From positions 186,001 to 250,000 of the forward strand of contig AP026180.1 in assembly GCA_030295235.1 (NCBI GenBank): a stretch of DNA of 64,000 nucleotides. The letters run 5' to 3'. The position numbers and the translations under genes were made by a program. The notes below the pieces were generated by a model. The model ran no database searches and was not told the DNA's origin. It was given only the letters and a program-made list of their open reading frames with translations. How positions within the stretch are numbered: position 1 is the first letter of the stretch; each line of letters opens with the position of its first letter. This DNA comes from Fistulifera solaris (Eukaryota > Bacillariophyta > Bacillariophyceae > Naviculales > Stauroneidaceae). Positions 1 to 64,000 of the stretch are shown here, piece by piece.

Positions 1-550
1 ACCACAGAATTTCTGTATGATTGAAAACTCTATTTATAGAACACTCGCGAATCGCGAACGACCAAGGCTTGTGATACGAGCTGAGACTTTTGTTTTGATA
101 TTCGATGCCCGTTTAGACTCGCGAAACGACTTATAAAGCAAACATTTTGTTGATTGTTAACATCTGATGATACTGCTGAAACTCGTAACAATAAACAATA
201 GGAACAAAGGAACAAACCATGGGCAAGGTTCGACCGACCGACGGGCATTCGTCATTCAACGCAACGGACGCTTTCGCGGACCGTGGGACGTTGGACGACC
301 GGCGCGCTCGTTCTTAACTATCTACAAGAAAGTACTTCGATGGTACCGTTGCTCGTCGTGTTTTTTCTCCCTCGTCGTTTCGTTCTCTTTATTTCATTTC
401 CTCTCTCTTTTCCATCGATGGTCTTGTTGTGATAGTGTTGCAGAGAATTTTCTCTTTCATCAAATAATCAAAAGGAACAAACTCAGAAAAGCTGCTGTCG
501 CTCAAATTCTTCCCGTCGTAAGCTAACGCAACAAAGAAGCGCACACAAAC
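1..550. other. Upstream intergenic region, no supported gene
   Basis: Short overlapping ORFs occur on both strands but none has a recognisable domain or composition. The stretch just before 551 is A/C-rich and ends with an AAAC-type context ahead of the start codon, so it probably holds the promoter and 5' leader of the sulfotransferase-like gene. I see no repeat or RNA gene in it. Confidence 0.5.
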
Positions 551-1945
551 ATGGCGCGACGGCAATCCCTTCCGGTGACGGTGCTCTTCATTTTGTTCAT
601 TGTGGTCTTGACGTATTTAGTACAAATGAATCAGATTGACATGACTTCATTTCAAGAAGTATGGAGTAAGGCAACGTCGGATACAGCTACGCAGAAAACA
701 ACGCTCCCTTCGTTGCGATTTGTGTGGGATTCACAACCGACGAAAAGCACATCAAAAACGACGCAACCTGAGAATGATGATTCGAGTGACGACAGCGAAG
801 ACGATGACGATGATGTCAAAAACGACAATCAAAAGGATAAAGAGGAAAGCAAAGATGATGACGAAGAGAGCAAAGACGAGGAAGAAAGTAGAGACGACGA
901 TCAGGAAGGAAGCAAAGATGATGAAGAGGAAAGTAAAGACGAAAGCACCGATAGTGTAGACGATAGTAGCGGTGGCGGTGACAGTGACGACGCAAATGAC
1001 GGCAAATCCCTTCGCAAACCACCTCGTTCGTCTTCCACTATCATTCCCAAAGTCGCTTGGTTGGCCAGTTATCCCAATTCCGGTACATCCTATACGATGA
1101 CAACTGTCGAACGATCGACCGATTTGTCAACCGCCACCATGTACGGCATTGAAATTGCGACCAAAGACAAGGATACATCGGAAGTGGTCACACCGGGAGG
1201 CCCCTTGTGGGAAGGCATGTCGGGAAAACGCGGTACGACCATTCGACCTTTACCGACCACCTACGTCTTGACCAAAACACATTGTGGAGGGCGTTGCATC
1301 AAATGCCCCGCCACCGAATACGTCATTGATGTTGAAGAATTTCGTCAAGCCTGTTTGCGAACGACGGGATACGATCCACCGCGACAACGCTTTGAGCGAC
1401 AAATGAAAGTACCCGTCGCCAAAATATTGCATCTGATTCGTAGCCCCTTTACCAACATTGTCGCGCGCTTCCATTTGGAGCAGCGTCATTATGTACGAGA
1501 AGGCAACAACAAGTACGAACGCGATGCCGATGGTTTTCGTCAGTGGTGCAAGGATTTGGACAAGAGATACAGTAAAACGGAACATTTGGTGTGGCAGGAC
1601 GATCCGGCCTTGAAAGAACTTTTTTTGCAAGTGCCCTGTCGAGCGGAATTTTACAAATACACGCAATGGCACAACCATTTGTTCCAATTGCGTGACATGT
1701 TGTCCAATCCGAAGGACGACTACTTGGTCGTGCATTATGAAGACTACGAAACCAATTTGAATGCTACCATTGGAACGATTATGGACTTTTTAGAGCAAGA
1801 AGTAGTGAACCCATTGCGCGAATTCCGACCCTTGCCGGATTATGCCGATCATTTCTCGAAATCGGATCGTCGTCGTGTTCGACAATTAGTTCAGTACATG
1901 TCATCGAGTGAAACGTGGAGCATGTTGGAGCGCTATCTGGATTAA
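551..1945 (+). CDS. Sulfotransferase-like type II membrane protein
   Basis: Intronless 464-residue protein. Residues 8-25 form one hydrophobic segment after a short basic N-terminus, which fits a Golgi-type signal anchor. A very acidic Asp/Glu/Ser/Lys linker (about residues 75-150) follows, then a catalytic-type domain. SYPNSGTSYT at about residue 173 matches the 5'-phosphosulfate-binding loop of PAPS sulfotransferases, HLIRSPFTNIVARFH matches the 3'-phosphate-binding strand and helix (Arg and Ser), and VVHYEDY is the usual downstream strand. The likely role is transfer of sulfate from PAPS to a glycan or protein in the secretory pathway; the substrate cannot be read. The start is the first ATG in frame and puts the anchor at the N-terminus. 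The acidic linker is low-complexity and probably a stalk. Confidence 0.75.
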   Translation: MARRQSLPVTVLFILFIVVLTYLVQMNQIDMTSFQEVWSKATSDTATQKTTLPSLRFVWDSQPTKSTSKTTQPENDDSSDDSEDDDDDVKNDNQKDKEESKDDDEESKDEEESRDDDQEGSKDDEEESKDESTDSVDDSSGGGDSDDANDGKSLRKPPRSSSTIIPKVAWLASYPNSGTSYTMTTVERSTDLSTATMYGIEIATKDKDTSEVVTPGGPLWEGMSGKRGTTIRPLPTTYVLTKTHCGGRCIKCPATEYVIDVEEFRQACLRTTGYDPPRQRFERQMKVPVAKILHLIRSPFTNIVARFHLEQRHYVREGNNKYERDADGFRQWCKDLDKRYSKTEHLVWQDDPALKELFLQVPCRAEFYKYTQWHNHLFQLRDMLSNPKDDYLVVHYEDYETNLNATIGTIMDFLEQEVVNPLREFRPLPDYADHFSKSDRRRVRQLVQYMSSSETWSMLERYLD

Positions 1946-2052
1946 TTCAAACATATCTAAAATGAGTCGACGTGCTTATGAAGGCACTATGAAAGTAGAG
2001 AAGTACTCCTTCACGAACGTGTCTTGCTGGATAATGATTACAATTTAAATGA

Positions 2053-3108
2053 TTACTCATCACTACTACTATGACTATTGTTGCGTTGCAATTTAGGTGG
2101 ATCCGATGATGATGATGTCGTTTGTATCCATGTAGGCAGTATTGACAATTTCGTTTTGTGATGCGCTGGCTCTGGTTGCTGAGCTTCCGTTTCATCACGT
2201 GACCACCAGTACGGATCTTGTTCGGACCGACTGGCCCATTCGTCTTGCACCGAAACAAAATCGACGGAACCTTCGTCGCGAAGATCGTGCTGGCTGTCTC
2301 CGCCTCCTCTCCAGAAAAAGACCGAATCCCACCACGACGACGATGATTCACCCATCTGCGGCTGCCGTGTCGTATGAAAGGATGTTTCATGTTGATGATG
2401 ATGATGATGATGATTCGGAGGGTTCTCTCTCGTCCATTCTAAGCCATCGGGTAAAAAGGGTTCTCGTATATCATGTCGTGAAATATTTTCATGCCCTTCC
2501 CACCACCACGGTCTCCTCCGCAGAGAAGCTTCATGATCCAACAAGGAACGCTGCAAATCATCCCGATCCCGTTGTACTTGAAATCGATAATAATGCCGTA
2601 ACAGAAAGAATCGTATCAGTTCCATGATGGCAATCATCCACAACCAAACTTGTAAGGCGATGCGTCGCGTCGCATCATGTCCGTACGGAGGCGGCGCATG
2701 CGCGACCGTCAAAAACAATATGGCGCCACCCGAGGCTACTACAATGAGAATCCACGAAATCCGCGCACTCCACAATAAGGTCGATCGTTCACACACCCAA
2801 TCGGTACTAAAACCACAACAACTCCACACGGATCGCAATCCCAACAACGCGGCGGCAACTCCGGCAACCCAATCAAACGAACGATGTCGCTTTGGTTCGA
2901 GCCATAAACACGAAAGTAAACCGACCGTCAAACAAATATCGAAGCAAATCCATAATTGTAACGTCTTTTGAATGTTCCGTCGACTGCAACAGAAATAATG
3001 ACTGGGAATGCGTGTTTCGTTGTTGTTCTGTATCAAGCGCGTCGCGACGGGAGAGGCCGCCGCGATATCCCAAGGACTCAGATTGTTGTCGTTTTCATCA
3101 TCTGTCAT
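2053..3108 (-). CDS. Four-TM membrane protein with His-rich tail, function unknown
   Basis: The frame is open from 3321, but I place the start at the internal ATG at 3108 (MTDDENDNNL) because the extra 71 residues upstream are low-complexity (Ala/Thr run, then Phe-rich). The 351-residue protein has four hydrophobic helices: LWICFDICLTVGLLSCLW, WVAGVAAALLGLRSVW, ISWILIVVASGGAILFL and a longer one around WLWMIAIMELIRFFLL. The C-terminal half is hydrophilic and Trp/Ser/Asp-rich; it includes a six-histidine run encoded by a GAT/ATC microsatellite near 2393-2414. I do not recognise the family. It lies convergent with the sulfotransferase-like gene, about 107 bases from its stop. Confidence 0.6.
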   Translation of the reverse strand: MTDDENDNNLSPWDIAAASPVATRLIQNNNETRIPSHYFCCSRRNIQKTLQLWICFDICLTVGLLSCLWLEPKRHRSFDWVAGVAAALLGLRSVWSCCGFSTDWVCERSTLLWSARISWILIVVASGGAILFLTVAHAPPPYGHDATRRIALQVWLWMIAIMELIRFFLLRHYYRFQVQRDRDDLQRSLLDHEASLRRRPWWWEGHENISRHDIREPFLPDGLEWTRENPPNHHHHHHQHETSFHTTRQPQMGESSSSWWDSVFFWRGGGDSQHDLRDEGSVDFVSVQDEWASRSEQDPYWWSRDETEAQQPEPAHHKTKLSILPTWIQTTSSSSDPPKLQRNNSHSSSDE

Positions 3109-3555
3109 GATTGTATGAAAGAGAAAACGAAAATTATAAAAAGAAAAGAAGAAAAGGAATGAGAATACACGAATCATCATCGTCGCTGTCGCTGTCGCCG
3201 CTGTCATGCAGAAAAATTCGACGGGAAGAGAAAAAGTCTGTTCTTCACTCAATTGTACAAACGCATACCAGTCCGACATGCATTCCGCGCGGCTATGAAA
3301 TCTTGTAGGGACGTTCCACAATTAACCGCTTTCTAAACTTTACTTAGGCGAAACGGTCCGATGGAAAAAAGTTTCAGTGGAACGGACGCAGTAATCAATG
3401 ACACTAAAAAATAGAGTACAGAACCTTGTAGAAGTCCCCGAAATTGTGAGACGAACTCTCGTCATCCACCAAACGACAACGACGAGCGAATCTTGCGATG
3501 ATCACTTTGTTATATCAATCGCTTCATCAACGACCAGGACCGAATTCTCACCATA

Positions 3556-4473
3556 ATGGCGGTTGATGATGATTCATGGGACAGCACTGTGATTCGATCC
3601 GTTTTCTTCTCGCGATGGCAACAGATCGTGGAGATTGTTGTGAGCGTTTCCGCTCTGATCATCGCGTATTGGTTTGATGGCTGGAAGATCCACGATCGGC
3701 CGACACCCTATCAATATCTTGCTCAAGAAGACGTCTACGTGCGAGATCTGGCTCACGATGAGCATCTCAATTATACCTGCTTTGTCGACAACTCGTCTCT
3801 GCACTTTGTGGCCATATTTTTACCCATTATACTGCAGATTGCGTGGTCTCTCCTACTCCTGGGAAGAAAACGATGGTTCGACGAGTTGCATGGAATAATA
3901 TCTAGCACAAGTTTCGCCTTCGCACTCGATACATTCCTAACGTACGCGATCAAATGCTATGTCGGATATCTCCGACCCGTTTATTATGATCACTGCCGAC
4001 CGTTTGAAGATTATCACGGATGTACCACCAACAAAAGCTTCATTCATGTTTCCTTTCCCAGTTCACACAGTTCCTTGTCGTTTTGCGGCATGGCAATTCT
4101 TGCCTTGTTCTTGGATCGGACGTGGCGACACTACCGGAGTCGCAGAAGTTATCACGAAGCCCTGGAAAGTGATGTCAAGATTGCGACAGTCGATTCGTTG
4201 AACTTGCTTCCAGCGACCAGTACCGATCGTTTCGTGTCACTGCTTTGTGTAGTGATACCATTGGCCTTGGCTTTGTTTGTGAGTTGCACGCGCATTTACA
4301 ACAACTTTCACTATCCGGCCGATGTTTTGACCGGAGCTGTTTTGGGTGGTGCAATTGCAATAGTTTGTCACGGACTTTGGTTCGATCACGGACGTGATAT
4401 TCAACTGGTTCAACTGTTCAAGCCGGGTCCCAACGATATTCCCAAAATCATTGACGAGGAAGAGGTAGAATAG
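3556..4473 (+). CDS. PAP2-family lipid phosphate phosphatase
   Basis: The 305-residue multi-pass protein carries all three phosphatase motifs of the PAP2/LPP superfamily. C1 is K-CYVGYL-RP (about residues 133-141), C2 is PSSH (about 168-172, the common eukaryotic variant of PSGH), and C3 is TRIYNNFHYPADV (about 245-257) with the catalytic His and Asp. Hydrophobic segments surround them as in LPPs. Known family members remove phosphate from phosphatidic acid, lysophosphatidate or diacylglycerol pyrophosphate at ER or other membranes, giving diacylglycerol for lipid synthesis or ending lipid signals. The C-terminus is short and acidic (DEEEVE). The gene is complete, with an ATG at 3556 following an ACCATA context. 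Confidence 0.88.
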   Translation: MAVDDDSWDSTVIRSVFFSRWQQIVEIVVSVSALIIAYWFDGWKIHDRPTPYQYLAQEDVYVRDLAHDEHLNYTCFVDNSSLHFVAIFLPIILQIAWSLLLLGRKRWFDELHGIISSTSFAFALDTFLTYAIKCYVGYLRPVYYDHCRPFEDYHGCTTNKSFIHVSFPSSHSSLSFCGMAILALFLDRTWRHYRSRRSYHEALESDVKIATVDSLNLLPATSTDRFVSLLCVVIPLALALFVSCTRIYNNFHYPADVLTGAVLGGAIAIVCHGLWFDHGRDIQLVQLFKPGPNDIPKIIDEEEVE

Positions 4474-4503
4474 CAAAGCCTTTTCACAAAGCAAAACGAA
4501 CAT

Positions 4504-4554
4504 CATGACGACTCATGACCGAATCCAGTCGGGGAAATAGTAATCTACACTTTG
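4504..4554 (+). repeat. Dispersed short repeat (AATCCAGTC family)
   Basis: Contains CATGACCGAATCCAGTC followed by an AGTAATCTACACTTTG-like block. The same order of blocks recurs near 36611, 47468 and 47690, and resembles one part of the tandem monomers at 63.3-63.85 kb on the opposite strand. It lies between the lipid phosphatase gene and the helicase-associated-domain gene. Confidence 0.5.
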
Positions 4555-4717
4555 AGGAATACTGGAAAGCGAGTATCTACGCAAGTGTGCCAAATCTTTC
4601 GCAATCGTTTCGGCAACCGCAACTTCCGATCCAAAATAATAATTGAAGCGCATTCATTTCTCTGCAAAGTAGAAAGACGTGTTTGTGCTGTTGTAGATCG
4701 ATGCAAAGTAAGACACA

Positions 4718-7047
4718 ATGAGCTTCCCTTTTCGAACTATCAGAATAACGCTTGGATGGAATTCCACAGACGGTGCGAGGTGCGAGGCCCATCAACAAGC
4801 GAACGGGCACTGCCATTACCCTGCGTCCTCCGGTGCAAATAAACCTTTGCCGTCACGCTGGAACGCCCAGCCATCAGGTGATCCGCAAAATCAGCAAGAA
4901 GAGCCGCAGCTTATCGTCGAAAAGAAGCCACGTGCAAAGAAAATACCTTGGATGGAACGATACTGGCAACTGGTCCTATTGAAACAGAAACACGGGCACT
5001 TGCAACTGAAAAATGCAGAAGACAAAACCCTTCGCTCGTGGTTTTACAGTCAGAAATTTAACTACAAGAAAGGGAGCCTTCACGAGTATCAAATCGACCT
5101 GCTCAAAAAAATCGGACTGGATCTTAACGACAGTGGGAGTTCGTCGAAAACTTTTGCTTCAACCTCATCTGTGTTGAATGCGGTCAAGAAAAACGAGGAG
5201 TCTCAAAAGCAAACTCTAGATGCTCGGATCAAAACTTCCTTTGGAGAACGTAGCGGACTCTCGCAAGAAAGCTTGCCAACGTCCGAGCCCGCTGCAGACT
5301 TACAATTGAGGGAGTCAGATGACGAAACTACAGCAAGGGTCCCGAATGAAAGAGCTGATGCTTTCACGACAAAATTCAAGAGTCAATCCAAAGCAGGGAA
5401 CGGGGCGAATACGCCGTTGTATTCAAGCATCGACATCCAACAATCGTTACAGAGACCAAACAAATTTAAGATACAGCACGAAGAACCGCTACATCAAGTG
5501 AGGCATTTGTCGACTAAGCCTGCCGCGAAAAGAAAGAAAACTACAGAGATAGTGCCTTGGATGGATAGATACAAGCAACTTGTTCATTTTAACCAGAAGC
5601 ACGGACACTGCCGCGTATCTCTTAAGAATGACGAAAAACTCCACTTTTGGGTTTACACTCAACGAAGTTTGTACAAAAAGGAAAGCTCAAGCGATATCAA
5701 ATGGACTTACTCGATGAGGTCGATCTTTTTTGCAGTGGCAATAAGGAATCTACGAAAAGTCATTCGACGCCTCCGCTTGCTTCGAATTCGGCCAAGAAAA
5801 ACGAGGAGTCTGAAGGTCAACTGTCGGCTGAAAGGATCGAAATTTTGTCAGAACATGGTGACAGAGAGAAACGTGAGCTGTCTCAGGGCGGAAACAAGCA
5901 GCTTTTAAGCAAGCCAAGGACTGAGCCAGTATCCGGACAATCCATGACTTTTGAGCCAAGGAAGAAAACAGTCAATAATACACCCACGGAAAAGCCTAGC
6001 CATTTCACCGTCGTCGAAAGAAGCGATGACTTCATGACAGGGAACAGGAGTCGGTCAAAAGTAGGGAATACCTCAAATTTACTTAACATGGATCCAGAAC
6101 CCTTTCAGAAGTACGCCATTGGCACACGGGTGAGGGCGATCTTTCAAGTGGATGGAGTACTACGGTCATTCGGCGGTTCTGTCTTTTCATTTGAGCAATT
6201 CGAAGAAGACGACGGCAGTCGGAAATGGGGACACATGATCCATTATGACGATGGCGACAAAGAACACATGTTGGAGGATGATGTCGCAGAGCACGTTGTA
6301 ACTGAAAATTGCAAAAAGCGCAAGGCAAAGAGCCAACTAAATGACAAGCAACTCAAACGCCCGAAAGAAGTGAGCCTGTCCGACAGAGATATCCTTTTGG
6401 AAGGAATGGAAGCGAAGCGGATATGCTCTGTTCCAGGTGAAACCAAAGTGGATTTCCCGGAGAAGTTAGTGTCTGCTGTCTTGTCGAAGAAGTTGAACGA
6501 GACCAGTAGAGTGAGACGCAACGATGAAGCGCTCTCTCAATCATTCAACCACGCCAATGCACGTGGAACCGAGAGTCATACCACGAACGCACAATTTACC
6601 GAAAAGAAGAAAGACGCTATGATTAAGCGTTCCAAATATTGTTGGTCCGACTTGGACTCTTTATCGTCGGAGGACAGCTCGGTTCGTTTGCCTTCTATCA
6701 AAAAGGGGAGAAAAATAAAAAGGAATTTGTCGTTCTTGGACTCTTCATTGTCGGACGACAGTTCGTTTCATTTGCCTAATTTTAGGACATCATCAAAGGC
6801 CAAGGCGAACACCGAGAAGAGTTATCGAAAAGCTCCGATTATTCGACGTGCATCGTTTCCTTGTGGTGATGACACTTCAAGTACTGGCAGTGACCGTTTA
6901 CCGTCTTGTCGTCGGCGAAGAACGGATCATAGATTTCTGAGACTCGAAACGAGATTATTGACCTTGTTGACCTTGTTGACGACGATTCTTCAGCTTAACC
7001 TTCTTAACATTCAGTATAATAAAGTACCAGGTATAGACTTTTCGTGA
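4718..7047 (+). CDS. Helicase-associated-domain protein with Tudor-like domain (one frame break)
   Basis: Two copies of the helicase-associated (HA) domain are visible: IPWMERYWQLVLLKQKHGH (about residues 76-136) and VPWMDRYKQLVHFNQKHGH (from about 279). A Tudor/PTM-like block follows at about nt 6112-6290 (YAIGTRVRAIF ... HYDDGDKEHM), then a Ser/Lys-rich, nuclear-looking tail. The frame changes at the A5 run at 5675-5679. One missing A restores YKKGKLKRYQMDLL, which parallels YKKGSLHEYQIDLL of the first copy. With that base the protein would be about 776 residues. HA domains are abundant in diatoms and are thought to bind nucleic acid; Tudor-like folds often read methylated histones. A chromatin role is inference. 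The ATG at 4718 is the first in frame, but an upstream exon cannot be excluded. Confidence 0.62.
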
Positions 7048-7163
7048 ATGAACTTTTTCAGTCCCACGCTGAATATAACAGCCACATAAATATTTTTTCA
7101 TTTTCAACGTGAACATTAACATGGACATGAACGTTCTCGTTCTGTTTTCTTCCTAAAGCAATA

Positions 7164-8258
7164 ATGAGTCTTACAGTGAAAACAGATGTTATAATCATAG
7201 GCGCAGGCCTTTCCGGGTTAACGGCGGCCTTTCATTTGTTGCAACAAGTCAATCCTCCGCGCGTCGTCGTCTTTGAAGCCCGCCATCGCATCGGAGGACG
7301 CATTCATACTCTTGAAAAGGGTTTGGATTTAGGTCCGACGTGGTTCTGGTCGGAGAACAAACATGTCAAGGACATGTTGAGTCTGTTTCGTATCGATTCC
7401 TTCGAGCAATACGAATCAGGACATCATATCTTTCAGTCTTCGCTCGATGCACCGATTGAACGATTTGCTTCGGACGATTCGTATAGCATACCGTCCTATC
7501 GATTCACAGGAGGAACTATTTCACTTGTGAATGCTCTCAAGAATCAGCTGAATCATGATACTATTCAATTGCAACAAGTCGTAAAAAGCATAAACGTACT
7601 GGAGGAAGAAAAGTGCGTACAGGTGCAACTCGAAAATGGTCAACAATGGCAAGCCTCCCACGTGATTGTCACGTTACCGCCGCATCTGGCAGCTACCACT
7701 CTTTCCTTCAATCCACCTTTACCGGCGGCGTTGCAGAATATCATGAAATCGACACCCACATGGATGGGGCAAGCCATGAAAGTGGCATTGCGCTACTCCC
7801 ATCCATTTTGGCGCGACGCGCAACTGTCGGGCATGGCCGTCAGTCACACGGGTCCGGTCCAACAATTCCATGATGCCACGAATGGGAGTGTGGCGGGCTT
7901 GTTTGGATGGGTGACCGACCGGGGTGCACACATGACGACGGAAGCACGTCGCGAAGCTGTTTTGCGACAAGTTGTACACTTGTTTGGACCACAGGCGGCG
8001 GCTCCTTTGGCTTATCACGAAATGAATTGGGGAGAAGAGCCGTTTACCAACAATGTCAAGGGAAATCCGGTTGTGGCGAGAGGACATCCTACCTACGGTC
8101 ATGCAGCACTACAAGTTCCTTGGGAAGGACGAGTGTGGTGGGCAACTACGGAAGCGTCTCCCGTGAGCGGAGGATACTTGGATGGTGCGATTTTTATTGG
8201 ACGCCGAGTTGCCCAAGCTGTATGGGAGCAACTGAAACGAGACACGGGCGAACCATAG
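7164..8258 (+). CDS. Flavin monoamine oxidase family protein
   Basis: The 364-residue intact protein begins with the Rossmann FAD-binding motif IIGAGLSGLTAA (GxGxxG at residues 13-18), then the acidic end of strand 2 (VVVFEAR) and the GG doublet RIGGRIHT. GPTWFW and the C-terminal ATTEASPVSGGYLDGAI match the FAD-contact region of amine oxidases. Family members oxidise amines to aldehydes with release of ammonia and hydrogen peroxide. The substrate is unknown. The protein is shorter than animal MAO (about 520 residues) and lacks a C-terminal membrane anchor, so it is probably soluble. It has no obvious targeting peptide and starts close to the FAD motif, as in bacterial homologues. Confidence 0.85.
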   Translation: MSLTVKTDVIIIGAGLSGLTAAFHLLQQVNPPRVVVFEARHRIGGRIHTLEKGLDLGPTWFWSENKHVKDMLSLFRIDSFEQYESGHHIFQSSLDAPIERFASDDSYSIPSYRFTGGTISLVNALKNQLNHDTIQLQQVVKSINVLEEEKCVQVQLENGQQWQASHVIVTLPPHLAATTLSFNPPLPAALQNIMKSTPTWMGQAMKVALRYSHPFWRDAQLSGMAVSHTGPVQQFHDATNGSVAGLFGWVTDRGAHMTTEARREAVLRQVVHLFGPQAAAPLAYHEMNWGEEPFTNNVKGNPVVARGHPTYGHAALQVPWEGRVWWATTEASPVSGGYLDGAIFIGRRVAQAVWEQLKRDTGEP

Positions 8259-8307
8259 CTGCACTCAACATTTGCAAAGGTTTCTATTATCTATTCTATT
8301 TCTATGT

Positions 8308-9411
8308 TCAGAACGCAATCAATCGATGAATCTCCACCTGATAACCATCCGCCAGATCGATCAAGCAGTGGGTACAAGTCATGCTGTTTATTTGCTGGAA
8401 GGCACGATGGTATTTTTCTCGGATTGAGTCCGATATACTGGCTGTATTGGCAATATGTCGTCGCAGGAATCGATTTTCATATTCGTTCTCCCCCTGAATG
8501 GATTGCTCTTCCGTCCACTGGGTATTTGTAGGTGCGATGGTGCTCAGGTCGTTATTGAGGACGTTCTCGGTGGAGCCACTCCTTCCGGCAAATCCGTAAA
8601 TACTTTGCAGTAAATTAAAGTTGAAGGCACCTGGATCCAGATTTCGTCCAGGACGATTGGTGTAATCCATGCATTCACCAGTATTGATATTGGTGTAAAT
8701 TCTGAAGAGAGTCACCGGGCACGTGAGAAAGCATCGATTGCAACCAATCGCAGACACAACTGGTTTTACTTACTCATCCGTGTGCGCCAGTCCGAATCCG
8801 TGGCCCAATTCGTGGCACATGGTGTACTGCTTCTGATCTTCTTCGTACAACCAGTAATCATTCAACATGGCGACACTATTGACCATGTACTGACCGTTGG
8901 TCAATGCCACATTGATACCCCTCCAATCCGTCTGCCCGTAATTGCCATTGCATACTTTGATACGTCCTTCGGAAGGCGTGCATTCCGGATCTATAGCGAC
9001 CCGTTGAATACTCAAAGCCAGTGGGTCCACGTTGTCGTATCCAGCGTCCCATCGACTCACCCATTGTTCCAAATATGGAGTCCACGAATCGTCGAGGGCA
9101 TTTTCGATTATCAAATCCAAACCGTTGTTGTTTTTCAATTTGGCTACCGGCCACAAGAGTGTATCATTGCGACCCGGAAGATCTTGTTGTACCAACAACT
9201 CAGCAGGCTGCGTAGCCCCGGTCCAAACTACGATACCAATGGCAATCGCGACAACAATTAAAACGCCGAGACATATTAAGAAGAACAAACGATTCATGCA
9301 AGAACATAACGAGGAGCATCCGGATTCGTTGCTCAATTGCGAATCCGATTCATCATCGATTGTGATAGAAGTATTTCGTCTTCTGGATTTGTATTCCGGA
9401 GAATCGCTCAT
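8308..9411 (-). CDS. Membrane-anchored metzincin metalloprotease 1 (two exons)
   Basis: Exon 1 is 9411..8774 and exon 2 is 8701..8308, with a 72-nt GT-AG intron (GTAAGT donor). The frame is open to an ATG at 9558, but the ATG at 9411 gives a leader like those of the paralogues; the product is then 343 residues. It has a cytoplasmic N-terminus with a Cys cluster, one TM helix (FFLICLGVLIVVAIAIGIVVW) and an extracellular domain. HELGHGFGLAHTD is the zinc-binding HExxHxxGxxHxD signature of metzincins, and GECMDYT in exon 2 supplies the Met-turn. Two conserved Cys (CTPSEGRIKVC) may form a disulfide. It is probably a type II surface or endomembrane protease with unknown substrate, first of three tandem minus-strand copies. 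Confidence 0.78.
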
Positions 9412-9954
9412 GCTATTGATTATATTATTATTAATCGAGTCGATTGGAGAAAAGAAAAGATTTTGTGCGACTGCTTCATCATCTTCAGCGAAAAGGATTT
9501 TCCGCGAAACTGACTTTTCATACGTGGCAGTAAGCCGACATAGGAATGCGCGATTCAACGGACGTTTCGACTGTACGTTGACCAGAGGCCGATGTACTCA
9601 ACACACGATAGACCGAAATTTCAAATTTCGCACGCACCAAACAAACAAACAAATTTAAACAAACAAAAAAAAAAAACACGATCGATTGAAGAATGATGTC
9701 GTTGAGCCGAGCAAATGCTGCATGCGCATCTTTGATCATCATAAAAAGATGAAGCACGATTCGAGTTGGCACGATCCAAACGAAAGAATCACGTTTTGTT
9801 TGATCGAATGGCGCACGAACTATAGCGACGAAAATACTGGTACATCCGTTGTTTTTTATCGAGTCAGAGACTCGACGATGCCGAACGGGAAAGGACAAGC
9901 GAAAAGGAGTTAATGGAAGCTCTATGCATGTTTGATGATTAGCGATTCATGTGC
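9412..9954. other. Intergenic region between metzincins 1 and 2
   Basis: Holds the possible extended N-terminus of metzincin 1 (9412-9558), an AAAC-rich simple-sequence stretch near 9648-9678, and the 3' flank of metzincin 2. No other gene is supported. Confidence 0.45.
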
Positions 9955-10948
9955 TCAAAGCAAAAGCTTGTGAACAAAGATGCGATATCCATTCGAGAGA
10001 TCAAGTCGACAATCCGCACATGATAAATCTTGACTTGCTTGGTCCACTGCTGCACGATATTCATCGAGTGTTTCTTTCGACAGTTTCTTCATTGAACTCA
10101 GCCCCGGACGCAACAAGCGGCGCTCACTATTTCCGTACAGTCGATACAACAAGTTGAAATTGTATTCCCCACACTCCAAATTGTCTTGCGGGAATTCCGT
10201 GTAATCCATGCACTCTCCTGTGGGTTCATTGAAGTAATTTCTGAAAAAGACCATTAGAGCACAAATTGTGAATAATGAAGCCCTCAATTGATGTAATTTA
10301 ACGAAAGAGCTACGGCTCCCAGTTTTCTACTTACTCGTCGGTGTGCGGAAGACCCCATCCGTGTCCCAATTCATGACACATTGTGTATTTCTTCTGAGCG
10401 TCAGTGTTTTGCGTGTCAGCGACATTGATCCAGTAGTCATTGTACTTTGAAATGCTATTCTGAATGTAGTTGTTCTCGTCCGTCAAAGCAATATTGAGGC
10501 CACGCCAATCTGTTTCGCCGTAGTTTCCGTTGCAATTCTTGAGTTTACCCATGATAGGCTCACATTGCGGATCCACAGCTACACGCTGCACCGAAAGTGA
10601 CAGCGGATCAATATCATTCGTGCCGTTCGAATAACCACCATCCCACCTTCGAATGTACTCGTCAAAAACAGGGATCCACGTGTCATCAAGGGCATTCAAG
10701 ACTTCCACTTGCACTCCACCTTGACCAGTGGGTTGTCTCCATAAAAGTGTTTCATTGCGCCCTGGTTTGTCCGATGGTACCAATGTGTCTCCCGAGCTGG
10801 CGTAGAAAATCCCCGCCACGAGCATGTAAATTACAATAGCCACGGCAATACAACATAGAGAGGAACAGATCCAGCAAATGATGCTTCGAAGGCATGAACA
10901 CACAAAGTTCCAACAGGAAGCTGTTTTGGATAGCGTCTGTGTTGTCAT
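9955..10948 (-). CDS. Membrane-anchored metzincin metalloprotease 2 (two exons)
   Basis: Exon 1 is 10948..10335 and exon 2 is 10240..9955; the 94-nt intron has a GTAAGT donor and a TTTTTCAG acceptor, and falls at exactly the same codon as in its paralogues (inside the Glu after HTD). The predicted product is 299 residues. The N-terminus has a Cys-rich segment and a TM helix (IAVAIVIYMLVAGIFY), then a Pro-Gly-Arg-Asn motif shared with the other copies, the zinc site HELGHGWGLPHTD, and the Met-turn GECMDYT in exon 2. The gene is intact. It sits head-to-tail between metzincins 1 and 3, so it probably arose by tandem duplication. Confidence 0.8.
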
Positions 10949-11338
10949 GATAAACGTCGCTAAAAGTAAGCTAGGTTGCTATTATTCATGTCAATCACAC
11001 GGTGATTGGAAACAGTTTTCGTTTCGCGCTTTGTTCCCATTTCTCGTATTGCGATGATTTTGTGAGAAAGAAAAAAGTTTCTTTGTCGAAAAGGAAGACA
11101 CTCGGGAATCTATCACACAATCGAGTCACGATCGAAGGCGTTCTCAACTAGTGAAATACGGCTACGTATTTTCTATTTCTCGATTGTATTATACAAGAAC
11201 AACGTACGTGATCGAGTCTAACTAAGATACCATTTCAACAGAAACCATCATACATCGTGCAGTCATAATCATCGTTTATTGAACTTTATCTTTCTAGTTT
11301 CATTGCATATTGGTATTTTCATGAGGCTCGCTGGAAAA
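10949..11338. other. Intergenic region between metzincins 2 and 3
   Basis: AT-rich spacer with no supported ORF. It should contain the metzincin 2 promoter (near 10950-11050) and the 3' end of metzincin 3. I see no distinct element in it. Confidence 0.4.
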
Positions 11339-12321
11339 TCAAACCAGAAGCTTATTTACAAAGACACGATATCCCTGCGAAAGTTCGAGGGTACAGTCAG
11401 TGCAGGAGCGGTCTTGACTGGCCTGCTCAATCGCGGTACGGTATTCTTGCAGCGTTCTCTCCGACAGTGTCCTTGATTGAGGACGCAGGGCTCTCTTGTG
11501 GGCACGACGCTCGAAATTTCCGTACAATTCGTGCAACAAATTGAAATTGAATTCCCCGCAGTCTAAATTTCGTCCAGGAAACTGTGTGTAATCCATGCAT
11601 TCTCCTGTATTCACGTTGTAATAGTTTCTGCAATGAGAGAATGTGTGAGAGTGTTGTGTCGTAAATTGCTGAAGGTTCAAGTGGACTTACTCGTCCGTGT
11701 GGGCAAGACCCCATCCGTGTCCGAGTTCGTGACACATGGTGTATTTCATCTGATTATCATCGTTTTGCATATCACTGACTGTCATCCAGTAATCGTTATA
11801 TTTGGAAATACTGTTTAGAATGTAGTTGTTCTGATCGGCAAGTGCAATATTGATACCTCTCCAATCCGTTTTACCATAGTCACCATTGCATGCTTTGAGT
11901 TTACCGTCAACCGGTTCACATTGCGAGTCAACTTCGACACTTTGTACCGTCAGCGAAAGGGGATCGATGGTGTGCGTTTCATTCTGAAAACCGGCATCCC
12001 ACTTTTGAATGTATTCTTCAAAAACGGAGTCCACGTATCATCGAGCGCATTCAAAACTTCCAATTGCAATCCTCCTTGACCGGAAGGCTCTCTCCAAAGC
12101 AGTGTATCGTTTCGTCCGGGCATATCCGAGGGCACTAATACACTGGTAGGATCGTTCATGATAGTATCCAACGTCTGTTGATCGCCTGTCAGAAGGACGT
12201 AAAGCACGACGGCTACGGCGATACTCAGCGCGAGCGTAAATACCCAGCAGATGATGCTGTTAATGCAACCGCAAAGAATGCTGCAACAAGAAGGCTCCTT
12301 GGGTTGGGAACGTGCTGCCAT
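11339..12321 (-). CDS. Membrane-anchored metzincin metalloprotease 3 (two exons, one frame break)
   Basis: Exon 1 is 12321..11691 and exon 2 is 11627..11339, with a 63-nt intron at the family's conserved site. The N-terminal Cys cluster and TM helix (LALSIAVAVVLYVLLTG) match metzincin 2. The zinc site is HELGHGWGLAHTD and the Met-turn is GECMDYT. The frame breaks at 12025/12026. Upstream reads DDTWTPFL and downstream reads VFEEYIQKWDAG, against DDTWIPVFDEYIRRWDGG in metzincin 2, so one base is missing. With it the product is 306 residues, close to the 299 of metzincin 2. All catalytic residues remain. The break could be a sequencing error, an allele or the start of decay. Confidence 0.68.
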
Positions 12322-12872
12322 GGTGAAGAATGGTGCTGAAAGTCAGATGTTGCTGTTTCAGTGGAGGCTTTCGTGGTTTATTGTGCGTCGAAAATGCCAA
12401 AAGAAAAACGATTGAGTGAAGTTGGTCCTCATTCGTGGACGTTTTGGTGCAAGAGTTCTATCGAATGGAGTGTACCCAGACATTGCGAGCCAGCATGACC
12501 ACCGCATTGGTCCTATTTTTTGTCTCGGACTGTCCGTTATAAAAAATAGTATGGGTATCTGTGTACTATCTACTACGATACATATTACGAAAGAAACCAG
12601 TCAACGGTCTCTCGGAGTATAGTTCGCGCACTTCATTCGTATCAGTTCATCGGATGCGTTTTTCACCTTTCGCGCACTTTTCAAACCCAACATCAACAGC
12701 AAAATAAATCGCATTCGAACTCTTCGCACATCTTCGAATTAACTCTTTTCGAAACATCTTTTCTTCTTTTACACAATGTTTGTTAATCTGGAGCCCAAGT
12801 GGATGGGAGTATCCCAATCATGTTTGCGCGAGTGTTCTTCTTCGAGACTCTTGTTGAAGATGTTTCTACATC
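12322..12872. other. Divergent promoter region between metzincin 3 and exchanger 1
   Basis: About 550 bases separate the two divergent starts. No ORF with recognisable features occurs. The region probably carries both promoters, so metzincin 3 and the first exchanger could share control elements. I see no strong repeat. Confidence 0.45.
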
Positions 12873-15635
12873 ATGTCTCTCGATAGCCACAGGAAGAGGA
12901 TGACAACAATACGCTTTATTTTTAATACATCTTTGAAGGCCTTCGCCTTCCAGCTGCTTCTGTTAGCGGTGCAAGCGACAGAGGATATTCAAAACGGATC
13001 AACAATTATGAATGCGGAGCAAGAATTACACATTGAGCCCGCGCATGCCGTCCTCTTTCCTTCTTTCACCTTGCTTTTCGGCGTCGTCACCTTTCTGGTT
13101 CTCACTCGCTCTTTCAAGGCATTGCCTTATACGGCAGTCATGTTTCTTTTGGGGACCATTATGGGTATATGGGTAGAACTCGCTGATGACAGCACCGATC
13201 ACATTACGGAAAGCTTACGATTGTGGATTCCCATTGATTCTGAAGTACTGCTCCTCGTCTTTTTACCGGGCCTTATTTTCAAAGATGCCATTAGTTTGAA
13301 TGTTCATCTGTTTGCTATGGCGATCTTGCAGTGTATCATCTTTGCGTTCCCTTTGGTGTTGGCGGGGACCGTACTGACGGCTATCGTCGCTTACTACATT
13401 TTTCCTTACAACTGGTCTTGGGATTTGTGTCTCGCCTTTGGGAGTATTTTGGCGGCCACTGACCCAGTCGCAGTAACTGCATGTAAGTCAGAAGAGCGTT
13501 TGTATGAGCTGTTGGATTTGGAAACAGAATGGCTGACATTCTCTTTTTATTATTTTGACAAAGTGCTTGAGCAAGTCGGAGCACCTCCTCGACTCAAGAT
13601 TCATATCTACGGAGAATCCCTACTCAACGATGGTTCCGCAATCGTCTTCTTTAGCATTTTTTCGGAACGGTTTTTTTACTTGTTGAACGTGGAGGGATTT
13701 GGGGAGGATATTGGATGGGTAGAAGGAACCCTCATGTTTTTGAAGAAGTCACTGGGAGCCGTTGTGATTGGCATTGGTTTTGGTGTAGGCCTTCTTCTGC
13801 TCCTTGGACTTTTGAACCATCGTATGAGTCGGACAGAGAACGTCGTTGAAGTCATGGCCATGGCTGCCGTGGCCTACACGGGATTTTATGTCGCCGACTA
13901 TGTTTGCGACACATCTGGTATTATTGCGACTGTGGTGGGCGGTGTTACTGTCAAATTGTTTGGTCGGGCGCTTGTGAATGATATACGGCTGGTCGACGAT
14001 TTCTGGGCCCTCGTGCAGCAAATCCTAAACACAATTCTATTTGCTTTGGGTGGGGCGGTATGGGGATCAGTGATTACTCGTGGACATCAAGATGGTCTAT
14101 TTACACGGGCGGATTGGGGTTATATGGTACTGCTGTACGTTTTATTTCTCTGCATTCGGGCGTTTTTGTTCATGAGCGCATACCCTACAACCAAGAGAAT
14201 TGGGTTATCGACTAACGTCAAGGAAACGGTGTTTATGGTACACGGCGGACTCCGTGGTTCGGTAGCCATCGCCTTGGCGCTAGCTCTTGATAATCGTGTT
14301 CATGCCGTCGGTGCATCTCAGCAATACATCGATCAGACCACGACTGTATTTTCGATGATCGGAGGAGTCGCTTTTATGACGCTCATTCTCCAAGGCGTGA
14401 CAGCAAGTCCACTTATTCGATATCTCGGCTTAACAAGGTCATCGGAATCCCGAAGGAAGATTTTGAAGGCTTTACAGACTCGGTACAGACTGGCTATGGT
14501 AGATGAGATGGTTCGGTTGCTGACACAAAAGCGATTCCACGAGGTGAATTTCGCTTTAGTCAAACACCATATACCGCTTCTACGTGACTTGACCCGACAA
14601 CAACTTCGAGACTCCGTGGAGAAATTTCGTGACAAGACTCCGAAAGAAGAATACGTTCCACCGTATCTGCAGCGAATTTTACCGTACTTAGCGAAAGATG
14701 ATGAGGAAGAGTCAGAATATCAGAAAAACTATGGCTTCGAAGGCAATGAAGACGTTCTGCACACAGACGCGAACGATCGTGTATCCCAAGGCCATCGCAA
14801 TACGGAAAGGCGCCAACGTCAAAGTAATATACGCCACATGATGGCAGAAGATCGTCTCAACATTAAAGAAATGCGCTTATTGTTCCTATCTATCATGAAA
14901 GCTGCCTACGAGCGTCAGATCAATGATGGCGAGTTGGTAGACAAAGAGTTTCTTACCTTGGCTTTGGATCAAAGTTTGGATTGTGCAGAAGACGACGTGT
15001 CGAATGGAGAATCAATAAATGATTGGAATCACGCCACTGCAATGGATGGTTTTTTGCAAGCTTTGGTAAAACGCTGCATCAACTGCTCCGTTGCGAAGTA
15101 TGTATTTAAAAAGACTAGATTGAAGCTTGGGCACAGTATAAGGCGATTGGATATTGAACGAGCCCTTGCATTCATGGAAGCACATCGATGGGCGCGGGAT
15201 TATATCGAGAAAGAATTTCAGGACTCTGACCGAGAACTGGCTGAGGAAGGAAAGCTCGTCATGTCAGAATCTCGATGCCAATGCGAGAAAGCCTCGGCTG
15301 TTTTCGATCAGTATGGCCGACACGATGTTGCAGATGTCGTTTCGCACAAATTTTGTTCTATTGTTATTAACAGTGCTGTCAGCTGTATAGAGAAGCTGGT
15401 CAGAGCTGGGCTGATGCATGAGACCGAAGCTGAACATGTTGTGACAGAAATGGAGAGTAGCTTGATCAGTGTCCGCACTTGTCGCCTCAAAGATCATCCA
15501 GGAGAAGTGCCCACGGACTTGTATGATGACGAGGAAGAGCAAAAAGGTGTGCACCGGGAACGAGCTACAGGATCTTTAGCTAAGCAGCCCAAAGTAGAGG
15601 ATACCTTGACTCAAGAAGAATCTTTTGTTGAATGA
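12873..15635 (+). CDS. NHE-type Na+/H+ exchanger 1 (SLC9/CPA1)
   Basis: Open for 920 codons. It has a signal-peptide-like start (the ATG at 12900 is an alternative), about a dozen TM helices, the ion-site motif ESLLNDGSAIVFF (residue ~248), GGLRGSVAIALALALDNRV (~458) and a long cytosolic tail of ~380 residues. It would exchange Na+ or K+ for H+ across the plasma membrane or an organelle membrane. An 81-nt segment at 13483-13563 has intron ends and no stop; removing it gives an 893-residue product reading VAVTALLEQVGAPPRL, the normal family sequence. The neighbouring paralogue has an intron at the same site. The C-terminal tail is conserved between the two copies (FMEAHRWA, HKFCSIV) and may be regulatory. 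Confidence 0.88.
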   Translation: MSLDSHRKRMTTIRFIFNTSLKAFAFQLLLLAVQATEDIQNGSTIMNAEQELHIEPAHAVLFPSFTLLFGVVTFLVLTRSFKALPYTAVMFLLGTIMGIWVELADDSTDHITESLRLWIPIDSEVLLLVFLPGLIFKDAISLNVHLFAMAILQCIIFAFPLVLAGTVLTAIVAYYIFPYNWSWDLCLAFGSILAATDPVAVTACKSEERLYELLDLETEWLTFSFYYFDKVLEQVGAPPRLKIHIYGESLLNDGSAIVFFSIFSERFFYLLNVEGFGEDIGWVEGTLMFLKKSLGAVVIGIGFGVGLLLLLGLLNHRMSRTENVVEVMAMAAVAYTGFYVADYVCDTSGIIATVVGGVTVKLFGRALVNDIRLVDDFWALVQQILNTILFALGGAVWGSVITRGHQDGLFTRADWGYMVLLYVLFLCIRAFLFMSAYPTTKRIGLSTNVKETVFMVHGGLRGSVAIALALALDNRVHAVGASQQYIDQTTTVFSMIGGVAFMTLILQGVTASPLIRYLGLTRSSESRRKILKALQTRYRLAMVDEMVRLLTQKRFHEVNFALVKHHIPLLRDLTRQQLRDSVEKFRDKTPKEEYVPPYLQRILPYLAKDDEEESEYQKNYGFEGNEDVLHTDANDRVSQGHRNTERRQRQSNIRHMMAEDRLNIKEMRLLFLSIMKAAYERQINDGELVDKEFLTLALDQSLDCAEDDVSNGESINDWNHATAMDGFLQALVKRCINCSVAKYVFKKTRLKLGHSIRRLDIERALAFMEAHRWARDYIEKEFQDSDRELAEEGKLVMSESRCQCEKASAVFDQYGRHDVADVVSHKFCSIVINSAVSCIEKLVRAGLMHETEAEHVVTEMESSLISVRTCRLKDHPGEVPTDLYDDEEEQKGVHRERATGSLAKQPKVEDTLTQEESFVE
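13483..13563 (+). other. In-frame, stop-free intron of exchanger 1
   Basis: Starts GTAAGT and ends TTGACAAAG. It is 81 nt (27 codons) and has no stop, so retention would insert 27 residues between the ATDPVAV helix and the EQVGAPPRL segment. The paralogue at 16858 has a 78-nt intron at the identical codon position (phase 1), with a stop inside. The coding sequence on either side joins into the conserved family motif only when it is removed. Confidence 0.8.
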
Positions 15636-16612
15636 ACCTGCTTGACAATTGCACGGTTTAAAGCTGGGTAAAGTACGCGGAGAATCTCGATGATAAAGTG
15701 ATGCTTCCTTTCTGGTCGAAACTAAGTGAAAAACCAAATTTATGTAGCGAATAAGTTCAGCTCTATTGACTCTAAAACCTACCGCGAGAAAGTAGTTGTA
15801 ACTAGCCCTGCTAGAGGTGAACCGCAGGGTCGGCTGGGAAGCAACTGCCCCCAACAGGAGTTTGTGGAAAGTTCTAGCGGTTGAAGTTAGTTGGAGCCAC
15901 ACCTGAAAGGTTCAAAACGGCCAGTTTAGTGGCTAAATCATACTGAAACTGGATCACAGAAGAAAGCGGTGCGAGTATCGAAAGCTTACAGCAGCATCGT
16001 CGCGTCAATTAACAGCCATAGTTACCGGTGGGATAATTACGGGTGCCATCGCAATCCTTTGATTCCTGGTTTTGATCGTTCTCTTCGTAAATGTTGGAGA
16101 GCATTGTACGTAGATCCACGATCCATGTTAAGGAAAAATGACCGAGGCGATGGACCGACGAAGCGGATTGCTGAGAGAGCTGATTGCTGTCGTATAACGT
16201 AGTCTGCCTAAGAAGAGCCGTGAACGATAGCAACGATAGGTGCATCCTAGTATCGCATCAAGTGTCGTTTCGTTTCGTAGACGCGCAGCTTATTTGTCGT
16301 TTTGATATTCTTTAAGTGAGAAATAATACCCATCATGGCGTATTGGTACGCATTATTCATGTTGCGGAAATAAAAGAGACGTACTCCGTAGGTGATTGGC
16401 TTGCACGATAAGCGGATGGACCGAATACAAGACTTCTCTGAACAACGATGCGTGCTCGAAAATCGCAATTTTCTACAAGGCCTACACTCTAAACGCGAAG
16501 GCGGATGAAAAAGGACACAAAATTAGTTCTTCAGGCAGCGATGATAATGGTAGACCTATCTATAAGGAGAGGAGCGAATGAATGATGATTTTTTGCTGCC
16601 GATAATACGCTG
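15636..16612. other. Intergenic region between the two exchanger genes
   Basis: No supported gene. Short ORFs on both strands lack recognisable features. One TACTCCGTA motif lies at 16382-16390. The rest is plain AT-rich sequence. Confidence 0.4.
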
Positions 16613-16711
16613 GAAGTGTGCTTTTCACGTCTCCAGAAAATGTGGGTGTGTGCTTTTTCACGTGTCCAGAAAATGTGGGAGTGTGATTTTTCACTATAAT
16701 TGTCCAGAAAA
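16613..16711 (+). repeat. Small tandem repeat with TCCAGAAAATGTGGG core
   Basis: Three imperfect units of about 39 bases. Each carries a TTTTCACGT-like block followed by TCCAGAAAA; the first two units continue into TGTGGG. The array lies about 150 bases upstream of the exchanger 2 start codon. The same core, in the same orientation relative to the gene, occurs in the larger array upstream of the LRR-like gene at 33769. Confidence 0.7.
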
Positions 16712-16857
16712 AAAAATGGATACATACTTTTGTACCTGGTACTTGTACTTTTAGCTTGTAGTTTGCCTCGATCGCCGCCGCCGCTGCGCTCTTGATTCAA
16801 AACGAACCCTTTTGACGACGTTGTTCTTAATAATATACTTGACATGATTGTCTAAAT

Positions 16858-19639
16858 ATGCAACAATCCTCTTTGTTTCTTACCAGAATGCTTTGCTTGA
16901 TGTTGCTCTGGCTGCATACGGCGCAGACAGCCGAAGAGACGCACAACAATTCAACGAGTATACCCGGTGAACCTCACTTGGAGGAAGAAGAAGAACACAT
17001 TGAGTCTGCCTATGCCGTCCTTTTTCCTTCCTTTACGTTAACACTCGGTGTATGCGTTTTCCTACTTCTTTCTCGTTATATACACGCTCTACCGTACACG
17101 GCCGTCATGTTTATTTTGGGAACAATCATGGGGATCGGCGCTGAACTCATTGACAACACCAAAGACCACATCAACGAAAGTATTCGTTTGTGGATTCCTA
17201 TCGACTCGGAAGTTCTTTTGCTCGTATTTCTACCTGGACTTATCTTCAAAGACTCGTTCGGTCTCAATGTACACCTCTTTCGCATGGCCACGACGCAGTG
17301 TTTGATCTTTGCGTTTCCCTTGGTGTTGGCAGGGACGGCATTGACCGCTCTCATTGCCAAGTATATCTTTCCCTACGACTGGTCTCTGGATTTGTGCTTT
17401 ACGTTTGGAAGTATCTTGGCGGCAACCGATCCAGTTGCCGTGGCGGCGTGTAAGTATTCCAAGACCGAAGTGGCGTGTTAAATCGACTCGTTTCTCACAA
17501 AGTCTTCGTTTTCGCACAATTGCTTAGTAATGGAACAAGTCGGAGCGCCTCCTCGACTCAAAATTCATATTTCTGGAGAAGCCTTGTTGAACGATGGAGC
17601 TGCGATTGTCTTTTTCAGTATCTTTTCGAAACGCTTCTACTACTTGTTGAATGTCGAAGGCCTCGGAGAGGACGTTGGTTGGGCCACAGGGATTGCCTTA
17701 TTCTTTCAAAAATCGCTCGGAGGTGTCGCCGTTGGAATATTCTTTGGTCTGGGCTTGCTGTTGTTCCTTCGACTCCTCAATCGTCGGTTCAATCGCGAAG
17801 AAAATGTCGTCGAAGTCATGGGCACTGCCGCTATCGCGTACACCGGATATTATGTTAGTGATTTTGTCTGGGCTACATCCGGTGTTATTTCGACCATGAC
17901 GACAGGGTTGGTTGTGAAATTCTTGGGAAGAGCCTTTATCAATGATCTCAAGCTGTTGGATGATTTTTGGACGTTGATGGAACATATCTTGAATACGGTG
18001 CTGTTCACATTGGGTGGTGTCGTCTGGGGCGCCGTCATTGCCCGCGGAGAGCAAGATGGTGTATTCACAGCCAAAGATTGGGGTTACATGTTGTTGCTTT
18101 ACGTTCTTTTGCATCTTATGCGAGTATTGCAATTCTTGGCCGTATATCCCGTGACCAAACGCATTGGACTGTCGACGAACATGCCAGAAACAGCCTTTCA
18201 AGTCTTTGGTGGACTTCGTGGCGCTGTGGGGATCGCGCTTGCACTGGCACTTGACAATCGGGTCAATGCCGCCGGGGCCGACCCTATCTTTGCCGAACAA
18301 ACAACAACGTTGTTTGCGATGGTTGGTGGCGTCGCCTTTCTCACCTTGGTCATTAATGGTGTGCTGGCTGCGCCACTGGATTCGATACTTAGGCCTGACG
18401 CAGTCTACGGAAGCTCGTGAAAAGATCATAAATGCGTACGAAACTCGTTACAAACTTGCTATGATAGATGAGATGGTGCGATTACTGACACAACCACGAT
18501 TTATAATGGTCAACTTCGCGTTGGTGAAGCATCATGTACCGTTATTGCGAGACCTTACTCGACAACAATTGCGAGATGCAGTCGAAAAGCATCGAGAAAC
18601 AACTCCAGCAGAGGATTATAAGCCGCCGTTTTTGAAGCGCATTTTACCCTATCTACCCGAAGACACCGAAGAAAAATTGTATCAGCAAAAACGAATGCTC
18701 GAACAAACTGAAGACGTCTTGGACACAGAAGCATACGCTCGGAAGTTGAGACACGACCAACGAACTAAGTTACGGCGGCGTCGACGTCAGAGTAGCATGC
18801 GATTTATGATGTCTGGGGAACCTCTTACCGCCATGGAAATGCGTTTGTTGTTCATATCTATCATGAAAGCTGCTTACGATCAGCAAGTTAACGACGGAGA
18901 GTTGGCAGACCAAGAGTTCCTAACGGTCTCATTGCACCAGAGTCTCGATTTTGCCGAAGATGCGGTCAGCAAGGGTCAACCGCTGCAAGACTGGGATTAT
19001 GTCACCTTTGTGGATGGTCCCGTCCAGTCGGCGTATAAACACGTTAAGAAAAGTTCACTGTTGAAAAAGTTTTTCGAGACTGCGAGCTCGGGTTTGAATC
19101 TCAAACACAAAGTAAAGACTTTGGACATCGAACGATCGTTGGCATTTATGGAAGCCCATCGCTGGGCGGCGGATTATTTTCTGAAGGAATTTCAAGGAGT
19201 GGATAAAGAACTCGCCGAGGCTGGCAAGTATGTTCTCATGGAATCTCAAATTCAATGGAAGAAAGCCGCTGCGGTTCTCGAGAAGTACGATGAGAAAGAC
19301 GTTACCGATGTTGTTTCACACAAATTCTGTTCGATTGTTTTGAACAGCGCGGTAAAGTACATCGAAAAGCTGGTAGAAGTCGGTTTGATGAATGAGTCGG
19401 AAGCGGAACACCACGTCGAAGAAATCGAACACCACTTAAAAGACGTTCACACCTGCCGCAACTTTGATCATCCTGGAGAACTTCCTGTAGATTCTTACAA
19501 CGATCAACAAGAGCAGGAAGTATCACAGTTTCATTTGAGGGCGACTCCGAAACGATCACATCACAGTGCCTCCCACTCTATACCAGAGGAAGAAGAGGAG
19601 GCTCATCCTGGAAGCGGGTTCTTTTTAGCATCGGGATGA
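16858..19639 (+). CDS. NHE-type Na+/H+ exchanger 2 (two exons, one frame break)
   Basis: Tandem paralogue of exchanger 1. Exon 1 is 16858..17449 and exon 2 is 17528..19639. The 78-nt GTAAGT...TTAG intron joins to VAALMEQVGAPPRL. Motifs include the signal peptide (LMLLWLHTAQTAEE), EALLNDGAAIVFF and GGLRGAVGIALALALDNRV, and the tail matches exchanger 1 (FMEAHRWA, HKFCSIV). The frame breaks once at the GG at 18378-18379. Upstream reads AAPL; downstream continues IRYLGLTQS, parallel to SPLIRYLGLTRS in exchanger 1. One extra G explains it, and the product would then be 900 residues. The 420 codons after the break are open and conserved, which argues against an old pseudogene. Confidence 0.75.
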
Positions 19640-20217
19640 TCATTATCCCGTGAGCTTTAGGATAGACAATCAATTACCTGGTAATTGTACTGCGAAATGT
19701 ATGTTTCACTTCTACCAATGGCCACAAGTAAATTACTAGAGAGAGCAAACAACCTTGAGTCTCTACGACTAGACCTAAAGAAATAAATTCCCGATAAGCT
19801 AGACTACTCTAGAGATTGAATTCGTTACTCGGCTCTCAATGTATAGTTTTTTTTAAAAAAAAAATGGAACGGACAGCCTTGCAGATTGCAGACGAAGGTT
19901 TGATTGAATGTAGTAAACCTTAACACTCCAGATTACCTGGTAGTGTAGTCTCGCTCTTGTTACTTCTTAGTACTCTTTGTGTCATAAGCATCTCATAAAG
20001 TGTCTTGCCGAATGCGTGACAAAAGCAGCGCATTATTTATCGCATCGCATTTTATTCATGTCTTTCATTTTTCATGTCAGTAAAATCCTATCTAAATGAT
20101 TGCTTTCTAGTTTTGTCAATGTTTCACATCCAATAGTCAAGAAAATCAAGCAAAGAGCAGGAGGGACTTGTTGTGCAGGTGATTCTATGATAGCGGGGCA
20201 TCTTCTTTTAGAAAAGA
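19640..20217. other. Intergenic region between exchanger 2 and metzincin 4
   Basis: No gene seen. Holds a 17-base perfect palindrome CAATTACCTGGTAATTG at 19671-19687 just after the exchanger 2 stop, a second TACCTGGTA at 19934, and an A/T-run hairpin (T8 then A10) near 19849-19865. The first palindrome could be part of the exchanger 3' end. Confidence 0.5.
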
Positions 20218-21382
20218 ATGACATCCGACCGACGCGGTCAATGTCAAGATGCTTCGTCATCGGGCCTCGTGAAGAGCCGCAACGCACCGCGTCCCTCGAC
20301 GAATAGCTCACGACAATCTACAACGAAACGCAGTTTCTATGAGCGTCTTTCTCAATGTCTCTCTTCCGTGACGCGCCTCGTACGATATCTCCTTTTGACT
20401 GTTTTCTTATCAACAATGATTTTCTCCCTTTTGAATTATCTTACTAAAAACTCGGAAAACCCTGTTTCCGCATTCGTTCATCCTTCCGATGAATATAGCC
20501 TGCAGAAACAACTTAATTTATGGAAAACGCCAACCGGAGTAGGCGGGCTCGAGTTAATTGTTGAAAATGCACTCGATCAACGATGGACACCCTATTTGGA
20601 AGAATACGTCACGCGCTGGAGTGATGGATACGATTCAATCGTCCCTTTATCGCTACAAATCGACCGCATAGAAATAGATCCGACTTGTAAACCGTCATTG
20701 GGCAAACTGAAAGTGTGCAACGGCAATTATGGAGACACGGGGTGGCGGGGTATCAACATTGCGTTGATCGATGATACCGACCAGTTCATTCGGCACAGCG
20801 TCATTCAATTCAATGATTATTACACGAACGAAGTGGACCTAACTCCCTGGAAGGCTATCAAATACGGGGACTTTTGGGGACAGCTCAACGACGAAAGTCA
20901 GTTGAAATATACGATGTGTCACGAATTGGGGCATGGTTTTGGTTTGCCGCACACGGATGAGTAAGTGCGGTTGCGTTCTTTTTTTTTCCTGGCACGAAGC
21001 TGCGAAGCCTCATGCCGTATTATATAATTGGCAATTCTTTTGAATTGACTACAGAAACATGTGGAATCGCAACACCGGTGAATGTATGGACTTTACGAGA
21101 TTCCCTCGACGCAATCTTTCCCCAGGGCGACGCAATTTCGATCGATTGTATCAACTTTACGGTTCAGTTCCTTTAAAGCGACAAACGAATTTACGTCACC
21201 GCGTTCCTTATCATAGATCGCTTTCCCAAGAAGCGATGGCGGAATATGAAAAGACCATCCAAAATGTGTCGGAGGATCCCTCGCGCATGGAATGTCGCGT
21301 AGATTTGGCAAATGGTAATCATGTGATGATCCATAAGTTGCCAACGTTAGTTGGAATGGCTCCTCTCAAACGTCGACGTTAA
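20218..21382 (+). CDS. Membrane-anchored metzincin metalloprotease 4 (two exons)
   Basis: Exon 1 is 20218..20960 and exon 2 is 21055..21382; the 94-nt intron (GTAAGT ... CTACAG) lies at the same codon as in metzincins 1-3. The predicted protein has 356 residues. A basic Ser/Arg-rich cytoplasmic N-terminus precedes a TM helix (RYLLLTVFLSTMIFSLLNYL). The zinc site HELGHGFGLPHTD and Met-turn GECMDFT are intact, as are the two Cys (CKPSLGKLKVC). It is the most diverged copy and has an extra insert (LTPWKAIKYGDFWGQL) before the zinc site and a basic C-terminus (PLKRRR). It is on the opposite strand to the other three, beyond both exchangers. Confidence 0.8.
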
Positions 21383-22764
21383 TAGAAAGTCAGCTGCTTC
21401 GGGATCCATGCTAGAAAAATACGACTACGAAATGATTCCAAGCTGCTGCTGGCTGCTAAAATGCGCGGGGATCATCAACTTCCGATCTTTTGTGTAAGCC
21501 TCACGCAACAAGACAATGACGAGTCAAATATCATATTTACTCTCAGCAGGAATCTTTCGGTGGATCCTGCACAGCTCCTTGGTATGCAACAACGAACGCG
21601 GATGCAACCAGCAAATGAGACTGAAAAGCGAGCACTATTCTTTGTGATCTCGAGTTGGTACGACTTTGGCGTTGAATTACCTCAGATGTCTAGGTTGCTT
21701 GTACAAATAGACAGAAAGTGACGGTCGGAGACGAATTGATAGCTGCATCGTTCATTCGCGTGTTCAAGGGATTAGCGAGATGGCTCAATAATTGACGAAG
21801 AATGAAGTGTTGCTAACTCTTCACTACCAGGCTTCGGCTGTAGCCCCCGGTTTTTGGATGGGGGGTTAAAAGAAGATCGCGCATTAAATACTGCCATTCG
21901 ATCAATCCAGCCATCTGACAAACGCGGTTTAACGGCGACTCTTAATATGAAACTTGTCACGATAAGTACGACGAAAAGCATTCATATTACTGGTGCTACT
22001 ACAACTAAATATAAGCGTTTCTCCTTTTGTATTGCTTGTTTCTATTATATATTTGATTTATTTTACTTTTACTTTTGCGTCAGATTGATCTTATAGGCCA
22101 GCTTTGGCTGGCGCAGTCTCAGTCTTTTGACCGAGACTGTGTGGAAGAGAAAACTTACACTTTTTTTATCCATTTTTCGCCTCTTTTGGGCGCCGCCCTT
22201 TGTCGGACGGGGGACGCGTATGCTTTAATGCAATCAAACAACCCTCATTTGGGGTCGGGTAGAGCGAGCCTTCTCGATGCTGGGACTTGGCCCTAACACG
22301 GGGCCGCCACCTCAAGGTATGCCTTCTCAGTCGACTTTTAGTCGCCGGGGTCATCCTTCGGGTGGAATTTCTACCATGCTGCCTTACTATGGAGCTAACC
22401 TCTTCCAGCTGGTTTTCAGCCGGCCCTCCTTTGGCGGGGGTCGGCCGCCAATCTGGGGGACGCCACCGGGATAGGTATGGTCATCGCAATCGGTCGTATC
22501 GGTCCTCTTTGAGGCCGTCGCCGTTGGTGCCATCCGCCTCTGTCGTGGAATTTCCATGGCAACTTTACGGAGTGATTGCATACCAGGTCGTCACCGTGGA
22601 TTTATTGTGCTTGGAGTTTTTCCTCCAGCACGACACCATCTGTGGGTGTCGAGTAAGCTTCTCTCCTCTTACTTCGCAACCTGCCACGCATACGCTGGTA
22701 CCAACACTGAAGTTACCCTCAGGCCGCACTTTGTCCATGGTCTTTGCCATGGCGCTTTGAAAAA

Positions 22765-22890
22765 GAGAATCAAGGCGAGAGAGCGGTGAAGGCCCCGAGG
22801 CACAGCACATCACTCATTCCTTGAAACAGAGAACTTGAGGCGAGGAGCGGTGAAGGCCTCAGGGCACAGCACATCACTCGACCTCTCTCC
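22765..22890 (+). repeat. 64-base imperfect tandem duplication
   Basis: Two units starting GAGAAT (22765) and GAGAAC (22829). Each contains AGCGGTGAAGGCC and GGCACAGCACATCACTC. The period is 64 bases with a few mismatches. Confidence 0.75.
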
Positions 22891-23088
22891 AGAGCAAGAG
22901 AAGGACGGAGGCTCAAGGCACACGCGATTTCTCTTGCTCCCATTGTGGCAGGAAGCTACTCCGCAGGGCCCGTGCACTACCCGTCGGTATGAGGCTTCCC
23001 TGCGGACGAAGATCATCATATCATCTGACTGCAATAAGCAAAATAGAAACAACGTGAGCGAGTGACAAGATGCACTGCTCTGTTAGTG

Positions 23089-23132
23089 ACAAATTGCACC
23101 TCGTGTGTGATTTGACACAAGGTGCAATTTGT
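23089..23132. repeat. Strong inverted repeat (hairpin)
   Basis: Arm ACAAATTGCACCTCGTGT at 23089-23106 and its reverse complement at 23115-23132 differ by one base pair; the loop is 8 bases (GTGATTTG). It lies in a region without genes. Its function is not known; a transcribed stem-loop, a terminator or the tip of a tiny inverted-repeat element are all possible. Confidence 0.75.
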
Positions 23133-24040
23133 GAGAAGAAAGAAGGGTGCGACAGGTTGATTGTCAAGTAAGTCGTGCGGAGCGCCGTTTCTTTTCAGCC
23201 GTTTCCGTTTTCGAGACCAGTTTTCGATCGCCGATTTGCATCTCCGACGAAAACGGGATTGATGACTAGAGCAAGGTAGAACCGAAATGCAAATCAAACG
23301 AGTTAATCATTATCATCAAGATCATTATGAATGAGCAAAGACGACGATGAGAACGACAAAAAAGCACTCGCATCATCGTGTTATGTTATTATTTTTCAAG
23401 GTTCGCTACTTTTGTACTATAGCGAAAATTGTAGTCTGCTGCCTACATCGATAAAATACTCTTTCCTATGAAAGGCCTACTCGTGCCGTACCTGGTACCT
23501 GGTACCAGTACCGTACCTACTTGAAACACACGTAGACTTGCGATGCGATGCATCTCATTTTATTCAAATTGAATGTCGATTATTGTTTACTGGCATAAAG
23601 TTTCTGCTCAAAGTGGCGATCATTCTTGTTTCAAAGAGGCCCCGGGCTGGCCCACATCGATAAATATTACGGAGTACCTGCTCCGTACCTTTGGTACCTC
23701 GTACGACGGCTACGCGCCTTTCTCGTAGACCTTCAAAGCATTTAATCTTCCATCTTTCTGCGTTATCGGTCAAAATTGAGATTTTATCATTGCTCTTCAA
23801 CTCCAATCAATGACGATGAGGAAAGTGAAAGTGGCTTTGGTGCGAAGAATGCTTTGGTAGAGTCTATGTTATACGTCATTATTTATTGTAGGTGTTTCGC
23901 CCCGACTGAATCCTGTCATGAGTCGCCAAATTTGTCGCCGCGCAAAACACCATTGACACATCGTTTTGTATTTCAGTGCTTTTATTTGCATCATACCACA
24001 CGGAGCACCTCTGTCGATTTATCAACATCGTTTCTTTATA

Positions 24041-24451
24041 ATGGATCCCAGTCAATTGCAAGCAGTCAGCGCGAGTGAATTGCCAGAAGGCTTCACATTG
24101 GCCGATCCGGGTCCTTCGCAACAACCGCAATCGCAACAGCAGCAACTCGAACAACAAAAGCAGCAACAGAAACAAGCGATACTCGAACAAGCATTGACGT
24201 CCGACGCACTTGCACGCTTACGAAGAATCAAGTTGGTGAAGAATGTTGACTCTCTGGAAAACGGAATCGTTTCCATGGCCATGTCAGGAAAATTACCCGG
24301 TCCTATCACCGAAGGCAAATTAATTGAAATGCTGGAACGCATGAATCCCCAAAATCGTGAAAGCAACAAGGCAGCGAGCACCATTCAAATTCAGCGCAAG
24401 AAATACGCATTTGATTCCGACGATGAGGACGACAATGATGATGATTTATAA
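24041..24451 (+). CDS. PDCD5: PDCD5-family protein
   Basis: The ATG at 24041 (MDPSQLQAVSAS) gives 136 residues, the usual size of PDCD5/TFAR19. A Gln-rich N-terminal helix (residues ~25-50) precedes the family core: ILEQALTSDALARLRRIKLV, GKLPGPITEGKLIEMLERM and IQIQRKKYAFDSDDED. The last block matches the conserved RRKxxDSDxDD end. Known members bind DNA and partner proteins such as the CCT chaperonin and TIP60, and act in cell-death and cytoskeletal folding control. The frame is open 25 codons further upstream, but the internal ATG fits the family. The C-terminus is acidic. The gene is intact and intronless. Confidence 0.9.
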   Translation: MDPSQLQAVSASELPEGFTLADPGPSQQPQSQQQQLEQQKQQQKQAILEQALTSDALARLRRIKLVKNVDSLENGIVSMAMSGKLPGPITEGKLIEMLERMNPQNRESNKAASTIQIQRKKYAFDSDDEDDNDDDL

Positions 24452-24531
24452 TGGAGAAAGGAAGAATAGCAGTGATAAACTGTCGGTTTCTTTGTAATGT
24501 CTTCTTATTATTACTTTCTTCGAATTATTGA

Positions 24532-25214
24532 TTATAATTGCTTTGGTTGTAAGGCAATCGTCCCGACCACTACATTGTCATACAAATCCACGGTCGCCGC
24601 ACCCAGTGGATCCGCTCGTACCGTTTCCATTTGTCGCCAACACAGGTCCTTCCCTTCCAAAATCACTTTTCCTTCATCGCGACGATGATTGACTTGGGCG
24701 TAGAGTTGCATGGCAGGAACGAAATCGGTGCCATTGTTGTTGGGGAGAGGAATATCATCCGTTTGTAATGTCAGTAACAAGAATGGATACAATGGTTCTT
24801 TAAAGAGTCCCCAAACCCACAATCCATCTTTGCGATCATTCGGATCTTCCGATAAAATCCATCGGGAGGAATTGTTGATTTTGTCGTGTTGTTTTTCGTG
24901 TTTGATAGCATTTTCAATGTCCCCTGTGGTGGCTCGTACCCTTGGTCTTCGACGAATTGTGTTTCGATGGTAAACACCAACGGGTCTAATTTAGTGCCTT
25001 GTGCCGAAGTCAAACCCCGCATCACCAAACGAACATTCCAGGTCGTGGCTTCCGTCAATGTGGGCGCAGTATTAGCCGCGAGCCGTCGCGTCGTGTGTGC
25101 CGATCGAGAAGGTGTGACAACAAAGGCACTAATTGGGGTCGACAAAGCGACCAGTAGTAGACTCCAGCACACTAGTATTGAGAAAGCAGGTACCCGAGGA
25201 AGAGAATGTGTCAT
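24532..25214 (-). CDS. Plastid-targeted protein of unknown function (one frame break)
   Basis: It starts at 25214 with a signal peptide (ILVCWSLLLVALSTPISAF) whose cleavage site SAF-V has the Phe typical of diatom plastid import, followed by an Arg/Ser/Thr-rich transit region. The mature part begins ATTWNVRLVMRGLTS. The frame changes at the C4 run 24921-24924 (G4 on the coding strand). One more base gives YEPPQGDIENAIKH and then SRWILSEDPNDRKDGLWVWGLF, a sensible conserved-looking continuation to the stop at 24532 (about 227 residues). I do not recognise a named domain. The Trp-rich KDGLWVWGLFKEPLYPF block is probably the core of the family. An intron instead of an indel is possible but less simple. 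Confidence 0.6.
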
Positions 25215-25784
25215 CTTTTGTTCGTTTTATGGATTATGACTGTTGCGACAGCTGTATTCTCGTCGTTTATCCATTGCTTGTTGTTGATTATGAAGTTATG
25301 AGGTGGCTCACCATTATTATTGTCGCGTTATTTATTACTCCGTACTCCGTATTATCGCTCATCGTCGATCGTCGCGCTCGTCGTCGGCATTTGAATTTTC
25401 GATGACGTCAACGTCAATGCAATGTTATTGTGTTAAGGTTCTAGTTCCAACGTCGAAGCAAAAGGCCGCGCGACATCTGCGCGCCAATCGAACCGCGTCA
25501 CGGTTTATTCATTTCCATTGATTTATTGTTCATTGCGAAGAAATAAAATAAATGAAAAGAAAAAAAGCGTCAATTGCATTCAACAACATTCATCATTCAC
25601 AAGGTCTGTACTGATCTTTTGATATCAACATTGTCAATAACACAAGAGCGATTCGTATCGACTAAGCTGCGCTAGAGAGGAAAGCTTCCTAATTGCCAAC
25701 ACGAATTCTTATGCGATAAACGATAAGTCGCTCTCTTCGTCATTTTGTCATCAACAGCCTTGTTATCACACTGCACAGACAATC
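25215..25784. other. Divergent promoter region upstream of the SufE-MnmA gene
   Basis: Separates the divergent plastid-protein gene and the SufE-MnmA gene. Contains two overlapping TACTCCGTA motifs (25336-25344 and 25343-25351) and an A-rich stretch at 25540-25570. No ORF is supported. Confidence 0.45.
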
Positions 25785-27575
25785 ATGGCCCTTTCATCTT
25801 GGCTTCAATTAGCACTTTTTCTTGCTCTCGGGACTTTTCCTGTGAATTCCTTTTCCGTTTCGCACTTAGAAACGAAATTGAATTGGTGGAAGAATCGCTT
25901 TTCGCAAATGTCTCTCGAGGACATCTCGAAGGATTTAGTGCAACACGGATATCAATGGAAGAAAAAACAACAACAGCATCAATTAGAGAAAAAATCACAA
26001 GAGACATACACTGCTACCGGTACAACAACAACAACACCATTTGTCAAAGTACCCGGCTGCACAGCGAATGTTCATATACAACTCATTCTCACCTCCGATG
26101 CATCTACAACAATAAACTCCCGAACCATACAATCATTAGAAGGAACGGCAGATGCATTAGTGAGTCAAGGATTAGTTGCAGTCATCGCATCGTGTGTCGA
26201 GCAGGAATCCGAAGATGCCATTGGTCAAATATCGGCCGAAAGCATTACCACTCGATTGGGATTGCAACAACATCTCAGTCCAGGCCGGAACGACGGCGTT
26301 GCTAGTTTGTGGCGGACTCTGCAACAGTCACTGCAATCATCATCCCCAGCGAGTTTTATCACTAGTACAGAACCTAGCACTCAATCACAACAACCATCCG
26401 TGGCTCTGTTGTTGTCGGGTGGCGTTGACTCGTCCGTCGCATTGCGTTTGTTATTGCAACAAAACTATCGCGTCACGGCGTTTTATCTGAAAATATGGTT
26501 ACAGGACGAAAATGCGCATCTCGGAGGAACGTGTCCGTGGGAAGAGGATTGGAAGATTTGTCAACAAGTGTGTGAGCAAGCGAATGTGCCACTACAGGCA
26601 ATTAGTTTGCAACAAGAATATCACGAACGAGTCGTAGAGTATGCGATGGAGCAGGCTTCGTTGGGGCGGACGCCGAATCCGGATATTTTGTGCAATTCGC
26701 GGATCAAGTTCGGTTGCTTCTATGACGTATTGATGTCACAACAGGCGGAACAGTTTGATTATATTGCTACGGGTCACTATGCACGCGTCGAACGTGATGA
26801 CGACGATGCATCCGCTCGTTTATTTCGCGCACCCGATGCCGTCAAAGATCAATCGTATTTCTTGTGCACTTTAACACAAGAACAATTGCAAAAGACGTTG
26901 TTTCCATTAGGGCATCTTGAAAAGGCCCAAGTTCGACAATTGGCAGACGAGTTTGAGTTGCCGAATCGTCATCGTCCGGATTCGCAAGGACTTTGTTTCT
27001 TGGGACAGGTGAAATTCGATCAATTTCTTGAAAGTTATTTGGGCACGCAGCCAGGCTCTGTAGTTGATGCCGTGACGGGGGATAATATCGGGCAGCATCA
27101 AGGTGTTTGGTTTCACACGATTGGACAGCGCAAGGGCATCGGCAAAGCTTTGAATCCTCAAGCCACGGCACGCGGTCCTTGGTATGTCGTATCGAAAGAC
27201 CCGGCGCAGCGGATCGTTTATTGCACGAACCAATATGAGTTGTTTGACGCACAGCGAAAACATGTGGAACTTGAGGATATTACATGGATGTCAGGACAAC
27301 TGCCAGCGATGGTATCAGGCGGGAACGCTTGTCATTTAACTATGAAGTTGCGGCACGGTCCTCGACTGGCGCGGGGATTGTTACAATTGAATAATGCAGA
27401 TTTTTCAAAGGGTACGGTGGAGCTAGAACAAATGGACAGCGGCTTGGCGCCGGGACAATATGTTGTCTTTTACGCCGACGACGGCGAATGTTTGGGGAGT
27501 GGCATCATGAGTGAATCGCAATGGAATCGTCCCATATGTCTGGAGACCCAGGCAGTAGAACAAATGACTAGCTGA
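25785..27575 (+). CDS. mnmA: SufE domain fused to tRNA 2-thiouridylase MnmA, plastid-targeted
   Basis: Intact 596-residue protein. Residues 1-23 look like a signal peptide ending NSF, so plastid import is likely. Residues ~35-185 are a SufE/CsdE domain: VPGCTANVHIQ with the persulfide-accepting Cys92, GTADALVSQGLVAVI, and LGLQQHLSPGRNDGVASL. Residues ~205-590 are MnmA/TRMU: PP-loop SGGVDS (211-216), GRTPNPDILCN with Cys303, YIATGHYARV, KDQSYFL, SQGLCFLG with Cys404, and HTIGQRKG. MnmA adds sulfur to U34 of tRNAs for Lys, Glu and Gln using ATP; SufE takes sulfur from the SufS cysteine desulfurase. The fusion implies that sulfur passes directly within one polypeptide. Ordinary MnmA is about 360-420 residues. 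Confidence 0.9.
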   Translation: MALSSWLQLALFLALGTFPVNSFSVSHLETKLNWWKNRFSQMSLEDISKDLVQHGYQWKKKQQQHQLEKKSQETYTATGTTTTTPFVKVPGCTANVHIQLILTSDASTTINSRTIQSLEGTADALVSQGLVAVIASCVEQESEDAIGQISAESITTRLGLQQHLSPGRNDGVASLWRTLQQSLQSSSPASFITSTEPSTQSQQPSVALLLSGGVDSSVALRLLLQQNYRVTAFYLKIWLQDENAHLGGTCPWEEDWKICQQVCEQANVPLQAISLQQEYHERVVEYAMEQASLGRTPNPDILCNSRIKFGCFYDVLMSQQAEQFDYIATGHYARVERDDDDASARLFRAPDAVKDQSYFLCTLTQEQLQKTLFPLGHLEKAQVRQLADEFELPNRHRPDSQGLCFLGQVKFDQFLESYLGTQPGSVVDAVTGDNIGQHQGVWFHTIGQRKGIGKALNPQATARGPWYVVSKDPAQRIVYCTNQYELFDAQRKHVELEDITWMSGQLPAMVSGGNACHLTMKLRHGPRLARGLLQLNNADFSKGTVELEQMDSGLAPGQYVVFYADDGECLGSGIMSESQWNRPICLETQAVEQMTS

Positions 27576-27939
27576 AACATTATCACTTCATAGCGATGAA
27601 AACAGAAAGCGAAACGGAGTGCTTTTTGAGACGTGGCGACTCGGGCGTTTCAATTCAATCATTGCGAAATAGCAGCATTCAAAGGTGAAACTTTAGGAAG
27701 TGATAGTGTTGACGGAGGTCGGAAATGAGTTTGAACTACTGCCATTTGCTGCACGTTTTAGCTAAGCAAATTTTGACGCGTTGATTAGTAAGATACGAAT
27801 AGCTAGCTTTTAATTTTTAGAGTGATTGTATGCTTAACCATGGTTTATCTAAAACTTAATACCAGGTATCCTAACGACCTCGACACGCATCTCGTCGCTC
27901 CTGAAAGCGCATTCGCAAATTTCGGGTAAAATGGTGTGG
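27576..27939. other. Convergent intergenic region
   Basis: Lies between the 3' ends of the SufE-MnmA gene and LRR-like gene A. One TACCAGGTA motif is at 27860-27868. No gene is seen. Confidence 0.4.
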
Positions 27940-29484
27940 CTAAACTCTTCTTCTTCGTTTCCGCCTCTTATTTCGGTTGAGCAGTGCCTTTAACTCATCG
28001 GCAGAGACCTCATCGAGTCCAGCAAGCTGCACGACTTCATACAGCACATCAACATGATCTGACAGCAAAAGAGCAGTTCGTTGGAAATCGTACCATGCAT
28101 ATTTCGACAAAAGGCCAACATCAGCGGTAGCCGTTTCGATGTTGGCTGCACCACAAAGATCTGCCGAGCCACGATAATATTGATTCAAGGAAATAAGCTG
28201 TGTGATAACCGCTACCACCACCTGTATGGTCGTTTCCATCTTCATTTCAGTACCCTGATTAGTCGGTTATTTGATAGCAGTTGTCGAAGATAGGAATCGT
28301 CTGGACCGAAAGCTTCACTGAAAACATTGACTTTCAATATACGAAGACTTTTGTGACCTTCGATACCTTTGAAAAGCGTTCCTAACTGGGTTCCCCATGT
28401 GCGATATCTATCCTTATTAATCAAGTCAAGGACTAGCAAGTTTTGTTGGCAAGGACGACGCGACTTAACTCGTGCGCCACACCCTCCGGTACCGGTACAC
28501 GTGTACCTTCATAACCGCTACCAAACCGGAATTGTATTTGTAGTTCCGTTAGATGACCGAAATCAGCCATGCGTCGAAAGAAGGAAATAAGACGATCCGG
28601 AGGAAGGGATTCATTGTCGTGGTATACGGTTAAGGAGAGTTTGTCGTTCACAATATTCAAAGACGGCAAGTCGTCCTCGACCAGAGATGATGAGGAAATT
28701 GCGCACTCAAGAAAGTTTACTTTCGCAGAAAAGGGAAGGAGTGCGACCTCTCTATTCACGCACGGCAATTGCAAACGCTGCATTGTATCGAGTTTAACAA
28801 GACGCTTCAGATTGTGGTTGCTCAACCCTGAACTCCCATCAAAGATATATTCATCCGAAGAAGACAGCCGACTCTGTAGAGCGTCAAGAAGCGCGTCACC
28901 TTCGTCCTCAAATTTACACGAAGAAAAGTGCAGTCGAATAGGATAGGACCTTGTCGCTACAACAGTGGATTGCTTGGCACTCAAAGTCAAGTCGCGCAAT
29001 GACATTTGACGAGACGGATCCGTTTCAATAACTCGCTTCACGAAACGAATTCCAGCGGCACGAAAATCAAAGTGGCTAAAGTAGGTACCTATCACGAAAG
29101 TTGACGGTGATGAGCTCATCCCTGTCTTTTTCTTCTCTAGAGCCATGAAGAAAGCAGCAGTTTGCGCTACACTGCGATCTGTTTCACCCACAATGCACAG
29201 TATCGGACCTTCAGATCCGAACATCAAGGTCAGGTATCGTTCCACCTTATTAGCAAGATCGTATTGACGGCCTGGCGAGAAGTACGTCAGGGTGCGATTG
29301 TCACGCCAGATAGTTATTGGGTGTGTGTATGCGTTCAACTCGTCGAGATTGCAAGGATCTCGAAGGAATTGATACGTCGGCAAATCTTCCTTTATACTCC
29401 AGCGCGGTACTTGCTCGGGCAAGCGAAGATGCGATGGAATAAGACCTAATAACAGTTGCTGCTTTCCTTGTTTGTCTTCGTCAT
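27940..29484 (-). CDS. LRR-like family protein A with basic tail (two exons, two frame breaks)
   Basis: First of three tandem paralogues. The start ATG is probably at 29484 (MTKTNKESSN), then LLLGLIPSHL. The intron is 28253..28198 (56 nt) and exon 2 is 28197..27940. One base is missing near 29455 and one in the T4 run 28441-28444 (A4 on the coding strand, giving NLLVLDL when restored); with both, the product is 496 residues. The N-terminal domain has IAIWRDNRTLTYFSPG-type sequence. The middle is LRR-like (LSNHNLKRLVKLDTMQRLQLP). The C-terminus ends in a basic cluster, NKRRKRRRRV, which could be a nuclear localisation signal. The function is unknown. LRR-like folds usually bind proteins. Confidence 0.6.
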
Positions 29485-29935
29485 GGTTTGTATTATTTGT
29501 CTCCTACAACGAGAAAATGCAATGATGATTTTTGAAGTGCCGCGTCTAAAATCTTTCATGCGATTAATGACTGAGAAAATTCAGTCACGAAAAATCCCAA
29601 AATCTAAAACTCTTTCAGGTTGACGCATGGGCCGTGACGCTTCGATGTACCAGGTAAGGCTTAACACAGTCGAGGGCGGTACTATTTAGATTGAGCTAGC
29701 AGTTTATAGCAAATAGAAAGCGTATTCAATCATGACGATTTTAGATTCAAAATAAAAGTCGTCCATGGGGTCGTCAAATTCGATTAATCTTCCGCTAGTG
29801 CGACCGACTTACTAGGCAGACAGGTTCAAAACCGAAATAGACCAACAATGATAGGCTTCTTCAAGCGATGAAACCTTTTAAAGACTGCGAAATTAAAAGA
29901 CGTCCGAGTCGTTTCGTATCACAAGCATTCTCAAT
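29485..29935. other. Intergenic region between LRR-like genes A and B
   Basis: No gene is supported. One TACCAGGTA motif is at 29648-29656. It should hold the promoter of gene A and the 3' end of gene B. Confidence 0.4.
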
Positions 29936-31459
29936 CTAAACTCTTCTCCTTTTGCGACTCCTCGAATCATCGACGTCAGACCATTCACCACCAGACACCA
30001 AAGCCACGTGAATTAACTCGTTTATCACATCAACGTGATGTGATAGTAGCAAAGCAGCATGCTCAAAATTGTCTGGCGCAACTCTCGACAAAGCACCTGC
30101 CACCAAGAATGTACGCACTGATTCTGGTTCTGCCATAAGAGCCTCCGAGCGACAAAAGAAAGTATTGAAAAAATAAAGCTGGCGAATGGAGAACGAAGCA
30201 GGCAAACGATTCCCGTAAACAAATAGTCTCCGTGTCACTTTGATGCGTCTGTTTTGAGTAAAAATTGTCGAAGCAATTTGTAATCGTCCCCGAAGTCTTT
30301 GTCATCAACATCCATTTTTATACTACGAAGCCCTTTATGGTCTTTGAGACCTTCGAAAAGTGTCTTGATGTGCGGTCCCCAATCGATATTGAAACACCTG
30401 TCGCCCAAGTCAAGCACTCGCAGGCCTTCGTTTGCGAGAGCCGCACGGATCAATTCTTCTACCACCGCATCCGGTGTCGGCTCTCGCCTGATTCCTGCAA
30501 GATCCAACCGAACCTTGAGTTGGAGTCTGAATACTTGCAAATGCCCTAACTCAGCCAAGCGCCGAAATAGGGATGTCAAACTTGCTGTTGGAAAAGCACT
30601 GATGTTGTGACTTATAGTTAGGCTGAGCTCTGTGGTAACAATGTTCAAAGACTGAAGCTCACCAACCAACAGGGACGATGAAAAAATTGTATAGTCAAGA
30701 TAATCGACTCGCGCCGAAAAGGGGAGAAGCGCGAGTTCATCTTCCAAGGAAGGCAAAGTCAAACTCTTGATTTTGTCAAGTTGCAGCAGACGCTTTAAAC
30801 TGACATCGCTCAATCCTGTTTTCTCATCGAACACCAGTGCTGTTAACCGCGACTCGCGACTTTGAAGGGCATCAATAAAAGCGACGCCCCCGTCATTGAA
30901 CTCACAAGCCCTGAGTGTCAATCGCATATCGTGATTCTGTGTCGCCAAAACAACAGCTTGGTCCGCACTCAGTGTTAAGCCATGGCACTCGATACAAGTA
31001 TATCGATTCATCTCGCAAATTCGCTTCAAGCATTCGAATCCAGCGGCACTAAAATCAAAAGTAGAGCCCCGTGTACCCCTCGAGTGATGGGGAGTTGACT
31101 CGTGTATCCAAATTCATAAAGAAAGCCGCCGTTTCTGCTACGGCCTGGTCGGTTTGGCCGACAATGTAGATTTTGGGACGGCCAGGACCCAGCTTTAAAG
31201 TTAGATACCTTTCATTATAAACCGGAGAATCGACATTTCCCGGTGGAGACACATAAGTCAGAGTGTGGTTGTCGCGCCAGATTGCTATTTCATGCTCGTG
31301 CTGGTTAAATTCGTGCAGACCATTAGGATCTCTTAGAAGGACATATGTAGGCGACTCTCTTGCCTTAAACCATTTAGGCACTTGCTCGGGCGTACAGCAA
31401 TGAAATGGAATGAGTCCCAATAAGACGAGAGAGCTGTAGTTGTACCTTGCGTTGGACAT
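29936..31459 (-). CDS. LRR-like family protein B with basic tail (two frame breaks)
   Basis: Middle copy. The start is the ATG at 31459 (MSNARYNYSSLVLLGLIP). An extra base in the A4 run 31057-31060 breaks the frame at GLYF/DFSAAGFECLKRIC. A missing base at 30239-30241 breaks it again just before a 60-nt intron (30238..30179) that begins GTGACA and ends GCCAG. Exon 2 is 30178..29936 and aligns with exon 2 of A and C (LYFFNTFFCRSEAL). With both corrections the product is 487 residues. The tail SRKRRRV is basic as in A and C. This copy is the most diverged (SLT, CEFNDGG) and could also be a young pseudogene. Confidence 0.52.
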
Positions 31460-32210
31460 GGCATTCAGTCTGCACAGAATCAATGTAAAAAATAAATGCT
31501 GTCGCTGCGATTTTTTTATAAAAAAAGTGCGCCATTTTCGGATTTCAGCTTCGAAAATGCCCTTTCATGACCATGACTGCAATAATCAAGTCGTGAAAGC
31601 TTCAGCCAAGCCTAAGGTGAAAATAATGCTCAGCCGAATTTTTAGCCGAAAGTTATTTCAACAAAAAGCGGATCTATCATTAAGTCCTAAGACATGAAAT
31701 CGAATCATAGGAACCGCACTTTTATCGGCCCCACATAATGACGCAGTGGTGGCTTCTCTTCTTGCAGAGAAAGCGTACAAGCGCTTTCGTTATTCCAGCC
31801 AATGGTTCCAGCAGGTAAACTCCATTACTTTAGCGTATCAGTTCATCGACTACTAGGTTCGTACAAGACTTTTTGAATTGTCGAAGACCAAATATTGTCC
31901 ATCGAACAGCAATGAGTCAAACGTTCCTTCTGCCTGAAAGCGACATGCGGAGTTGTAGACGCACCGTGCAGCTTCTTTCCACTAGCACAGTCGATCGCCT
32001 CGCACTTTCCGTCACGCGGTGAATCTTATTAAAAATCGCTCCAAACAGCAAATTCAGCGACACAACTGTCAAAGACAACATCGCGCTAACGACCTCAACT
32101 GACCGCAAGCTACATTGACGTTTCCTCGATAGAAGCATCATTTTCCGCCACTACCTCGCCCGTCACGCCCGGCTTGCCAACATGTTTTAACAAAATACCC
32201 CAGTAAGTCG
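31460..32210. other. Intergenic region between LRR-like genes B and C
   Basis: About 750 bases. A 74-codon minus-strand ORF (31917-32141) is present but has no recognisable domain and no paralogue nearby, so I do not call it. No repeat is evident. Confidence 0.4.
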
Positions 32211-33769
32211 TTACGTGCTCCTTCTCCGCTTTCGCATGCTATACCGGGTGGGTCTGGAGTCACAATTGTCTGCATGGATTTCGTCATCGAACCTAGCCAA
32301 CGGAATTAGATCATAGAGCACGTCAACATGATCGGACAGCAAAAGCGCCGAACGTTGAAAATTGTTGGAGGCTCTGTGTAACAAGGCAGTCGCCACCAAT
32401 GTTGCTCGTTCCTTTGTTGGCTCGACTGCAAGACCAGCCGAGCCACGATAGAACTTGTTTAATGAATAGATCTTTTCATGATTTTCCTTGTTTGCCAATA
32501 GCCCCAATAGAAAAGTCCGTTCTCATTCGTCACTGTTAAGTTTCTGTTCTCAGTTAGCAGTTCTCGAAGAAATGTGAACTCGGGGCCGAAAGACGAGTTC
32601 TCGTCATAAACAGTGACTTTCAGCGTACGAAGACCTTTGTGGGCTCTCAAACCGTTGCACAGAGTTTCCATGTGCGGTGCCCAATCAATATGTCTTCCGC
32701 CATCACTTAAATCGAGCAATACCAAATTATTGTTGACGAGCGCGACACGGACTATTTCTTGCACAATGCCCTCGGGCAGCGATTCTTGTAGGCCCGGATA
32801 ACCGTATTTGAATCGGAATAGAATTTTTAGCTCCACGAGATGAGTGAATTCCGCCATACGTCGGAAAAAGGCAATCACATTTTCCGATAGATTTGTTTCA
32901 CTGCCGAGCTGTATTGTAATAGCAAGCTCACTAGTAACAATGTCCATCGACGGCAAGAGATCTTCCTGCAGCGATGATGAAGAGATTTCATAATCGAGAT
33001 GATTCACTTTCGCAGAAAAGGGTAACATTGCGATTTCCTTATTTAAGCAAGGTAAAGCCAACTGTTCCATCGTGTCAAGCTGCAAAAGACGCTTCAAATT
33101 GTCATCGCTCAAACCTGTACTCTCCTCAAACAACAATACATCAGAAGATGAGTTGCGGCTTTGCATCGCGTCAATGAACCCACAAGCTTGATCTTCAAAG
33201 CTACAATCCGAGAATCGGACATTCATGACATAGGGCGACTTTGCTATTACAATCGATTGCTCGACATTCAGCGTCAAGCCGTAGAAATTGAACATGCGAA
33301 AGGGATTGATCTCCAACAGGCGCTCGAAGCACCGCGCAGGAGCAGCACGAAAATCAAAAAAGCAGCCGGGAGTACCGATGGTAAGAGACGACGACTCATA
33401 AGTCGGTTGCTCTAGCTTTATGAAAAAGGCAGCTGTTTGTGCAACGTCACGGTCCCTGTTACCGACAATGTAGAGCTTGGGACCCCCGCCACCGAATCTT
33501 AAGGACAAATATCTTTCGCCTTCACGCGGAGATTCGATACAATTTCCCGGAGATACATAAGTAAGAGCGCCGTTGTCGCGCCAGATTGCTATTTGATGAT
33601 AATACTCGTTTTTATTTAATTCTTCCAGACTGGTGGGTTTCCGGAGAAGCATGTAAGTTGGCGATTCATCTCGTATATTCCAGCGAGCTATTTGCTCGGG
33701 CGTACGCAGATGCGATGGAATCAGTCCTAATAATAATGAGGAGCTGGTATCTTTCTTTTTGTTCGGCAT
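32211..33769 (-). CDS. LRR-like family protein C with basic tail (two exons, intact)
   Basis: Best-preserved copy. The ATG at 33769 (MPNKKKDTSS) is preferred; the frame runs on to 33862 but enters the minisatellite. Exon 1 is 33769..32534. The 62-nt intron (32533..32472) starts GTGACG and ends GAAAAG, and exon 2 is 32471..32211; the product is 498 residues. Domains: an N-terminal block with IAIWRDNGALTYVSPG and LYIVGNRDRDVAQTAAFFIKLE, a DFRA motif, an LRR-like middle (LSDDNLKRLLQLDTMEQLALP, FRRMAEFTHLVELKI), a C-terminal helical block (ALLLSDHVDVLYDLI) and the basic tail RKRRRST. The three paralogues share the intron site and the order of blocks. The function is not known. Confidence 0.7.
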
Positions 33770-33810
33770 GTTGTTACATTCTAATGAAGATATTAAGACA
33801 AAGATTTGGT

Positions 33811-34267
33811 GACGTGAAAGTGCCACTGCGATCCAGATTTTCTGGACCAGTTTTAAAAACACTCGCCCAGATTTCCTGGAATGTGAAAATACATTTGGTC
33901 CAGATTTTCTGGACCACTGTCAAAAACAATAACCCAGATTTCCTGGCAACGTGAAAATACATTTGGTCCAGATTTTCTGGACCACTGTTTAAAACTTAAA
34001 ACACTCGTCCAAATTTTCTGGACCAGTGTTGAAAACAATCACCCAGATTTCCTGGGAACGTGAAAATACAACAGGTCCAAATTTTCTGGACCACTGTTAA
34101 AAACACTCGTCCAGATTTTCTGGGATTTTGAAAATACAACTGGTCCAGATTTTCTGGACAAGCAAAACATCCCTCACCCAGAATTTCTGTGAACTTGAAA
34201 ATGCTACTGGTCCAGATTCTCTGGACCATGATAAAGATTCAACACCCAATTTGGGAACGTAAAAATA
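33811..34267. repeat. Minisatellite of hairpin units (TCCAGATTTTCTGGA)
   Basis: Seven imperfect units, mostly 66-68 bases apart (start points near 33832, 33898, 33966, 34008, 34074, 34142 and 34210). Each has a perfect inverted repeat of the GGTCCAGA-TTT-TCTGGACC type, and most have a second smaller one (CCCAG-ATTTC-CTGGG) plus an ACGTGAAAATAC spacer. The array fills the divergent promoter region between LRR-like gene C and the UPF0301-like gene. Confidence 0.88.
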
Positions 34268-34558
34268 CCCAACTTAGCCAAGGGGGGACCCAAAGTAACC
34301 CCCTACTGCCTACTGTACCTTTACCTAGTCTAGCTCGAAGCTCCGGGTGCTTTATTTTTTTGTCTATCGCGTCACTCGTCAGGCCGTCCATCCGTGCCGA
34401 TCACGACGAAAGACAGAAATAACGCGACGAGCGACGAGAGATTTTGCTTTTTCTTCAACTTGAGTGGTTCCTTAGTGTTGCTAGTAATTGTTGTTGAGCT
34501 TGTTGTTGTATTCTATATTCTAGAGAAACCACGCATTTTCATTAGAAATAGACCGACA
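34268..34558. other. 5' flank of the UPF0301-like gene
   Basis: No repeat is visible. The frame of the downstream gene is open back to 34394 with hydrophobic sequence, but the ATG at 34559 gives the better plastid leader. No separate gene is supported. Confidence 0.4.
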
Positions 34559-36086
34559 ATGAGGATAACTGCGACGATAAGAACGACGAGAAGAGACCTG
34601 TGTCTGTGCTTTCTCTCCATCGCCTCATTTTGCATCGAATTTCGATTTACGTCTGCTTTTCTTCCGAATCATCCCTTATTTGCTGTAGCAAACACTCTTT
34701 CAAAACGCGCTTTTTCTTCTCAAGTCTACAACAATCGCAGGCATGAAGACGATGACGACGAGGATAACGAAGATGATATGATCGATGTCGATTCCTTAGG
34801 CAACTGGAGAGACTTTCGAAGATCACTCGGTCAATCCTTTTCTTCCTCGTCTTCCGTCCCAGAAATACGACCAGCGACATCCGTTAGCACCGAAAATGAA
34901 GCTGTATTAGCGACGCAGAATGAAGAACTGGCACTCGAATATCGGAATGGAGTTTGGGCACACGAAACTTCTGTGGTAAGATTCGTTTGATTCGTTTTGC
35001 GCTTTCGTTGTTACGTCCGCATAAGTGGCACTCAACAAGCGGTGTCTATTTCTCCAATTTTCATAATTTTAGCCGGAACTGGGCGGACTGATGGTACGCA
35101 TGCCGCTCGAAGTCGAATTGTACCGCAATCACAAACACTGCATACTCGGCAAACAATTTCGCAACAGCTTGGCCGCCAACCAACCGAACACCGACGAGGA
35201 GGATGACGACAATCGACGAACGTGGCGCAAAGCACATGGTCTCATACAATCACAAATGCTGCAATTGGCCGACAAAGTCAAACCGAGTGGAGAATTGGAT
35301 GCAGCCAAGTTGTCGACGAAACAATCCGAATTGTTGCAAATGTATTTGGATCATCAAGAGACCTGGCAGGAAGTATGTTTGATATATCAAAAAGAAGAGG
35401 CGTCTTCGGAAGCTACGAGTTGTATGGTGGTACTGAATCGACCCATGGCTATGAAGTTGACAGAGAATTTGGCGCAGCTCATCTTGTTTGGGAATCCGCC
35501 GGTCGAAGATGATCAGGATGAGCATTTGAACGAACAAGAAGCTTCCCAATTGGTGCGATTTCTACTCGCATTCGGTAGCGAGTGCGGTGTTTACATTGGT
35601 GGACCCGATCAACAGGATCAACCAGCACTGTTGTTACACGGCTTTGCAGAATTGCCGGGTGCGACGGAGATCGCCAACGGTCTCTATCAAGGAGGCTTGG
35701 AAGCCGCCATGGATGGCGTATTGCGCGGCAAGTATCGTGCTCTGGACTTTCGATTCTTTGTCGGGCGTCATGAATGCGAATCGCCTTTTTCAATGGAATT
35801 GCTCGTGGAATTGGGAAAATACCAACCCATAGCAGCGGCCCGATCGTTGGCATTGAAGCAATGCTTGTCTTTGCCCAAGCCGTTGTGGCATGAAGTGCTG
35901 GAACTGTGCGGAGGGAAATGGAAAGAAATGTCGACTTGGGAACGGACGAAAAAGGACACGATTCAATTTCAGATCCTAGACGATGATGACGAAGATATCG
36001 AAGATTGGGGAGGCGAAATAGTGGATGAGTTGAGTGAATTAGAGCTGGATGAAGACGACGTTGACGACGAATTTGGATGGCTCTGA
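34559..36086 (+). CDS. Plastid-targeted UPF0301/AlgH-like protein (two exons)
   Basis: Exon 1 is 34559..34975 and exon 2 is 35073..36086; the 97-nt intron starts GTAAGA, ends TTTTAG and is phase 0. The product is 476 residues. The leader RRDLCLCFLSIASFCIEFRFTS is followed by AF-LPN, the ASAF-type plastid signal. An acidic, disordered stretch follows. The C-terminal half shows UPF0301/DUF179 features: VLNRPMAMKL, GVYIGGPDQQD, LLLHGF, IANGLYQGGLEAAMDGVL and DFRFFVGRHE. Bacterial AlgH-type proteins are of uncertain biochemical function. The C-terminus is very acidic. Compared with bacterial members (about 190 residues) the protein has large N- and C-terminal additions. The family call rests on motif resemblance read by eye. 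Confidence 0.72.
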
Positions 36087-36794
36087 GAGAAAATCGAGAT
36101 TTAGCTTGGACTTGGTTCTCTTTTCGAGGCAAACGATGTAGTGCCCTTGCTGATTTGGAGCGGCTTATCTTGCATACTAGGATGGCATGTGCAATGTGCA
36201 CAACAGCAGCTGTCGTTTTGTTGTCGCTGAACGATGACTTCACCAAACGAAAACGAGCTTCAAGAATACTGGGTAACAGCATACACCGTTAAGCGGTCCT
36301 TTAAATGTAAAGGCATTTTCATGTAACATTGAACAAACGAATTTTACCTAGACCTATGGTGGACAGCATTGCATCATTGTCGCCCTCAAAGAAAATTCGT
36401 TCATGATAGAAGTCCAGTCGTGCCGAAAAACGAACAACACTTTGGTCCGTAGTAAAAATGGGTTGCTAGGCTCTTCGACTTAAAAATAGAATGAAGGGTA
36501 ATGGATACACTGCTAAGGACTATGCTTATTGCAACAGTGACAAATGGTGCATAATCGTTTTGCTGAAACGAACGAAAAGTAGGCAGCATTATTGTCGTTC
36601 GAAGAATAACATTCATGACTGAAATGCAGTCGTGGATAATTTAAGCTATACACTTTCGACTGTAGTAGACATATCATTCTTACAGAAAGTCTGGCTGAGA
36701 TGTTTTTTCTATGGACATCGAGTTCATTCGTTCGAACGACTTTTTTTATTGATCCACTTCTTCACTGCTTAAAAGATTGTTCTGTTCCCGTATC
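36087..36794. other. Intergenic region with two dispersed repeat copies
   Basis: No gene is supported. Two copies of the AATCCAGTC-type dispersed repeat lie at about 36404-36445 and 36611-36666. The sequence just before 36795 is open in frame with the next gene but uses no ATG start. Confidence 0.45.
36611..36666 (+). repeat. Dispersed short repeat (AATCCAGTC family)
   Basis: ATTCATGACTGAAATGCAGTC followed, after a spacer, by ATACACTTTCGACTGTAGTAG. The block order is the same as at 4504, 47468 and 47690. A weaker copy lies at 36404. Confidence 0.5.
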
Positions 36795-39398
36795 ATGTTC
36801 GCTTCGCGCTCACACATTCACGCGCTTGCCTCCGGTCAAGATACGGCAAGTGGTTGCCTTGTTCTTTCTCTTGACAAATGCCTCATCAAAAGGAAAGAAT
36901 CATCGTTGGAGAAGCCACAGTCGTCATTTTCGTTTCCGCGAAAGCTAGTAGGTCCGCTGCCTACCTTTCATGATCCTCGGAACGAAGCATCAACGAACAA
37001 TGCTTCGTCGACCGCCGCAAACGGCTATTACAATATTTGCAAAGAAGCTTCTCTTACATTTCACAGCTGGATTTCGCGTGACGCTTGTCCGCAATACAAA
37101 TTGAGGGTTGTTGGCGATTACCGCAATGCCGTGCAAGAAATCATGCATCACAATTACGGCGCTTTTTTGAAGCAGCATTCGAACGATCTCATCGTAGCTC
37201 CGCCCGCAATCATGATTAGCTTGGCGACAAGTCTTCAAGTGCGCGAACAAATTGCGGAAAAGCATCTCGGCCTGGAAGACTCCTTCGATACAAAGCAGCG
37301 CTACATTATTAATGTGTTACAATACTGTCAGAATGCGTTGCAATTTGCGAATCGAATCGCGACTCTCGTCAAAAAGGAACGAGAGGAAGCTGGCGGCGTC
37401 GTCGATAAGATTTCCGGTTGGCTCACTAATTTGACACTAATCGATAAAGAAGATCGTAACTGGAGTGACATCGATCGTGATATCAAGGATGGCAAGTTTC
37501 CGCTATACTCAGGCGTCAAAGTCGAACAAGAGCTCTGTATTTATCATGTTGTGTTGAACGGTGATGATCGGTTTCAAGCTACTGCGCTGCTTCTCACTCT
37601 GGATGACCTCATGGGTACTATTCATGATCACTACGCGCTACTCAAAGCGTTTATGCGCGGGAAACATCCCAAGCAGCAAGAGACGAGCTGCATACAACTA
37701 GTTCTGGAATGTGCGGCGGTAGCGAATGTGGCCACAAAAAGCGTCCAGCGAGTAGAGGAGGAACTGGCAAAAATCATCCCCACCTTTCGACCTTCTATCA
37801 TGTTCTCGCGCTATTATTTTTGGAGAACGATTACGATAAGTTCAACAAAATCATGGACAAGAAGAAATTGAAGAAAGATCCTCATATGACTTTGAACTTT
37901 ATTGCAAGAATCGTGGAGCGAAGTTTTCAGGAAGGCTTTGGCCTTGATAAACCAATTTGTGAAGCTAAGAAGCACTTTGCCGAACAATCAGGTCTCCCGC
38001 ACCAACTCGTAAAAGATGTTTCGCCTGACTTTGAAATGGAATGTTTGTTTGAGACTCTGCGCGACTTCGAGTTGAACGCAGGTACAGTTGCCAATCCGAG
38101 CCTTTCCGCCGAGTATGCTGCCATGGGATTGAAACCGAATACGTGGATGAGTAAATACAAGCATATTGGGGGCGATTTTTCTATTTTGAACACTCAAAAG
38201 TTCGCTCAAATGAGTTTGAATGCCATGGCAACACGGAACTCGCCACTTGTACAGTTGGGCTTTTCGGGGCTGCCGTTTGACGAAAACACCAATCCTGCTA
38301 CCGGCATCCGAGGCGATCTAGACGAACGATTCATGCACTTGATCTTTCCGGTGATCATACTGCTGTGCAACAATGAGCCTCTTGATTACTTGCCACATCG
38401 ATCATCGTTGATGACCGTTTTTGACTTGGTGCGTGAACATCTCATAGAAGATTCGACAAAAGCAGTTCCCATTGCTCTTTCCTTCGGTCTCCATGCCGTT
38501 TTGATGTCTATTTTCGTACTTCAAGGGGACGGCAACCTGGCCACCGTCGCCGTGCAAACGAAGCAGTCGTACGACAAGTTGTTTGCACAGTTGCAAGGCG
38601 TTGCAGATCGAAGTACATTATCGAAAAATGCTCCGCGTATGGCTGAATTGATCGAGTTGTATGGTAGTCTTGGTGGTTTGCCGTATCAGATGGACAACGC
38701 TCCTGGTGAAATTCAATCGCAGGATGAAATGCTGGCGTTTTGGAACCCGCTTGTCGGAGGAGAATACATGCTCTGTTCGACCTACCTTTGCTCGATCGAG
38801 TTTGGAACTGCAACCTTCAATTCGCTGTGTCAGTTGAAGTTTGTGCTCCACCTGTATAATGCACTCCGGCTTCGTGATCCGAGTTTAATTATTCCGTTAC
38901 TTCGAGGTCTGGATACAATATTTATGAATTCCAAGTCGGTTTGGGTTGGATTAGAACCAGATCTCGGATCATGCTGCAACGTTTTCTACATGGCTTTGGG
39001 CATAGATGCCACATCTGCTGCCCGTTTAGCCTCTGAACGTGGAACTTATGAAGATTTCTTTCGTGTTTTTTCGAGTTCTCAGGGTATTAGGGGGTAAGAA
39101 GCTAACATTGCAGGGCATGTACTGAGACCAATACTTCATTTCAAATGAATTTTTCTAACGTTCGCACACACCATTTCGCAGAAGTCACCCCGAAGATTTC
39201 AGTGTGTCGTACTGCAGACTTATTCAAAGTGATTTCGGATCCGACGATGATACGAACGAAATCTCCATTGATAATAATTGCGTTGCAAAAGAAATTCTTT
39301 TCAAGAAAGTCAATCGCACACGCGATGCCATGGTCGGCGACCGCGACAACATTCTTCCAATCAATTTCCCTGTAGTCGGGACGATTTTGAGCATTTAG
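36795..39398 (+). CDS. Large protein of unknown function (two exons, one frame break)
   Basis: The ATG at 36795 is the first in frame. The frame breaks at the C4 run 37778-37781: EEELAKIIP continues as HLSTFYHVLALLFLEN if one C is added. An 88-nt intron follows (39094..39181; GTAAGA ... TTCGCAG, phase 2), and exon 2 (39182..39398) adds GSHPEDFSVSYCRLIQSDFGSDDD. The product would be about 838 residues, largely helical. The N-terminal part (YYNICKEASLTFHSWIS) loosely resembles the fungal DUF6604 region (Tyr/Lys, then WL), but I am not sure of it. No catalytic motif is apparent. The end is acidic. Without the intron the protein stops at GIRG. Confidence 0.6.
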
Positions 39399-41161
39399 GC
39401 TGGACTAGTGTATACCGAGATATTGACAAAAGAATGAGTTTCTTTTTGTCGATACAGTCGAAGCTGGCGTGCAAGTGGAGTTGATAGGTTTGCTCCATCG
39501 TTGCGGACATCTTTTGTCGTGCATTGACCGAAAAGGGAATGAGTTCGACCTCAATCAGATATCTGCTTCCACCAAGTCATTTTTCGATAAAATCGAGAAG
39601 GGTCGATACACCTTTATCTCTAAGATTGCGAGACTTCCGTAGCCCACCACCGCTCATCAGACAACAAGACGGCCTAGACCTTAAGTACCAGTAGCAAAGA
39701 AATATACATGTCTGATAACGTCATCTCCACTCTCGAAGCAAACAGAATCCGCACACTACTCCATTGCAGTTCAATTTCCATCCCATCGTTTTACCCGCAG
39801 ATCCTTTCTTACTTCTGCGCAAGCGAATAATTCTTCTCGAACGCTATACCGAAGTGGTGGTTCCGCAACGACCGCCATACAGTAGTAACTTCTTGGTCTT
39901 TGGTCCACTGCGCACGCTTCCGTTGCATACCGGCGTACTTAAAGCGGGATGTTTACATCGCACTAAGTCTTAGTCATGGTTAAACCTCGTAGTATTGAGG
40001 GCGAAAACTAAGACATGTCCGCAAAGACGAAACTTTCACGGTAGCTCGAATACGATTCATTCGTCGGAAGATAACGAAAACGAGAACGATGCGCCGGTGC
40101 CAACTCTGAAGGAGCAGACCAGTAATATCACCACTTCATTCAGGACATAGGCGAACGGAGACACCTGGTTGATTGTTGCGTGGACTAAATGGAAGCGCAG
40201 ATATGAATACGCCCATCTTCAAAGTATAGCCGCGTTCTCTCTCGAGACAAGAGATTGAGCGGAATATCTCAGAGCTCGTCATCTTTTGTATGAATCTGAA
40301 AGAATAGTACGGCCCTCTTTACAATCCATCCAGCGATCATAGTCTGGTTACGATCAAAGAAGGTTCGTCACCTTTGTCAGCCGTCGGATATCCCGTTCTG
40401 ATAAAAGGCTACTTCGAAAGAGTGTCCTCTCCGTGATGGTGGCACTCTAACGAGGAGGGAATGCTCTAGATCTCGAGGTGTCGCAATTTGTTATGTCAGA
40501 AAGGACAGGTACGTCAATCATAATTGCGGCCAAAATAGGGAATCCCTGCCGGATTCCTCAGAAGTCAATAAACAAAAGAACAATGTATACATGCGCTCTG
40601 TGACGTTAGTCATCGGGCCTTTGATACTTTCGATCGTCGGCTTGCCTTAAAGACAGAAAGAAGAATTCAAACTCCGGTGACAGTGAAAGAAATTAACACT
40701 TTCAGCCTTCCTAGCGCCTCTTTAACGACCGACTGCTCCACAAGCAGGCTTCAAAGGCAATCGATGGTGCTCACATCATGACAAAAGCGAAATGGACCGC
40801 GAGGGATGAACAGGGAGAATGAACTGGGAAATGAACAGGGAAACAATGAACTGGGAAATGCGAACAGGGAAATGAACGAGGAAAAAGAACAGGGAAAAAA
40901 TGTGGAGGGAAGAGGGAAATGCGCTTAGCGTCCGTACGTCGTTGCGACAGAAAGGTCGACTATCTCATAAAGAGTAGATTACCTTTTATGCGACTCAATT
41001 AATTTTCAGTCCCGGTGGTTACAAAAAGAAAAAAATCAAACAAAACAAAATAAACAAAACGAGAGGAGGGGGGAAGCAAATATTCTTTCTACTTATCAGC
41101 CTTCGCTCTCTCCAATCCCTGCTTCAATAAAAAACGCTCTTGACGCATTATAGAAAGAACG
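39399..41161. other. Gene-poor region
   Basis: 1.8 kb with no supported gene. A 69-codon ORF (39764-39973) has no recognisable features. A degenerate GAACAGGGAAAT array is at 40806-40922. A purine-rich stretch (AAACAAAACGAGAGGAGG) near 41036-41075 is probably in the 5' flank of the next gene. Confidence 0.45.
40806..40922 (+). repeat. Degenerate GAACAGGGAAAT tandem repeat
   Basis: About nine imperfect copies of a 12-15-base unit (ATGAACAGGGAAA, ATGAACTGGGAAA and variants). It is purine-rich on the plus strand and non-coding. Confidence 0.75.
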
Positions 41162-41998
41162 ATGGAGGATCAACGACAGCGAAACGATAGAAACGATTCG
41201 GACGGATCATCCGATCGCCACAGCGCGTCACGAAAGCGACGTCGCTCTTCGGATGCTAGCGATGACAAGTCGTCGTCATTCTCCAGTTCATCTTCATCTT
41301 CGTACAGCAATAGCGATGATGATCGACGTACGAAGAAGCATAAAAAGGAAAAGAAGAGCAAGAAACATTCGAAAGATAGAAAGAAGAAGCACTCGAAAGA
41401 CAAAAAGAAGAAAAAGAAGAAATACAACAAGAAATACGATGACAAGAAAAGGAAGAAAGCGAAAAAGTCTTCACGACGCGGTGATGACAGCGATGGCGTT
41501 CCCAGTAACGGCCCCGTCAATCAGTTCGGAAAGTATGGAATCATTCCTTCTTCGACGACCATGAACAATCCACAGTATGAACGATCGTTTGAAATGTGGA
41601 TGTCGGAAATGAAAGGCATCAATGTCATCGAAAGCAATATACCGAAATTCGAACTGAAACAGTATTGGGAAGATTATCGAGAAGATTTCAATACGGCGAC
41701 CTTGCCGCATAAGAAATACTACAATTACGACAAATGGGAACGTGAACAACATCAGAAAGAATCGCAGCAAACCAACGCCACCATGTCAAGTGCACAACGT
41801 GCCGAACATGAATATCAATTACAACGACAGCAAGCTCAATTGCAGCAACAGCGTCAATTGCTTCAATCGACCATGAGTCGTGAGAAAGTACAAGAAATGA
41901 AAGAAATGGCGCAATTGCGGACCGAGATGCAAGTTGCCTTTCAACGAGGAGATATGACGACTTATCAGCGGCTGAAAGACAAACTGGAGGGCAAGTAG
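41162..41998 (+). CDS. Lys/Ser-rich nuclear protein, possibly splicing-related
   Basis: 278 residues. Residues 1-112 are an extreme basic/Ser-rich region (SRKRRRSS, an SSSSSSS run, then repeated KKHSKDKKKKK), like the RS/K-rich parts of nuclear speckle proteins. A conserved-looking core follows: FEMWMSEMKGINV, LKQYWEDYREDFNTATLPHKKYYNYDKWE. The EDYNTATxPxKKYY type of sequence occurs in a family of small eukaryotic nuclear proteins that includes plant SCI1-like proteins; I give this from memory and with caution. A Gln-rich coiled coil (residues ~205-260) ends the protein. The gene is intact and intronless. The role is inferred only from composition. Confidence 0.65.
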   Translation: MEDQRQRNDRNDSDGSSDRHSASRKRRRSSDASDDKSSSFSSSSSSSYSNSDDDRRTKKHKKEKKSKKHSKDRKKKHSKDKKKKKKKYNKKYDDKKRKKAKKSSRRGDDSDGVPSNGPVNQFGKYGIIPSSTTMNNPQYERSFEMWMSEMKGINVIESNIPKFELKQYWEDYREDFNTATLPHKKYYNYDKWEREQHQKESQQTNATMSSAQRAEHEYQLQRQQAQLQQQRQLLQSTMSREKVQEMKEMAQLRTEMQVAFQRGDMTTYQRLKDKLEGK

Positions 41999-42062
41999 TG
42001 GTAGTCTAAATGTGAAAGACCTCGGATTCCCTACAACACTCCTTATACATTTCAATCGGTCT

Positions 42063-42494
42063 TTACTTCTGCCAAGGGAATTTGAAACCTTGTGCCGCTC
42101 TCGCTTCGTCTTCCGGATCTACCCATCCATTCTCAAAGTAAGGCATTTGCGTTTGTTTGGAATTTCCGTTTTCATCGACCAAGTTGTTGGCCTCTAACGA
42201 GAACATGAATTTTCCCGTCTCTTCGTCAACACCTTCAAAGTCTCCCAAAAACGGAGCACCCATACCAGCTGTAATTAGTTGCAAGACGCCAGAAATACCA
42301 ATCTTCTTTTCTTCTTTCGGTTGTTTGGGTTCTTCTTTCTCGGGTTGCTTCGGCGTCAAAAAATCGGGGATACCGAAATGGAGTGTCGTCGTCGAAGAAG
42401 ACGCAGGAATACTTCGTAAAGTAGACGTAGACGGCACAAACGCGCTGGCCGTTGACGCCCCAACTAGAACAGCTAGAAGAGCTTTCGATGGCAT
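42063..42494 (-). CDS. Small plastid-targeted protein, function unknown
   Basis: The ATG at 42494 (MPSKALLAVLVGASTASAFVPS) gives 143 residues with a textbook diatom plastid leader: a signal peptide cleaved at ASAF, then a Ser/Thr-rich transit segment. The frame is open upstream to 42635, but those residues would bury the leader. A Pro/Lys/Glu linker (residues ~52-68) precedes GISGVLQLITAGMGAPFLGDF and a short C-terminal domain (FENGWVDPEDEARAAQGF). I do not recognise the family. It may be a stroma or thylakoid-associated protein. It is convergent with the Lys/Ser-rich gene, 64 bases from its stop. Confidence 0.72.
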   Translation of the reverse strand: MPSKALLAVLVGASTASAFVPSTSTLRSIPASSSTTTLHFGIPDFLTPKQPEKEEPKQPKEEKKIGISGVLQLITAGMGAPFLGDFEGVDEETGKFMFSLEANNLVDENGNSKQTQMPYFENGWVDPEDEARAAQGFKFPWQK

Positions 42495-42838
42495 ATTGAT
42501 GACAATACAAGAGAGTTTGTGGCGTATTGTTTCTTCAAAGAGAACGGCAACGAAAATTTGCACCATTTTTTGTGTTGAAGGCTTATTATACTGGTATCTC
42601 CATTTCAATATTTTGTACTTTGTACACGTCATCATTCCCCACGTGGATGCGGAATAACGTTCTCCCTACAGTAGCTTGATGACCACGAAACGTTCTCTTG
42701 TCAAATAATCTATTGCGGCTTTATACTGCGACAAATTCATCATTCCACTTACGGATGCTGATACTTCGGACCCATGATTTCATAGTCGATTAAAATGTGA
42801 ATTCGACATAGATGCAAGGTCTCAACGGCCAACGTCGA

Positions 42839-43330
42839 TTTCACGTAGCTCTCGTAGGGAAATTTATCGACAGAGGGATACCCGGATATCGTCTACTTTT
42901 GCTTTCATCCATTATTCGTCAATGTTTGACCGCAATACCATAAAAGTATAAAATAACATTTCTACCCCGCACTAATAGACGATGCTCACAATCATTTCGA
43001 ATTCAAAATGTAAAAACGAGCGATGATACAACGCTTCGATTGTATACGTCTCTTTCACGTAGACCCCGTAGGAATTTTATCGATGCAGGTAACCCTCGGG
43101 ACTCATCCCATTTGACCTCATCGATTTTCGGGTCTGACAGCTGACAGCATCAGAATTCATTGATACTCTACTCAAAAGGTATGCATAGAGACAACGTACA
43201 AGAATCGACATTCATTGGGACACCCACCATGAAAAAGACAACGAATGCAATGTTGCGAATGATGTGTACGTGACTTTCACGTAGGCCCCCGTAGGGAAAT
43301 TTATCGACAGAGGGGGAACCCGGACAGGTA
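42839..43330 (+). repeat. Three diverged direct repeats upstream of UBA2
   Basis: Cores TTCACGTAG...CCCGTAGGGAAATTTATCGACAG start at about 42839, 43054 and 43276, i.e. about 216 and 222 bases apart, with weaker similarity between the cores. It looks like an old tandem triplication. It lies in the 1-kb gap between the small plastid protein gene and UBA2. The remaining sequence from 42495 to 43496 holds no supported gene. Confidence 0.7.
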
Positions 43331-43496
43331 GACTCTGTCCGTCTTCCGCCAGATCACATACAGAAAGTAAAACACGCAATAAAAGCACGCGGAGATAAAA
43401 GGAAACGCGCGGATCCGATTTTTGTCATTGATACACCATTGATTCCGTCTTTTATTCATACGAACTATCTCCATTGCAATATTATTCACTTTAAGC

Positions 43497-45461
43497 ATGA
43501 CAAACGAAAAGACACCTACTATTCTTACTGGGCTTCTTGAAAGCTTAGGACCCGATTGCCTTGATCGCATTCAAAATTGTCGATTACTTGTCGTCGGAGC
43601 AGGAGGCATTGGTTGTGAATTACTCAAGAATTTAAGTCTTTCCGGCTTCCGTCACGTCGAAGTCGTCGATTTAGATACAATTGATGTCTCGAATCTCAAC
43701 CGTCAATTACTCTTTCGCGCGAAACACGTCGGTCAGCCGAAATGTGTGGTAGGAGTCGCTGTGGCGAAGGATCTTTCGCCTTACGCGGATACACAAATGA
43801 CGGCCCGTCACGGCAATGTCTGTGATAATTCTGTCTTTAATGTACAATACATGGAACAATTCGATCTTGTATTGAATGCTCTCGATAATGTCACGGCCCG
43901 TCGTCGTGTCAATCGTCTGTGTTTGGCAGCCAACGTCCCCATGATGGAAGCTGGTACTACGGGCTATTTGGGACAAGTGCAGACGATTTACAAAGGTGTC
44001 GCCTGCTACGAATGCAAAACACAAGAACCGCCGAAAGTCTATCCCATCTGTACGATTCGTTCGACGCCCAGTCAACCCGTTCATACGATTGTTTGGGCCA
44101 AGGAATTGTACAAGCTACTTTTGAGTCCTGATCCTTCGCAAAGTATGCTGTGGGAAGACTCTCAGAATGAAGAACTGAGTACGTATATGGAAGCGGCGCT
44201 CGAGTTGCGTGACAACAATCAGGATCCGGACGCCAGCGAAGACACGAAAAAGACGACGATTGATCGATTGTGGAAGGCCTTGTATGCCGATGAAATTCAA
44301 AAGCAGTTGAATATGGATCGTTACAAGACAGCCGAGAAGACACCCATTGTGTTGGAAATGCCGACCGCTGCAGCAAATACACAATCGGAGTGGAAACCCA
44401 TGTCCATTTGGTCCTTGACGGAATGTGTCTACGAATTCCGCAACGCCTTGATGTCGGCATTGGAAATGCCCGAATTCTTTGACAAGGATGACGAACTAGC
44501 GATGCGTTTCGTGACGGCAGCGGCGCAACTGCGTTCCATGAACTTTCATATCCCCTTGCAAAGCTATCATGATACCAAAGGCATTGCCGGCAACATTATT
44601 CCGGCGATTGCTACCACCAACGCTATTGTGGCGGGTTTGCAAATCCTTCAAGTCTTTTCTTTGTTGCAGGCGCAACTTGCCAACAAGGACAATAGCAGTA
44701 AGCTACCACCGGTGGGAACGGGGAAGTATATCAACTGCTTGCGGAATGCGACGCGGAATGGGTTGTACTTGGCAGCGTCGCCTTTGGAAACACCGAATCC
44801 GCAGTGTTTTGTGTGTCGCGAACAAGTCACCGTTGTCCTGACCCTGCCCACAAAAGCATTGCAAGTCATTTCGTTTGCACGCTTTGTGCAAACGATCATT
44901 CAACAAGAATTGGGCTTTGCTGAACCGACAGTCTATTTGAATCAAGACGTTTTGATTTGGGAAGAAGGCAATGACTCGGATGAAGCGTTACGACGTGTCA
45001 ATGGTGTCAAATTGTTGCAAGACTTGCCCCGCGGTGGCTTGCAACACGGATCCGTGTTGACAGTTGAAGACTTTAGTCAAGATTTGCAAGTCGATGTTCG
45101 CGTTGTGGTCGTCTCGGATGAGGACTTCAGACGTCAATACGGCAAAGAAGATGATGCGGAAGAGGATGACGACGCGGATGGGTTCCGTTATCACATTGGT
45201 GGCGATAAGCCGGTCGTGGGGAGCAGTGCTGGTGAAGACGATGAAGCGAAAGAAAGTTCGGTCGATAATAAGGCCGCGGCGAGTGCTGTCGTTGAGGATG
45301 GTGACGATGATGGCGTTGTTGAGATTGTTGAGGACACGAGCGATGGAAACAAGCGGGCCATGAACGGAGCAACGGGGCACGAATCGCCTTTGAAGAAACA
45401 GAAGCCGTCGGAAGGTGCTAGTACCGAAGGAGGTGAAGAAGTGATCGAAATTGATGATTGA
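43497..45461 (+). CDS. UBA2: SUMO-activating enzyme subunit 2 (UBA2/SAE2)
   Basis: 654 residues, about the usual length (human 640). The Rossmann ATP-binding motif GAGGIGCELLKNL (residues ~34-46) and DLDTIDVSNLNRQLLFR are E1 signatures. The zinc-binding Cys pair ACYEC (170/173) and a later CFVC pair are present. ICTIRSTPSQP holds the catalytic Cys185, matching human Cys173 in PGCTIRNTPSEP; HTIVWAKELY follows. A ubiquitin-fold domain lies near residues 455-545. The tail is acidic and ends EEVIEIDD. UBA2 pairs with SAE1 to adenylate SUMO, forms the thioester, and passes SUMO to UBC9, mainly in the nucleus. The gene is intact and intronless. Confidence 0.95.
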   Translation: MTNEKTPTILTGLLESLGPDCLDRIQNCRLLVVGAGGIGCELLKNLSLSGFRHVEVVDLDTIDVSNLNRQLLFRAKHVGQPKCVVGVAVAKDLSPYADTQMTARHGNVCDNSVFNVQYMEQFDLVLNALDNVTARRRVNRLCLAANVPMMEAGTTGYLGQVQTIYKGVACYECKTQEPPKVYPICTIRSTPSQPVHTIVWAKELYKLLLSPDPSQSMLWEDSQNEELSTYMEAALELRDNNQDPDASEDTKKTTIDRLWKALYADEIQKQLNMDRYKTAEKTPIVLEMPTAAANTQSEWKPMSIWSLTECVYEFRNALMSALEMPEFFDKDDELAMRFVTAAAQLRSMNFHIPLQSYHDTKGIAGNIIPAIATTNAIVAGLQILQVFSLLQAQLANKDNSSKLPPVGTGKYINCLRNATRNGLYLAASPLETPNPQCFVCREQVTVVLTLPTKALQVISFARFVQTIIQQELGFAEPTVYLNQDVLIWEEGNDSDEALRRVNGVKLLQDLPRGGLQHGSVLTVEDFSQDLQVDVRVVVVSDEDFRRQYGKEDDAEEDDDADGFRYHIGGDKPVVGSSAGEDDEAKESSVDNKAAASAVVEDGDDDGVVEIVEDTSDGNKRAMNGATGHESPLKKQKPSEGASTEGGEEVIEIDD

Positions 45462-45598
45462 TGAATAAGTGAAGCGCTCTGATTGGTTTTATAATCGTAA
45501 CTACTAGTATAGTGGCTGTAATAAAGTGTTGCTGTTTGTGTTGTATATCCTAAGGTAGGATAATGTCTACCAGACACACGAAAGACCGACTTGCGCAT

Positions 45599-45985
45599 TT
45601 ACACAAGGAAACCCAAAGTATCCCCATTGACTTTGGCCTTCTTAATCAAACGTGTGCGCATATGATAGGCTCCAACCCATTCGCAAAAGTCACCAATGTA
45701 TTGCGAGTGATAACTGATCGCCTTGCCTCGAATTTTGTTCAATTTATCTTGACCAAGAACAGCTTTTGCGGCGTAAACAGCCGGACTGAAGATACCGAAT
45801 TTCGCTTGCGATCCCATGTAGAGTTCTGTGGCTTTGCCGCGGCTTGATGTGGAAGCAGCAGCAGCAGGAACGTTGCGAGAAACGATAAAGGTAGAGCCTC
45901 CCGAAAGTCCGCTCGAAACGAAAGCGTTGGCCGATTGCAGCGACAACAACGCCGTCAACAACAAGAAACTGAGAATTGATTTCAT
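45599..45985 (-). CDS. PGR5: PGR5, cyclic electron flow protein
   Basis: The ATG at 45985 (MKSILSFLLLTALLSLQSANAF) gives 128 residues with a plastid leader cut at ANAF. The mature part matches PGR5 of plants: FGIFSPAVYAAKAVLGQDKLNKIRGKAI, HSQYIGDFCEWVGA, and the end LIKKAKVNGDTLGFLV (compare LIRLAKKNGERLGFLA in Arabidopsis). PGR5 is needed for antimycin-A-sensitive cyclic electron flow from ferredoxin to plastoquinone around photosystem I, building the proton gradient in high light. It works with PGRL1 in plants. The gene is convergent with UBA2, 137 bases between stops. The frame is open upstream of the chosen ATG, but that would bury the leader. Confidence 0.9.
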   Translation of the reverse strand: MKSILSFLLLTALLSLQSANAFVSSGLSGGSTFIVSRNVPAAAASTSSRGKATELYMGSQAKFGIFSPAVYAAKAVLGQDKLNKIRGKAISYHSQYIGDFCEWVGAYHMRTRLIKKAKVNGDTLGFLV

Positions 45986-46419
45986 TTTTATTTGTAAAGA
46001 ATAGTAAAATAGAATGAAAGAAAGGAAAGGAATGACAACAATCTTTGCTTTGTGAGCACTGCAACGAATGCAACACACGAGAACATGCTCGTCACGTGGG
46101 TTTGGCGAGCACATAAGACTGACGTGTTTCATGATGACAGGTCGCCGGACGACGGACGCTCTGACCGTTAACGTGTCGTTTTGTATTTACAGCTGACGCT
46201 ATGATCTGTGTCGTACAGCGAGTAGCTACAAACGGTTTCGAAAAAGAACAAAAACAAAACGACGACGAGCGAGCGAGCGATCCATTTTCATCACAAAAAA
46301 CACCCAAAATCATTCTTTCGATAGAAACGAACCGCATCGCGACACAAAGTAATAATACAGCAAAATAGCAGCGAAAGGGAGCGTACGCACAGAAGAAGCG
46401 TATCAACCAGAGGACAAAA
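45986..46419. other. Divergent promoter region of PGR5 and the next gene
   Basis: The two genes are transcribed away from each other across 434 bases. Contains GACGAGCGAGCGAGCGA simple sequence near 46262. No gene is supported. Confidence 0.4.
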
Positions 46420-47226
46420 ATGGACCCTTCACGGGGCCATGAAGTAGTGCATTCGCAGCTCTCGTCACACAAAAACATTCCAGTGTGCCTGCTAGAAACA
46501 TTCGCTACATCAACAACAAATACAGTCCGAATGGTTTCCCGTCTTATTGACTGCTTTCGTCCCCAGAAGTTTTTGGAGGACGATGAAGACGACTACGACT
46601 ATGAAGAATTTGTTGAAGCACGAGCGTTTCGCAATCCAGTTATGTTGGCTTTACTCGAAGGACTGCCCCAAAATGAAGCAGAGGAGCGTAATCGACGACG
46701 TGACGAAGAAGAGCCTTTAAATGTCGAGGATCCTATCTTTGATTACGAGAACTCCTTGACGCCCTTGGAATGCATCGTTTATCACAATGAATGGCAAGTA
46801 TTGTGGGGAATCTTTCTGAAAGATGAATGGGATCCCACCTTGCATCCGACACCGCTCAAAGATAGCTTGAACCTACTACATGCCCTACTAAAGTTGTCGC
46901 TGCATCCGGAGCAGAAAGAGACAAAGGCGACGTTGTTTTTGATCGAGTACTTGTATTATCCGCGGGAGCCTGTTCCGTTGAAAGAGATTCAGAAGTGCTT
47001 GACTACGATCGATCCTGCGTTTGACTGGCAAGCCGCTATTGTACGAGCTATGAAATACAAGCGATTACTTCTACAGAGTACTTTTTTGCCAGATGATTTA
47101 CGAAAAATGATCTGGAGCGAACATGTTCAGCCCGACGTCTTGCATCAAGCGATCCGACAGTGTGCGTGGGGAGTAGTGATCGTGCCAAATGACGCAGCAT
47201 CACAGGTAGCCTTGAATGGGCAGTGA
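46420..47226 (+). CDS. Tandem-family protein 1 (unknown, 46-50 kb family)
   Basis: 268 residues from the ATG at 46420; an ATG at 46532 (MVSRLIDCFRPQKF) is an alternative start. The N-terminal third is acidic (DDEDDYDYEEF). The core, from about residue 108, has LTPLECIVYHNEWQVLWGIFLKDEWDPTLHP, then TKATLFLIEYLYY, LKEIQKCLTTIDPAFDW and IWSEHVQPDVLHQAIRQCAWG. The same blocks occur in order in the next two genes, so these are tandem paralogues. The core is all-helical in appearance, a little like helical-repeat proteins. I do not recognise the family. No signal peptide or TM helix is present. The gene is intact. Confidence 0.65.
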   Translation: MDPSRGHEVVHSQLSSHKNIPVCLLETFATSTTNTVRMVSRLIDCFRPQKFLEDDEDDYDYEEFVEARAFRNPVMLALLEGLPQNEAEERNRRRDEEEPLNVEDPIFDYENSLTPLECIVYHNEWQVLWGIFLKDEWDPTLHPTPLKDSLNLLHALLKLSLHPEQKETKATLFLIEYLYYPREPVPLKEIQKCLTTIDPAFDWQAAIVRAMKYKRLLLQSTFLPDDLRKMIWSEHVQPDVLHQAIRQCAWGVVIVPNDAASQVALNGQ

Positions 47227-48118
47227 ATGAGTGATAATTCATAAGAAGTCTTGGAATTGCTTAGCGATTTGATCAATAAGACTATATAAATTGCGAGCTT
47301 AACGATTGCCGAGTGATCGTAAAAAGTAGAAATATCCGCATTAGCACGAAGTACTACTTATTCTATAAATACGGAGTAGCACTTTAGTAGTCAATTTTAA
47401 ACGGGTTTCGTCAAGCTGACCAAAGTCGTTCATAAAACAGCAGGCGATCACCATAACGAAGCAGGACTCGTGACACAATCCAGTCATGAAAAAGTAATAT
47501 ACACTTTGAGACTATAGTAAAACAATTTCCGAAGCACTCGCGACAGGTTTTGGCGCGCAATATTAATTAAGAAATCCGTTTCAACTAGATAGCTCAACGC
47601 TATCGAGAATGAACTGAGCGCATTATTCTAGTCAAATTGACTGGACTAGCTACTGAAATTACATAAAAGCGAATAATTTGCTAAATTTATTCATGACTGA
47701 ATCCAGTCTTGGAGAAAAGTGACAACACTTTGCAGCTATATTGAGTACTGATTAGTATCAAGATTACGTGGATCTTTCGTCGTACCATGATTGACTTTTT
47801 CTTATGCGACGAAAATGGACAGCTCCGACCGCACAACAAAATTGATGATAACCATGGCGGCGTTTGTCGATAATCATCAATCCATTTCAGCGTCATTGAT
47901 CCTATAATGTGTCTTTACACGTTAATACTCAATATATGACTATTTTCGACGGATAGGACTAAAAGAATGATGAGTCGTTTACTCATAAAGGATAAGAATC
48001 GACAAGTGAGTCGATGAAGCATCGAATCACCTTCCTTGTCTCTTTCATAAATTAAGAAAGACTACAACGTATACCTTCTAAGGTGGATCAATTTACTACC
48101 AGCGAACTCCATTACAGC
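47227..48118. other. Intergenic region with dispersed repeat copies
   Basis: No gene is supported. Two dispersed repeat copies lie at 47468-47518 and 47690-47740; one TACGGAGTA motif is at 47370-47378. Confidence 0.45.
47468..47518 (+). repeat. Dispersed short repeat (AATCCAGTC family)
   Basis: AATCCAGTCATGAAAAAGT followed by ATACACTTTGAGACTATAGT. This copy best shows the downstream block of the family. A second copy is at 47690-47740 (TTCATGACTGAATCCAGTC, then ACACTTTG and CTATAT). Confidence 0.55.
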
Positions 48119-48736
48119 ATGTGCTTTCGTCTCTTGGACTTCGTTCTCCCCCTGTGGCGTCAGGTGACGCGCAAGCAAGCCTTCGACAGCATGAACGATG
48201 ATGCGGATTTCCTCGTACAGGTTCGAGAAAGCGCCATCGATCAGTTGAATGACGGGGAAGTTCCGCCCCTGATCGTGCCTTTTGACGACCCGGATGATCC
48301 ACTCAATCTCTTGTCGCCCCTCGAATATGCCGTCTACACCAGTCAGTGGCAAGTCTTTTGGGGATACGTTCTCATGGAGAAATGGGATACATCTGTGCAT
48401 CCGAGGCCCCTAAAAAGCAGCATTCGTCTATTGTGCTTTTTACTGGATCGTGATAACGAAGAAATGATCGCGACTCTTTATTTGGCCAACGTCTTGTTGA
48501 ATCAACAAGAAACGATCAACATGAAAGAAATTCAAGAATGCTTGGCGATACTTGATCCATTGTTTGAATGGAAAAAGGAAGTCTTGAGAACATTGCATTT
48601 GAAGAGAATGCTGTTGGAGTCGATGGATTTACCGGAAGGCGTACAAGAAACGATTTGGAGAGAACATGTGCATTTGGACGTGATTCGTTCCGCCATTGCG
48701 AAGTGTGCGAGGGGGAGTTGTCGCTGCGTTGGATGA
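48119..48736 (+). CDS. Tandem-family protein 2 (unknown, 46-50 kb family)
   Basis: The first ATG in frame (48119, MCFRLLDFVLPLWRQ) gives 205 residues. Core blocks match family protein 1: LSPLEYAVYTSQWQVFWGYVLMEKWDTSVHP, MIATLYLANVLL, MKEIQECLAILDPLFEW, and IWREHVHLDVIRSAIAKCARG. It lacks the long acidic N-terminus of protein 1. Most changes from protein 1 are conservative replacements, which suggests the core is under selection. The function is not known. The open frame continues upstream to 48083 without an ATG, so a short missed first exon is possible. Confidence 0.62.
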   Translation: MCFRLLDFVLPLWRQVTRKQAFDSMNDDADFLVQVRESAIDQLNDGEVPPLIVPFDDPDDPLNLLSPLEYAVYTSQWQVFWGYVLMEKWDTSVHPRPLKSSIRLLCFLLDRDNEEMIATLYLANVLLNQQETINMKEIQECLAILDPLFEWKKEVLRTLHLKRMLLESMDLPEGVQETIWREHVHLDVIRSAIAKCARGSCRCVG

Positions 48737-49140
48737 CGAGTTATCGCAACGTGCTGTCAAATGCTATTGATCGCATGGATGATACAAACAATAACGCAAT
48801 TCATTAGAACTGTCGTTATTACCTCAAGGCAAATAGCAATGCCTTTTCATTCATTTTATTTTCCGCAAGCGCGACCACCGTCCAGAAACGGTTGCTCAAT
48901 CAAGCGACGACAAACAGTAAAGTAACCGACAACGACGCCGACTCCTTGTATGTGCATCCCTATTTAAATGCAACGGATAGATGAATTTCCTTATACAAAG
49001 AAAACCTTTGCCAGGGATTTTGGAGTGAACGAAGTGCAAAATGGACTTCACGCTCGGATGAAGTCCGTTGCTCTAGCACAAAAAGCTCTGAATTGGAAGC
49101 TCGATATTCTAAAGCACAGATTACATCTTTCAAGCGAACA
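48737..49140. other. Intergenic region between family proteins 2 and 3
   Basis: No supported gene or clear repeat. The frame of protein 3 is open from 49093 but without an ATG until 49141. Confidence 0.4.
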
Positions 49141-49986
49141 ATGTCCTCTCCCGTCTCGGATTGTGTTCGCGCCCTGTGGCCAGAGCCGAAAGTCGATAGC
49201 CCTGCGGCTTCACATGTCGATGTTTCCCTCATATCCGATGAAGAGCTGGAACATACCAGTTCGCATTTCGGCGACTCCTCCTCTGACACGGAATTGTCTG
49301 CTTTGGAGGAAGATTCGATTGATTCTGATTTAGAAATACTCGTTTGGGACGAAGAGCTTCAAGAGATGTGCGTTTTACAAAGAGAGTCACCATACCGCGC
49401 TGCTGAAAATCGGCGCCGTCTTTACTTACCGGCGGATGTCGTCCATTATCCTGCACCAGGCGTCTTCGATCCAGACTTTGTGACCCCAGTCAAGGAAAAG
49501 CCGTCGCATCTCATTCGCGGAGTCGCTACGAATAATTGGCGGTTCGTCTGGGCAATGTTTCTTTCGGACACGTTTGCGAAATGGGATGTAACTTTTCATC
49601 ACACGCGTTTCAGTCGATGCTTTCACGACTTGTACAAGTTTCTAGACCCCGACCATGCCGAAATGAAAGCGACTTTTTATTTAATCGACTTGGCGTACTA
49701 TAAAGAGAGGCCGCTTGACATGAAGAAGTTTCAGGAGTGTTTGGCTTTATTAGATTCGCGGTTGGACTGGAACAAAGAGGTTGATCTGCCGTCGCGATAT
49801 ATGAAGTTTGTTTTGAGGAGCCTGGGATTACCTGAATTTGTTCTTGAAAAGATTTGGAACGATCATTTGCGACACGAAATTGTGGTTAACGCCATCATAC
49901 GCTGCGCAATGGATGCTGCGGCTTCAGAATTTGAAGAAATGTCGCACGTTGTTGAAAATCGCTTGCCTGCTTACGAAGTCTTTTAA
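49141..49986 (+). CDS. Tandem-family protein 3 (unknown, 46-50 kb family)
   Basis: The ATG at 49141 (MSSPVSDCVRALW) gives 281 residues. The N-terminal ~100 residues are acidic and Ser-rich (SDEELEHTSSHFGDSSSDTE). The core aligns with proteins 1 and 2: NNWRFVWAMFLSDTFAKWDVTFHH, MKATFYLIDLAYYKERPLDMKKFQECLALLDSRLDW, and IWNDHLRHEIVVNAIIRCAM. It is the most diverged copy (HLIRGVAT in place of LSPLE). It is intact. The shared core suggests a conserved fold, while the N-termini differ freely. The function is not known. Confidence 0.62.
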   Translation: MSSPVSDCVRALWPEPKVDSPAASHVDVSLISDEELEHTSSHFGDSSSDTELSALEEDSIDSDLEILVWDEELQEMCVLQRESPYRAAENRRRLYLPADVVHYPAPGVFDPDFVTPVKEKPSHLIRGVATNNWRFVWAMFLSDTFAKWDVTFHHTRFSRCFHDLYKFLDPDHAEMKATFYLIDLAYYKERPLDMKKFQECLALLDSRLDWNKEVDLPSRYMKFVLRSLGLPEFVLEKIWNDHLRHEIVVNAIIRCAMDAAASEFEEMSHVVENRLPAYEVF

Positions 49987-50071
49987 TGGAGTAGTTCACG
50001 TAAATTCATTTTTAACTTAGGATAATGAGCGAGAAAAAGACGAAGATACAGTCTTTCTCTCGATTCCCTAT

Positions 50072-52460
50072 TTAGTACTTGTTCCAGAAGGAAGTCGAAT
50101 CGTTACGAGCTTTAGTACAGGCTTGCAAGACAACAACTTCATCCATCTTGGGGTGGTGATCCTGCGTGACACACAAACCCGGTTTGGTCACAGGCGAGAT
50201 CTCAAAACGATAATGATCAAAGCTACCACCGAGGGCAATAAAGCGCTGTTCCATTACTGAGGCATCGCACACAGCGAGTACAATGCCGTCCGACTCTACA
50301 GTTTGCAGACACAACTCCCAGTTGTAGTTTTGGATTTGCGCGGACCCATCGTCGAAACTGACAAGCGTCCACATTTCGGGTGAGATATCGCAGTTGTAAA
50401 CGGCTACATTGTTACCTAGAGTGCAACCCGAACGACATCCCATGCACCATTTGCGTTCGTAAGATTCGTATTGCCAGAAATAGCCTGCAAATGATTCAAC
50501 GATCGAGCAAGTCAGCTTAAAGGAGAGTGTGCCATTCTTTGTTCCTGATCGGAAATAACGTACCTTCTTCCCAGTATAACTTCAGCGCGAACGGCTCGCC
50601 GTCGATAGCGCTGACACTCGTCGCGATAGCTTGGCTGGGATCTGGTTGCGGAACGGAGGCCGCAGTGAATTCAATATTAGACTCATTCACGCTTTCACCA
50701 GCTTCTTCTCCACCCCATCCCTCATTAGCATTCGGGTCAGGAATACAAAAGTCCATGTTGGTCTCCCTTAACTCGTCGGACAAGATGCAAAACGGCAAAG
50801 GGTCTCCTCGCTCTCGGTGGAAACAAATTAATCCGTGGCCACATTGACTATCACGGTCGCAGTCTGCCTGACAAAGGCCTAGATGAGCTCCATGGTAATT
50901 GGAAACCAATTCAGCATCCCTCGGCTCGTGAGACGCTCCATCTCCACTGCGTGCATGTGTCGGGTGCGATGTTGGTGCCGGCCAATCAACACTACGGGGA
51001 CGTGTTGGGTGGGGTGTAGGACGAGGCCAGTCAATACTTCGCGGTCTCGTGGGATGCGGCGTCGGTCTTGACCAATCAATACTACGGGGTCTCGTCGGAT
51101 GATTCGTGGGACGAAAAACGATGGTCGGTAGAGCTACAGGAGACGACGGAGCGGGTGCGGACGGCAAGGGCGCTTGTACTGGCGTAGGCAAAAACACCGG
51201 CATAGTGACCGGGGCAGACGGCATGGTGACGGGTGCCGAAGGTGTAGGTACAGACACCGGCATAGTGATAGGAGTTGAAGGCATCTGGATCGGTGAAGGC
51301 ACCGGCATTGTTACAGGGGCAGAAGGAGTAGGGACAGGCGCGACGGGGGATGAAGGGATTTGTACTGGATTTGCGACAGGCACTGGCATTTGCACTGGAG
51401 TAGGAACTGGAACAGCAATCGGCGCTGGTACAGGGGGTCGCACTGGCGGTGTAACTGGAGCCGTCGGAATGATCAAAGTGACCGGCGATCGTGTAGGCTG
51501 AAACGTTCTTGTCGGACTACTTGTCGGCGCAAACGTAAAGGAAGGATCCGTGCAGAAATCGAAACTAGAAACCAGCAATTCAGCAGAAAGAATACATCCA
51601 GGAACTTCGTCTCCCTCACCGCGTTGATAGCAAATAAGACCTTCAGCGCAATTAGCATCAGAATCACAATCACCCTGGCAAAGTTCAAGGTTGTTATTGA
51701 CTCCGTTACCAATGAATTCGGCTGGTGTTAAGGTTGGAGCTTGAATGCGTCTTGTGGGAGAAAGTGTTGGCGCCGCAACCGGAGGAGCCACGGGCTGCAG
51801 TCCACTCGGATCGTAACAGAAATCAAAATCCGACGCGGCGAGATCGGGAGACAGTCGGCAGCCCGGAACTCCATCCCCCGCACTTCTTTGAAGGCAAACC
51901 AAGCCACTCGCGCAATTTGCATCAGAGTCGCAGTCGCCATGGCAACGCGGTAGATCCGTATTGATACCATTCCCTACGTAAACAGCATCGATGTCACTCG
52001 AGATACCAGGTGTTGGTGCAGGGACACTGACCGGAGAGCTCACTGGAGTAGGAACACTGACAGGAGCGGGTACACTGACTGGAGCAGGTACGCTCACAGG
52101 GGCAGGGACGCTGACAGGAGCAATCACGGGAGGAGAAGGAACGGGCGGTCTCGGCACAATTTCTTCCACAGCGTCATGATCGCCATCCATGACGCAAAAG
52201 TTGACGGAAGAAAACAACAACTCCAGCGACAAGGAACATCCTCTCACAATATCACCAGGCCTTCGCGAGGAGCAGGTCAATCCAGCAACGCAATCGCTGT
52301 CGTCGTTACACTCGCCTTGACAAGCGCCGAGAGGATAAGGAAGATTTTCTCCGAGAAACGTCGCAGGTAACTCTTCGAGTTGTCGATGGCCTTTGCGCAA
52401 TTGCGCAGACGCATACTCATTCGAAGTGAGAAGGAAGATCGAAAGAATAGATCTTCTCAT
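50072..52460 (-). CDS. Secreted protein with four Cys modules and lectin-like C-terminus (two exons)
   Basis: Exon 1 is 52460..50564 and exon 2 is 50484..50072; the 79-nt intron has a GTACGT donor and TTTGCAG acceptor. The product is about 769 residues. A signal peptide (RSILSIFLLTSNEYASAQ) leads into four copies of a ~43-residue Cys module of the form CQGDCDSDANC..GLxC..R..GD..PGC..S......DFC. These are separated by Pro-rich linkers (repeated PVSVPA, TPSAPVTMP) and a TRPRSIDW repeat. The C-terminal part has ricin-B-lectin-like features (WTLVSFDDGSAQI, WELCLQTVESDGIVLAVCD, LCVTQDHH). It is probably a cell-surface or extracellular adhesive or wall protein. Known diatom secreted proteins have similar Cys modules. 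Binding to carbohydrate is inference. Confidence 0.78.
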
Positions 52461-55400
52461 GACTGATTCGGCGTATCGCTCTTTTAATCAATCGTTTTGA
52501 ATGTTGCGAAAGACCGATTGATGCGAAAAAAATGATGTTTGAATGATTTGAAAGAACAACCACATGGCAGTTTTTTTTTTCGAAATGTGAGACGCTAATA
52601 CAACGGCCACAGAATCCTTTCCTAAGTATACAGATTTAATTAGAGTATTGTGTACCGGAAGAACAATTTGAAGTTTTTCGCATATTCTTTTGCGCACATG
52701 GAACAAAAGGGAATATACTGTCTGTACTATACTGGCTTTGTTCGTCACACGTCACATACGTAGAACGCGTTTTACTCATACATGGTCAAAGAAGCACCTG
52801 GTAATGCCAAAGGGAAACGGATTTCAACGACATGGAAACTAACCTTACAACAAACGAAAAATGATTACAACAATGAACGATGAACCATGACAACGATGAA
52901 TGATCAAATGAAAAGTGATTATTGACGATTATGATACCTAGGAAGTGTGCCTCCTGGGTAATGTATGATGCGGATGACAAGCACGTGACAAGGCATCGAT
53001 GAAGAAGGGAAGCATGAAAGATGAAAAATGAAAATGGCTCGAAAGAAATTAAATTTTAAGTTACGCAAACCCGGTTTAAGAGAAATCTGGCCACAAATAG
53101 CCACCTGGGCAAGCGTTCTCCACAAGGTGACCCATGCTCAGTCATCAATCTTCACGTTTGCTGGAGCCAATCTATTAGATACGAGCGTTAAACCAAAGTC
53201 AAAAGAGTAAAGAATTCCGAGCAAGGAGAATCAGAGCCTGATGATATTGCGCTGCTAATATCCGACTCCGTCAAAATAAGTTTGCGTTCGACGCTGTCTA
53301 AGAAAGATGCACTATTGATAGATAAAGAATTAGTCTTCCCGGATAACGACTGAGTGTTCCTGAAGCATAGAAATCAACAAGTAACCGGTGTAGGTAAAGA
53401 GAAAGAAACTATCTAACGTAAGGGTAGGCAACGAGCAAAGACTCGAATGAATTTAAATTAGTGCTACGTAGTCTTTGGAAAACGTTTTCGAAGCTTTTAG
53501 TTGATCGAACAAGGGAGATTGTGCACCAAAGCAACGCTGTGCATGGAGATCCGAACTATCTTGACAAACAAATTTAAGGAACAGCAACTCCTTCCAAGTC
53601 ATAGCTACCGTACCCGGCGACCAGAAACCGCTCAAGGAATTTATTGAAATGGCTGTTTGGCGGAATGTGAAAACAAGGGCGCACTCGAGCACATGCTATT
53701 GATTGCTCTTGAACGACGACACACGCTTCAAGCAATCTTTTCAGGAGAACGACGTTTCGTAGCAGCACCCATGTTATCAGTCATACGGATCACAGTCTTG
53801 TACATTTTCGAAGGAATGGAATACAGTCACGAAACGTTCAGGACGCGGCGGAAAGAAAAATCTCGGCAATGAACACAGTGCAAAATGCGAATGCGCCTTT
53901 CGGGCACACTTTCTTTTCACAGAAGTAAAGCATCACACGCAAGCTCAATCACTCGCTCCGCAAGGCACCTGGAGGTAAATTCAGAAAAAATTTCCAGCAA
54001 ATAGAAGGCGCCTCGACAAGTTTTGACAGCATCGTGCATTATCGTGACAACGATAAAAATCGATGCTTCCCGCAACAGCAAATTATACGGTTGAATGGAA
54101 GGCGCAGCTTGAATCACCAAAAGCAAGCAAAGATGCCATGCGACGGTGACACCGTCGGACAGCTCAAGAACAGCGAGTCCTTAACTAAACCGTCGGCTAA
54201 TTCGCGACGGCACACCCCTTCAATACTACGGTTCGGTATCAGTGCCGACCGTAGCACGATCCAGATTGGGGGATCACATCATCGAACGATGCATATCTAG
54301 CCACTCGATCCGCTTTGACATTAAATGACTTGTCTGAAGCTAGTCTATGGATCTTGGTGACCCGCTTTTCCTTTACAAACCTCTCAAACGCGCGGAAAAT
54401 TCTCTCTCGCGGTGAAAGCATGGAGCTTCGGGCTCATGTCGCGAGGCACGTCTTTTGAAATTTACATTCCACCCTTGTATATCAGGGCATTGCTCGTCAG
54501 ACACATTTCCTTCCCTTCTAGTCAACATCCGTCATGACTAAATACATTCGACGTCAACCCGACAGAAGCAATCCAGCTTGCCTCTTACTCGGAAAAGTCA
54601 GCCGTTTCATCAACATCGAAAGACCCGAGAGGAAATTATGGCATTTTATAGCCTCTATCAAGCGGGATCTACAGAGTCTTCGAAAATAGTCAAGTACAGC
54701 CCAGCGAGGGAATCCATAGGCAAGCCCGGATAACTATCGATCGTTGATGCTCCCGCAAAACAAATATTGTGAAAACTCATGTAGCCAAGCATTCAACTTT
54801 TTGCTGCGTAAAATCTTTTTCGACTCAAAAATTATCGCACTCTATTAAAAAAACTCCTTTGAAAGCCTCGTGGGCGGTATCGTAATCTCTCAGCAAAGCA
54901 ATCATTACAAAACATCCCACTCTCTCACAGCGGGAGCGGAGTTAGCAACATCTGCATGCACCTGGCGAAGGCCTTTAGTGAAGTGAACGGACTTATAGCA
55001 GCGGCGACAATCTTTCTTCCATCAAAAAATCGCCCTAGTTTTGTGTAAGGCAAGTCTTCTGCGCAACAAAGTCGGTAAAGGTTGATTACGCCGCGCGACT
55101 GCTCGCAAGAGGGAAATCGAACAACCTGGACAGCAGTCGATCAAAGCATAAAGCTAAGTTCATATAGTTGTCCAATGTACTTCTTAGCTCAGATATCTGA
55201 AAAAGGGCACGTGATAGGCGTCGGTCTACAGATATATGAATAAGGAGTCAAGCGCTGCTCGGAAGCACGAGGGTGCCTTGCACAGACCGCTTCATCCACA
55301 ATCGGACTTGCATCAACTTGGCTAATCCCATGAGGTTCATGCCCGCGCAGCAGCTTAGGAGAAATGGGAAGAGAATTGAACTGACCCCCCTCTCTAAAGC

Positions 55401-57362
55401 GGACAGACACCATTATTCCTTCTCAGACTCGCAGTATTCCCTCCTAACATCGAGTAAGCCCTCTCTTATCATACCAGTAAATTACAAATGATCTTTGCGA
55501 AGCAGCCAGATAGTATTTTGCATCGGGTCAAGTTAATAACCTATATCTCGCAAACACATCACTTCGAAACGGCAACTTATCGCATTCTTTGGCGCTGCAA
55601 TGAAGGTGAAAGAATGCGACCACCCATCTATCGGATAGAACACATCGAGCTTCTTAGCCGTCAACCCTCTTTCTTTAAAGTATCATCTAGAAAGTGTCAA
55701 CCATATTGCTTTCTTGCGACCGAATTCGTTCGTTATGATGCATCGCTTGCCTCTAGAACTCTATTCTTAGAGAAATCCTTTTGCGACAGCAAGAAAATGG
55801 CGGACAGGGTCATCGTTCAATACATCTTGCCACAGATGCTCTCAAAAATAACTTGTGTTCCTGTATCGAATCTTGTAATCAGATTTGGCAAAATGCATTG
55901 AAAGAAACTTGAGCCATGACAGACATTTGGCGGAAACTGGAGCCGTTACAGTCCAATTGATGAAGATGTCCCAACCACGTTCATCTAATGCGGTGGGATC
56001 ACATAGACCCTCGTCGCCCAGTTTTCTCTGCTTGGTAAGCTAAAGGCCCGATTGACTTCCTTGCGAGTAGGATCTCGGTCAAAGAAGCTTCCGGCAATCA
56101 ATTAAATTCAGCAACGATCCATTAAAAAGACCAGCTCTATTGCACCTCTTATGCAACACCATCAGCTGAGATTATCATCTTGACAGTCTTCCATTGCCCA
56201 TAATTTAATGCTCGCAGCCAACACATTTACTCGATCCCTCGCGAAAAATGACAATAGACAGCAAGCCAAGTAGACAATAGAACAGCCTTGTGTTCTCGTC
56301 GTCCCGTCCACGATGAGATAACTTGTTGTGTAGAAGTCTCCAGCAAAATGAAATACCGGAGATCACGAGCTGGTCAGCTTTATCACTATTGAAAGCAACG
56401 CACATCGTCGTCGGTGCGAATCTCCTTTTTGAACATAGACAAAACCAACGTTTCTTCAAAATATCAATTTGTCTCCTCTCACCTGTGACCGCAATCTCCT
56501 CAAATGGAAACTGATGACTCTGGTGCAAAAGGAAAAATGCGTGCTCAACTCTACGCTTGGAAATTGATTGATGGGTACAAATAATAAGCGTACGGGTTCT
56601 CCGATTTCCATCATCCAAATCGTTTTTTAGAGGATGAGCCTTGCTGTAGGAAAGAAAAACTATCCGAACATTCGAAAACTCTGTTCACTTCTTAAACCCC
56701 GTCGTATGCCAGCGTGATGCTTTGCTCGCACATTTTGAAAAGGATGGCATAAAGAAAAGAAGAAAATAAAGAAAATAAATACTTTATGAGTCATAAAACC
56801 GCAATGTTTCGATAACAATGGGCTATGCCTTCGCGGCTCTAGCGCCGCTAATAACTGACTCCTACATACGGCAAAACCTTCTTTCGATTATTGTCGCTAT
56901 AATAAGCTATAAAACGCCTGTATCTGCAGCCAAGACTGGATTGTAAAGAAGTCACGAATTCATGAACAGAACAATGGCTAGAATTTACTAGTCTATGCTT
57001 ACGTCCTATGTCCTATCCCTACAAGAGAACCGAATCCCTAATCGAGTTAGAGAAACACAACTGAGCCGATGGACAATGGATGAAATCCACCGAACACCGA
57101 ACCGCTGCCAGGTCAAACAAAATAAAATAAAATAAAAATTGAGAGTTTAGCGTACTTTTATCCTATCCCTATGACAGAACCGTAGCGCAAAAACGTCAGC
57201 GAGACTAGGTCGCGCGTGTTGCCAGGTCATCACAAAAGCGATGAACAGGGGGGCTGCCATCTGATTCAGATTAGAGTTGTGGCCTGGTCCGTCGGCCGAA
57301 TGATTAAATTGGATTCGCGTTGAGCGCCGATGCTGGTGAATTTGTTCTTTCTTGGGATTTAG
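52461..57362. other. Long gene-poor region
   Basis: 4.9 kb with no supported gene. ORFs of up to 137 codons (55488-55901 plus strand; 56205-56618 minus strand) show no domain I recognise. A diverged copy of the tandem monomer of the right-hand repeat (CAGCCAAGACTGGATTGTA) lies at about 56890-56960. A TCCTATCCCTA direct repeat is at 57008 and 57162, with an AAAAT/AAATA run between them at 57118-57140. The region may be old, decayed insertion sequence next to the LINE. Confidence 0.5.
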
Positions 57363-59790
57363 TCAAGTGTTCTTGGTTGGCAGCTGTCGTATGACTGTTG
57401 TGTTGTTATGATCACTGGTGCTGGGCTGTGGTGTTTTGTGTAACTGCTTGGAAGACGCTGTTGGAGGCGTTCGTTTTTCTCTTTCCATATCGTGTGGTGT
57501 CTTAATATGTTTGCCCGGTGATTTACTAACCAGGAAGTGAGGTGGTTGTTGTCCATTAGAAGTCTCTGCCGCGAAGGGCCGAGAAAACGGGTAATTGATA
57601 TCGCATTGTTCCTGGAGGTCGTATAGTGCAATGACTGTTTGTTGCAAGTGATATCGTTCCGCTTGTTCTGCAGCTGTTTTCTTGGATGTGTCGACTAGAC
57701 TTGACCGTATTTTCCATGCTTCGTAGGTCTCTATTATGATATACCTGCTGAGTTTCTTTGCCCATGTTCTACCGTTGTTTGAGTGAGTGAGTTCGTTCAA
57801 GGTTTTGAGATGGTTCGCCACTTGTTCATCCCACTCCTGCGGGATCAGGCCTTTCATCCATAGGTCTACGTTGTTGTCGTCCAGAGTCCCGTTGAACCAG
57901 TCCTTGATACTTTTTTGGATCTCTCTACTCAGCTCGACTGGCGTGTTGTTTTCTCTCAGTATATCAAGTAATCCGTCTATGAAGCGATGTCTCCAGTCGC
58001 TAAGTGCTGGACACCGCAGAACATGGTCGAAACATTCGTTTTTTGCCGGGCAGTGGGGGCAGCGGGGTGATGAGATTTCTTTGCATTTGTGTCGCCTCTC
58101 ATTTGTTGGGATCCAATTGCTGAGTCGTTTCGCGGCAAAAGCTTTAAGCTTAAAGGGCAATTTCTGTCGAGCTAGTCGGTATGCAGTCCAATGCAGTGCG
58201 TTGTACTCGTCTTTTGTAATGTTCAATTTTTCTCGAATATATTTCAGTCCTTTTTCTCTTCCTGCTTGAGCTTTGAGTTCGCTGGAGTACTGGCTAGTCA
58301 ACAGTTCATTATCAAGTAGTATGTACGCTGAAGTCCCCCGAGTGGTATCGGAACGGAGGTCATGGTTCGTTGCTGGAGCGCCATTGTTGCCAGTTTGTCA
58401 GCCTCGACATTTAGTTGTGAGACCCAGGATAGGTTTTCGAGGGCGCCGTTGTCGTCTTGGTGTCCATGAACATGTTCGTGCGTAATATTTGGTATGTTTC
58501 GGTATTGTTGTATAGTCAGTTGAATCACGTCCATATCTGGATGGAGTTGGTCATGGGAATTCGGTATTTCGATCTGCTTGATGTACCTTTCTTTCTTTAG
58601 AAGCGCTTCATTATCACACGCAGTTTTCCAAAGAGTGCCGTCGCCGTATTTTAGTTGATAAAAATCGGTGTAGTGGCGAAGGAATGTGAATGCCGCTAAT
58701 CTTCCGTAGGCCTCGGGCGCTGATACGATGTCATGGGTCGGCCTTGTGCCGCACCCCATCCACGCCACAAAATTTCAATGTCGTTTGCGATTACCCATCC
58801 AAATCCGCCTTTCGAAGCTATGCACCCTCCATCCGAGACGATATATAGCTGACGATCTTTGTCAAGAACTGCTTCGAATAGGGCCTCGCTTTCTGGAGAC
58901 TCCTTTGTGTAACGTAATAGGTCTTGCTCCCATTTTTCGAGTGATTTTGTATATTCTTTCCATGTTCGTAATAATCGTTTCTCCGGTGGCTTTATTTTGT
59001 GTTGAGGGATCATGTAATCAAATCGTCTTCTTGTCGAGGCTCCTGCGGGCACAAATACCTCTGGCGCTGTGTCGTCTAAGTTCAGGTCAGGTTCGTTCGC
59101 GATTCAATCCGTTGTTTGAGTGATCAGGAAATGGATAACATGTCCATTGATTGCGGTTTCGTTCGTATAATTGTTGCTCAGTAATGTCGTAAACTGCGGG
59201 CCAGCTTCTGTGGGACGGCACCTCGGTCCATGTCGCCTAGTCGATTCTGGGCGTTTCCCGTCTGTTGTTATATGGCTTATAAATTCTCTCCAAATTGTCC
59301 AGCATCTCTTCCCGGGTTTAGACTGAATTGGCCATAGCGTTTTGCTTTGTGAGATCATTGATTCGGGCTTTAGTTCTTCTTTGTAGTTGAAAGACAATTG
59401 CTGCCCGTCGATATTGGATATATCCGATAGTGTTGCCACTTGTAAGAATAAGCGGACTCTGTTCAATTGTTCCAGTTTCTTTGGGCTGTTCCACAACTTA
59501 GCTGCGACATCCATAATATATTCGTCATTCTCTCTGTATGTTTGTGGTCTGTGTAGTTCGGGAATAACAAATCTTCCATTGACCTTTGTGAGGAAGAGTC
59601 TAAGTTCGTCCAACCATTTGTTATCTGAAAATGCTATGAGATGGCTTGGGTGTTCCAGGATCAAGTGTTTAGAACCCACAGCGTGTTGAATCCAGTCGAG
59701 AGTGATAATTAAAAATTCTCCAATGTGAGTCTTTTGTCGTAGATGGCGCAATAGATAGCAGCAATTGAGTATTCCTTGGTCTGTCCACAA
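57363..59790 (-). pseudogene. LINE thumb, RNase H-like and zinc-finger region
   Basis: 59790-59104 is the connection region (RPQTYRENDEYIMDVAAKLW, RVRLFLQVATLSDI). 59052-58696 and 58768-58298 give an RNase H-like fold: LYIVSDGGCIASKGGFGWVI, then HEHVHGHQDD and LNVEADKLATMAL. 58301-57363 carries a CCHC-like zinc region of the RT C-terminus: RRHKCKEISSPRCPHCPA and ECFDHVLRCPALSDWR. The last 300 bases are a Thr/Gln-rich tail. RNase H in a non-LTR element points to an I-like clade, but the placement is unsure. Confidence 0.78.
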
Positions 59791-59883
59791 CGAAGCTTAG
59801 TCCTACTCCTCCCTCCACTTCGGAGAGATAGACCATGTCTTTCGGAAAAGTTCTTGGATAACCCATCTTTTGCAGTGTGTAGC

Positions 59884-61527
59884 TTAGCGGTCCAGATTGT
59901 ATCGATTTGAGTTGCTTTTCGCTGAGCCCGCATGGTAAGCGGGTATCGTGTCGCTGGGTAGGAAGACTGACATGTACGCTCGGTAAGCTACCGATGCTTC
60001 CAGTTTGTGGTACAAAGCTCTGGTAACTGTTCGACTTTTTGTTAATAGTGCTGCTTGCTGCGCGCGGAAATCATTTACTGGTTGCTTCTGTATGCCCAAG
60101 GTTCTGTGATGTGATGAATTTAGCTTCCTTTGTATTTGTTCTATAGCGCCATCGGTGCTTTGTGTAATCAAAATCGGAGAATCATCATCGTCTCTGTCGT
60201 CTAAGTTGCACTTTCCTTCGGAGTCGAATATCCATTTTATGTGGTAAAAGAAGCACTTGGACAGTTCCAATTTTCCTCCTGTGGTGACTAGCAGTTTCTC
60301 CCACCACTGTGTTGCCGTTTTGGAGTTCAGTGCGTGTAGATTGGTTGGGGAATCGATGCCTTTAATACTATCATCGAAATTGTTTATCCAAATTGAGCTA
60401 TCGTCCACGAACATCTGCATGTGATGCTTGATAGATTTGGTTTCAGTTGGATTTCGAAAGGTTGTGCCTGGCGAGTGTTGTTTCATCGCTTTGAGAATTA
60501 AAGTGCTTATCGCTGTCCAAATCGCTGGTGAGCTCTGGTTACCTTGGCCCGGGCCGTGTAGTTTATGGGTTGGTGTTGATCCGTGCAGCTGAATTTGATA
60601 CGCCCGAGTGCTGTTGACACATGGTATTGTGCCTGGTCAAGGAAATTGTTGAACAGCTTGCATGCATTGTGTGGTACTCCAAGTTGTTCGCATCTTAACT
60701 TTGCTAGTGCCATAACGATTCTGTCATAGCAGGCTTTTGGCGTCGTTATCCATGACGACTAATTCCGTTTTTGTTAACTGGGCCATCATGAACGATAGGA
60801 ATTTCATAGCGTATACATCGATGGCGCTTCGTCCTTTTCGTGATCCTCCTTGCTCGTCGCCGAATTGATTGTTTATCTCTGCTCTTTTCATCATTTTTCG
60901 ACCAAACGTAATTCCTGTAAACGCGTTGAAGTCTGACTCGAACAAATGGATTACTCGTAATTTTTCAACATCTGGATTGCCCGGTATCTTTTCTAGCATT
61001 ACACTCGTCACGTTCGCCCAACGGTTGAGCACGTACCCCGATTGGATACAGATATTGATGATTGTGGCTAATACTTGGAAAAATATTTCTCCGTGATCTT
61101 CGTCTTCATCTGCGAGACTACAATCGGCTGTGGCGTCGTCCCCTTTCGGTATTTTTGGGTTCTTTGCTTTGTCTATGGCTTTGTACATCCCTAGGTGCCT
61201 ACCGGATGGCGAAGTTGATGTTGGTTCCCTCCAAGTGCGGTATTTTCTTCGTAGTTCGTCCCCTTCAATTTGGCTTAATGTCTCGTCTTGGTCAATTTTT
61301 GTGCTTAACAATTCGTGCAGTACAGCCTTCGTTGCTTCTTCTTGCATTGAACCTTCTGCCTCTAGCTTTGTTAATGCGTGATCTAGAGGTTCGGAGCAAA
61401 TTTGTTCAATTGTTGGATCGGTGAATGGTGTCCCGTCTGCTTGATGGAAATGTCGTAGATTGCGTTGGATGAGTTTTTCTGTGATTTCATCAGCGATCGA
61501 AGATTGTCTTGCTCTCCCCGGTCTCAT
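59884..61527 (-). pseudogene. LINE reverse transcriptase region
   Basis: Pieces 61527-60724, 60713-60507 and 60486-59884 in three frames. Motifs in order are GRHLGMYKA, VTSVMLEKIPG, FGDEQGGSRKGRSAIDV, VVMDNDAKS (first catalytic Asp), GVPHNACKLFNNF and MQMFVDDSSIW (the FVDD form of the YxDD catalytic box). Two more minus-strand pieces to its right (62064-61801, 61732-61490) are the linker from the endonuclease and are charged and coiled-coil-like. The frame changes at the joins, each by a small indel. Confidence 0.85.
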
Positions 61528-62140
61528 CTCTTATGACCAACGATGTCAACGCGCCGTTCCTTCTGCCTCTCATAGTGGATCTAATGGTTTGATGGGATTT
61601 CCTTATTTCCTCGGACTTGCGGATATTGCGGAGTAATCTCTTTCGTTCCTTGTCTCCCGCGTCTGCTGCCAACTCTTCTTGCTCAATAAGCCACTGCTCG
61701 CGAAGGTCTTCCGCCTTTTGTACGGCGGACAATAGCTCTTTTCTGCATTTTCTTTTCTCGGATTGAGCCGACTGGCGAGTGGGTTTGCCTGTTGGTTGCT
61801 CTAGTGATCCTCCGGCTTGTTCGATTCGCTGGACCCGTGTTTTTTCTGTATCGGCTCATGTCGGAGCCCAGTTCTCAGTTCGCTTACCCAGGAATTCCAG
61901 TATTCTAACGAGTGAACATAGATCATGAGATAAGGTGACCACGCATTCGATCGGACTCTTGCAAATAATTTCTCAGACTCTATCATGGTGTCGGTAATGA
62001 GGCGGTCAATGGATTCCAACTCTTCGATATCTTCCGGAAGAAGTTCGTTATCTTGTAATGTCATCTTGGCAAGCAGGATTGCTGTTCGCTGATGATAGTT
62101 TTCTTCGTGCAGCTTTGTAAGTACTGCCTCCTTGTATTCT

Positions 62141-63360
62141 CTACTTAGTTTCTTGTGCCGTGATATGATGGTTCGTGGCTTGACTTGAGTCGTTTACGTG
62201 GAAACGGTCGTGTTGTAGATATTCGCGCAGGTCGATGTCCACAAACATCAGTCTGTGATCAGTAATCGATTCAAACTGTAGATATCCGCAAGCAGAAACG
62301 AATGGCAGAACGTCGTGAGTTGCCAACATATAGTCGATTCTTCTTGTTCCTCTCTTGTGCGTCCCAAATTCTTCGTGGCACCCGTGTCTATAGACGTAGA
62401 TATCGCACATTTCCGTATTCTGGACGAATCTCGTCAGCCATGAGTTCCGAGTCATCATGTCACTGTTTGCGTCAATAAATAGGACAATTCCGTGTCCTTC
62501 CTGCTGTAGATCGATACATAACTTGGTAATACATTTTTCGAACCAGTCTCTTGGTGTCGGTTTCTGTAAAATTCGTGATTTCTCGGTTAGGAGACTTTGG
62601 CGTTGCTTCCATGTAGTCTTTTCTCCAAGATCGTCGCTTCCCTGGCAAACTTGGTATGCGGTGATTATGGATAGATGTCGTTCTCCAGTCCCTTTGAGAG
62701 TTTGAATACTCCATTGTCCTAATGATGATTCGTCTGCGCCATTTCGTGTAATATAGTTTTGCCATTTACCACCGATTAGTTGAAAAGTTCCTCCCGGTTG
62801 ATAGTAATCTCCGAAAGCTCGATCACTGCAGCTGCACGTTGCTGTTACTTTTCGTTCCCATGCTGGTGAAATCATGTCTCTTACTTTGTATTTGGCTCCA
62901 TTGTGGTTGAAATCCAAGTTTGTCTCGATGAGGCTGAGTCCGTCTACTTCTCTTCGGCCACCTGTAGTCCTATACTGACTGCCGCCGCAAAATTGTTGTA
63001 GTGAGATATGCCGTTTATGTTGCCGCCGTAATGTCGGTAATGGTTCTCTTCTTTTATTTGTATTGGGTCTCCTCGTTCGTGATTTTCTATGTTGGTCCCT
63101 GTGAGTTCATCGAGTGTTCTCTGGTGTAATTGTTCTGTCGTTGTTTGTTTACTTCTTGGTCGTTCGCTTTGTCTCTTGTTGTATGGGTGTCTTCTGTTTC
63201 TTGCTTCGTCTAGGTAATTTTCGATTGTTGGTTGCTGTGTGTTCACTTCCGGCTCAGAGGCCGTCGGAGGACCAATTAATGGTCCTCCTGAGTCCCCATG
63301 GGGACAGGTCAAACAAAAAAAGGTTCCGTTTTGCGCTCTCTCACATCTGTCCATTGTCAT
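62141..63360 (-). pseudogene. LINE 5' leader region and APE-type endonuclease
   Basis: Two pieces: 63360-62944, ending GNINGISHYNNFAAAVSIGLQ, and 62917-62141. The first matches the N-terminal strand of exonuclease-endonuclease-phosphatase domains; LSLIETNLDFNH lies just after it. The second holds VLFIDANSDM, RRIDYMLATHDVLP and the SITDHRLMFVDIDL end, with the catalytic Asp and His. This domain nicks target DNA to prime reverse transcription. The reading frame shifts once between the pieces (near 62930). The first ATG lies within monomer-type sequence. Confidence 0.8.
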
Positions 63361-63850
63361 TCAAGTGCGACTATAATTTTTAATTAAGGGTAAATAAAGT
63401 ACCAACAATGATGATTCTAAACCACTTGTTTTGAGTTTCTTTCTTTTACTTTTCACGTCAAAAACCCGAGAATCGACACCTCGAATTTTTACTATAAGAC
63501 GGAGTGTTAGTTTATGCCAGCCAAGACTGGATCGTACAGTAGTCATGAGTCATGAATCGAACAGCAAAGGGTTCCGTTGTGCGTCTTTCGCATCTGTCCG
63601 TTGTCATTCAACTGCGAGTATAATTTTTAATAAGGGTGAATAAAATTGCAACAATGATGATTCTGAACTAGTTGTAAAATGTTTCTTTTATTTTTCACGT
63701 CAAAACCCGAGGATCGACACCTTGAATTTCCACTATAAGACGGAGTGTTGGTTTACGACAGCCAAGACTGGATTGTACAGTAGTCATGAGTCATGAATCG
63801 AACAGCAAAGGGTTCCGTGTTCGCATATTCGCATACTTTCCTCGAGACAG
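63316..63850 (-). repeat. Tandem monomers at the 5' end of the LINE
   Basis: Two full units and the start of a third, about 245 and 242 bases long. Each begins (plus strand) GGTTCCGT...GCATCTGTCC and continues through TATAATTTTTAAT, ACAATGATGATTCT, CACGTCAAAA, ATCGACACC, ACGGAGTGTT and GCCAAGACTGGAT to AGTCATGAGTCATGAATCG. The first unit runs into the LINE's open frame, so the repeats are at the element's 5' end. Beyond 63850 no repeat or gene is seen to the end of the window. Confidence 0.8.
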
Positions 63851-64000
63851 TCGTCCGCCGATCTTGCACCTCAAATTTGATACTTAGACAGAACCACGTT
63901 TTGCTTTTAACTCAGAATCCTTTCAACGTCTTTGACGGCGATCGTGCCAGAATGCAACCCTCTTTTCTTTCTTCCGCATCATACCTGCCTGGTACCTTAT

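Follow-up and report, generated by a model that had tools for sequence, protein, structure and literature searches.

The 64-kb stretch of DNA analysed here (the window) contains a gene that joins a SufE domain to a tRNA-thiolating enzyme of the MnmA family. It is a single open frame on the forward strand, with the following features (aa numbers refer to the encoded protein):

25785..27575, + strand: SufE-MnmA fusion gene, single open frame of 596 aa, no intron needed
25785..25850, + strand: probable signal peptide (aa 1-22), cleavage between VNS and F with F23 at +1, assigned by eye
25851..26024, + strand: probable transit peptide and a Q/K/T-rich stretch of low complexity (aa 23-80), low confidence
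26025..26327, + strand: SufE domain PF02657 (aa 81-181), from Pfam, alignment and fold matches
26058..26060, + strand: Cys92, equivalent by alignment of E. coli SufE Cys51 (persulfide acceptor)
26286..26288, + strand: Arg168, equivalent by alignment of E. coli SufE Arg119
26328..26399, + strand: S/T/Q-rich linker (aa 182-205), predicted confidence below 50 at aa 187-200
26400..27506, + strand: MnmA (aa 206-574), from PF03054, PF20259, PF20258 and TIGR00420
26415..26435, + strand: PP-loop SGGVDSS (aa 211-217), from sequence and alignment
26691..26693, + strand: Cys303, first catalytic Cys of MnmA (with C250 and D300), from sequence and alignment
26994..26996, + strand: Cys404, second catalytic Cys of MnmA, from sequence and alignment

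An earlier note on this DNA had described the frame as open throughout, and the 596 codons at 25785-27575 indeed contain no stop; given the base composition of the window only, the chance of an open frame of this length is approximately 3e-15. The same note's statement that there is no intron signal was nearly right. A scan with six donor hexamers, an AG acceptor and intron lengths of 60-197 in steps of three gave one in-frame candidate, GTGAGT...CAG at 26160-26327 (168 bp, aa 126-181), as the sole pair. This candidate lies wholly within conserved SufE sequence that its removal would delete, and the pair has probably arisen by chance. Third-position GC is 0.40 in the SufE part and 0.49 in both MnmA parts, with dips to 0.20 and 0.23 in two low-complexity stretches, and tblastn of the fusion protein against the 64-kb window gave no match besides the gene's own locus. 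The fusion is confirmed as real in the DNA. That the join is an artefact of assembly or gene modelling, or that most transcripts lose the SufE part by splicing, we regard as highly improbable: the in-frame pair across aa 126-181 would speak for it, but the single 1.8-kb frame lacks stops, the candidate intron is itself conserved SufE sequence, and the available text of PMC9420914 reports a Toxoplasma MnmA with the same domain order. As a separate observation, the GTGAGT...CAG pair is the only candidate that the scan gave for alternative splicing to yield an MnmA without SufE.

The protein was scanned for domains both whole and in part. In the whole-protein Pfam scan, PF02657 matches aa 82-181 with 50.7 bits (E 1.9e-13), above the curated cut-off of 27, so that the profile check proposed in the earlier note came out positive; with aa 1-203 scanned alone, the score is 53.6 bits at aa 81-181. 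The note had drawn the domain at approximately residues 35-185, and while its presence is borne out, that N-terminal limit is too generous, since Pfam starts at aa 81 or 82. The match spans profile positions 30/31-120 of 121, i.e., the first quarter or so of the profile is unrecognised. Helices are predicted, with low confidence, at aa 26-40, 44-54 and 58-66, the last also placed at about 57-72; those at 44-54 and about 57-72 may stand in for the unrecognised N-terminal part of SufE.

The acceptor cysteine named in the earlier note, Cys92, is found at that position in the translated frame and aligns with C51 of E. coli SufE. Our alignment comprised one E. coli, two alphaproteobacterial and five Bacteroidota SufEs plus the fusion protein, and both C92 and R168 are invariant in all 9 rows, counting the row of the fusion protein itself. 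According to the accessible part of PMC11408855, SufE-like folds have two residues that are conserved universally, Cys51 and Arg119 in the E. coli protein, and the R119A variant of SufE is inactive in desulfurase assays; judged from the alignment, C92 and R168 supply this universal Cys/Arg pair in the window protein. In overall sequence, identity between the SufE half and the aligned bacterial SufEs is only 20-30%. NCBIfam equivalogs score far below their cut-offs, both with aa 1-203 (PRK09296, 35.4 bits versus 160; CsdE, 28.8 versus 136.4) and with the whole protein (32.6 and 26.4 bits, respectively). By these profiles, the N-terminal half is a diverged SufE-domain part of a protein and not a stand-alone SufE or CsdE.

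Structure prediction agrees with this assignment. An AlphaFold2 model of the SufE part (aa 40-188, 13 sequences) has a mean pLDDT of 73.1 and a pTM of 0.64, and the first 9 Foldseek matches in the PDB are 8 SufE/CsdE entries and 1ni7, for which the PDB title gives a target number only. At the top are the SufEs of Salmonella and E. coli, E. coli CsdE and SufE chains from the SufS-SufE complex, with a best E value of 1.9e-4, two matches at E ≤0.001 and modest TM-scores of 0.45-0.55. The other rows in the alignment behind this model are SufE proteins, making the fold match supporting and not independent. The full-length model is of low quality (pLDDT 59.8, pTM 0.41; alignment of one MnmA and twelve SufE relatives), and its Foldseek matches include the MnmA entries 2hma (E 4.1e-26) and 2det (approximately 4e-26) as well as the SufE entries 3g0m (E 4.1e-4) and 1mzg (E 7.6e-4).

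The remainder of the protein had been called a complete MnmA, and the MnmA profile check bears this out with three Pfam-A domains within aa 206-574: the HUP domain PF03054 spans aa 206-407 (E 1.6e-69), followed by the PRC-barrel PF20259 at aa 413-479 and, at aa 492-574, the C-terminal barrel PF20258. The NCBIfam models TIGR00420 (trmU/MnmA; 352.5 bits, cut-off 236.95) and NF001138 (350.3 bits, cut-off 284) both cover aa 206-574. Cys303, Cys404 and the PP-loop (SGGVDSS, 211-217) are located where the earlier note had put them, and all 5 MnmA alignment rows share C250, D300, C303, C404 and the PP-loop. The invariance of the four residues agrees with the C-DXXC-C motif named in the accessible text of PMC10219651. 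As far as sequence can tell, the C-terminal half is a full member of the MnmA family, with predicted s2U34 activity. Taken as a whole, the reading of the gene as a SufE-MnmA fusion is supported by Pfam, by NCBIfam (for the MnmA half), by the putative catalytic residues and by the fold matches.

In diatoms and other algae with red-derived plastids, a phenylalanine directly after the signal-peptide cleavage site is a hallmark of plastid presequences. By eye and with a simple hydropathy scan (run with no background control), the N-terminus of the fusion protein has a hydrophobic core followed by VNS and, after the presumed cleavage, FSV. When the window was searched with loose criteria, and with no shuffled control, for a hydrophobic core with small-x-small-F behind it, 14 ORFs matched; the fusion gene is among them, at F18 and not at F23. 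Four other ORFs have textbook ASAF-type starts by eye (25214, - strand, ISAFVV; 34559, + strand, TSAFLP; 42494, - strand, ASAFVP; and 45985, - strand, ANAFVS). Given the signal-peptide-like start with F at +1 together with these four ORFs, the fusion protein is likely plastid-targeted, and the earlier note's label "plastid protein" is probably right.

With regard to the genomic setting, the window also encodes a PF01984 protein (which we take to be of the PDCD5 type), a SUMO-activating-enzyme-like protein (ThiF, UAE_UbL) and a protein with a helicase-associated (HA) domain, and no tRNA genes were found in the 64 kb. On the basis of these proteins and the lack of tRNA genes, we take the window to be nuclear eukaryote DNA. 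Its source we read as an ochrophyte, most probably a diatom. Two of the ORFs with ASAF-type starts have neighbours worth recording. The ORF at 24771-25214 (- strand), with its textbook ISAFVV plastid presequence, lies head to head with the fusion gene and is perhaps the first exon of a plastid protein. The ORF with the presequence at 34559 (+ strand) lies just upstream of a DUF179/AlgH-like ORF (35091-36086, + strand), and the two perhaps form one plastid protein with an intron.

We searched for the fusion in plasmids, phages, viral contigs and bacterial genomes. None of the 76 plasmid records and none of the 24 phage records that match the fusion protein cover at least 80% of its length. Among the best 30 of the 76 plasmid records, the top bit score for the MnmA half is 281 (Parabacteroides); among the matches listed, other Bacteroidota plasmid rows score 253-258 bits, and gammaproteobacterial and Bacillota rows 223-251 bits. 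In viral contigs, judged by frame length alone and without a Pfam scan, the longest SufE frame is 222 aa (20 of 22 loci) and the longest MnmA frame 488 aa (28 of 29 loci); an MnmA fragment (L064) and two SufE loci on the same contigs as L067 and L068 (L065 and L066) were left out of these counts. Direct searches with the fusion protein or its SufE part gave 0 relatives in viral contigs and 1 in genome contigs, the query being weak.

SufE is present in at least 161 of the 296 sampled Bacteroidota genomes. Six of the SufE frames among the Bacteroidota matches listed are at least 400 aa long, and four of these were scanned with Pfam: three consist of a class-V aminotransferase (cysteine desulfurase type) joined to SufE, one has SufE alone in a long frame, and none of the four contains MnmA. 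In the fifth (L024), the SufE place is covered by no started ORF of at least 350 aa, and in the sixth (L028), a 577-aa ORF covers it. A bacterial origin of the fusion was considered, and no fusion was seen among the plasmids, phages, viral contigs and sampled Bacteroidota; cyanobacteria and other phyla were outside the genome search.

Two further observations concern unfused genes. In Paracoccus ferrooxidans (L087; CP038202.1, 2375-3954), a SufE-family gene and mnmA are arranged tail to tail with 2 bp between them, and the matches in P. denitrificans, P. pantotrophus and P. versutus have similar spacing on opposite strands. It is possible that this adjacency reflects a functional pairing of the two genes without fusion. 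In the viral collection (IMG/VR), SufE genes occur at 20 loci (L067-L086; 12 distinct at 90%), two of them on contigs longer than 200 kb, and 19 of the 20 share no more than 30-40% identity with the SufE query from Sinorhizobium.

Fusions of this kind are already in print for apicomplexans. The profile-HMM results given in the available part of PMC9420914 place a SufE domain (519-589) on the N-terminal side of three tRNA_Me_trans matches in the Toxoplasma gondii MnmA TGGT1_309110, and a section heading of that paper states apicoplast localisation. The window protein has this apicomplexan-type architecture, with SufE N-terminal to MnmA in one protein, and both proteins are encoded by nuclear genes. 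Compared by description only, TGGT1_309110 differs in being much longer (matches extend to residue 1560) and in belonging to a non-photosynthetic apicomplexan. For Plasmodium falciparum MnmA, passages of PMC10219651 describe a SufE-like structural domain within a 421-aa N-terminal extension and propose a relay from SufS via this domain to MnmA; the same figure supplement also sets out the MnmAs of Babesia, Theileria, Toxoplasma and Eimeria for comparison. The window protein resembles P. falciparum MnmA in its N-terminal SufE-type domain and in the proposed sulfur path from SufS. However, homology searches had missed sulfur transferases in that case, and it was Phyre2 models that revealed the domain (PMC10219651, in the text available), whereas in the window protein Pfam detects SufE outright and the Cys/Arg pair is intact.

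Other SufE fusions join different partners. SUFE3 (SufE-NadA) and SUFE1 (SufE-BolA) of plants and algae are likewise plastid SufEs fused to a client or partner, which in these cases is quinolinate synthase or BolA and not MnmA (PMC8003979, in part). In the three Bacteroidota genomes above, SufE is also joined to a sulfur-transfer partner, but to the donor (a SufS-SufE type fusion) and not, as in the window protein, to the acceptor enzyme. A table in PMC8003979 lists plastid SUFS1, NIFS2, SUFE1 and SUFE3 for Phaeodactylum, and a SufS donor and separate SufEs are therefore to be expected in a diatom; "MnmA" does not occur in the main text of this algal SUF survey. Full-text searches, which took in neither most subscription papers nor supplements, brought up no SufE-MnmA protein reported from diatoms or other algae, nor is such a fusion mentioned in the accessible text of PMC12069591, PMC11153160, PMC6006212 and PMC7058544.

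The earlier note had contrasted the fusion with a bacterial route from IscS through the Tus relay. That route is the one of E. coli, where separate relay proteins connect IscS to MnmA; in B. subtilis, the desulfurase YrvO transfers sulfur to MnmA directly (both as outlined in PMC10219651, in part). Both systems have the same end reaction, s2U34, as is predicted for the window protein. We consider it likely that the window protein is a nuclear-encoded, probably plastid-targeted MnmA that uses its own SufE domain to relay sulfur from SufS to U34. After import, plastid SufS (assumed to be present) would desulfurate cysteine, and its persulfide would move to Cys92 of the fused SufE domain. The linker of approximately 24 residues, presumably flexible, would let the SufE domain swing to the MnmA active site; an S/T/Q-rich composition and confidence below 50 at 187-200 would permit such movement. 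Sulfur would then pass to either Cys404 or Cys303 of MnmA and onward to the adenylate-activated U34 of plastid tRNA-Glu, tRNA-Gln and tRNA-Lys. The tether may in this way give tRNA thiolation its own access to SufS, without competition with Fe-S assembly over the stand-alone SufE. We infer every step of this chemistry, the hand-off from SufS included; the same relay has been proposed for Plasmodium MnmA.

Genetic data from Plasmodium, as presented in portions of PMC10219651, bear on this proposal. The sulfur for MnmA comes from SufS, and the apicoplast is disrupted by deletion of sufS or mnmA but not of sufE. An MnmA that brings its own SufE would account for the fact that the apicoplast can be maintained without the stand-alone protein. 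Swift et al. nonetheless favour direct transfer from SufS to MnmA in Plasmodium, and SufE enhances SufS activity (PMC10219651, same portions). Both points would fit a SufE domain that mainly docks and activates SufS, with sulfur going directly to MnmA as with YrvO of B. subtilis, so that Cys92 need not carry it. We think this unlikely for the window protein, as a pure docking module would not need Cys92, which persists in a domain that has otherwise diverged strongly (20-30% identity).

Some MnmAs carry a [4Fe-4S] cluster, and the fused SufE domain could conceivably help to build or repair such a cluster on MnmA rather than act in the U34 relay itself. We view this as very unlikely, given that SufE normally passes on sulfur only and that building a cluster also needs the SufBCD scaffold. 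The idea does have precedent in SUFE3, whose SufE domain is presumed to act for the cluster of NadA (PMC8003979, in part), and the C-DxxC-C set, classed as D-type in the available text of PMC10219651, is present in the window protein. A built-in relay is the most economical reading; docking-only and cluster-building roles are possible.

What is new is the same architecture, with the putative catalytic residues intact, in what is probably a photosynthetic red-plastid lineage. This hints at one old fusion common to ochrophytes and apicomplexans, both of which have red-derived plastids. The fusion may have arisen once and been inherited by both apicomplexan and ochrophyte plastids, a scenario that we find possible but stop short of calling probable; it would then be a marker of shared red-derived plastid ancestry and the standard solution for moving sulfur from SufS to tRNA in plastids without a Tus relay. 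For the sulfur source of plastid MnmA, direct SufS transfer and a relay via fused SufE have both been proposed, and MnmA sulfur supply is an essential step in malaria parasites (PMC10219651, in the parts available). Within that frame the window protein is an incremental result, providing a comparison point for dating the fusion, and a clear SufE-MnmA fusion with its putative catalytic residues intact, in a relative that is probably photosynthetic, would make the relay idea testable in an alga that is both tractable and harmless.
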